Below, piece by piece: positions 1-37,970 of a stretch of DNA of 37,970 nucleotides. The translations under genes were made by a program, and so were the position numbers. The notes beneath the pieces were generated by a model. It made no database searches. It saw nothing but the letters and a program-made list of their open reading frames with translations, and was not told where the DNA came from. Position 1 is the stretch's first letter; every line of letters begins with the position of its first letter. The DNA lies in the NCBI GenBank assembly GCA_020347665.1, contig CP070737.1:790707-828676 (forward strand). Direction: 5' to 3'. Source of the stretch: Nitrospiraceae bacterium (GTDB lineage Bacteria > Nitrospirota > Thermodesulfovibrionia > Thermodesulfovibrionales > UBA6898).

Positions 1-118
1 AATGACCGTCCATAATATCGAGATGCAGCAAATGAGCTCCTGCTGCTTCTGCAGCCTTTATTTCTTCATTAAGCCGTACAAAATCAGCTGATAGGATCGA
101 AGGAGCAATTCTTGTCAC
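1..118 (-). CDS. rpe: Ribulose-phosphate 3-epimerase, N-terminal part (runs off the left edge)
   Basis: The first 39 codons of a minus-strand gene are present. It interconverts ribulose 5-phosphate and xylulose 5-phosphate in the pentose phosphate pathway in the cytoplasm. Residues 4-12 read IAPSILSAD, the family's signature first beta-strand. The metal-site motif HLDIMDGH is at about 32-39, with the conserved His and Asp. The start is a GTG at 118-116 that overlaps the TGA of the upstream PASTA gene (GTGA), so the two are translationally coupled. The rest of the barrel lies outside the window. The identification is firm from motif order. Confidence 0.9.
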
Positions 119-861
119 GGATAGGCATCCTCATACACATCGTTCTGATACATATCTAACAACCGGTCCTTTCTTGCATCGATTATTATCTTACTGCCTG
201 TTTTAATCAGTACACCGGGCATGGGATTTTGATTCTGTACTATATTACCTTCACCACGTACGTGAATTTCAAGTCCCATGTTCTTCGTTATTTCTTTCAC
301 AAACGATATATCCTTGTTGATGAAGTCAGGGCAATAATAGTCCACTTCATGCGGCCCAAGACTTACCAGGGCAGTAATAAGATCTGAAGCCCGTTCATCA
401 GGCTCTGGTTTTTGGGCGATGACCTTTCCTTTTGGTATTGCATCTGAATGGACATAAATGAGTTTGCCAATTTTCAGTCCCTTTGCAGACAACATGCCTT
501 CTGCATCGCTTAATGTCTGATTTACTATGTAGGGAATAAAATAAACCCGCGGTCCTTTGCTCAGAATAACCTTGATTGACCTCTTTTCTTTAACAATATT
601 CCGGGGCGGTATATTCTGCCTCAGGATTCTGCCGGCTTTAATAGTGGAATCGTAATCTTCATCTTCAATATCCAGATACAGTCCCAGCCTGCTTAATTCC
701 TCATTAGCTTCCAAAAGAGTAAGATTTATCAGTGAAGGCACTTCGACTGATCGACTGTAACTTAAGACTTTGAAGGTCAGATATCCGATAGTCAGACCCA
801 GCACAACAAAGGCAAAAAAGAACAGTGGAAATCGTACAATCGGTGCTATTTTAATCCGCAT
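115..861 (-). CDS. Membrane-anchored PASTA-domain protein
   Basis: The protein has a short cytoplasmic N-terminus, one transmembrane helix (about residues 8-31 from the ATG) and three PASTA-like repeats outside the membrane. Each repeat has the pattern VPxLxxxxxxEAxxxLxxxGL followed by a P-G/K-xVxxQxP turn (for example at the segments IPPRN, IAQKPEP and VQNQNPMPG). PASTA modules bind peptidoglycan muropeptides or beta-lactams in PBPs and Ser/Thr kinases. There is no kinase or transpeptidase domain here, so the enzymatic role, if any, is unknown. I chose the ATG at 861; an in-frame TTG at 876 would add five residues, and neither has a good ribosome-binding site. The gene is last before rpe in a def-fmt-DUF116 operon. 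Confidence 0.8.
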
Positions 862-876
862 AATAATATTTTCCAA

Positions 877-1116
877 AAAACATCCACGCTATGCTGTGGC
901 AGAAACGTTCATAGAAAACCAACACCCGCACATGGCCCGAACATTTCTGATTGCTTATCTATCATACGAAAATTCTTCTCTGTCTTCAAGGTTATTTGCA
1001 TACAGGAATCACCGGTCTTCTTTGAATATCCCCCGACATATAACCCGAAAGCAGGCTGAACATAGCATGCTGCCCCGGTATAATAAGAAGGCGTACAATG
1101 GCAATACCGGTCCAGA
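877..1116. other. 240-bp gap in the def operon, no gene recognised
   Basis: The space lies between the DUF116 gene and the PASTA gene, in an operon where the other genes touch. On the minus strand it has a 71-codon open frame (909-1124) that begins inside the DUF116 gene and lacks a start site of its own. A second hydrophobic open frame ends in ...VIPVCK near 1000. Neither resembles a family I know, and neither shows the RsmB C-terminal motifs one might expect between DUF116 and rpe in related genomes. It could be decayed coding sequence. Confidence 0.4.
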
Positions 1117-1644
1117 CTAATCACTGCTGAAAAAGCTTATGGCCTCCCTGATTTCCGCAAGATTGACTTGGGTATTCAGACAGGGACCGTGCGGGCGCTC
1201 ATTTGAGATTCCAAGAACCGGCAGCGGATAGGTATCAACCAATCCACTCGAGAGATCTCTTTCGCAGGCTACCGCAACAATTGCTTCAGGCCTGACATCT
1301 TTAACAACCTTGCGTGCAATGGTACCCCCAGTAGCAACGAAAAGTTCTAAATTATTCTCTTCAGATAATCCTATTATATCTCTTATGTTACATTTACCGC
1401 AGCGCTCACAGTTATAGATATTATGCGTCAGCCTTATATTGCATTCGTCAACCTGAAGACAATGCGGCAGGAGTAATAGTATTCTTTTCGTTCTAAAGCT
1501 GTCTCCTCTCACAAGGCGGTTGTTCATATTGATAATTATCTGTTGATAGACTTCTCTTCTGTTTTTCATAAATGTCCCAAGAAACATGAGAAAGGGATAA
1601 AAAACTTTTAATACGAGTCCGCGCATGATGGTATTACGTTTCAA
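1117..1644 (-). CDS. DUF116 family membrane protein
   Basis: The protein is 175 residues with a hydrophobic N-terminal helix (about 8-25) and a cysteine-rich soluble part. Cysteines lie at 62, 68, 79, 82 and 85 (the last three in CERCGKC) and at 127 in VACERD, which looks like a metal or Fe-S site. A GGTIA turn lies at about 106-110. This pattern is typical of DUF116, a family of unknown function that often sits beside fmt in delta-proteobacteria-like genomes. The start is a TTG at 1644 overlapping the end of fmt by 11 nt, with a GAGGG site 8-9 nt upstream. An ATG lies six codons in, at 1626. No function is known. Confidence 0.8.
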   Translation of the reverse strand: MKRNTIMRGLVLKVFYPFLMFLGTFMKNRREVYQQIIINMNNRLVRGDSFRTKRILLLLPHCLQVDECNIRLTHNIYNCERCGKCNIRDIIGLSEENNLELFVATGGTIARKVVKDVRPEAIVAVACERDLSSGLVDTYPLPVLGISNERPHGPCLNTQVNLAEIREAISFFSSD

Positions 1645-2575
1645 AGAACATTCCCTCTTTCAGATGCCTTCCCTGAATAAATGCATCAAAAGGCATTGTT
1701 TTTTTCCCTTCCGGTTTCAGTTCGAGGATAGAGAGCATTCCTTGCCCCGTCTCAACGAAGAGTCCGTTTTCAGATATGCCTGAAATTTTTCCTGGAGCTC
1801 CTTGTGCATTGGTCTGAACCGATAGAGCTCTTATAATAGTAACTTTTTCCTTATTCAGATGGCTATAAGCTCCCGGCCACGGATACGTAGCACGGATATG
1901 GTTCATGATTGTATGGGCTGACTGTGTCCAATCTATCTTTCCGTCTTCTTTTCTAAGGGGCGGAGCGTAACTGGGTGTGCCCGTCTGATGACGGGGGTGA
2001 ATGGAGCCATTTTTTAATGCCTTAACAGTCTCAAGCAGCAGTAAAGCGCCGAGATGTGATAGCTTTATTCTGAGTGTATAGGCATTATCAGTATCCGTTA
2101 TCTCGGTTGCTTTCTGTAACAGTATGCTGCCGGTATCAAGACCTTCATCCATCACCATTGTCGTAACACCGGTCCTCGTTTCTCCTTTCATCAATGCCCA
2201 CTGGATTGGAGCGGCGCCTCTGTATTTTGGTAAGAGTGATGCATGGACATTGATACAACAGCGGACCGGTATCTGCAATATAGATAGCGGGATCACCTTA
2301 CCGTATGCTACGACAACGATAAGGTCCGGGTGCAGCAATGAAAGCGTTTCAATAAATGTAGGAGATTTGATGCTCAGTGGTTGCATAATCTGAAGACCGG
2401 TCTGAATCGCATATTCTTTAACAGCAGGTGCGGACAATCGGTGGCCCCGTCCTTTTGGCCTGTCAGGTTGCGTTACGATGCCGACAATATCCTCACGAGA
2501 TTTCAGTAAAGCTTTCAGGGAGGGAACAGCAAAATCAGGAGTTCCAAAGAAAATAATGTTCATTCTGTAAAACAC
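1634..2575 (-). CDS. fmt: Methionyl-tRNA formyltransferase
   Basis: It formylates the initiator Met-tRNA with 10-formyl-tetrahydrofolate in the cytoplasm. The N-terminus has the family's FFGTPDFAVPSL strand. The catalytic triad is visible as N109 and H111 in INVHASLLPKYRG and D147 in DEGLDTG. The loop PKGRGH (about 40-45) follows the QPDRP motif. The C-terminal OB-fold tRNA-binding domain starts at about residue 210. Full length is 313 residues. Translation may start at the GTG at 2575 (AAGAG site 3-4 nt upstream) or the ATG at 2563, which begins exactly at the conserved MNIIFFG. It follows def by 9 bp, the usual pairing: Fmt adds the formyl group that Def later removes. Confidence 0.96.
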   Translation of the reverse strand: MFYRMNIIFFGTPDFAVPSLKALLKSREDIVGIVTQPDRPKGRGHRLSAPAVKEYAIQTGLQIMQPLSIKSPTFIETLSLLHPDLIVVVAYGKVIPLSILQIPVRCCINVHASLLPKYRGAAPIQWALMKGETRTGVTTMVMDEGLDTGSILLQKATEITDTDNAYTLRIKLSHLGALLLLETVKALKNGSIHPRHQTGTPSYAPPLRKEDGKIDWTQSAHTIMNHIRATYPWPGAYSHLNKEKVTIIRALSVQTNAQGAPGKISGISENGLFVETGQGMLSILELKPEGKKTMPFDAFIQGRHLKEGMFFET

Positions 2576-2584
2576 ATACTCTTA

Positions 2585-3088
2585 CTACTTGTATGTTTTT
2601 TTGAAACGTTTTTTGAAAAACTCTCTTTTGATGGGGCTAAGCCTGTTAATCAAAAGCAATCCATCCAGATGATCTATTTCATGCTGTAACGCAATTGCAA
2701 GAAGCCCATTGGCATCTAATTCGACTGCCCTTCCTTCGCGATTCAGTCCTCTCATACGTACTTTCTCATACCGCTGAATTCTCGCTTCCATATCCGGAAT
2801 GCTCAGGCATCCCTCAACGGTTTCTATGCACCCTTCTTTTTCCGAAAGCACCGGATTAATTATTACGTACAGAGAAAACTCATTCGTGCCGCGACCAAGA
2901 TCTATTATGGCAAGCCTTTTCGATACGCCGACCTGGGGGGCAGCAAGGCCTATACCGGTAGGAGTGGCACGCAGTGTTTCAGTCATGTCATCTATGAGCT
3001 GCTGGAGATCAGCGTTGAAATCGGTGACGCTTTCCGCTTTTTTCGATAATACTGTATCCGGATATTTCCTGATGTCTAGAATTGCCAT
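2585..3088 (-). CDS. def: Peptide deformylase
   Basis: This metalloenzyme removes the N-formyl group from nascent proteins at the ribosome exit. All three family motifs are present: GIGLAAPQVG at 45-54, EGCLS at 92-96 with metal ligand C94, and HEIDH at 136-140 with ligands H136 and H140 and catalytic E137. Length is 167 residues, normal for the family. It is first in the minus-strand operon def-fmt-DUF116-PASTA-rpe. No Shine-Dalgarno sequence precedes the ATG; a TATAAT lies only 5 nt upstream on the coding strand. Confidence 0.97.
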   Translation of the reverse strand: MAILDIRKYPDTVLSKKAESVTDFNADLQQLIDDMTETLRATPTGIGLAAPQVGVSKRLAIIDLGRGTNEFSLYVIINPVLSEKEGCIETVEGCLSIPDMEARIQRYEKVRMRGLNREGRAVELDANGLLAIALQHEIDHLDGLLLINRLSPIKREFFKKRFKKTYK

Positions 3089-3139
3089 GTTTTATTATAA
3101 AATATTTTCTCTGCAGCGGTCGATAATACTGAAACAGAA

Positions 3140-3168
3140 TTAATAAAGAAACTTATTTTTTCAGTAAA
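3140..3168 (-). promoter_or_regulatory. Candidate sigma-70 promoter for the def operon
   Basis: Reading the minus strand, TTTACT (3168-3163) and TATTAA (3145-3140) are separated by 17 nt, about 50 nt upstream of def. A competing TATAAT lies directly before the def start codon. The call rests on hexamer match and spacing only. Confidence 0.35.
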
Positions 3169-3170
3169 TC

Positions 3171-3199
3171 TTGACATCTTGAAGTCTGCATGGTATAAA
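3171..3199 (+). promoter_or_regulatory. Near-consensus sigma-70 promoter of the cold-shock gene
   Basis: A perfect -35 hexamer TTGACA (3171-3176) and TATAAA (3194-3199) are separated by exactly 17 nt. Transcription would start near 3206 and leave a leader of about 60 nt ending in an AAGGAGG ribosome-binding site. This is the best promoter match in the window and suggests high expression. Confidence 0.85.
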
Positions 3200-3265
3200 T
3201 TCTTACCCTGAGTAATTTAGGGATAATCTTGTCGCCCGGAGAGGGAAAAGGAGGATGTAATTCTT

Positions 3266-3469
3266 ATGTCTTTGGAAGGAACAATTAAATGGTTTAATGA
3301 AAAGAAGGGGTATGGGTTCATTAAACAGGAAAGCGGCCCTGATGTTTTTGTTCATTACAGTGCAATTACATCTGAAGGGTTCAGAACGCTCGCAGAAGGT
3401 GAGCGGGTCCAATTTGAGCTAGAGGAGGGCGACAAAGGCCTTAAAGCGATTAATGTGGTTAAGATTTAG
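3266..3469 (+). CDS. Cold-shock domain protein (CspA family)
   Basis: A 67-residue single-domain OB-fold protein that binds single-stranded RNA and DNA and acts as an RNA chaperone. RNP1 (KGYGFIK, 14-20) and RNP2 (VFVHY, 27-31) carry the aromatic binding residues, and the N-terminus has the typical GTIKWFN strand. An AAGGAGG site lies about 10 nt before the ATG. The gene is monocistronic: a near-consensus promoter precedes it and a perfect 14-bp terminator hairpin follows. Confidence 0.96.
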
Positions 3470-3490
3470 CCGATATTCATGGTATGGGAT

Positions 3491-3528
3491 AAAACAGGCC
3501 AATCCCGAATGATTGGCCTGTTTTATTT
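3491..3528 (+). terminator. Rho-independent terminator after the cold-shock gene
   Basis: A perfect 14-bp stem (3491-3504 with 3511-3524) encloses a 6-nt loop, CCGAAT. The 3' arm ends in TTTT and runs on into ATTTATT. The A-rich 5' side would also give a U-tract on the other strand. Confidence 0.92.
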
Positions 3529-3583
3529 ATTCCCAAAATTCGTTTCATAAGAACACCAGCCCCTTGTTCCGAGGCCAAGTGAG

Positions 3584-4426
3584 ATGAGACTGCCGGATTG
3601 GATAGGAGCGACAAGAGTTGCTCATCAGCATAATACAAAAAGGTTGTTAAGGAAGCACGGCCTTTTGACGGTGTGCGAAGACGCTCGTTGTCCAAACAAA
3701 AGCATGTGTTTTACAAAGCCTACAGCAACATTTATGATACTGGGACAAAGCTGTACCAGGACGTGTGGCTTCTGCTCAGTAAAGGGCACGGTGCCCGGAC
3801 CGGTAAACAGAAGTGAACCAGAACAGATTGCGTGTGCAGCTGAGGAGATGAGACTTGCTTATATTGTCATAACGTCGGTAACGCGGGATGATTTGCCTGA
3901 TGGAGGTGCATCACACTTTGCGAGAACGATTGTCACGCTGAGAAAACGCCTGCCACAAGCAAAGGTTGAGGTTTTGACACCGGATTTTAAGGGGAATGAT
4001 GATGCCGTAAAAGTGGTCGTGGACGCGTGTCCAGATGTTTTTAATCATAATATGGAGACGGTTAGGAGGCTTTATCCTATCGTGAGACCCCATGCAGACT
4101 ATCTTCGTTCGTTGTCGATTCTGAGAAAAGCCAAGGACTTCTCTTCGGAGATACACACAAAATCCGGTTTTATGCTCGGCCTCGGGGAATCGATGCATGA
4201 GGTGCATAGACTGCTTAAGGATCTCAGAAAGGTCGGATGCGATTTTATTACAATAGGACAATACCTTAGACCGACAAAGAACAATCTTCCTGTGGTAAAA
4301 TACATCAAACCAGCGGTTTTCGATACATTGAAGGTAACCGGAATACAGATGGGTTTTCGTCATGTCAGTTCAGGTCCCCTGGTAAGAAGCTCCATGAATG
4401 CGGATGAACTATATGAGTATATTTAA
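3584..4426 (+). CDS. lipA: Lipoyl synthase (radical SAM)
   Basis: It inserts two sulfur atoms into protein-bound octanoyl groups to form lipoyl cofactor. The auxiliary Fe-S cluster cysteines are C31, C36 and C42 (CEDARC then C) and the radical-SAM cluster cysteines are C57, C61 and C64 (CTRTCGFC). The C-terminal serine ligand motif RSS is at 268-270, though the usual YHA that follows is replaced by MNA. Length is 280 residues, slightly short. The ATG at 3584 is the only reasonable start: the frame has a stop 36 nt upstream. It overlaps the next gene by 14 nt. No lipB is visible in the window. Confidence 0.95.
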
Positions 4427-5594
4427 ATTTAACAGGATTGAACGATTACCTCCTTATGTTTTTGCTATTGTCAATAATCTTAAAATGGAGGCACGCAGGA
4501 GAGGTGACGATATCATTGACCTCGGGATGGGCAATCCCGATGGTGCTACCCCGAAACATATCGTTGATAAGCTGATAGATGCTGCAAAGAAGTCAAAGAA
4601 TCATAGATACTCGGCATCCAAGGGCATCACACAGTTACGGATGGCTATCTGCGAATGGTATAAGAGGCGTTATGAGGTAGATATAGATCCTGAAACTGAA
4701 GCCGTTGCCACCATAGGTTCTAAAGATGGTTTGTCTCATCTCGTACTTGCAACGGTGAATCCCGGAGATGTTGTTTTGACACCTACGCCGGCTTATCCGA
4801 TTCATCCCTACAGTGTAATTATTGCGGGCGGAGAAGTCAGGACAGTACCTATTGGTGTTGAAGTGGATTTTTTCGATGAGATGGAAAAAGCCTATAAGAC
4901 GACGTGGCCGAGACCGAAGATGTTGATTATTAATTTTCCGCATAATCCGACAACAGCGGTTGTTGAAGGACTTGACTTCTTTAGAAAAGTTGTTGATTTT
5001 GCCAAAGAGAATAAATTAATTGTCCTGCATGATCTTGCGTATGCTGATCTGGTTTTTGATGACTATAAGGCGCCAAGCTTTCTTCAGGTGCCCGGAGCAA
5101 AAGATGTAGGAGTCGAATTTTTTTCGCTGACCAAAAGCTATTCTATGCCGGGATGGCGGGTTGGCTTCTGTGTGGGTAACAGAGAGTTAATTGGTGCTTT
5201 GGTAAAAATAAAGAGTTATCTTGATTACGGAATGTTCCAGCCCATACAGATTGCAAGTATTATTGCCCTCAGGGGACCTCAGCATTGCGTAGAGGAAATA
5301 AGAAATATCTATGAGAGAAGGAGAAATGTTCTCATTAAGGGGTTGAAGCAGGCTGGCTGGATTGTTTCCCCGCCCAAAGCAACGATGTTTGTCTGGGCAG
5401 ATATTCCTGATACATTCAAGAAAATGGGATCTCTGGATTTCAGCAAAATGCTTCTCCAGAAGGCTGGCGTTGCAGTGTCACCCGGTATAGGTTTCGGTGA
5501 AGGCGGTGACGAGCATGTGCGTTTTGCACTCGTTGAAAACGAGCACAGGATACGACAGGCTTCGAAAGGAATAAAGAAGGTTATAAACAGATGA
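4413..5594 (+). CDS. alaC: PLP-dependent aminotransferase, AlaC-like (glutamate-pyruvate type)
   Basis: A class I/II fold-type I aminotransferase, close in motif order to E. coli AlaC, which makes alanine from pyruvate and glutamate. It opens with [10 protein letters not shown] and continues with [24 protein letters not shown] precedes the Schiff-base lysine at about K241 in [12 protein letters not shown]. The C-terminal half has YVW-type and [10 protein letters not shown] motifs (here MFVWADIPD). I start at the ATG at 4413 ([10 protein letters not shown]), which matches the family; an ATG at 4398 lies deeper in lipA. It overlaps hom by 4 nt (ATGA). LL-diaminopimelate aminotransferase is the main alternative, but the AlaC resemblance is closer. 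Confidence 0.88.
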
Positions 5595-6880
5595 TCAACA
5601 TCGGTATAGTTGGCCTTGGGACCGTTGGCACAGGAACGACAAGAATATTGCTGAAAAACAGAAAACTTCTCCGCGAGAGAACAGGTCTTGATATCCGGCT
5701 GCGGAAGATAGCTGATCTGGATGTCGAGAGTGACAGAGGTATACGGCTGACGAGAGACCTGCTGACAGAGAAGGCGGAGGATGTTATTGATGATCCAGAT
5801 ATTGACATTCTTGTTGAACTCATCGGTGGAACAGGCGTTGCGAGGAAGATCGTCCTCAATGCAATAAAAAGGAGAAAGCACGTGGTTACCGCAAATAAGG
5901 CGTTACTTGCAACGCACGGCATAGAAATTTTCAACGCGGCTACACGTTATGGAGTCCGGATAGGATATGAAGCCTCTGTAGCAGGAGGCATTCCGATTAT
6001 CAAGGTTGTGCGAGAGGGGCTGGTGGCCAACAGGATTCTGTCGATCTACGGCATAATTAACGGGACGAGCAATTACATTCTTACGAAAATGTCCGAAGAG
6101 AATGCGGAATTCGGTGATGTTCTGCAAGAAGCACAGAGACTTGGCTATGCTGAAGCTGATCCGACGTTCGATATAGAAGGTGTAGATTCAGCACACAAAC
6201 TTGCAATTCTTGCTTCTCTTGCGTATGGAAGGCAGTTTACGGTAAAAGATGTTTATACGGAAGGCATATCATCGTTATCACCCATGGATATCGGTTTTGC
6301 GCGTGAACTTGGCTGTAAAGTCAAATTGCTTGCGATTGCAAAGGAACAGGGGAGCAGGGTGCAGCTGAGGGTGCATCCTACTATGATTCCTGAAGATTTC
6401 TTAATATCGAAAGTAGATGGTGTATTTAATGCTGTTTACGTCAAGGGTGATGCGGTCGGTGAAACGCTTTATTATGGCAGGGGAGCTGGAGATATGCCAA
6501 CGGGGAGTGCCGTTGTGAGTGATATTGTTGATATTGCGACCAGCTGTGAAGACGGGACTGCATCAGTGAGGCCTGTAGTGCCCGTCTTAAAGAGGGCGAT
6601 AAGCGTGATGAGAATGGAAGATGTATTGTCTATGTATTATTTCAGATTTTCTGTGCTTGATAAACCGGGGGTGCTTTCAAAGATATCCGGCATACTGGGC
6701 AAATATAATATCAGTATAGCTTCGGTTATCCAGAAGGGGAGGCGACACGGGAAGGCAGTTCCTCTCGTGATGCTTACTCATCATGCACGAGAAAGAGATG
6801 TTACCAGGGCATTGAAATCGATAAACATTTTGCCGGTAATCTCCAGAAAGACGATCGTTATGAGATTAGAAGGAAAATAA
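5591..6880 (+). CDS. hom: Homoserine dehydrogenase
   Basis: It reduces aspartate semialdehyde to homoserine with NAD(P)H, the branch point to threonine and methionine. The Rossmann motif GLGTVGTG is at 8-15. VTANKALLA (about 98-106) and [11 protein letters not shown] are the family signature. [10 protein letters not shown] carries substrate-site acidic residues. An ACT domain at about 350-429 ([17 protein letters not shown]) implies feedback by an amino acid, usually threonine. Length is 429 residues. It overlaps alaC by ATGA, so both are probably co-translated. No thrB or thrC follows. Confidence 0.96.
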
Positions 6881-7017
6881 CGTTTTTTTTTATACATATG
6901 TGTTTGGTTCTCTATATAACTGTAATGCCCTTTCAGAAAAGTACTAAAATTATCTCGTTCAGGGTACAATAAGAATGCAATTCTGTTCTGTAAGAAAAGG
7001 AGCGGGTGAGGTATTCA

Positions 7018-7263
7018 ATGGAAAGAAAGACTGTTCATAAACACATAGATATTAAGGGTCTTGTCTGCCCATATACTTTTGTTAAATCCAAGCTTGCAAT
7101 CGAAGGTATGGAAATCGGACAGGTCCTGGAGATTCTTCTGGACAGTGAGGAAGCATCAAATAATATTCCGAAATCCATGGTGGATCACGGACATACGGTT
7201 TTGAACGTGGAAAAGATTAATGACACTGACTGGTTATTACTGATAAGGAAGGAAAAAGAGTAA
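7018..7263 (+). CDS. TusA-like sulfurtransferase-fold protein with altered active site
   Basis: A small alpha/beta protein of 81 residues with the TusA/SirA fold. DIKGLVCPYTFVKSK at 11-25 gives the active Cys at C17, but the usual CPxP is CPYT here: the second proline is threonine at position 20. The tail ...EASNNIPKSMVDHGH matches the TusA D/S-P-x-x-x-x-DIPxxxxxxGH segment. The ATG at 7018 has a GTGAGGT site; a GTG at 7006 is also possible. The stop overlaps the start of the MoeB-like gene (TAATG). It probably passes persulfide sulfur to a protein made by the neighbours. A canonical TusA is encoded at 37501. Confidence 0.82.
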   Translation: MERKTVHKHIDIKGLVCPYTFVKSKLAIEGMEIGQVLEILLDSEEASNNIPKSMVDHGHTVLNVEKINDTDWLLLIRKEKE

Positions 7264-8066
7264 TGGAATTCACTGACGATCAGGTAATGCGGTATAGCAG
7301 ACATATTATTCTGCCGGAGGTAGGAGGCAAAGGTCAGGAAAAGATTGCTCAAGCCAAAGTGTTTATCATCGGCGCCGGCGGCCTTGGGTGTCCTGTGGGC
7401 TTTTACCTTACTGCCGCAGGAGTTGGTACCATCGCGATGATCGATAATGATGACGTTGAAATGAGTAATCTCCAACGGCAGATTGCTCACCGTGTTGATA
7501 CGATTGGGATGCCGAAGGTTGAATCTGCAAGGAATACTTTTCAGGCTCTAAATCCGGACGTCAATATCATTGCTTTAAGACAGAGAATTTCTAAGCATGA
7601 TATTCTTGATTTAATTAAAGATTACGACGTTATCGTCGACGGGAGCGATAATTTCCCGACGAGATATTTGGTGAATGACGCATGCGTCATGGCCCGGAAG
7701 CCGCTGGTGAGCGGTGCCATTTTGAGATTCGAAGGGCAGGTTACTACCATAATACCTGGAGAAGGGCCGTGTTATAGATGCCTTTTTGAGGAACCCCCAC
7801 CTGCAGGTCTCGTGCCATCGTGTCAGGAAGCAGGAGTTTTAGGTGTACTCCCTGGGGTTATTGGTGGATTGCAAGCTACCGAGGTTTTGAAAATTATTCT
7901 GCAAAAGGGGGAATTGCTGAAGGGGGAACTGCTGATATATAGTGCCCTTAAGACAACATTCAGGAAGGTTAAGGTGCCTAAAAATGCATCATGTCCTGTG
8001 TGTGGGGATACCCCTACGATTACCGAACTCCTTGACTACGATGAGGACTACTGTTCCCTTCGATAG
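7263..8066 (+). CDS. MoeB/ThiF-type adenylyltransferase (E1-like)
   Basis: An E1-like enzyme that adenylates the C-terminal glycine of a ubiquitin-fold sulfur carrier (ThiS, MoaD or CysO type). GAGGLG (37-42) binds ATP, and DNDDVEMSNLQRQ (61-73) holds the catalytic Asp/Asn/Arg set. Zinc cysteines are C170 and C173 (CYRC) and C244 and C247 (CPVC). C187 in PSCQEAGVLG is the candidate acceptor cysteine. There is no rhodanese domain; length is 267 residues. It sits between a TusA-like gene and a JAMM protease gene. The family is clear. Which carrier it acts on is not, because none is encoded nearby. Confidence 0.9.
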   Translation: MEFTDDQVMRYSRHIILPEVGGKGQEKIAQAKVFIIGAGGLGCPVGFYLTAAGVGTIAMIDNDDVEMSNLQRQIAHRVDTIGMPKVESARNTFQALNPDVNIIALRQRISKHDILDLIKDYDVIVDGSDNFPTRYLVNDACVMARKPLVSGAILRFEGQVTTIIPGEGPCYRCLFEEPPPAGLVPSCQEAGVLGVLPGVIGGLQATEVLKIILQKGELLKGELLIYSALKTTFRKVKVPKNASCPVCGDTPTITELLDYDEDYCSLR

Positions 8067-8077
8067 GTTTCAGAAAC

Positions 8078-8497
8078 ATGGAAATCATCTCCGGATTATA
8101 TCTTTCCCAGGATCTTCTGGATGTAGTCCTCTCACACTGCAAAAATGCCTATCCTTTTGAAGCATGCGGGATACTTGCGGGGAAAAATGATATTGTATCA
8201 GTTGTTTATGAAATGGACAATATTGAACGATCATCAGTGAGTTATGTTATGGACTCAATGGAACAACTTCATGTGATGAAGAAGATAAGAAATGAGGGGA
8301 TGCGGATGATTGCGATATATCATTCTCATCCTCAATCGTCAGCGTATCCCTCTCCTGAAGATATACGCCTTGCTTTTTACGACGAGGTTGCTTATGTAAT
8401 CGTTAGTCTGATTGATTATGATAAGCCTGATATCCGGACATTTCGCATTTCTGAAGGCAAAGTTTCGGAAATAACAATGAAGACAGACGGATGTTAG
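8078..8497 (+). CDS. JAMM/MPN+ metalloprotease (Mec-like)
   Basis: A 139-residue single-domain zinc isopeptidase. The JAMM signature is complete: E28 (PFEACGIL), H82 and H84 in YHSHP, S92 and D95 in SPED, with exact HxHx7SxxD spacing. Bacterial relatives such as Mec of Mycobacterium cleave a newly formed cysteine from the C-terminus of the carrier CysO, or process sulfur carriers. It lies 11 bp after the MoeB-like gene, ending the cassette. The chemistry is firm; substrate assignment is inference. Confidence 0.9.
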   Translation: MEIISGLYLSQDLLDVVLSHCKNAYPFEACGILAGKNDIVSVVYEMDNIERSSVSYVMDSMEQLHVMKKIRNEGMRMIAIYHSHPQSSAYPSPEDIRLAFYDEVAYVIVSLIDYDKPDIRTFRISEGKVSEITMKTDGC

Positions 8498-8524
8498 CAG
8501 GCTATTGCCGGTATAACGCAAGAA

Positions 8525-8893
8525 TCAGGAGCCTGTCACCTTAGTAATAATTTCGATTACCTTTGCTTCTTCAAAGGGTTTAAGAATATAGTGATTCGCA
8601 CCGGCTTTCATGTACTCCTTTACTTTATCAATTGAGTCGATAGCGCTCACCATGATGATTTTCAGGTTTTGATTAATATTGCGGAGCATTCTCAGCGTTT
8701 CTATACCGCCCATCTGGGGCATTCTGATATCAAGCATGACGATATCGGGAGAAAGATTGTGAATAAGCTTAATGGCTTCTGTTCCATTTTTTGCTTCTCC
8801 AACAATATGATAATTATTCTTTAAGAGAATATCCTTGAGAGATTTCCTTGTTTGTACTGAATCATCTACTATGAGAATTTTCTTCTTTGCCAT
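8525..8893 (-). CDS. CheY-like single-domain response regulator
   Basis: A 122-residue receiver with no output domain. D10 and D11 form the acidic pocket, D55 (VMLDIRMP) is the phosphorylation site, S83 the switch serine and K105 (ILKPF) the conserved lysine. It is related in sequence to CheY-type regulators, which act by binding a partner. No histidine kinase is encoded nearby. It lies 22 bp downstream of a small GspE-like ORF and after ymdB and rny on the same strand, and converges on the JAMM gene. Confidence 0.93.
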   Translation of the reverse strand: MAKKKILIVDDSVQTRKSLKDILLKNNYHIVGEAKNGTEAIKLIHNLSPDIVMLDIRMPQMGGIETLRMLRNINQNLKIIMVSAIDSIDKVKEYMKAGANHYILKPFEEAKVIEIITKVTGS

Positions 8894-8915
8894 CTCGACT
8901 CATTCTACCATACAA

Positions 8916-9107
8916 TTATTTCATATTTCTTGTAACCCGGAGCAATTCTTCAATGGAGGGTTTACCTGAGAAGGCCTTTTTCAGGCAATCGAAGCGCATA
9001 TCTTTGAAACCGCGTTTTAAGGCTTCTGCGCGCAAGAGATTTAACGGGGCCTTATTCGTAATAAGGCCTCTGATATTCTCATCGATCACAATAGGATAAA
9101 AACACAA
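8916..9107 (-). CDS. Small ORF matching only the C-terminal end of GspE/PilB ATPases
   Basis: It has 63 codons from a TTG directly after an in-frame TAA. The sequence aligns without gaps to the last part of the full-length GspE in this window (14836-16518). IRGLI matches IRELI, GFKDMR matches GMRTLR, and SIEELLRVT matches TIDEVLRVT. The family pattern D-G-x-x-K-x-x-x-G is partly kept (DCLKKAFSG). There is no Walker A, Walker B or zinc motif. It lies 37 bp after ymdB and 22 bp before the receiver gene, so it is probably transcribed with both. It could be the remnant of a lost ATPase gene or a free-standing small domain; the frame is intact and slightly favours expression. Confidence 0.6.
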   Translation of the reverse strand: MCFYPIVIDENIRGLITNKAPLNLLRAEALKRGFKDMRFDCLKKAFSGKPSIEELLRVTRNMK

Positions 9108-9144
9108 TTATGAATTGAAACAGAGGCATATATGTTCAGAAGTA

Positions 9145-9927
9145 TTATGGATGCCTGATCTGGAGTCGCTCAATTTTTGATGATCTGCCAGAATCTTTTG
9201 CAATATCCAGAACGACCGCAGATAACATGCCTTGACCTTTTGCCGTTTCAAATCGTGCGGGCATGGCTGTGAGAAAGCGCTTGATAATCTGTTTCACTTC
9301 AATACCAATTACCGAGTTTATGGGTCCTGTCATGCCAACATCCGTTATATAAGCAGTCCCGTGCGGGAGAATCGTATCATCTGCGGTCTGGACATGTGTA
9401 TGTGTTCCAATAACGGCACTGGCTTTGCCATCGCAAAAAAAACCAAACGCTATTTTTTCTGACGTTGCCTCTGCATGGAAATCTATGATGATAATTGATG
9501 TTTCTTTGGATAGCCGTTCGATTTCTGCCTTTGCGGTCCTGAAGGGACAATCAATATTTGACATAAACACTCTACCCGAAAGATTCAGTACAGCGACTTT
9601 AGTCCCGTCCGATAACGTATATAGTACACTTCCATATCCAGGAACGTCCGGAGGAAAATTTAATGGCCTCAGTACACGATCATCTTTCGCAATGAAAGAG
9701 ACAAAATCTTTCTTGTCCCAGACATGATTGCCGGTCGTTATGATATGAACTCCTGCCTTCAACATTTCGACCACAAGGGACTCTGTAAGCCCGAATCCGC
9801 CAGCAATATTTTCTCCGTTAGCTATAACGAGTTCGATTTTGTACCTATCCGTCAGGGACGGCAAAAGAGACTTGACGGCCGATCTTCCAACTTTACCAAC
9901 TATATCTCCGATGAAAAGTGCTTTCAT
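9145..9927 (-). CDS. ymdB: YmdB/TIGR00282-family metallophosphoesterase
   Basis: A calcineurin-like phosphoesterase; Bacillus YmdB hydrolyses 2',3'-cyclic nucleotides and affects multicellular behaviour. Metal ligands can be placed at D8 (FIGDIVG), E39 and N40 (NGENIAGG), N67 with H68 (TTGNHVWD), H151 (DFHAEATSEK), and H176 with H178 (GTHTHVQTAD). All motifs are intact and length is a usual 260 residues. It follows rny after 108 bp, a widespread neighbourhood that links it to RNA turnover. The gap holds a small GCGCA/TGCGC hairpin without a U-tract. Confidence 0.93.
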   Translation of the reverse strand: MKALFIGDIVGKVGRSAVKSLLPSLTDRYKIELVIANGENIAGGFGLTESLVVEMLKAGVHIITTGNHVWDKKDFVSFIAKDDRVLRPLNFPPDVPGYGSVLYTLSDGTKVAVLNLSGRVFMSNIDCPFRTAKAEIERLSKETSIIIIDFHAEATSEKIAFGFFCDGKASAVIGTHTHVQTADDTILPHGTAYITDVGMTGPINSVIGIEVKQIIKRFLTAMPARFETAKGQGMLSAVVLDIAKDSGRSSKIERLQIRHP

Positions 9928-10035
9928 AGGTCTAACGTCTGGTTGAAGAAGGCATAACGGCGACAGTAAAAGCGATATCTACCGCGCATACATAGTGCGC
10001 ACTGTTTCATTATGCATCCAGTACTAACCTTTACT

Positions 10036-11598
10036 TTACTTGGCATACTCCACGTATCGTGATTCCCTTATTACCGTAACTTTTATCTGCCCCGGGTAGG
10101 TCATTTCCGACTCTATCTTTTTTGAAAGGTCTCGTGCCAGCAGCATTGACATTTCATCGGTGATGTCCTCTGGTTTTACGATTATTCTTATTTCCCTGCC
10201 AGCCTGTATCGCATAACACTTATCAACGCCGCTAAAGGAAAGGGCAGTCTGCTCCAGTTTCTCGAGCCTTTTCAGGTAATTCTCTATGCTTTCTCTTCTG
10301 ACGCCAGGCCTGGCTGCAGAGACAGCATCTGCTGCTGCAACGAGCGAAGCCTCAACGGTTGTTGGATCACCATCGCCATGATGAACCATGATTGCATTAA
10401 TAACCTTGCCATTTTCTCCATATTTCTTTGCGAGATTTGCGCCGATCTCCTGATGAGACCCTTCTGTTTCATGATCGACCGCTTTACCAATATCATGAAG
10501 GAGCCCGGCCCTTTTTGAAAGCTTTGCATCAACTTTCAGTTCCCCTGCCATGATTCCTGAAAAATATGCTACTTCACGGGAATGCTGTAGTACATTCTGG
10601 CCATAAGACGTTCTGTATTTCAGTCTGCCCAGAACTTTAATAAGCTCAGGATGAATACCTGAAAGCCCAAGATCAAATACGCACCGTTCGCCTTCTTCCC
10701 TGATATTCGCTTCAACTTCCTTCTTGACTTTATCGACCACCTCTTCGATTCTCGTTGGGTGTATCCGCCCGTCCGATATCAGTCGTTCAAGTGAAAGACG
10801 CGCGATTTCACGACGAACAGGATCAAATGCTGACAGAGTCACCATTTCAGGAGTATCATCCACAATCAGATCAACACCTGTTGCTGCCTCGAGTGCCCGA
10901 ATGTTTCGGCCCTCTCGGCCGATGATTCTTCCTTTCATTTCGTCACTGGGAAGACTAACTGCGGTGACTGTTGCATCAGACACATATTCGCTGGCATAGC
11001 GCTGTATCGCAAGCCCTATGATTCCCTGAGCTTTTTTGGTCGCAGTTTCCCGCGCATCATTTTCGATGCTTTTCACCAGTTTGGCCATCTCAAACTGAGC
11101 ATCTTCTCGGGTCCGTTCCAGGAGTTCCTGACGTGCCTCGTCTTTTGTCAGGACGGATATTTTTTCCAGAACCCGAGATTGCTCTTCAATTAACTGCTTG
11201 TATCGGTGTTCTTTTTCATTCAGAGACCGTTCTTTTGCAGAATGTTCCTTTTCCCTCCTGTTCAGTTCATGATCACGTTTGTCAATGTGATCGTATTTTC
11301 TTTCCAGTACTTCTTCTTTTTGTCTGAGTCTTTTTTCCAGATGTGTTAGTTCCGAACGTTTCTCCCTTAAATCTTTTTCAACTTCCGACTTCGCCTGATA
11401 TACCATGTCTTTGGCTTCAAGTGATGCTTCTTTCTTGAGGGAATCGGCATTTCTTTTTGCCTCATCCAGTATTCTTTTCTTTTCGGTGTCTATTGAGTCA
11501 ATCTTGCGCTTCAAAGCATTCTTGAAGAAAAGACTTAAAATCAGGCCAGTAAATATTCCTATTCCGATTGCAATGGCTAGATAACCTGTTTCAAACAT
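10036..11598 (-). CDS. rny: Ribonuclease Y
   Basis: A membrane-anchored endoribonuclease that starts mRNA decay. A transmembrane helix at about 5-25 is followed by a long charged coiled coil (about 30-200), a KH domain ([15 protein letters not shown], 223-237) and an HD domain with H368 and D369 in LLHDIGK. Length is 520 residues, as in Bacillus. It overlaps the end of rarA by 8 nt, so translation is coupled. ymdB follows. Confidence 0.97.
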
Positions 11599-12868
11599 CT
11601 GCAGAAGACCTCCTTTTCTGTAGCCGTGATTTTATAATTCTTTCATGCCCTTCTGAAGAAGGCGTATAATAAGACGCATTGTTCGTAAGGTACTTTTGGT
11701 CGAGACTGCCACTCCTGTCATCGTGCGGATATATATATCCTTTTCCTGCACCGAGTCGTTGTGATCCGGCATAATGGGAATCCTTGAGATGATCCGGAAC
11801 GGTTTCGAGAGGTTTGCTCCTGATATCTTCAGTTGCTTTTTCAATTGCACGGTATGAAGCATTGCTTTTTGGGGCAACTGCAACATAAATAGCAGCCTGT
11901 GAAAGAGGAATTCTCCCTTCGGGCATGCCGATTTTCTCTATTGCATACTGTGCAGAAACAGCAACAACCAGAGCATTCGGATCCGCATTACCCACATCTT
12001 CTGATGCGCAAATCACTATCCTCCGTGCTATAAAAAGCGGATCTTCTCCTGATTCCAGCATTTTAGCAAGCCAATAGACGGTTGCATCAGGATCAGAGCC
12101 CCGCATGCTCTTGATAAAAGCCGAAACAGTATCATAGTGCTCATCCTCATCATAATAAAGCGTCTTATTTTGAAGAATTTCTTTAATGCCGTTACGTGTT
12201 ATATGCTGTCCACTTCTCCTTTTGTCTTGAGATACGATCTGGGCTAATTCCAGGACGTTTAATGCCCTTCGCGCATCTCCTTCGCTCACTCTGGCAATAT
12301 CATCAAGCGCATCCTCTTCAATTGAGATAGCATGTTTCCCCAGTCCACGGGTATCTGACAGTGCCCTTCGCAGCAGAATCTTCATATCTTCCTCAGATAA
12401 TGGTAAAAACTGAAAGAGCAGTGAACGGGAAGACAGAGCCGGGACAAGAGAGAAAAAAGGGTTGTGCGTGGATGCACCTATGAGCGTTATATTTCCTGTT
12501 TCTACATATGGCAGTAAGGCATCCTGCTGTATCTTGTTAAATCGGTGTATTTCATCAACAAAGAGGACTATTTTTTTCTCGCCTTGGTGCTGCACGGCAT
12601 CCCGAATATCTTTTACCCCGGCCGTAACCGCATTTAAGGAAATAAACTCAGCTTTGGTCTGACGTGCAACGATATATGCGAGAGCGGTCTTTCCGGTTCC
12701 CGGCGGCCCAAATAACATAAGGGAAACAATTTTGTCTTCTTCAATAAGCCTTCTGAGCGGTTTATTGATATCCAATATATGAGACTGGCCAACGAATTCA
12801 TCAAAATCCAGCGGTTGCATTCGCCATGCAAGCGGAGGAGTTCTTTTGTGTTCCGTAAAAAGTTCCAA
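11591..12868 (-). CDS. rarA: Replication-associated recombination protein A (AAA+ ATPase)
   Basis: An AAA+ ATPase of the clamp-loader group (RarA/MgsA/WRNIP1) that acts at stalled replication forks. Walker A is GPPGTGKT (54-61) and Walker B is VLFVDEI (101-107), followed by the HRFNK sensor segment typical of RarA. The C-terminal tetramerisation domain contains the diagnostic [13 protein letters not shown]-like segment. The start is a TTG at 12868: a TGA lies two codons upstream in the same frame and the next ATG is within the conserved RMQP motif. It heads the minus-strand operon rarA-rny-ymdB. Confidence 0.95.
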
Positions 12869-12960
12869 CGTTCACCGTCCTGAATCGGACTATGGCGAGG
12901 AACAGACTTTTGGAGTTGAGAAAACGTTAGGCTTGATAATGAATAAGTGGGCAAAATGTA

Positions 12961-12984
12961 TAAAAAAGCCTTTAGTAACAGGCT
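12961..12984 (-). terminator. Intrinsic terminator between the structured RNA and rarA
   Basis: On the minus strand, AGCCT (12984-12980) pairs with AGGCT (12971-12967) and is followed by TTTTTT. It would end transcription coming from the small-RNA promoter before rarA. Confidence 0.6.
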
Positions 12985-13066
12985 CTAAAATCCAGTTTTC
13001 TCTATTTTTATGTAATGTTTTTCCAAAAGATGTGTGGCCATAGTCGATATTTCTGTTATCTCTAAA

Positions 13067-13259
13067 ATTTATCCCGCCCTGCCGTGTATATGATGAATTA
13101 GATCCGCCCATTGTATAGGTGGGTGCTGTGAAGGAACCTGCAGGCTTTTGCCACGCGGGCAATATGCACATCAGCACCTTACCCCAGCTCCCTAAAGATC
13201 TAATTTGCCGGATCAACTTTATCATATATCACATACAGGGCAGGTATTTGCCCAAGTAT
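13067..13259 (-). ncRNA. ssrS: Structured small RNA, probably 6S RNA
   Basis: About 190 nt of minus strand can fold into one long rod. The closing stem pairs 13244-13208 with 13106-13073, with near-continuous complementarity including GATCCG/CGGATC. Next comes a large internal bubble of about 20 nt on one side and 12 nt on the other. The apical stem has a perfect GGTGCTG/CAGCACC helix (13178-13172 with 13128-13122) and a small TTGCC/GGCAA hairpin at the tip. This is the architecture of 6S RNA, which mimics an open promoter and binds the sigma-70 holoenzyme. The short bubble strand reads TATACAAT, close to a -10 element. A promoter lies just upstream, a terminator downstream, and rarA is next; rarA is a known neighbour of 6S genes as I recall. 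The ends are estimates. Confidence 0.62.
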
Positions 13260-13265
13260 ATTCTA

Positions 13266-13294
13266 TATATAACAGAAAATGTCTTTTTGAGCAA
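13266..13294 (-). promoter_or_regulatory. Sigma-70 promoter of the 6S-like RNA
   Basis: On the minus strand, TTGCTC (13294-13289) and TATATA (13271-13266) are separated by exactly 17 nt. The predicted start at about 13259 falls 15 nt before the first base of the long closing stem. Confidence 0.65.
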
Positions 13295-13326
13295 GGGGAA
13301 ATTCTTTGTCTAAGAAGACTTTTAAC

Positions 13327-13355
13327 TTGTATTGGAACCATTTTTTTAATAAACT
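13327..13355 (+). promoter_or_regulatory. Candidate promoter for tatA-alr
   Basis: TTGTAT (13327-13332) and TAAACT (13350-13355) are separated by 17 nt, followed by an AT-rich leader of about 40 nt ending in a GGAGGA ribosome-binding site. Confidence 0.45.
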
Positions 13356-13401
13356 ATGGGAAATATTATATTTTTTTTAAAAAGAAAAATGGAGGAAAGA
13401 T

Positions 13402-13617
13402 ATGTTTGGATTGGGAGTTCAGGAACTACTCATTGTCCTAGTCATCATCCTGGTTCTGTTTGGTGCTACACGACTGCCTGAAATTGGGAGGGGAATTGGG
13501 CAGGCAATAAAAAATTTCAAAAAGGCGACATCCGAGCCCGATGAGATTGATGTTACACCTAAGAAAAATGTGAGCCAGCAGAACGAGAAGGAAGGCAACG
13601 ATAATCAAAAGCAGTGA
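13402..13617 (+). CDS. tatA: Twin-arginine translocase subunit TatA/TatE
   Basis: A 71-residue pore-forming component of the Tat pathway, which exports folded proteins. It has a short N-terminal transmembrane helix (about 6-20), the hinge [12 protein letters not shown] with the conserved FG, then an amphipathic helix ([12 protein letters not shown]) and a charged tail. TatB is unlikely given the length and the absence of its extended helix. GGAGGA precedes the ATG. The TGA overlaps the GTG start of alr (GTGA). No tatC is in the window. Confidence 0.94.
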
Positions 13618-14708
13618 ATAGAGGTCCTATAGCCGAAATCGATCTTGCTGCACTTCAGAAGAATCTCAATATTATTTACCGCGCAGTTGGGAAGAGAAAC
13701 GTTATATCTGTCGTCAAAGCAGATGCTTACGGTCATGGCGCTGTAACCATTTCACGGAAACTTGTCAATGCAGGAGTCTCATATCTGGCTGTTGCCTTTA
13801 CCGGTGAGGCAAAAGTCCTAAGAGATGCAGGAATAACGGCTCGGATCATGGTCCTGTTTGATAACCGGGATGTAATGGATTTTTTTACATATAATCTCAT
13901 TCCGGTAATATACGAAAAAAGAACGGCGAGAGCATTTGCCGGAGAAGCAGCGAAGAAAGGGCTAACTGTTTCGGTTCATCTCAAGATAGACACTGGGATG
14001 GGGAGGGTTGGATTTTCTGCTGATACCGCCGTATCGGATGCTCTTGATATTGCAGCAATGAAAGGAATTGCCGTCGAAGGCCTTTTTAGTCATTTTTCTG
14101 ACGCCGATCTTTCTGACAAATCGTATGCACGTGAACAGCTGGAGCTTTTTCAAAGAATTAAGAGTGACATATCATCTGGCTTAGGATATCCCCTCATGGC
14201 ACATATGGCAAACAGTGCTGCTATCCTGACGCTTCAAGAATCATACCTTGATGCAGTCAGGCCCGGCATAATGCTCTATGGGTGTTCTCCTTTCGAGGAG
14301 AGTTATGGACTGAACCCTGTAATGAAAATCAAGTCCGAAGTTCTGGCAATCAGAAGTCTTCCCCTGGGTTCTCCGATCAGCTATGGCAGGACGTATGTTA
14401 CCAGGAGAAAGAGCAGAATCGCCGTGATTCCCGTCGGGTATGCAGATGGATATAATAGGCTTCTTTCTAATAATAGTGACGTTCTCATTAGAGGGAAACG
14501 GGCGCCTGTAGTGGGCAGAATCTGTATGGATGTAACCATGGTAGATGTTACGGATATCCGTGACGTTTCAGAGAACGATGAAGTTGTTCTTCTCGGCCGT
14601 CAGATGGATGAATTGATTACAGCCCGTGAATTGTCCGATCGGATAAACACGATACCATATGAAATTGTAACTGCGTTTGGTCATGGAGCTCGGAGAGAAT
14701 ATGTATAA
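13614..14708 (+). CDS. alr: Alanine racemase
   Basis: A PLP enzyme that makes D-alanine for peptidoglycan. K35 in [10 protein letters not shown] is the Schiff-base lysine and Y257 in ISYGRTY the opposing catalytic base. The beta-barrel C-terminal domain has GYADGYNR and [12 protein letters not shown] motifs. Length is 364 residues. The GTG start overlaps the tatA stop by 4 nt. Confidence 0.97.
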
Positions 14709-14835
14709 TAGCTGGTAGAACTGTTACGGAGATCACGCGCTGTTTTCAGGAGTAATCAGGTGATGCTCTTCGAAATGAAGCCGTGAAGAAAGGATGGGAA
14801 AATGATTCCAAGGCTCCAGCTGGGGCCTGATCGTC

Positions 14836-16518
14836 ATGACGATGCAGAAAAAAATAGGACAGATACTGCTTGAGATGGGATATATTGATGCCGCCGATAT
14901 CGACGCCGTGCTGGAGCTCCAGAAGGCAGAAAACAGCACGAGGCGATTTGGAGAAATACTGATGGACCGGGGTGTAACCGAGGATCGGATCTTCCAGGCG
15001 CTGTCTGTTCAATTCAATATCCCCCTTTTGGATACAAAGAATTTTCCGGAACAACTTCCGTTAGAAAAAATTTCTTATAATTTTCTTGTCAATAACCTGA
15101 TATTACCTGTCGAAATCAAAGAAAATCTGCTTACGGTAGCGATAGGAGATCCAACCAATAGTGACGGAATTACCTCATTAAAGGCCTCCTATGGATGTGA
15201 TGTTTCACTCTTCCTGGCGAGAAAATCAGACATTCTGCACCAACTGGAACAGCTGTATGGATCAAGAAGTGCGGTGATGCAGCGGCTTATTGAAGACGTA
15301 ACAGAAGATGATGTAACCGATAGTGATCTTCCTGATGAGGTAAGTCATCTGAGGGATCTTGCTCAGGAAAAAGGGATTATTCAGCTCGTTAACGTCATTA
15401 TTGAGAATGCAGTAAAAGATAGAGCGAGCGATATCCATATTGAACCTGGAGACATGAAGGTGAGTGTTCGATACAGGGTAGACGGGGTATTGCACGAGAA
15501 AGAGGTGCTTCCGATACGTATGTATTCTGCGGTTTCATCGAGAGTCAAGCTCCTGTCCCAGATGAATATTGCTGAACGAAGGCTTCCGCAGGATGGAAGA
15601 ATGAACATGACGGCCTTTGGCAGGGTGCTGGACATTCGTGTGTCCACTCTTCCGACGATTTATGGTGAGAGCATTGTCATGAGACTGCTCGATAAAGAAT
15701 CATCGTTTTTGACGTTAGAGCAACTGGGCTTTGATGAAATGCTTCTCGGGATTTATGCGGATACCATTAAGAAGCCATATGGGATGCTGCTTATTACCGG
15801 ACCTACAGGAAGCGGTAAATCGACGACCCTGTACGCATCGCTCGATGAAATCAACTCTCCTGAAAAGAAGATTATTACCATTGAAGAACCGGTTGAATAT
15901 CTCATGCAAGGCATTAATCAAATACAGGTGCGTCCCAAAATTGGTTTAACGTTTGCAAGTGGTCTTCGGCATATTGTGCGTCAGGATCCGGATGTCATTA
16001 TGGTAGGAGAAATAAGAGATCTGGAAACCGCAGGAATAGCGGTACACGCTGCGCTAACAGGACATCTTCTTTTCAGTACACTTCATACGAATGATGCTGC
16101 GGGTGCACTCGCTCGACTCATGGATATGGGAGTTGAGAATTATCTGGTTTCGTCCACACTGTTATGTGTCATTGCCCAAAGACTGGTAAGACGAATTTGC
16201 ATGCAGTGCAAAGAGAAGTATGTTCTCTCGGAAGACCTGTTTAAGAAATTGGGCTTGGATATGCACGAAGGATGGCTTGGTCGGGGTTGTGAAAACTGTT
16301 CGGGAACCGGTTACAGAGGGAGAATCGGTATATTTGAAGTGCTGCAGATCACTGATGAAATCAGGGAACTTATTATGAAGAGAGCTACTATCGGAGAAAT
16401 CAAGGATGCGGCTGCCTCCCTCGGCATGAGAACTTTGAGGGAGGACGGTGTAAAAAAGGTTAAAAACGGAATCACAACAATCGATGAAGTACTCAGGGTT
16501 ACACAGGTGGATCTGTAA
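14836..16518 (+). CDS. gspE: Type II secretion ATPase GspE (PilB/GspE family)
   Basis: A cytoplasmic hexameric ATPase that powers the secretion pseudopilus. An MshEN-type N-terminal domain spans about 1-140. Walker A is GPTGSGKST (322-330), the Asp box surrounds IEEPVEY (349-355), Walker B is DPDVIMVGE (384-392) and the His box is LTGHLLFSTLHTND. Zinc cysteines C455, C458, C485 and C488 form the tetracysteine site. Length is 560 residues. I assign it to secretion rather than type IV pili because it overlaps gspK (TAATG) and is followed by L, M, C and D. The ATG at 14836 follows a weak GGGG site; the second ATG at 14842 is an alternative. Confidence 0.9.
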   Translation: MTMQKKIGQILLEMGYIDAADIDAVLELQKAENSTRRFGEILMDRGVTEDRIFQALSVQFNIPLLDTKNFPEQLPLEKISYNFLVNNLILPVEIKENLLTVAIGDPTNSDGITSLKASYGCDVSLFLARKSDILHQLEQLYGSRSAVMQRLIEDVTEDDVTDSDLPDEVSHLRDLAQEKGIIQLVNVIIENAVKDRASDIHIEPGDMKVSVRYRVDGVLHEKEVLPIRMYSAVSSRVKLLSQMNIAERRLPQDGRMNMTAFGRVLDIRVSTLPTIYGESIVMRLLDKESSFLTLEQLGFDEMLLGIYADTIKKPYGMLLITGPTGSGKSTTLYASLDEINSPEKKIITIEEPVEYLMQGINQIQVRPKIGLTFASGLRHIVRQDPDVIMVGEIRDLETAGIAVHAALTGHLLFSTLHTNDAAGALARLMDMGVENYLVSSTLLCVIAQRLVRRICMQCKEKYVLSEDLFKKLGLDMHEGWLGRGCENCSGTGYRGRIGIFEVLQITDEIRELIMKRATIGEIKDAAASLGMRTLREDGVKKVKNGITTIDEVLRVTQVDL

Positions 16519-17471
16519 TGAATACAGCCGGACTTTCTATGAGAAGCGGTTTTGCCCTCATTATGGTGCTCTTTGTTTTGGCAATGCTCAGTACCTTTGC
16601 CTTGAATTTTGTAACTGCAATGAGGGAGCATTCAGCCATTGCAAGAAATCTCAAAGAAGAAACCGAATCATATTATATGGCTGTTTCAGGATATCATGAG
16701 GCGGTAAATTCTATTCTCTCGGATAATGATATGTCAGTTGATTTTATTGACGGAGACGGACATTTCTGGTTAGATCCAAAAGTGCAACCGATAACAGGTA
16801 AAAAAACGAACCAATCTGGAGAAGTGACGATCAGCATTACAGACGAAAATGCCAAGTTGAATATTAACCTGGCGCGAACTGATCAACTACGCAGATTGTT
16901 CGATTATGCCGGATTTGCTCCAGATGCCGTTAATGAGATCATAGACTCAATCCTTGACTGGAAAGACAGTGACACTGAACACCATCTGTCAGGAGCCGAA
17001 GATGAGTATTATGAGGATCTCGATGAGCCGTATAGGGCCAAGAATGCTTTTTTCGATGTTCCCGAAGAACTATTTCTTGTCAAGGGTTTAACGCGGGATG
17101 TCTTTTCTGGCTCAGACGGTCTTCAGCCTGTGTTGCCGTTTATCACCACGTTCAGCAGGGGGACCATTAATATCAACTCCGTATCGGAGGAAGTTATGAC
17201 ACTGCTCGGATTAAGCCCGGTAGAAATAGAGGCGATCCTCAAGCAAAGAAATGAAGTTTCCGGAGGATTCCGGTTTATTCCAAGAGAATTTACAAAATAC
17301 GGTTTAAATGCGACGTTTACAAATACCTTTCGGATAGAAGTCACCGCACGGGTGAATAATGAATCCCGGTATGCGAATGTTTCTGCGGTTGTGAACAGAT
17401 TAAAAACACCCGATGGCTATAAAGTACAGACTATTTACTGGAGAGAGCGTGAAAAGAATATTGGGAGTTAG
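16518..17471 (+). CDS. gspK: Type II secretion minor pseudopilin GspK
   Basis: This is the large minor pseudopilin that, with GspI and GspJ, caps the pseudopilus tip. A prepilin leader ends at G11, with cleavage before FALIMVLFVLAML. Position 5 of the mature protein is Met, not Glu, as expected for GspK. The helix continues through YHEAVNSIL. The periplasmic part has DENAKLNINLARTDQL and ILDWKDSD, which match the GspK calcium/SAM-like domains, and a TININSVSEEVM helix-hairpin segment. Length is 317 residues. It overlaps gspE by 1 nt and the next gene by about 23 nt. Confidence 0.88.
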   Translation: MNTAGLSMRSGFALIMVLFVLAMLSTFALNFVTAMREHSAIARNLKEETESYYMAVSGYHEAVNSILSDNDMSVDFIDGDGHFWLDPKVQPITGKKTNQSGEVTISITDENAKLNINLARTDQLRRLFDYAGFAPDAVNEIIDSILDWKDSDTEHHLSGAEDEYYEDLDEPYRAKNAFFDVPEELFLVKGLTRDVFSGSDGLQPVLPFITTFSRGTININSVSEEVMTLLGLSPVEIEAILKQRNEVSGGFRFIPREFTKYGLNATFTNTFRIEVTARVNNESRYANVSAVVNRLKTPDGYKVQTIYWREREKNIGS

Positions 17472-18729
17472 TTACGGAAAGAAGAGCCTGAAGGCATCTG
17501 TTGTTGATTTCGGATTTCGAACAGTCAAACATATTGAATCTCTGTCGGTAAGCTTGCCTGACGGTGAAGAAGAAAAAGGGAACTCTGTAGTCGACCTATT
17601 GAAAAAGTGGAAACAGCACTATAATCCAAAGGGTATGGTTATCGGTTTGCCACTGGATTTTTTTTCTTATCAGTTTATCGATATGCCTTCGATGAACAGA
17701 ATCGATATGAAAAATGCTCTTCATTTTGAGCTTGAGAAATATCTTCCCCTGCCGGTAGAGGAATACATTTATGATTTTATTTCACCACCTGCTCATGGTG
17801 ATGGCATGAAAACACTGGTACTATCTGTTAAGCGGGATATCGTAGACTCGTTATTAGAATATGCAGGAGAGGCTGATATACGGATCCTTTCAATAGGAGC
17901 CAATGCGATGGCCGCAGTATCTCAATTACTCCGTATCGAGAACGCAAAAAATATCAACGGCATCCTGATTAACTGTACAACCGATTACAATGAGATGATC
18001 GGATTAGCAGATTCAATGCCTGTATTTAACAAGCATCTTTCGAAAGATGCAGATGTTGCAGGTGAGATCGAGAGATTTTTTAGTAATCGTTCAGGGTTAG
18101 TTTATGTTAATGGAACTCTTGACACGTCGCTCATAGAGCGATTTAATAGCAGAGCAGTGCGTATATCCATAGCAGAGGCACTTGCATTATCCGGAGCATC
18201 AAAATCCCGTCTGTCCGTCAATTTTCTTCCCCCTGAGCATGTGAGAAAGGGACATGATTTCTACACTTATATACTTGGCGGTCTTGCTATCGGTGCAGTT
18301 GCCCTTTTTCTTTTAACCGGTTTAGTCAGGTATGCAAAGAACGCTTCACTGTTATCGTCCATTAAAGCAGAAATAGCGGCAGTGCAAAATGAGGCCTCTG
18401 CCGTTCTGGAAGGACACAGGAAATTGAACAGTATTAAGAAAGAAAGGCAGGTTTTACTTGATTTTCAGTCAAAGAGCAATCTGCCAATAAGAATTGTGAG
18501 TGATTTGAGTAAAATTCTTTCCGACGATGTATGGCTTATTAAGATGCAAATAGATGAAGAGGGGAAAATAGAGATGGAAGGCTTTGCGAAAAAGTCATCA
18601 TCATTGCTCGTCGCACTTGAAGAATCTACAGCATTTAAGAATGTCTCCTTTTCTTCTCCGATAATCAAGCGGAGCAATGAAGAGCGCTTTTCCATTAAAA
18701 TGGAGGTTGAAACCCTTGACAAGAAATAA
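17449..18729 (+). CDS. gspL: GspL/PilM-type secretion platform protein
   Basis: An actin-like cytoplasmic domain (about 1-265, PilM/GspL cytoplasmic fold) is followed by one transmembrane helix (about 272-292, ILGGLAIGAVALFLLTG) and a periplasmic PilN-like coiled region. The segment FELEKYLPLPVEEY is the typical PilM/GspL signature. It therefore combines PilM and PilN in one chain, as GspL does. I start at the GTG at 17449 (KRILGVSYG...) with a GGAGAG site; an upstream in-frame ATG at 17413 lies well inside gspK. It recruits GspE to the inner membrane. Length is about 426 residues. Confidence 0.8.
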   Translation: MKRILGVSYGKKSLKASVVDFGFRTVKHIESLSVSLPDGEEEKGNSVVDLLKKWKQHYNPKGMVIGLPLDFFSYQFIDMPSMNRIDMKNALHFELEKYLPLPVEEYIYDFISPPAHGDGMKTLVLSVKRDIVDSLLEYAGEADIRILSIGANAMAAVSQLLRIENAKNINGILINCTTDYNEMIGLADSMPVFNKHLSKDADVAGEIERFFSNRSGLVYVNGTLDTSLIERFNSRAVRISIAEALALSGASKSRLSVNFLPPEHVRKGHDFYTYILGGLAIGAVALFLLTGLVRYAKNASLLSSIKAEIAAVQNEASAVLEGHRKLNSIKKERQVLLDFQSKSNLPIRIVSDLSKILSDDVWLIKMQIDEEGKIEMEGFAKKSSSLLVALEESTAFKNVSFSSPIIKRSNEERFSIKMEVETLDKK

Positions 18730-19246
18730 GTATGTTCTTATCGCATTAACGTTCCTGATCTGCCTTTTTGTTTTTGAATACTATTTCTTATTTCCAAGGT
18801 CTGCATCAATGGGGGAATCTATACGAACGTCATATTTTACGTTGTTGAAATACAAACAGGTTATCAGTGAGTCTGGGAACACTGAAGGGGAAATCCAATC
18901 GGCAATTGGTGAAATTCATAACATTGAGAAGAAACTGATTGATGCAAAAAATGAATTGTTTGCTTCTGCGTCATTGCAGGGCGAAATATCAGGGCTTGCG
19001 AAAAAAGCCAATATGCAGATTGCAACGATCAGACCGCTTTCGTCGATATCTTTAAATAATTATAGTGCGATCCCTCTCTATATCGAGGGTGATGGAGACA
19101 TAAAGCAAATTGCTGATTTCTTTAAATATTTGGAGTCAAGTGATTTCATTATTAAAATAGACAAAATGCATTTAAATATAACCAATATACAGAATCCGAA
19201 GATACTGAAATTCAAAATACAAGTTTCTGCTTTAATGAAGATATGA
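18716..19246 (+). CDS. gspM: GspM/PilO-like inner-membrane secretion protein
   Basis: A short cytoplasmic N-terminus, one transmembrane helix (about 5-25), a coiled coil and a PilO/GspM-type ferredoxin-like domain ending in a strand about LKFKIQVSALM. The position directly after gspL fits GspM. I chose the TTG at 18716, 9 nt after GGAGG; an ATG at 18677 would lie deep inside gspL. It overlaps the following gene by ATGA. Sequence similarity is weak, as is usual for this family, so the call leans on topology and context. Confidence 0.68.
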   Translation: MTRNKYVLIALTFLICLFVFEYYFLFPRSASMGESIRTSYFTLLKYKQVISESGNTEGEIQSAIGEIHNIEKKLIDAKNELFASASLQGEISGLAKKANMQIATIRPLSSISLNNYSAIPLYIEGDGDIKQIADFFKYLESSDFIIKIDKMHLNITNIQNPKILKFKIQVSALMKI

Positions 19247-19740
19247 TAAGAAAGATTATTATGCTTTGCTTGATTGCCGCTCTGTTTGTCTATATGCTTG
19301 TATATTTTATAACAGATGCAATTCTCTATGATCCGTTTTCCGGCAGTGTCCCAAAAGAGTTTAAGCCGAGGCAGGATGACTTCGCTTTGATGCCGCAATA
19401 TGCCCCCGCATGGAACAGTATGATCTATGAGAAGAATCTTTTCAGCCCGTCTCGGTCGTATATGCGCTCAGTAATACCAAGAAAGACTCCCGATATTCCG
19501 CCCGCTGCTAGACCTGTGATTGCCTTGAAGGGTATCGTAATCGATGCGTTTGGCGATTATGTTGCGTATGTAACAATTGATAGGCAGAAGGCGGTTCCCA
19601 TGAGGAAAGGTGATAAAATCGAAGATGTTGAACTTGTCGATATATCTGACCGAAAAATTGTGTTACAATGGAACACTGAAAAAATTAATCTGACTATGGA
19701 TAAAATTAAAACAATAGTCAAACCACGTTTGAAGCGATGA
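19243..19740 (+). CDS. GspC-like inner-membrane secretion protein
   Basis: A 165-residue bitopic protein with an N-terminal membrane helix (about 5-25). The periplasmic part contains YEKNLFSPSRSY, the motif of GspC homology-region proteins, and a beta-rich HR domain with VIALKGIVIDAFGDYVAYV and MRKGDKIEDVELVDIS. It has no PDZ domain. GspC links the inner platform to the secretin, which is the next gene. Both boundaries overlap the neighbouring genes by ATGA. PilP would be the type IV pilus equivalent. Confidence 0.7.
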   Translation: MIRKIIMLCLIAALFVYMLVYFITDAILYDPFSGSVPKEFKPRQDDFALMPQYAPAWNSMIYEKNLFSPSRSYMRSVIPRKTPDIPPAARPVIALKGIVIDAFGDYVAYVTIDRQKAVPMRKGDKIEDVELVDISDRKIVLQWNTEKINLTMDKIKTIVKPRLKR

Positions 19741-21704
19741 GAAAGAGGCTTTTCATAGCTCTTCTGATACTGCTTTTTGCGGTTTCGTGTGCTCCGAAAG
19801 AGACAGTACAGCCGGAGCTGCCTGTAGAGGAAGAGCCGACCGAAGATGTTCTGAAACTGCCAGATAGTATCCCTGAACCGCGGATTGAAGAAAAACCGGA
19901 ACCTGTTGTTAAGGCTGATGTTAAGAAAACGGCCGATGAACAGCAATATATCATGCTGAACTTTGAAAATGCCGATATAGAAACCGTTGTTTCTACCATT
20001 GGTGAGATGTTGAATATTAATTATATTTTGACACCAGGTGTGAGCGGAAATATAACCATACAGTCTCACCAGAAAGTGCCCTTGAATGAGTTATTCGCTG
20101 TTTTTCAGACAATTCTTGCTCTCAACGGCTTTACTGCTGTTAAGGAGGGCAGTTTCTATAAAATTGTGGCACTTGAAACCGTCAAGCAGCAATCTGTTCA
20201 GATAGAAGCGGGGAAAGAGCCTACTATCCCAAAAGATGCAAGCTTTGTCACCCATAGTATCCCGCTTGAATATGTTAGTGCAGATGACGTTGCTAATATC
20301 ATCAGGAATCTCATGCCTCGGGGCACGGATATTATTGTCTATGAGCCGGGGAATATGTTGATCATAACCGCACCTCCCACGGGATTGCTGAAAGTTTTCA
20401 AGCTTCTGGAAATAATCGATATTCCATCTACTGAGAAAGATACGGTGAGAACGTTTGTGTATCATGTGGAAAATGCCGAGGCCAAGAAACTGGCGGCAAT
20501 TCTGAAAAAGATGTACAGCGACAAAAAGACCGATGGAAAGGCCAAAACAGTCAAATCGGTTACGCCTGCTGCAACGACCCCTACACCGAAAACTGCCCGG
20601 AGACGGGTCCAGCCGGCTCGCCAGAGAGTAACGCCGGCACCGGTCGAAGGACTTGCTGCTACGATTGAGGGAGAAATCATCATAGAGGCATTTGAGGACA
20701 TAAATGCCTTACTTATCCAGACTACCCCCCGCGGTTATTTGGCACTTCTCGAGACGATCAAGAAACTGGATATACAGCCTAAGCAGGTTCTCATTGAAGT
20801 GCTCATTGCAGAGATTACCTTGGATGACACAACCAAACTTGGCATCGAATGGCTTTTACGGGGAGAAATTCTTGATGATAAAAATATTTATAATCTCATC
20901 GGCGGTTTTACCGATGGAGGAATTGCATTTGATCCAACCATAGAGCCCTCGGGAGAATTTGTATCTGAACTTCCTACCGGTGCATTTGCCAATATATTTG
21001 ACCCGTTGCGGTTTAATGTACTAATTTCTGCTGCAGCTGCAACTGACAAGATTAATGTGCTTGCAAGTCCTCATATACTTGGTGTTGATAATCAGGAGGC
21101 AAAGATCGAAATTGCCGATGAGGTGCCGGTAGCTACGTCAATTTCGCAGCCACAGGATGTAACGGCAAATACCATATCGCAGGTACAGTTTAAATCTGCC
21201 GGTATTATCCTGACCGTTACGCCCCATATTAACGAAAAAAAACAGGTTAAACTGAAAATAACGCAGGAGGCAAGCCAGTTAGGAGAAAAGGTGCCGATAG
21301 CGGGTGAAGATTATCAGGGATTCAGGACCCGCAAGGTTACCACGACAGCTATTGTCCAGGATGGCCATACCCTGGTGCTCGGCGGTATTATTTCGACAAG
21401 AACGCAGCAGACCCGAAGCGGGCTTCCCTATCTGAGCAAGATACCGATTCTCGGGTACCTCTTTGGTACCACGACCGATGAAGACGAGCGGAATGAACTT
21501 CTCCTCATGGTTACACCGCATGTTGTAGGGAGCCATGATGAAGCTGATCTCCTTACTGCGGAATATGAGAGCAGGGTTGCAGAACTGCAGAGACTGATCG
21601 AAACAAGAGCAGATAGAAAGAAGCTTGGCCAACTGGAATACAGACGAGAAACGGGAAAAGAATCTTTAGAGGAAAAACAGCCAGATATACATCTGCACGA
21701 ATGA
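19737..21704 (+). CDS. gspD: Type II secretion outer-membrane secretin GspD
   Basis: A secretin that forms the outer-membrane channel. A lipoprotein signal ends in AVSC (Cys18). An N0 domain starts at the segment MLNFENADIETVVSTIG (about 73-89), then N1 and N2 ring-building domains with PTGLLKVFKLLEIID, a low-complexity Pro/Thr/Ala linker at about 270-300, an N3 domain, and the C-terminal barrel. The barrel carries VPVATSISQ and the secretin signature (VLGGIISTRTQQTRSGLPYLSKIPILGYLFG region). Length is 655 residues. It overlaps the GspC-like gene by ATGA and closes the operon. Confidence 0.93.
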   Translation: MRKRLFIALLILLFAVSCAPKETVQPELPVEEEPTEDVLKLPDSIPEPRIEEKPEPVVKADVKKTADEQQYIMLNFENADIETVVSTIGEMLNINYILTPGVSGNITIQSHQKVPLNELFAVFQTILALNGFTAVKEGSFYKIVALETVKQQSVQIEAGKEPTIPKDASFVTHSIPLEYVSADDVANIIRNLMPRGTDIIVYEPGNMLIITAPPTGLLKVFKLLEIIDIPSTEKDTVRTFVYHVENAEAKKLAAILKKMYSDKKTDGKAKTVKSVTPAATTPTPKTARRRVQPARQRVTPAPVEGLAATIEGEIIIEAFEDINALLIQTTPRGYLALLETIKKLDIQPKQVLIEVLIAEITLDDTTKLGIEWLLRGEILDDKNIYNLIGGFTDGGIAFDPTIEPSGEFVSELPTGAFANIFDPLRFNVLISAAAATDKINVLASPHILGVDNQEAKIEIADEVPVATSISQPQDVTANTISQVQFKSAGIILTVTPHINEKKQVKLKITQEASQLGEKVPIAGEDYQGFRTRKVTTTAIVQDGHTLVLGGIISTRTQQTRSGLPYLSKIPILGYLFGTTTDEDERNELLLMVTPHVVGSHDEADLLTAEYESRVAELQRLIETRADRKKLGQLEYRRETGKESLEEKQPDIHLHE

Positions 21705-21806
21705 GAATAAACATGATTCGACGGTCTATTTTACAGTGCTCATTTTATGAGAATTTTGTTGGTGTTGTTTATATAACAGAACACAAAAAAGGGGGACAAC
21801 CTTAGC

Positions 21807-23009
21807 ATGCTTTCTAGGAGAGTTACGAAAATAAAACCATCGCCAACCTTGGCAATAGATGCTAAAGCAAAGGCCATGAAGGCGTCCGGTGAAGATGTGA
21901 TCAACTTTGGAGTAGGTGAACCAGATTTTGATACACCTGAACATATCAAGGAAGCCGCAGTACGGGCCCTGAAAGATGGATTTACGAAATATACAGCGGT
22001 AGGAGGGATCGACCCACTCAAGGACGCAATTATCAAAAAATTAGAAGAGGATAACGGACTTGCCTATAAAAGAGAGGAGATAATCGTTTCCTGCGGCGCT
22101 AAACACAGTCTGTACAATATTGCGCAGGCCCTGTACGGCCCCGGAGATGAGGTGATTATTCCGGCGCCATACTGGGTATCATATCCTGACCAGGTAGTTA
22201 TGAACGATGCAACTCCGGTAATTGTGGAAACAGATGAATCGAATTCTTTTATGATTACTCCGGATCACCTTGTGAATAATGTTTCGGACAAAACGAAGGC
22301 ATTGATTCTTAACTATCCTTCAAATCCTACAGGACTTGCATATGATATGAAAACCCTTCAGAAGATTGCCGAAATTGCCGTAAAACATAAGTTCATTATC
22401 GTATCTGACGAGATTTATGAAAAGCTCACGTATGATGGTATCAAGCACACCAGTATCGCTTCGCTGGGGAGAGAAATTCAGTCCCGGACACTTGTGGTAA
22501 ACGGCCTTTCAAAATCACATGCCATGACGGGATGGAGAATTGGTTATACCGCAGGACCAGCTGAAATTGTTAAAGCAATGACGAAAATTCAAAGTCAATC
22601 GACGTCGAATCCGAATTCTATTGCCCAGATTGCCGCTCGAGAGGCATTAACCGGCCCACAGGAGTTCCTTACCCATATGATCGATCAGTTTGACAGCAGA
22701 AGAAAATTTCTTGTAAACGAGCTTAACAGCATCGATGGTATTCATTGTACCATGCCAAAAGGGGCCTTTTATGTTTTTCCGAACACATCACTTCTGTACG
22801 GCAAAACATATGGTGGAAAGCAGATATCGTCTTCTTCAGACTTGGCCCTCTATCTTCTTGAAGAGGCAAAAGTTGCGCTGGTACCGGGTGATGCATTTGG
22901 AAATGATAATCATGTGAGGATTTCTTATGCTACGGGACTTGACGATATCAAGCGGGGGATTGGTCGCATAAAAGCGGCTTTAAGCAAACGAGACAGCTCA
23001 GAGCAGTGA
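21807..23009 (+). CDS. aspC: Aspartate aminotransferase, class Ib
   Basis: A PLP aminotransferase of the thermophile/Bacillus AspB subgroup. FGVGEPDFDTPEHI, TKYTAVGGIDPL and YPSNPTG are the subgroup motifs. SDEIYEKLTYDG precedes the Schiff-base lysine in NGLSKSHAMTGWR (about residue 235), and R in HVRISYA near the C-terminus binds the substrate carboxylate. Length is 400 residues. It supplies aspartate and may also act on prephenate, as some class Ib enzymes do. The stop overlaps the GTG start of era. Confidence 0.92.
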   Translation: MLSRRVTKIKPSPTLAIDAKAKAMKASGEDVINFGVGEPDFDTPEHIKEAAVRALKDGFTKYTAVGGIDPLKDAIIKKLEEDNGLAYKREEIIVSCGAKHSLYNIAQALYGPGDEVIIPAPYWVSYPDQVVMNDATPVIVETDESNSFMITPDHLVNNVSDKTKALILNYPSNPTGLAYDMKTLQKIAEIAVKHKFIIVSDEIYEKLTYDGIKHTSIASLGREIQSRTLVVNGLSKSHAMTGWRIGYTAGPAEIVKAMTKIQSQSTSNPNSIAQIAAREALTGPQEFLTHMIDQFDSRRKFLVNELNSIDGIHCTMPKGAFYVFPNTSLLYGKTYGGKQISSSSDLALYLLEEAKVALVPGDAFGNDNHVRISYATGLDDIKRGIGRIKAALSKRDSSEQ

Positions 23010-23893
23010 GCAAGACGTTTCGTTCCGGCTACGTATCTCTCATCGGGAGACCGAATGTCGGAAAATCAACACTTCTCAATAGTCTTCTGGGACAGAAAAT
23101 ATCTATCATTACAGATAAGCCGCAAACAACACGGAACCGGATTGTCGGTATCCGCACACAGTCTGATGCCCAAATAATCTTTATCGATACGCCGGGCATA
23201 CATCAGCCAGCACATAAACTGGGAGAAGTAATGCTCGAAACAGCGGAGAAAGCGCTCCAGGATGTTGATCTCGTCGTTTTTGTGACAGATCCGTATCAAA
23301 CGATGGAACAGAATGCTCATGTCATTGCACGGTTGCAGAGCATTCATATTGCGGTTATACTGGTAATCAGTAAGATTGATGTGATACGGAAGGGAGCATT
23401 GCTTGCGTTGATAGCACGTTATAAAGAATTGTTCCCTTTTCAAGAAATTATTCCCGTATCCGCGATAAATGAAGATGGTCTCGATGATTTAATTGACGCT
23501 ATACAAAAGTGTCTCCCTGTTGGGCCACAATATTATCCGGATGATATCGTTTCTGACCAGATTGAGAGATTTATGGTTTCAGAGATTATTCGTGAGAAGA
23601 TCATGGAGAAAACATCAGACGAGATACCGTATTCAATCGCTGTTGAAATAATGAAATGGGATGACCGCCAGGACGGAATAATATCAATACAGGGATATAT
23701 TTATGTTGAAAGAGAAGGACAAAAAGGTATAATAATAGGGAAGAATGGCCGGATGCTTAGATTAATTGGCATGAAGGCCCGACTTGATATCGAGCGTCTG
23801 CTCGGGACAAAGATCTTTCTTGAGTTATGGGTTAAAGTGAAAAAGAACTGGCGTAACAACAAAATGACGTTGCATGATTTGGGATACAGCTAA
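23006..23893 (+). CDS. era: GTPase Era
   Basis: A GTPase that binds 16S rRNA near its 3' end and helps assemble the 30S subunit. G1 is GRPNVGKS (14-21), switch I includes KPQTTRNR, G3 is DTPG, G4 is SKID and G5 is SAI. A C-terminal KH domain includes GIIIGKNGRMLRLIG. Length is 295 residues. The GTG at 23006 overlaps the aspC stop by 4 nt. recO lies two genes downstream, a common association. Confidence 0.97.
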   Translation: MSKTFRSGYVSLIGRPNVGKSTLLNSLLGQKISIITDKPQTTRNRIVGIRTQSDAQIIFIDTPGIHQPAHKLGEVMLETAEKALQDVDLVVFVTDPYQTMEQNAHVIARLQSIHIAVILVISKIDVIRKGALLALIARYKELFPFQEIIPVSAINEDGLDDLIDAIQKCLPVGPQYYPDDIVSDQIERFMVSEIIREKIMEKTSDEIPYSIAVEIMKWDDRQDGIISIQGYIYVEREGQKGIIIGKNGRMLRLIGMKARLDIERLLGTKIFLELWVKVKKNWRNNKMTLHDLGYS

Positions 23894-24346
23894 ATGGTCG
23901 TTGAAATGCGCGTAGAAGGCCTTTTATTTGATCCGCGAAGTAACATGTATATATTGTTGCTTAAGGAACTCGACTCTGTTCGTACATTACCGATATGGAT
24001 CGGAAAACCTGAAGCGGATTCCATAGCATTGGCCCTGGGAAAAGTTGCTACACCACGACCTCTTACGCATGATCTTATCAAGAATATCACCGATGGACTC
24101 AAAGTTAACATAACTAAGATTGTAATAACCGAGATAATTGATAACACGTATTATGCCTTTATTTATCTTAACGATGGGAAAAAGGAGACATTAATTGATT
24201 CCAGACCCAGTGATGCCGTAGCTATCGCTTTGAGGGTTCATGTCCCGATATTTGTGGATGAGAGTCTCCTGGGTACCAGAACTGCCGACGAACTCGACGA
24301 GTGGCTGAAAAACCTGAGACCTGAAGACTTCGGTAATATTATGTAA
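23894..24346 (+). CDS. Bifunctional nuclease family protein (DUF151)
   Basis: A 150-residue protein of the BFN_dom family, named for a plant nuclease with DNase and RNase activity; the bacterial role is not established. Motifs are LPIWIGKPEADSIALAL (about 35-51), RPLTHDLIKN and the diagnostic IDSRPSDAVAIALR. It begins directly after the era stop and overlaps recO by 1 nt (TAATG). Confidence 0.9.
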   Translation: MVVEMRVEGLLFDPRSNMYILLLKELDSVRTLPIWIGKPEADSIALALGKVATPRPLTHDLIKNITDGLKVNITKIVITEIIDNTYYAFIYLNDGKKETLIDSRPSDAVAIALRVHVPIFVDESLLGTRTADELDEWLKNLRPEDFGNIM

Positions 24347-25104
24347 TGCTGTATAGAACTGAAGGAATCGTATTAAAAACCAGCCTGTTTCATGAAGCAG
24401 ATCTTATCGTTACCTATCTGACAAAAGACTATGGTCTCTTAAAGGTTTTTGCGAAGAGCCCCCGGAAGATCAAGAGCAGATTCGGAAGCAGCCTTGAGCC
24501 GCTTACGCACTCACGGATCTCATTCTGGGGTAAACAGGATGCTGCTCTCCCAAGGCTTACCCAGGCTGACATTATTCATTCTTTCGAATCTCTGAGAAGC
24601 TCAATGCGGTCTTTTTTGATGATCTCGGAATTCATTGAGCTGACGATTAATTTTCTGGCTGAGCGTGATGTCAACCTGAGGGCATATAATCTTTTTATGT
24701 CAACAATGCATTCTCTGGAAAAAGATCACATAACAGACTTTATTGCTCTCTTCTATAAAATAAAATTTCTTGACATAGTGGGTTTTCTTCCCAAACTGGA
24801 TGCATGCGGCAGATGCGGTAAAGAAGGTGAAATATTTTATATTTCCCATGGAACAATTCTTTGTAAGATATGTTCCGGAGGAGCCCTATCATCTTTCAAA
24901 CTTTCAAAAGGCGCAATGAAATTTTATGCACATCTTCTCACGTGGGAATTACAATCCCTGAGCCGGCTGAAACCTGCAGAAGCGATGGTAGTTGAAATCT
25001 CATCGCTTATTGATGAACATATGAAGTATATACTTCAGAAGACATTCAGAACATCAACTTTTACCGTTCCTGATTCACTGAACAACCGGATGATATACTT
25101 ATGA
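24346..25104 (+). CDS. recO: DNA repair protein RecO
   Basis: It mediates RecA loading in the RecFOR pathway. An N-terminal OB fold opens with RTEGIVLKTSLFHEADLIV, followed by a helical domain. A zinc finger is built from C154, C157 (CGRC), C173 and C176 (CKIC). Length is 252 residues. It ends the long plus-strand run and overlaps the end of the convergent DksA-like gene by 6 nt. Confidence 0.94.
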   Translation: MLYRTEGIVLKTSLFHEADLIVTYLTKDYGLLKVFAKSPRKIKSRFGSSLEPLTHSRISFWGKQDAALPRLTQADIIHSFESLRSSMRSFLMISEFIELTINFLAERDVNLRAYNLFMSTMHSLEKDHITDFIALFYKIKFLDIVGFLPKLDACGRCGKEGEIFYISHGTILCKICSGGALSSFKLSKGAMKFYAHLLTWELQSLSRLKPAEAMVVEISSLIDEHMKYILQKTFRTSTFTVPDSLNNRMIYL

Positions 25105-25734
25105 TGCTCTCAGCTTTTCTTCTTCTTCCTGCAACGTTTTGCATTCGATGCACATCGTTGTAACGGGCCTGGCTTCAAGACGTTTCATGTCGATTTCTTT
25201 TCCGCAGTCATCACAAATACCAAACGAACCGGCATCGATTCGATCAATTGCCTCTTCTATTTTTTTCAATAATCTTTGTTCGCGGCCCCTCAAGCGTAAC
25301 ATGAAATTCCTGTCTGTCTCTGCCGAGGCCTGATCACCAAGATCAGGGAATATAGTTTGTCCGGGGAGCTCATTTAACGCAAGTTCTGCTTCATCGAGAA
25401 GAGAAGTCTTTTGTTTTAACAGATCCAGTTTAATGTTCTGTAATTTTTTCTCTCTGAGAGAAGCATGCTTCTTTGGTTTTGACTTGATACCCTTTTTCTT
25501 GGATACCTTTTTTGCCGCGACAACTTTTTCGGTCTTCAGCTTTCGGGATTTCAGTCCTGATGTTATACTTTTTGCCGTACGAGCAGTTTTTTTCTTCGTA
25601 GTACCTTTAGCTGGTTTTGCTTTCGCCTTTTTAACCGGAGATGCTAAAGACTTTCTTTTTGGAGTCTTCTTTTTGGAAGCTGGCGGAGCAGATTTCGTCT
25701 TTTTCCTGGTAGTCTTTTTTGCAGGTTTTCTCAT
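25099..25734 (-). CDS. DksA/TraR-type zinc-finger protein with a lysine/alanine-rich tail
   Basis: The protein has two halves. Residues 1 to about 95 are histone-H1-like, dominated by Lys, Ala, Pro, Ser and Thr (KKTTRKK, KKKTPKRK, KAKAKPAKG). Residues about 100-211 are a DksA/TraR module: a coiled coil, then a four-cysteine zinc finger with C174, C177, C195 and C198 (CDDC...CIEC). DksA-type proteins bind RNA polymerase in its secondary channel; the basic tail suggests DNA or RNA binding. The ATG at 25734 follows an AAGGAG site 11 nt upstream; an earlier in-frame start at 25794 has none. It has its own promoter. Confidence 0.85.
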   Translation of the reverse strand: MRKPAKKTTRKKTKSAPPASKKKTPKRKSLASPVKKAKAKPAKGTTKKKTARTAKSITSGLKSRKLKTEKVVAAKKVSKKKGIKSKPKKHASLREKKLQNIKLDLLKQKTSLLDEAELALNELPGQTIFPDLGDQASAETDRNFMLRLRGREQRLLKKIEEAIDRIDAGSFGICDDCGKEIDMKRLEARPVTTMCIECKTLQEEEEKLRAS

Positions 25735-25765
25735 GGTTATAATAACTCCTTTTTTAAATTCAGAT

Positions 25766-25794
25766 AGACTAACAAAATAGTGCAGTTTAGTCAA
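25766..25794 (-). promoter_or_regulatory. Promoter of the DksA-like gene
   Basis: On the minus strand, TTGACT (25794-25789) and TAGTCT (25771-25766) are separated by 17 nt. The start would lie about 25 nt before the ATG, just ahead of the AAGGAG site. Confidence 0.55.
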
Positions 25795-25848
25795 GGATTC
25801 ATACGGTTAACTATATCAGAAATACTGGTCAGAAGAGGATATAGAGAC

Positions 25849-26385
25849 TCAGGAACAGTTCCTTTGATTTTTCATAAATTCAATTAATTTCACTCTGCTT
25901 TCAGCATCAATATCAATAAATTTGACTCCTACTCCCTGGTCTTCTTCGGAAACGTTAAATCTTTTTGCATGGACGACTTTGCAGGATATTGTTAAAGGTT
26001 TGTCGAGGCCCGGAATATGAAGGGCAATATCGACCATGGTACCTACGTCAAGTTTTGATTTTGTACCAATGAACATGCCGCCCTTACTCACGTTTTTCGT
26101 ATATTCAATGATAAATTTGTCATAACTGAGATATTCTACCTTTAGCCGAGCATCACATCTCTTATCGAATCGTTGATTCTCGACAGGGGTCTCTTTAGTC
26201 AGAAGAGAGGATGACTTTATGAGTGTGCCGCATGACGGGCAGGGGATTTCCGGAAAAGGATTTTGATCAAGGTACTCCTGAAGTAAATCTTCCTTGCAAT
26301 GAGGACACTTATTTGTCGTTCTGCTGATGTGATCCGCACTATCAGAAGATTTTTTTGATAAATCACTTTCAAAATATTCCTGCAT
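25849..26385 (-). CDS. PilZ-domain protein with an N-terminal double-CxxC motif
   Basis: The C-terminal half (about 72-178) is a PilZ domain. RCDAR at 76-80 gives the RxxxR motif and NVSKGG at 98-103 the (D/N)xSxxG motif, so c-di-GMP binding is plausible. The N-terminal part has CPHC (27-30) and CPSC (49-52), which look like a zinc ribbon. It resembles the myxobacterial/delta-type PilZ group. Length is 178 residues. No promoter is obvious; 190 bp of small palindromes (for example TACGATATCTCGTA, 26453-26466) separate it from the divergent selenoprotein gene. It may control the secretion or pilus apparatus, which is inference. Confidence 0.82.
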   Translation of the reverse strand: MQEYFESDLSKKSSDSADHISRTTNKCPHCKEDLLQEYLDQNPFPEIPCPSCGTLIKSSSLLTKETPVENQRFDKRCDARLKVEYLSYDKFIIEYTKNVSKGGMFIGTKSKLDVGTMVDIALHIPGLDKPLTISCKVVHAKRFNVSEEDQGVGVKFIDIDAESRVKLIEFMKNQRNCS

Positions 26386-26575
26386 TGGGTTAGTTTACTT
26401 AAAAATTTCATAAAGATCAATTGACTGTTTTGATCCGGCATCGTACTGATGTTACGATATCTCGTATAGCGATGATGTAATAAGCGATGTTCATGATTTC
26501 TTCACAATTTGATAATACACTAGAAGGCACATAACTATAATAATCACCTTGCAATTCAGCGAAAGGAGATAAACA

Positions 26576-26983
26576 GTGCACGTGACTAAATATCTCATTG
26601 TATTAATGGTATCAGCGATTCTCTTGTCTGTGGGTTCAGTTGCAGATGCGGAAAAGAGCGCCACTGACAGATTTGACCAGTCGTTGAGAAAGGGCGAAGA
26701 AAGGAAAACGCTTGACCCCCAGATGTTCGAGAATGCGCTTATCAAAAAGGCATATCGTGCTGCAAAGGAAATTCCCTGGGTGCTTGACAGCATTTACTGT
26801 TATTGTTATTGCTCGGAATCTCCGACTTTTAGGCATAAAAGTCTGTTAAGTTGTTATGTAGACTTACATGCCGCACGGTGAGACATCTGTCTTAGGGAAG
26901 CCCTGCGGGCTTTCGAACTGTACCAGCAAGGGAATTCTGTAAAAACTATCAAAGAAATTGTGGAAAGAGAGTTTAAGCGTTAA
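26576..26983 (+). CDS. CYCXC-family selenoprotein (UGA read as selenocysteine at residue 102)
   Basis: The frame opens at a GTG, 7 nt after AGGAG, with a signal peptide (about 1-25, ending VADA). The CYCYC motif is at C75, C77 and C79, and C93 lies in the SLLSCYVD segment. At codon 102 (26879-26881) it meets TGA, but the same frame runs 33 further codons to a TAA. The extension reads UDIC, EALRAFELYQ and IKEIVEREF, the helix expected after the HAAxCxxC motif of this family. UGA therefore replaces the first Cys of CxxC (U102, C105). A SECIS-like hairpin follows. The full product is 135 residues, exported, probably metal-binding or redox-active. Ending at 26881 would give a truncated protein. 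No selABCD gene lies in the window. Confidence 0.85.
26897..26913 (+). promoter_or_regulatory. Bacterial SECIS-like hairpin downstream of the in-frame UGA
   Basis: AAGCCC (26898-26903) pairs perfectly with GGGCTT (26907-26912) around a TGC loop; a G-T pair at 26897/26913 can extend it. The loop begins 22 nt after the UGA and has G as its second base. Both agree with what is known of bacterial SECIS elements: an apical loop about 16-37 nt from UGA and a G in the first two loop positions. Confidence 0.72.
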
Positions 26984-27432
26984 TATTCAACGGAGTGTCA
27001 GGTGTTATCTCTTTATGGTCCTGGTCCATTCTGAAGCTTACCATTCGTAAAACATGAGGCACTTCGCTTTCTGTACCATTACAGTTCTCCATCAATCAGC
27101 GTATCGTGCTATAGAACAATATAGGGTCGGGCTTCTGACAGGGCGCTCGAAGTATAAAGAAAACCGTTCTCATGTTTCTCACACTCTTTAAGCATGAATT
27201 TCCATGCCTATTCTGATGTCTTGTGCTATCGTATTATGGAAGAAAACCAAAAAAGCCTAGAATAATTTTTGAATTCCAGGGGAAAAAATGATGACAAAAA
27301 CAGATAGGAGAGGATGTTTTTCCGGTTCTGCTGCTGAATTTCTCTAATGGCTTCACTCTGGACTACCATCGTTATCTTTCACAACAACCGAGCATGGTTC
27401 CGATAATTGTGTTTTGGTTATAATACATCCAT
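26984..27432. other. 449-bp intergenic region, no recognised gene
   Basis: Composition and frames suggest decayed or non-coding DNA. A 39-codon minus-strand ORF (26973-27092) overlaps the end of the selenoprotein gene. A 24-codon plus ORF opens at the ATG in TAAGCATGAATTT near 27194. A 17-codon ORF lies near 27288 behind AGGGGAAAAA. None resembles a known family or has a convincing context. A TATAAT at 27419-27424 belongs to trmFO. Confidence 0.5.
27419..27424 (+). promoter_or_regulatory. TATAAT box just upstream of trmFO
   Basis: A perfect -10 hexamer ends 8 nt before the trmFO ATG, and no ribosome-binding site lies between. Transcription from it would start at or 1-2 nt before the ATG, giving a leaderless mRNA. 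No good -35 is seen at 17 nt. Confidence 0.4.
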
Positions 27433-28749
27433 ATGGCTGAATTGATAATTATTGGCGGTGGATTGGCGGGGTCTGAAGCTGCATGGCAGGCGGCTGTGGG
27501 AGGATTGTCAGTAATTCTCTATGAAATGCGGCCACAGAAATTGACAGAAGCTCATCGGACCGGGATGCTCGGAGAACTCGTATGCTCGAATTCATTGCGA
27601 TCGGGGGATATCTATAGTGGACCCGGATTATTAAAAAAAGAGCTTTCCTTGGCATCATCACTGATAATGCAGGCTGCAGATAGGGCTCGTGTACCTGCCG
27701 GTTCTGCTGTTGCCGTCAACCGCGATCTGTTTGCGCGCTATATAACGGATAACCTTACGTGCCATCCAAATATCACGTTGGTTCGGCGTGAAGTTGACAC
27801 AGTGCCTGATTCCACTGCTATTATCGCAACCGGACCGCTTACGTCAACAGGGATGACAGATGCTGTCGCTGAACTGATCGGAGAGCCATATCTATATTTT
27901 CATGACGCTATTGCTCCGATTGTTGATGCCTCATCAATTCAGTATGACAAGGTCTATAAAAGTTCACGCTATGGAAAGGGAGGCGATGATTATATCAACT
28001 GTCCTATGACGAAGTCAGAATACGAGTCATTTCATGGAGCGGTCATGGCAGCGGATAAGGTAAAACGACGTGACTTTGAAAACGCGAGGATATTTGAAGG
28101 ATGCATGCCTATTGAGGTGATGGCCATGAGAGGACCCGACACGTTACGGTTTGGTCCGATGAAACCCGTTGGTCTTCTGGATCCGAGAACCGGGAGAGAG
28201 CCGTATGCTGTTGTTCAGTTAAGGACGGAAAATGTTGAATGTACGGCATATAACATGGTTGGCTTTCAGACACGATTAACCTGGACTGAACAGAAGAAGG
28301 TGTTCAGGATGATTCATGGTCTTGAAAACGCGATATTCTTGAGGTACGGAAGCCTACACAGGAATACGTTTATTAATGCTCCCCGGGTTCTGGAAAAAGA
28401 CCTTTCGTTAAAAAATAATCAGGATATATTTATGGCCGGACAGATAACAGGGGTAGAGGGATATATCGAATCAACTGCTATGGGACTTATAGCAGGAATA
28501 AATGCATTCTTAAAATTGCGTGGCAAGGAAATGATCGAAGTACCTCCAGCGACATCACATGGTGCTCTCATACGATACATAACTGAATCAAACAGTAAAC
28601 GCTTCCAGCCGAGCAATATTCATTTTGGCTTATTCCCGGCACTTCAGCACCCAACCGGAGTAAAAAAAGGAAAAGAGAAAAGAAAAATGATAGCTGAGCG
28701 AGCGATAACTGAATGGCAGGATTATATAAGCCAGATAAATGCTCAGTAA
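27433..28749 (+). CDS. trmFO: Folate-dependent tRNA (uracil-5-)-methyltransferase TrmFO
   Basis: It methylates U54 in the T-loop of tRNA using methylene-tetrahydrofolate and FADH2. The FAD motif is GGGLAG (8-13). The two functional cysteines are C51 (CSNSLRS) and C224 (FEGCMPIEVMA), at positions matching the Bacillus enzyme. Further motifs are GPMKPVGL and GQITGVEGY. Length is 438 residues. It starts the run trmFO-xerC-hslV-hslU, as in Bacillus and other bacteria. Confidence 0.97.
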   Translation: MAELIIIGGGLAGSEAAWQAAVGGLSVILYEMRPQKLTEAHRTGMLGELVCSNSLRSGDIYSGPGLLKKELSLASSLIMQAADRARVPAGSAVAVNRDLFARYITDNLTCHPNITLVRREVDTVPDSTAIIATGPLTSTGMTDAVAELIGEPYLYFHDAIAPIVDASSIQYDKVYKSSRYGKGGDDYINCPMTKSEYESFHGAVMAADKVKRRDFENARIFEGCMPIEVMAMRGPDTLRFGPMKPVGLLDPRTGREPYAVVQLRTENVECTAYNMVGFQTRLTWTEQKKVFRMIHGLENAIFLRYGSLHRNTFINAPRVLEKDLSLKNNQDIFMAGQITGVEGYIESTAMGLIAGINAFLKLRGKEMIEVPPATSHGALIRYITESNSKRFQPSNIHFGLFPALQHPTGVKKGKEKRKMIAERAITEWQDYISQINAQ

Positions 28750-29641
28750 AGCGATGAATAAGATTATAATCAGATTTCTGAAATATCTTGAGATAGAAAA
28801 AGATGCATCAGAAAATACTCTTCGGGCCTACAGGAAAGATCTTGATATTTTTAGCGGTCATATAAGAAAGCGACCTGAAGAGATTGAATTGAATGACATA
28901 AGGGAATTTATTGCGCAGCAGATAAAGAGCGGTTTGAGCAAGACAACCGTCAGCAGAAGGCTGGCTACCGTACGCTCTTTTATCACGTTTCTTTACAGGG
29001 AAGGTGCGATAACTAAAAATCCCGCAAGAATCGTTTCAAGTCCCAAAAAAACAGAGCAGCTGCCAAATTTTCTTCCGATAGATGACATCATTTCCCTGAT
29101 AGAGAAACCTGGAGGTATCGGTATAATACCGGTTAGAGACAAAGCTATTCTCGAGCTCTTATACTCAAGTGGTTTAAGAGTCAGCGAAATTGCCGGTCTG
29201 AATGTTGATGATGTCGACATGAAGGAGGGATTGGTGAAGGTAAGAGGAAAAGGGAAGAAGGAGCGTCTGCTTCCCGTAGGCGCCAAGGCACTGGATGCCC
29301 TGAAATCTTATATGATAGAAAAAATGCTCTTTCGGAAAATATGCAGGGCATTGTTTCTGAACAGGAGGGATCAGAGACTGTCCCCTCGGGGAATCAGGAG
29401 GATCGTAGTAAAATATGCGCGGATGATAGGTATAGACGGACCTATAGGACCGCACACCGTGCGACATACTTTTGCTTCTCATTTATTACAGGGAGGAGCC
29501 GATCTGCGGGTGATCCAGGAGCTCCTGGGACACGTATCTCTCTCGACAACTCAGAAATATACCCATATTGACATCGAGCATCTCATCGATGTATATGACA
29601 GAGCACATCCGTTATCAAGAGATGCGCACGATGATTCCTGA
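28739..29641 (+). CDS. xerC: Tyrosine recombinase XerC/XerD type
   Basis: It resolves chromosome dimers at dif. Catalytic residues are complete: R147 (SSGLRVSE), K171 (VRGKGKKE), H239 and R242 (PHTVRHTF), H265 (LLGHVSLS) and Y274 (QKYTHID). An N-terminal SAM-like DNA-binding domain covers about 1-95. Length is 300 residues. The first ATG at 28739 overlaps trmFO by 11 nt; a second ATG at 28754 gives MNKIIIRFLKYL and is equally plausible. The position between trmFO and hslV supports a housekeeping role rather than an integrase. Confidence 0.93.
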   Translation: MLSKAMNKIIIRFLKYLEIEKDASENTLRAYRKDLDIFSGHIRKRPEEIELNDIREFIAQQIKSGLSKTTVSRRLATVRSFITFLYREGAITKNPARIVSSPKKTEQLPNFLPIDDIISLIEKPGGIGIIPVRDKAILELLYSSGLRVSEIAGLNVDDVDMKEGLVKVRGKGKKERLLPVGAKALDALKSYMIEKMLFRKICRALFLNRRDQRLSPRGIRRIVVKYARMIGIDGPIGPHTVRHTFASHLLQGGADLRVIQELLGHVSLSTTQKYTHIDIEHLIDVYDRAHPLSRDAHDDS

Positions 29642-29693
29642 GAACGGGATAACGAATTCTATGCATATGCCGTTATCCGATAGAATGACATTA

Positions 29694-29723
29694 TTCAACC
29701 GTTTTTTGTAAGATAGGTATATT
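29694..29723 (+). promoter_or_regulatory. Candidate promoter for hslVU
   Basis: TTCAAC (29694-29699) and TATATT (29718-29723) lie 18 nt apart, ahead of a GGAG site and the hslV ATG. A perfect 8-bp inverted repeat (29647-29654 with 29671-29678) lies just upstream, either an attenuated terminator of xerC or an operator. The match is modest. Confidence 0.35.
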
Positions 29724-29743
29724 CATTTTCGGAGCACTTATTA

Positions 29744-30274
29744 ATGATTTACGCTACAACAATATTGTGTGTCAGACGCAATGGAACTGTTGCCATTGCC
29801 GGTGATGGGCAGGTTACCATGACAAATACGATCTTGAAAAAGAATGCAGTCAAGATAAGAAAGCTGTATGCTGAACGGGTAATAGCAGGATTTGCTGGAG
29901 CAACGGCTGATGCTTTCACGTTATTCGAAAAATATGAAAGTAAACTTGAAGAATACCGAGGAAATATGACCCGGGCATCTGTCGAGCTCGCCAAGGACTG
30001 GAGAACAGACAAGATTCTCCGCAGGCTCGAAGCACTCCTTATCGTGGCTGATAAAGAGCATACGTTTATTATTTCTGGTAACGGAGATGTGATTGAGCCG
30101 GAAGACGGAATTGCTGCAATAGGGTCAGGCGGTCCGTTTGCTCAGGCGGCGGCACGGGCGCTCTGTGAAAATACCGAATTGAGCGCTGGTGAAGTAGTAA
30201 GAAAATCAATGGAAATAGCATCGGACATCTGTATATATACGAACGAACATATAAGCGTTGAGGAGTTGTCATAA
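29744..30274 (+). CDS. hslV: ATP-dependent protease proteolytic subunit HslV
   Basis: A proteasome-like threonine protease that forms a double hexamer capped by HslU. After a four-residue leader MIYA comes T5, the expected N-terminal nucleophile, followed by [17 protein letters not shown] and [11 protein letters not shown]. The C-terminal half has [16 protein letters not shown]. Length is 176 residues. The TAA stop is followed at once by the GTG of hslU. Confidence 0.97.
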
Positions 30275-31624
30275 GTGGATAATCTTACGCCACGGAAGAT
30301 TGTTGAAGAGCTTGATCGGTATATTATAGGACAGAACAATGCAAAAAAAGCTGTCGCTATTGCCCTCAGAAACAGGTGGCGAAGACAGAGACTGTCTGCT
30401 GAACTCAAAGATGAGGTTCTCCCCAAAAATATACTAATGATTGGCCCGACCGGTGTCGGCAAGACCGAAATATCACGGAGATTATCCAAATTGGCGGGAG
30501 CTCCTTTTCTGAAAGTTGAGGCCTCGAAGTTTACAGAGGTCGGATATGTCGGGCGTGATGTTGAATCGATGATTCGTGACTTGACAGAGATATCCGTTAA
30601 TATGGTTAAGAATGAACATCTGGAGTCAATAACGGAAAAGGCCAGACAGCTTGCTGAGGAACGAGTTCTTGATATCTTGCTGCCTGCGTCCAGAATGTTC
30701 AGACATTCAAATTCAGAACATGAGGTTCTTGCACGGGAGAGGCCGAAGGATACCCGAGAACGGCTCAGAGATGAGTTGCGGAACGGCAAACTTGATGCGA
30801 GATATATTGATATTGAAATACGTGAAAAATCCATGCCGTTCGGGGTGATTTCAAATGTCGGGCTTGAAGATCTTGAAATGAATCTGAAATCAATGCTTGG
30901 TAATATTTTGCCTGATAAGCCAAAGAGAAAAAAAGTGAAAGTTCCGGAAGCGCTGGTGCTCCTTGAACAGGAGGAATCAAACAAATTACTCGATATGGAG
31001 AAAATTACTAAAGAAGCTGTTGTGAGGGTAGAAGAGTCCGGAATAGTGTTCATCGACGAAATAGATAAAGTTGCGGGAAGAGGACAGGGACACCACGGCC
31101 CTGACGTTTCCAGAGAAGGTGTTCAAAGGGACCTTTTACCTATTGTTGAAGGATCAACAGTGACGACAAAGTACGGTCCTGTTAAAACCGTGCATATATT
31201 ATTCATAGCTTCCGGGGCTTTTCATATTGCTAAGCCGTCTGATCTTATACCCGAACTGCAGGGAAGATTTCCGATACGGGTAGAGCTGGATGCCTTGGGC
31301 AAAGATGATTTTAAAAGAATACTGATCGAACCGAATAATGCACTGATAAAGCAGTATACGGCACTTCTTGCGACTGAAAATGTGATAATTGATTTTCTTG
31401 AAGAATCGATTGACGAAATTTCAGAAATAGCAGAGTCGGTAAATGATAAGACTGAGAATATTGGTGCCAGAAGACTGCATACTATCCTTGAAAAACTCTT
31501 AGAGGACATCTCTTTTGAGGCGCCTGAAAGGCAGAATGGAGAGCTCGTAATTGATAGAACATATGTCAGAGACAAGCTGGACAGCATTGTCAAAGATGAG
31601 GATTTGAGTCGATATATCCTTTGA
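30275..31624 (+). CDS. hslU: ATP-dependent protease ATPase subunit HslU
   Basis: An AAA+ unfoldase that feeds HslV. Walker A is GPTGVGKT (57-64), the pore motif GYVGRD is at about 91-96, and Walker B is VFIDEIDK at about 253-260. It keeps the family's [25 protein letters not shown] segment. The C-terminal tail ...LSRYIL is the HslV-activating end. Length is 449 residues. The GTG start is adjacent to the hslV stop. Confidence 0.97.
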
Positions 31625-31628
31625 TACG

Positions 31629-32315
31629 GTGCACGATAAGAGCATGTTTGTAAGAAACTTTTTTGTTTTGTTTATTGTATATGCTCTTGTCTCAGGCTGT
31701 TCGTCGATTCACAGGACAGATTATTCTCCTCCATCAGGCCGAACATATGCAGTTGCATCCTGGTATGGTCCCAAATTCCACGGAAGGCCCACATCGTCCG
31801 GAGAGATATTTGATATGTACAAAAAGAGCTGTGCGCACAAAACATATCCCTTCGGTCTTCGGTTACGAGTAACGAACCTCTCAAACAACAAAAGTGTTGA
31901 ATGTGTGGTAAACGACAGGGGGCCGTTTATAAAGGGACGCGATATAGATTTGTCATATGCTTCTGCTAAAACCATTGGTCTAATCGGTCCTGGGGTAGCA
32001 CGTGTTCTCCTCGAAACAGTTGGCAGGGATGCGCATTATGTGAAAAAAGCGAAAATCAAGGCATTGGATAGATCTGGGCCATTCGCAATTCAGATTGCTT
32101 CATTTAAGCGTAACATCAATGCCATCAGACTGAAAAAGGCTTTGAGTTTTTCGTATAGTAATGTCTATATTCAGGAAGCACTTATAGAAGGTCAGGTGTA
32201 TTACCGGGTGAGAATTGGTGACTTTGGTAAGTTTGATAATGCCCTTGCTCTTGCCCAAGAGCTTGGGCAGGTAGGGTATCAATCGATTATTGTCAGGGCC
32301 GAAGCACGGATGTAA
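31629..32315 (+). CDS. rlpA: RlpA-like lipoprotein with SPOR domain
   Basis: An outer-membrane septal lipoprotein; RlpA is a lytic transglycosylase for glycans lacking stem peptides. A lipobox LVSGC places Cys24. The double-psi beta barrel (about 40-130) has ASWYGPKFHGRPTSSGE and VVNDRGPF with the catalytic Asp. A SPOR domain (about 148-228) has FAIQIASFKR and YYRVRIGDFG. Length is 228 residues from a GTG; an ATG five codons in is an alternative start. Confidence 0.93.
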   Translation: MHDKSMFVRNFFVLFIVYALVSGCSSIHRTDYSPPSGRTYAVASWYGPKFHGRPTSSGEIFDMYKKSCAHKTYPFGLRLRVTNLSNNKSVECVVNDRGPFIKGRDIDLSYASAKTIGLIGPGVARVLLETVGRDAHYVKKAKIKALDRSGPFAIQIASFKRNINAIRLKKALSFSYSNVYIQEALIEGQVYYRVRIGDFGKFDNALALAQELGQVGYQSIIVRAEARM

Positions 32316-32339
32316 CCTGCAGGAATATTGTTCTGCAGG
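32316..32339 (+). repeat. CCTGCAG hairpin after rlpA
   Basis: A perfect 7-bp inverted repeat (CCTGCAG, 32316-32322, with 32333-32339) encloses a 10-nt loop directly after the stop codon. No U-tract follows, so it is more likely an mRNA 3'-end stabiliser or Rho-linked site than an intrinsic terminator. Confidence 0.45.
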
Positions 32340-32414
32340 TGTACAGGTACTGCATCGCCCACTCTCATATGGCTTTATCTATTCAAAAAAAGTTTTTTTG
32401 TGTACAATTTCTAT

Positions 32415-33029
32415 ATGGAAACCTTTGAGAATGTTATAGAATTCCATGGACATGCATGTCCGGGTCTCGCCCTCGGATACAGGGTTGCCATGAGAGCACT
32501 GAAGGAGTTTGAAATCCCTGCTGCGGATGAGGAGATTGTTGCGCTCGTTGAGAATAATTCATGTGCGATTGATGCAGTGCAGGTAGTAACAGGATGCACA
32601 TTCGGAAAAGGGAATCTCATATTCCATGATTATGGAAAACAGGTCTACACATTCATAAAGCGTCCATCGGGAAAATATCTGAGGATATCTATTTGCTGGA
32701 AAAAACCTGCTGAGTCGGAGAATGAACGGCTGTTATGGGAAAAATATATGAAGGGTGACCGTTCAGAATCTGTTGTTGATTTTGTCCATGCAAGAAAGTC
32801 ATCGAAAATCAAGCATATCCTGACTGCTGATGAACGGGAGCTCATGACAGTTACCACGGGGACGATGAAGGTCCCCGATCCGGCGATAATTCGTCCATCC
32901 GTGGTTTGTTCATCGTGTCATGAAAAAGTGATGGATCTGAAAGCAATGCATAAAAACGGTTACCGGTTCTGTATCCCTTGTTTTAATGAGGAAGAATTGA
33001 GGAAGAAGCGTAAAAAACACGCAGAATGA
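32415..33029 (+). CDS. FmdE-family protein with C-terminal zinc finger
   Basis: It has the FmdE fold, named for a subunit of molybdenum formylmethanofuran dehydrogenase, but occurs in many bacteria without that pathway; its role is not known. HGHACPG (11-17) with C15, NNSCAIDA (C50) and GCTFGKGN (C61) are the family metal-site motifs. A TraR-like four-cysteine zinc finger (CSSC...CIPC) ends the 204-residue protein. I start at the ATG at 32415, where homology begins, although the frame is open from 32328. A TACAAT box ends 6 nt before it and no ribosome-binding site is seen. It overlaps argB by ATGA. Confidence 0.85.
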   Translation: METFENVIEFHGHACPGLALGYRVAMRALKEFEIPAADEEIVALVENNSCAIDAVQVVTGCTFGKGNLIFHDYGKQVYTFIKRPSGKYLRISICWKKPAESENERLLWEKYMKGDRSESVVDFVHARKSSKIKHILTADERELMTVTTGTMKVPDPAIIRPSVVCSSCHEKVMDLKAMHKNGYRFCIPCFNEEELRKKRKKHAE

Positions 33030-33937
33030 AAAATAGCATAAAGAAAGCTGAAATATTAATTGAGGCGCTTCCGTTTATAAGAAATTTTTTCGGAAAAACC
33101 TTTGTAATCAAATATGGAGGTGCTGCGCAGGTTAAAAAGGAGCTCAGGGATTCCTTTGCCCAGGATGTGGTTCTCATGAATTTTATCGGTATCAAGACGA
33201 TTATTGTCCATGGAGGAGGCCCGAAGATATCCACAATGATGAAAAAGATGGGCAAGAATCCCACGTTTGTTCATGGCCAGCGTGTTACTGACCAGGAAAC
33301 GATGGACATTGTTGAAATGGTACTCGGGGGGCTCGTAAATAAGGAAATTGTTACTCTCATAACCAAACACGGAGGCAAAGCAGCCGGTCTGAGCGGAAAA
33401 GACGGAAGACTCATCAGAGCAAAGAAAAAGACGATTAAAACTGTTACACCTGAGACCGGGACTGATGAGATAATAGATATTGGTCTTGTTGGCGAAGTAG
33501 CAGCCGTTGAACCGGATATCCTTGAAAGTCTGGAAAAAGACGGTTTTATACCTGTAATATCACCGATCGGTGTTGGCCCGAAGGGCGAAACATTGAACAT
33601 AAATGCAGATTTTGTTGCAGCTGCAATTGCTTCGTCCGTTAAGGCTGAAAAACTGATTTTACTCACAGATGTTCCGGGAGTTCTTGACAAAAAGGAAAAC
33701 GTGATTTCTTCGATAAGACAGCGTCAGATACATAGGCTGATAAAGAATAAAACGATTACAGAAGGGATGCTTCCGAAAATTCAGGCATGTCTGAATGTCC
33801 TCCGGAATCATAAGGGGAAGGCGCATATCATTGATGGAAGAGTACCCCATTGTTTGCTTCTCGAGATATTTACAAAAACCGGAATCGGGACGGAAATAGT
33901 GCATGAAAGGCCAGTGTGCCGGAAGAAGGGGAGGTAG
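33026..33937 (+). CDS. argB: Acetylglutamate kinase
   Basis: The second step of arginine synthesis, phosphorylating N-acetylglutamate. FVIKYGGAA (about 26-34) binds ATP phosphates. IVHGGGPKIS is the substrate loop, LNINADFVAAAIA the acetylglutamate site and LLTDVPGVLD the amino-acid-kinase signature. An extended N-terminal helix (IEALPFIRNFFGKTF) is typical of arginine-inhibited hexameric enzymes, so feedback inhibition by arginine is likely. Length is 303 residues. Confidence 0.97.
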   Translation: MKNSIKKAEILIEALPFIRNFFGKTFVIKYGGAAQVKKELRDSFAQDVVLMNFIGIKTIIVHGGGPKISTMMKKMGKNPTFVHGQRVTDQETMDIVEMVLGGLVNKEIVTLITKHGGKAAGLSGKDGRLIRAKKKTIKTVTPETGTDEIIDIGLVGEVAAVEPDILESLEKDGFIPVISPIGVGPKGETLNINADFVAAAIASSVKAEKLILLTDVPGVLDKKENVISSIRQRQIHRLIKNKTITEGMLPKIQACLNVLRNHKGKAHIIDGRVPHCLLLEIFTKTGIGTEIVHERPVCRKKGR

Positions 33938-33941
33938 TATA

Positions 33942-34406
33942 ATGCTGCTCTATCTTGTACAACATGGCGAGGCGAAACAGAAGGAAGAAGATCCTTCCCG
34001 GGGGCTTACCATTAAGGGAAAAAAAGATGCTGAGAAAATATCGGGGTATCTGTTAAAAAGTAGTATACTGGTGGATGAGATATTTCACAGTGGAAAATTG
34101 AGAGCAGAAGAGACGGCAGATATTTTCGCTGAATCGCTGAAGCCCGTTCAGGGCGTTGCTAAGGTGAACGGACTGTTGCCTCTTGACAGTCCAGCGCTCT
34201 TTCATGAAAAGCTTCTTGGAATGGAACGTAGTATAATGATTGTCGGCCATCTGCCTCATCTCGGCAGACTTGCCTCGTTACTGCTCTGTGGAGATATCGA
34301 GAGGCATGTCGTATCGTTTCAAATGGCAGGCGTCGTGTGTCTCGCACGAGATCTTAATGGTCTGTGGTCAATGCAGTGGATGATAACACCGGATGTCGTG
34401 ATATAA
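33942..34406 (+). CDS. sixA: SixA-like phosphohistidine phosphatase
   Basis: A histidine phosphatase of the phosphoglycerate-mutase superfamily. LVQHGEA places the catalytic His at 8; the usual RHG is QHG, which is common in this subgroup. VGHLPHLGRLAS holds the second catalytic His. Length is 154 residues from the ATG at 33942, which has a GGGGAGG site; the longer frame from 33903 runs back into argB. E. coli SixA dephosphorylates the PTS protein NPr or an ArcB Hpt domain; the target here is unknown. Confidence 0.88.
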   Translation: MLLYLVQHGEAKQKEEDPSRGLTIKGKKDAEKISGYLLKSSILVDEIFHSGKLRAEETADIFAESLKPVQGVAKVNGLLPLDSPALFHEKLLGMERSIMIVGHLPHLGRLASLLLCGDIERHVVSFQMAGVVCLARDLNGLWSMQWMITPDVVI

Positions 34407-34427
34407 GAATCAGGTAACAGCGCTGGC

Positions 34428-35342
34428 ATGAAATCGGCTTGTCGATATAAGAAACGTGTTTCTACAGTCAACGCATGGGTAGTACTCTGCATACTGATCG
34501 TTGTCTCTGCTTTTTGCCAAAATGCTTATTCCTCATCAAATAATTTTTTATGGGAAGTCAGGTCGAGTGCCGGCACCGTGTATTTGCTGGGTTCAATACA
34601 TTTTTTAAAGAAAGAATTATATCCTTTGAATAAACGTATTGAAAAAGCCTTCGATGACTCTGATATTTTAGTAGTGGAGGCAAATATCAGTGACATAACC
34701 ACGGTTGATATTGGACCATTCGTGGAAAAAGCGTTCTATGCCGACAAGGATACGCTCGCCAATCATATATCCAGCAAGACGTATGAGCTTGTTATTTCAG
34801 AGGCTGGACGTCTGGGCCTACCTCTTGAGCTTATCTATAAACAGAAGCCTTGGTTTCTTGCATTAACGTTATCAGCACTGGAACTTATGCATCTGGGCTT
34901 TGATCCGGGGTTAGGTATAGATGTTTATTTTCTCTCACGAGCTCAAGGAAGGAAGGAGATTCTGGAGCTGGAGAGTGTCAATTATCAGATTGAACTCTTA
35001 TCCGGTTTTTCTGATGAAGAGCAGGAAATTTTCTTATACTCCACAATGATGAATGCAAACATCATGAGAAAAGACATAGATTCAATTCTGGAGGCGTGGA
35101 AAAACGGAGACACGGGAGGCATACAATCAATGCTGGAAAAGACCATGCAGGTTGATGCTGATATGACTTCGATCGCTGAAAAGATGTTTTATAGCAGGAA
35201 CCGGAATATGGCCAGTAAGATTGAGAAATTTCTGAAGACAGAAAAAACCTATTTTGTTGTTGTCGGAGCAGGGCATCTGGTCGGAAAAAGTGGAATAGTA
35301 GAAATACTTAAAACGCGGGGATACCATATTGAACAGTTATGA
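34428..35342 (+). CDS. TraB/GumN family protein
   Basis: A predicted secreted or membrane-anchored protein: the hydrophobic segment at about 15-34 ends in CQNAYSS. The family's two GxxH-type motifs are present, GSIHF near residue 53 and GAGHLVG near 285, with conserved acidic residues (VVEAN). TraB-family members have been linked to metalloprotease activity related to TIKI; GumN members have no proven function. Length is 304 residues. It lies 21 bp after sixA. Confidence 0.85.
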   Translation: MKSACRYKKRVSTVNAWVVLCILIVVSAFCQNAYSSSNNFLWEVRSSAGTVYLLGSIHFLKKELYPLNKRIEKAFDDSDILVVEANISDITTVDIGPFVEKAFYADKDTLANHISSKTYELVISEAGRLGLPLELIYKQKPWFLALTLSALELMHLGFDPGLGIDVYFLSRAQGRKEILELESVNYQIELLSGFSDEEQEIFLYSTMMNANIMRKDIDSILEAWKNGDTGGIQSMLEKTMQVDADMTSIAEKMFYSRNRNMASKIEKFLKTEKTYFVVVGAGHLVGKSGIVEILKTRGYHIEQL

Positions 35343-35483
35343 ATAAATCCGTTCCAAAAAATGCCGTAAAAGGGCATGTACCGATATGGAATCTTCTATG
35401 ATAATTGTCTCGTGAACCACACACGGGGTTTCCAATCTTTAGTTATAAAAAGATAAAATTATGGAAATAATTTAAAATAAAGC

Positions 35484-35849
35484 ATGAAGGCAAAGAAAAA
35501 TCTTTTAATAGTCGGGGACAGGGTCCTCATAGACCCTGACAATACCATGGACAGGACAACATCAGGCCTCTACCTTCCTCAAACCGTAAAGGAAAAAGAG
35601 AAAGTGATAGGAGGACGCGTTATGAAGACAGGGCCTGGTTATGTTATACATGATTCGACGATACCAGATGAACCCTGGTCGTATGGGGATAAAAAGGAAT
35701 TGAAATATATACCGCTTCAGGCTAATGAAGGTGATTATGCTATTTTTCTTAAAGATGTATCGGTCGAGATAGAATTTGAGGGGAAAAAATATCTTATTGT
35801 GCCTCATTCGGCTATTCTAGCGCTCGTAAGCACTGAAATTACTGAATGA
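35484..35849 (+). CDS. GroES-like co-chaperonin paralogue
   Basis: A cpn10-fold protein of 121 residues: VGDRVLIDPD...TTSGLYLPQTVKEKEKVIGGRVMKTGPG follows the GroES pattern, and the C-terminal strand has EFEGKKYLIVPHSAILA. It carries an extra segment (DSTIPDEPWSYGDKKELKYIPLQ, in part) where ordinary GroES has a short turn. There is no groEL beside it, so it may not be the main co-chaperonin. A weak promoter (TTTCCA, 17 nt, GATAAA) lies upstream. Confidence 0.82.
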   Translation: MKAKKNLLIVGDRVLIDPDNTMDRTTSGLYLPQTVKEKEKVIGGRVMKTGPGYVIHDSTIPDEPWSYGDKKELKYIPLQANEGDYAIFLKDVSVEIEFEGKKYLIVPHSAILALVSTEITE

Positions 35850-35941
35850 TATTTCATGCGTAACAAACGTGACTGTTGATACAGGATACAGCATAATCAT
35901 GAGGCAGGGGTGTTGACAGTGATCACTACGAAAAGGGGACA

Positions 35942-37291
35942 ATGGTGGAAGTAGTCATCTCTATTCTTATGGGGGCAGCTATTGGCGGAATTATTGTTTG
36001 GCTTATTACTTCAGGCCGAGCAAAAGGTTCTGAAGCAGTAAATAGTGAGTTGAGGAAGCAGATGCAGCATACTGCTGATGAACTGAATAAAACAAGGGGT
36101 GAACTAGATGTCGAGCGCCAGGCAAAGGTTGAAGCACTGACCAGACTCGAATCAATCCAGAAGAACTACAAGGAACAAAAAGAACTGTTCGATATCATGA
36201 AGAAGGAAATGTCCGATACGTTTAATGCGTTATCTTCGGCAGCACTCAAAAGCAGCAGTGAAGACTTCCTGAGACTTGCATCGGAATCACTCGGAAAAGT
36301 AGTTTCCGATACTAAAGGGAAGCTTGGAGAGCATCGTGCCGCCATGGACGGGATGATAAAGCCGCTATCTGATTCACTAAAGAGATATGAGGAGCAGATC
36401 AAGCATATGGAACAGAGCAGACATAAGGCATATGGAAGTCTCGAAGAACAGCTGAGGACATTAGCCGTTACTCATGAGAATCTTCAGCAGCAGACAAGCA
36501 ATCTTGTATCCGCACTGAGAAAACCTGAGGTCCGAGGAAGATGGGGAGAAATGCAGTTAAGAAGAGTTGCCGAACTCTCAGGGATGTCCATGCATTGTGA
36601 TTTTACAGAACAGGAATCGGTTGATACGGATAAAGGAAAGGTTCGTCCGGATATGATTGTACATCTTCCGAATGAACGTGAAATAGTAGTAGATTCGAAG
36701 GCTTCACTCGAAGCCTTTCTGAATGCTACTGCTGCTTCCACAGAAGATGAAAGAAAAAACCACATGAAGAAACATTCCCAGCAGGTGAGGGCCCATATGA
36801 ACAGGCTTGCTTCAATGGAATACTGGAGTCAGTTCAAGAAATCACCCGAGTTTGTTATCCTTTTCATACCCGGAGAATCCTTTTTGAGTGCCGCCCTAGA
36901 AGCAGATACGACACTTATGGAGGACGGAATCCAGAAGAAAGTAATTCTTGCCACACCAACGACATTTATCGCATTGCTGAGGGCAATTGCGTATGGTTGG
37001 CGGCAGGAACAGATGACCAAGAATGCTCAGGTAATCAGTGAGCATGCCAGAGAGTTATATAACAGGATGGGAACCCTTGCACAACATTTTGAAAATATTG
37101 GATCAAATCTTGAAAAATGTATCTCTGCATACAACCGGGCGGTTGGGTCGCTTGAGTCTCGGGTTTTACCCTCGGTCAGGAGATTTAAAGAACTTGGTGT
37201 AACTGGTGCTCAGGAAATGCCGGTTATGGAGCAAATAGATCAGAAACCGAGGACTATGGGCCTGTTACCTGAGGATGAAGAAAAAGGATAG
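35942..37291 (+). CDS. rmuC: DNA recombination protein RmuC
   Basis: An N-terminal transmembrane helix (about 3-23) is followed by a long coiled coil (about 30-180) and the RmuC restriction-endonuclease-like domain. Diagnostic segments are RGRWGEMQLRRVAE, RPDMIVHLPN and VVDSKASLEAFLNA (with the Asp and Lys of a PD-(D/E)xK-type site), then FIPGESFLSAALE. Length is 449 residues. RmuC limits inversion at short inverted repeats in E. coli; its biochemical activity is not established. Confidence 0.94.
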   Translation: MVEVVISILMGAAIGGIIVWLITSGRAKGSEAVNSELRKQMQHTADELNKTRGELDVERQAKVEALTRLESIQKNYKEQKELFDIMKKEMSDTFNALSSAALKSSSEDFLRLASESLGKVVSDTKGKLGEHRAAMDGMIKPLSDSLKRYEEQIKHMEQSRHKAYGSLEEQLRTLAVTHENLQQQTSNLVSALRKPEVRGRWGEMQLRRVAELSGMSMHCDFTEQESVDTDKGKVRPDMIVHLPNEREIVVDSKASLEAFLNATAASTEDERKNHMKKHSQQVRAHMNRLASMEYWSQFKKSPEFVILFIPGESFLSAALEADTTLMEDGIQKKVILATPTTFIALLRAIAYGWRQEQMTKNAQVISEHARELYNRMGTLAQHFENIGSNLEKCISAYNRAVGSLESRVLPSVRRFKELGVTGAQEMPVMEQIDQKPRTMGLLPEDEEKG

Positions 37292-37442
37292 AGCACTATA
37301 TTCATTGTCTCATTCGATAAGATATTAAAAAAATAAATAAAAACAATATCATGCCTGATGTACCATAAAGTTATTAATTAAATTATTACGAGTAGGATCA
37401 CTTCCCATGACGATGAGAAAAGAGCATTGGGTATGGAAGAAT

Positions 37443-37476
37443 AATTGTTAAATAGTTTATAATATTTTTAACAATT
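37443..37476 (+). promoter_or_regulatory. Perfect 10-bp inverted repeat enclosing the -10 box of tusA
   Basis: AATTGTTAAA (37443-37452) is repeated inverted as TTTAACAATT (37467-37476). Between them lies TATAAT (37458-37463). There is no good -35 sequence at 17-18 nt. The arrangement is that of a promoter with an operator over the -10 region. Confidence 0.55.
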
Positions 37477-37500
37477 TCTATTGATATATGGGAGGACAGC

Positions 37501-37737
37501 ATGGGAGATATTAAGGCTGATGTGGTATTAGATACGAAGGGTTTGAATTGCCCGATGCCGGTTCTGAAAGCAAAAAAAGCGATTGATGCACTTCCTCAGG
37601 GACAGATTCTTGAGGTCATCTCAACCGATCCTGGTTCTAAATCTGACATACCGGCACTCTTAAAAAGACTCGGTCATGAGTTAATCAAGACAAAAGAGGA
37701 GGGGAACGTCATCGAGTTTTTTATCAGAAAAAAATAG
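37501..37737 (+). CDS. tusA: TusA-family sulfurtransferase
   Basis: A 78-residue sulfur relay protein. LNCPMPVLKAKK holds the canonical CPxP motif with C17, P18 and P20. The rest follows the family: EVISTDPGSKSDIPALLKRLGHEL. GGGAGG precedes the ATG by 6 nt. It is monocistronic, with its own promoter region and a strong terminator. Unlike the TusA-like protein at 7018 it keeps both prolines. Confidence 0.93.
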   Translation: MGDIKADVVLDTKGLNCPMPVLKAKKAIDALPQGQILEVISTDPGSKSDIPALLKRLGHELIKTKEEGNVIEFFIRKK

Positions 37738-37761
37738 ATCAGTCAGTATTCATTTCTTTAT

Positions 37762-37795
37762 AAAGAAGCCGGTTGTTATGGCTTCTTTTTTCTTT
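37762..37795 (+). terminator. Rho-independent terminator after tusA
   Basis: A perfect 9-bp stem (AAAGAAGCC, 37762-37770, with GGCTTCTTT, 37780-37788) encloses a 9-nt loop, with an uninterrupted T-tract running to 37791. Confidence 0.92.
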
Positions 37796-37866
37796 ATACG
37801 TTGATTGTGCCCGTAATCTATTTTTTCATTGTCTTTTCGTTCTTATTTTATGTAAGGTAATACGCT

Positions 37867-37922
37867 GCCGGAGTGGTCTCTGACTCGTTGAATCAACGAC
37901 TCAGAGAGCGGAATTGGTAGAC
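37867..37922 (+). other. tRNA-Leu-like 5' sequence split by a 31-nt palindrome
   Basis: GCCGGAGTGG (37867-37876) and CGGAATTGGTAGAC (37909-37922) together match the first 24 nt of a typical bacterial tRNA-Leu (acceptor strand and D-arm). Between positions 10 and 11 of that tRNA lies an inverted repeat (37877-37891 with 37893-37907, one mismatch) plus one G. No anticodon arm or T-arm follows; a run of CCTG units comes next. It is therefore not a functional tRNA as read. Confidence 0.45.
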
Positions 37923-37970
37923 CTGCCTGCCTGCCGGCATGTTTAACTACCGAAGGTAGGCGCAAGGAGA
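37923..37970 (+). repeat. CCTG-rich low-complexity sequence and hairpin at the right edge
   Basis: Three tandem CTGC units (CTGCCTGCCTGCCGGCA) are followed by a CTACC-GAA-GGTAG hairpin (37948-37960) and AAGGAGA, a possible ribosome-binding site for a gene beyond the window. Confidence 0.4.

What the first reader, a model, noticed from the sequence alone, without database searches (positions are those of the whole stretch)
26576..26983. Hidden selenoprotein: UGA at codon 102 decodes the first position of a CxxC redox pair
Seen: the frame of an exported CYCYC-motif protein meets TGA at 26879-26881, then stays open for 33 codons with UDIC, EALRAFELY and IKEIVEREF before a TAA. Known: proteins of the CYCXC/PCYCGC group carry HAxxCxxC followed by an amphipathic helix, and some members are described as selenoproteins. 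Inferred: Sec102 with Cys105 forms a UxxC redox site in a periplasmic protein. A standard gene caller would truncate it at 26881 and lose the redox motif and the C-terminal helix.
Basis: partly seen in the sequence, partly recalled or inferred. Interest (0 to 1): 0.92.

Follow-up and report, generated by a model that had tools for sequence, protein, structure and literature searches.

The report
Selenocysteine protein of a known family

Summary
Confirmed. GTG 26576 to TAA 26981-26983 is one 135-codon gene with an in-frame UGA at codon 102. Read through, it matches NCBIfam NF041379 "CYCXC family (seleno)protein" at 119.9 bits (cut-off 90); cut at the UGA it gets 76.9. In the class, 77 of 83 matches over cut-off carry exactly one in-frame TGA. 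Of the best 80 related loci in named genomes, 58 read UxxC, 21 CxxC, one is ambiguous. A SECIS hairpin lies 14 nt after the UGA; a strict test finds such a hairpin in 26 of 29 window-type genes (window included) against 5.1% after synonymous-codon resampling. selA, selB and two selD are present; selC was not found, in an assembly with gaps. The family is in print as OS_HP4, UxxC: a new member of a known kind. New and tentative: the UxxC hairpin resembles that of the cytochrome c maturation protein CcmH (fold search not significant), and relatives neighbour cytochrome c assembly, TlpA-like or metal-efflux genes.

The parts
26562..26568 (+). AAAGGAG, likely ribosome-binding site 7 nt before the GTG start
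   Evidence: read directly from the sequence; role inferred
26576..26983 (+). CYCXC/OS_HP4 selenoprotein gene, 135 codons plus TAA
   Evidence: NF041379 119.9 bits (cut-off 90), PF13798 47.6 bits (cut-off 25), Sec given to the programs as Cys
26576..26650 (+). N-terminal hydrophobic segment, read by eye as a signal peptide ending near ADA/EK
   Evidence: sequence; the model has a low-confidence helix at residues 4-19; no signal-peptide program was run
26798..26812 (+). CYCYC motif; C75, C77 and C79 invariant in 47 aligned sequences
26879..26881 (+). TGA, codon 102, read as selenocysteine (first residue of UxxC with Cys105)
26882..26980 (+). post-UGA coding part: Cys105, helix 103-117 and helix 122-133 in the model
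26896..26914 (+). bacterial SECIS hairpin: 8 bp stem, loop UGC at 26904-26906, 22 nt between UGA and loop
   Evidence: fits the published model quoted in PMC13188914 (passages)

Best explanation
This is a genuine Sec-decoded gene of the CYCXC (OS_HP4) family in a bacterium of the phylum Nitrospirota (inferred from its named relatives). The UGA is read by SelB with Sec-tRNA because of the hairpin at 26896-26914. The product is an exported protein whose Sec102-x-x-Cys105 pair caps a two-helix hairpin, beside a CYCYC cluster, C93, H87 and H98. Most likely mechanism (inferred): UxxC is a fast periplasmic thiol/selenol exchange site, CcmH-like in form, that takes electrons from a TlpA/ResA-type thioredoxin and keeps thiols, or copper bound at the other Cys and His residues, reduced during cytochrome c assembly or copper handling. 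Odds: Sec decoding about 0.95; periplasmic dithiol/selenol exchange as the main chemistry about 0.5; CcmH-like ancestry about 0.35.
For: Sec decoding: family models; 77 of 83 over-cut-off matches in 230 class genomes have one in-frame TGA (tallied by hand from its table); 58 UxxC, 21 CxxC, 1 ambiguous of the best 80 loci; strict SECIS test passed by 26 of 29 window-type genes and 0 of 4 Cys genes; 99.6% of cells paired against 22-68% when one arm is slid; selA within 0.6 kb of selB, two selD; TGA is the stop of 6 of 11 neighbouring genes. Mechanism: AlphaFold model, mean pLDDT 82.2, residue 102 just before helix 103-117; local hhalign to 30 CcmH sequences, probability 80.5, CxxC on CxxC, against at most 14.9 for 15 control families; a paralogue in this genome that joins a CcmH domain and a CYCXC domain; TlpA/ResA-like neighbours in 21 of 80 loci and ResB in 9 of 21 Cys loci.
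Against: No selC was found in this genome by Rfam, by a model from relatives or by a pattern. No protein evidence. The SECIS test fails for 3 of 29 window-type and 13 of 14 other Sec genes; the whole-stretch fold is not unusual against dinucleotide shuffles (z -1.04); covariation is thin. The PDB fold search gave nothing significant; CcmH 2kw0 is second of 13, E 3.3. The hhalign match covers 37 columns with a 13-residue gap, its E-value is for one comparison, and in global mode the probability is 14.0. The protein itself has no Pfam CcmH match. The recurrent neighbours of the relatives were not seen among the ORFs listed around the gene in this window, and the window-type relatives sit mostly with efflux genes rather than cytochrome c genes.
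Confidence: 0.8

Rival explanations
1. A selenoprotein, but the conserved Cys/Sec/His set is chiefly a copper(I) or other soft-metal binding and hand-over site, with Sec as a metal ligand or as the metal-release switch rather than as a thioredoxin-type redox residue.
For: Window-type relatives sit with metal-efflux-type genes: outer-membrane efflux protein in 21 of 37, CusB-like adaptor in 18 of 37, YtkA-like protein in 19 of 37 loci. C75, C77, C79, C93, position 102, C105, H87 and H98 are invariant in 47 aligned sequences.
Against: None of these genes was seen among the ORFs listed around the gene in this window, and the genome has no heavy-metal RND pump over the TIGR00914 cut-off (best 277.6 against 701.45). 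The Cys forms sit with ResB, a cytochrome c assembly protein and TlpA-like genes instead.
Confidence: 0.35
2. The UGA is a true stop and the gene makes a 101-residue protein; the rest is a remnant.
For: The plain ORF stops there; selC was not found.
Against: Coding pattern and invariant residues continue after the UGA; the same TGA is kept in 58 of 80 loci; the hairpin is kept beyond what the protein requires.
Confidence: 0.03
3. UGA is a sense codon for another amino acid throughout this genome (code change).
For: Nothing beyond the missing selC.
Against: Six of 11 neighbouring genes end in TGA; the search allowed C, U, S, T, A or G at this position and found only U (58) and C (21) in 79 of 80 loci.
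Confidence: 0.01

Closest known systems
CYCXC family (seleno)protein, NCBIfam NF041379, OS_HP4 (source given in PMC13188914: Zhang and Gladyshev 2007, not held here)
   Same: Core matches over cut-off; Sec at the first position of UxxC; CYCXC motif
   Different: Nothing essential in the window gene. The same genome also has a UxxU copy, which the catalogue entry (UxxC, one Sec) does not list
Pfam PF13798 PCYCGC, unknown function, including a Bacillales lipoprotein (PMC13068155, passages)
   Same: Over the gathering score (47.6 against 25)
   Different: CYCYC in place of PCYCGC, Sec in place of Cys, no lipobox Cys seen by eye
CcmH / NrfF (Pfam PF03918), CxxC protein of cytochrome c maturation (function recalled)
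   Same: C/UxxC followed by a helix, a G-containing turn and a helix; local hhalign probability 80.5 over 37 columns; joined to a CYCXC domain in one paralogue
   Different: No direct Pfam match; about 13 fewer residues between CxxC and the turn; extra CYCYC cluster; fold match not significant

Membership tests
CYCXC family (seleno)protein NF041379 | Score over the curated cut-off | tested here: met
   119.9 bits against 90 with read-through; 76.9 without
CYCXC family (seleno)protein NF041379 | CYCXC motif and H[AG]xx[U/C]xxC | tested here: met
   C75, C77, C79, H98, 102 and C105 present and invariant in 47 rows
Bacterial selenoprotein gene | In-frame UGA aligned with Cys in homologues | tested here: met
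   58 UxxC, 21 CxxC and 1 with an ambiguous base at that codon, of the best 80 loci
[quoted passage not shown]
   Loop UGC, 8 bp, 22 nt, -10.4 kcal/mol for the hairpin alone; model quoted
Bacterial selenoprotein gene | selA, selB, selD in the genome | tested here: met
   all over cut-off
Bacterial selenoprotein gene | selC (tRNA-Sec) in the genome | tested here: inconclusive
   Not found; 20 of 27 genomes of the family have one over cut-off; assembly has N gaps
Bacterial selenoprotein gene | Selenium in the isolated protein | not testable with these tools
   Needs protein
PF13798 PCYCGC | Score over the gathering cut-off | tested here: met
   47.6 bits against 25 with read-through, 25.7 without
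CcmH PF03918 | Score over the gathering cut-off | tested here: not met
   No match at E up to 1; so it is not filed as a CcmH
CcmH PF03918 | CxxC helical fold | tested here: inconclusive
   hhalign local 80.5, global 14.0; Foldseek rank 2 of 13, E 3.3

The most novel reading that the evidence does not exclude
CYCXC proteins are a diverged, selenium-using branch of the CcmH-type thiol exchange fold that serves both cytochrome c assembly and copper handling. In this organism one paralogue has gone to a double-Sec UxxU centre in which a single SECIS hairpin (loop GGUC, 26 nt after the first and 17 nt after the second UGA) serves two UGA codons.
Probability: 0.25. Interest if true: 0.5.

Novelty: new member of a known kind. 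Interest (0 to 1): 0.25.

Why it matters
A reading of raw sequence picked up a selenoprotein that a plain ORF list cuts short, and the synonymous-codon test shows that the SECIS is kept beyond what the protein needs. I found no stated function for the family in the papers that I could search; the resemblance to CcmH and the TlpA/ResA, ResB and efflux neighbours give testable ones. In a tree of 83 rows, one branch (99/91) parts the 60 Sec rows from the 23 Cys rows, so in this sample Sec and Cys changed once; which way is not known, as the root is not.

Tried and rejected
Truncated gene or pseudogene, and genome-wide code change: rejected (see rivals). selC: searched with Rfam RF01852, ARAGORN on chosen stretches only, all of Rfam on the selAB stretch, a model built from relatives' tRNA-Sec and a pattern for a long-armed tRNA with anticodon UCA. 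All ten hits and nine of ten are other tRNAs by ARAGORN; the tenth (E 3.87) is no tRNA gene by ARAGORN. Of the six pattern matches two lie in tRNA genes (Asp, Leu) and four gave no tRNA gene. Only 150 of 154 and 150 of 1397 first-look candidates were scored. N runs were looked for in the window and ten loci of this genome: the window and eight of the loci had none, L010 had 100 N and L220 two runs of 100.

Rfam gave no match around the gene. The whole-stretch fold was not unusual against dinucleotide shuffles (z -1.04, 27 of 200 as good); the synonymous-codon test is the control that I lean on. That strict test, which demands an unbroken stem and a loop G, fails for 3 of 29 window-type genes and 13 of 14 of the other Sec type, whose SECIS is unresolved. 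Covariation is thin: five of eight pairs never vary and one changes on both sides; 8 of 500 shuffles reach the observed percentage paired and covariation score, and all 500 reach its number of further pair types. The header printed says 1000 resamplings; 400 were run.

Rows outside the counts: of 48 family sequences scanned (47 loci and the window), L061 did not fit the search pattern, so 47 were used. I chose part of these loci by hand (the five without a TGA and the one with two among them), so their 42:4:1 ratio is no frequency. One search kept the best 80 of 141 relatives of a mostly Sec alignment, so 58:21 leans towards Sec. L130 has an ambiguous base at the Sec codon and is not in the tree. 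One search used wrong coordinates for minus-strand rows and was replaced. The CcmH part of the script failed because of too strict a pattern and was rerun. Neighbour families were named from one representative each, loci are cut at contig ends, and the longest-ORF gene finding is crude.

Full report
Observation. The window holds a GTG-started frame at 26576 with AAAGGAG seven bases upstream, an in-frame TGA at codon 102 (26879-26881), 33 more codons and a TAA at 26981-26983. The plain ORF list ends the gene at the TGA.

What it is. Read through (Sec given as Cys), the 135-residue product scores 119.9 bits against NCBIfam NF041379, 'CYCXC family (seleno)protein' (cut-off 90), and 47.6 bits against Pfam PF13798 PCYCGC (cut-off 25). 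Cut at the TGA it gets 76.9, below the first cut-off, and 25.7, just over the second. The window lies in a 2.25 Mb genome, G000. The nearest named relatives are genomes, mostly metagenome-assembled, labelled Nitrospirota or Nitrospirae, several of them Thermodesulfovibrionia or Thermodesulfovibrionales.

Homologues. Among 230 genomes of the class, 85 have a match to the family. Of 83 matches over the cut-off in the table (my tally), 77 have exactly one in-frame TGA, five have none and one has two. A separate scan of one genome per species gave 141 confirmed relatives, of which the best 80 were kept: 58 read UxxC, 21 CxxC, and one (L130) has an ambiguous base at that codon. In 47 aligned sequences, window included (42 UxxC, 4 CxxC, 1 UxxU, partly chosen by hand), columns Y60, A63, C75, C77, C79, H87, L90, C93, H98, 102, C105, A109 and L115 are invariant with Sec read as Cys. 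In 29 window-type sequences the variation after the UGA falls on third codon positions (0.081/0.073/0.327) as before it, and is unstructured beyond the gene. A tree of 83 rows puts all 60 Sec rows on one side of one branch (99/91), with two supported Sec clades: 37 rows with the window, and 22 of a type whose N-terminus reads by eye as a membrane anchor. It rests on few columns, so many forks are open, and the root is unknown.

SECIS. Positions 26896-26914 form an 8 bp stem with loop UGC, 22 nt after the UGA, -10.4 kcal/mol. This meets the constraints for bacterial SECIS elements given in PMC13188914 (passages). A strict test found such a hairpin in 26 of 29 window-type genes (window included), against a mean of 5.1% when their codons were resampled synonymously 400 times each; none of the 400 resamplings of the window gene was as stable. 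It passed in 1 of 14 genes of the other Sec type and 0 of 4 Cys genes. On 28 distinct sequences 99.6% of cells pair, against 22-68% when one arm is slid by 1-3 columns; five of eight pairs never vary, one changes on both sides, and 8 of 500 shuffles reach the observed percentage paired. Against that, the fold of the whole 55-nt stretch is not unusual among dinucleotide shuffles (z -1.04).

Machinery. selA and selB lie within 0.6 kb of each other, and two selD genes, each with an in-frame TGA of its own, are over cut-off. No tRNA-Sec was found. PMC8124441 (passages) reports selC partly overlapping selB in a groundwater lineage of Nitrospirae; the selAB stretch here gave no tRNA to ARAGORN or Rfam. 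Twenty of 27 genomes of the family, this one included among the 27, have a tRNA-Sec over the Rfam cut-off, and ARAGORN names it tRNA-SeC(tca) in all 12 loci fetched. The assembly has runs of 100 N and an estimated completeness of 91%, so a gap is the simplest reason. Six of 11 neighbouring genes in the window end in TGA, which speaks against a general code change.

Structure and mechanism. The AlphaFold model (47-row alignment, mean pLDDT 82.2, low in the first 40 residues) places residue 102 just before helix 103-117, followed by helix 122-133. Foldseek against the PDB gave no significant match; the second of 13 is the CcmH N-terminal domain 2kw0 (E 3.3, probability 0.23, the highest of the list). 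No PDB chain matched the family profile by sequence at E up to 1. A paralogue in this genome, L056, has a cytochrome c domain, a CcmH domain and a PCYCGC domain in one chain, each over its Pfam cut-off; against NF041379 its whole protein gets 89.4, just under 90, or 93.1. hhalign of the CYCXC core against CcmH sequences (30 found in 34 loci) gave probability 80.5 in local mode over 37 columns with CxxC aligned on CxxC and a 13-residue gap, and 14.0 in global mode. Fifteen neighbour-gene families as controls gave at most 14.9 in local mode, the best being a thioredoxin-like set. This is suggestive, not proof.

Context. In the 80 loci (37 window-type, 21 other Sec type, 21 Cys, 1 ambiguous), window-type genes neighbour outer-membrane efflux proteins (21 of 37), CusB-like adaptors (18 of 37) and YtkA-like proteins (19 of 37). 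Cys genes neighbour ResB (9 of 21) and a cytochrome c assembly protein (8 of 21). A TlpA/ResA-like thioredoxin is near 21 of 80 (8 Cys, 8 other Sec, 5 window-type). Other recurrent neighbours fit neither reading: two families that I read by eye as a sensor kinase (17 of 80) and a response regulator (16 of 80), a short protein without a Pfam or NCBIfam match (14 of 80), and next to Cys genes several families that I read by eye as Rnf subunits (up to 10 of 21). In this genome the Cys paralogue in L054 stands near a cytochrome c assembly gene and an ORF with a weak, below-cut-off AhpC-TSA match, in a stretch that reads by eye as a Ccm cluster. The window copy lies between genes that I read by eye as RecO, TrmFO, XerC and HslVU (not tested) and PilZ and DksA-type genes, so its own partners are unknown. 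The genome has no heavy-metal RND pump over cut-off.

Known or new. PMC13188914 (passages) lists 'CYCXC family protein (hypothetical protein OS_HP4)', PF13798, UxxC, one Sec, with the 2007 Olavius symbiont paper as source; PMC9312934 (passages) lists OS_HP4 with UxxC. The 2007 paper is not held. In the held library, searches for CYCXC with selenoprotein, PCYCGC, PF13798 and OS_HP4 listed no paper whose title or abstract start gives the family a function; PMC13068155 (passages) says that its PCYCGC lipoprotein cannot be confidently assigned one. The gene is therefore a new member of a known kind.

Noticed in passing
L055:2262-2714 (G000 contig 1, about 1192261-1192713): A CYCXC paralogue with two in-frame UGAs, UxxU. 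The hairpin CCUAGC-GGUC-GCUAGG lies 26 nt after the first and 17 nt after the second UGA, so one SECIS could serve both. The only UxxU among the sequences that I read; a base error is not excluded.
   Followed up: partly
L056:2097-3014 (minus): One protein joining a cytochrome c domain, a CcmH domain and a CYCXC domain with Cys in place of Sec.
   Followed up: partly
L220:3612-4118: A protein over the Pfam CcmH cut-off in what reads as the Ccm cluster of this genome; by eye it lacks the usual LRCxxC motif.
   Followed up: no
L010 and L011: Two selD genes, each with one in-frame TGA, so both SelD proteins may be selenoproteins.
   Followed up: no
G000 whole genome: No tRNA-Sec found although selA, selB and selD are there; the assembly has 100-N gaps.
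   Followed up: partly
L097 near 1500 (minus) and L099: Stretches that look by eye like 3' ends of tRNAs without a complete gene, perhaps integration scars.
   Followed up: no
window 25099-25794 (minus): DksA/TraR-type zinc-finger protein with a long lysine- and alanine-rich N-terminal tail.
   Followed up: no
window 32328-33029: FmdE-family protein with a C-terminal part that weakly resembles a DksA/TraR zinc finger, below the Pfam cut-off.
   Followed up: no
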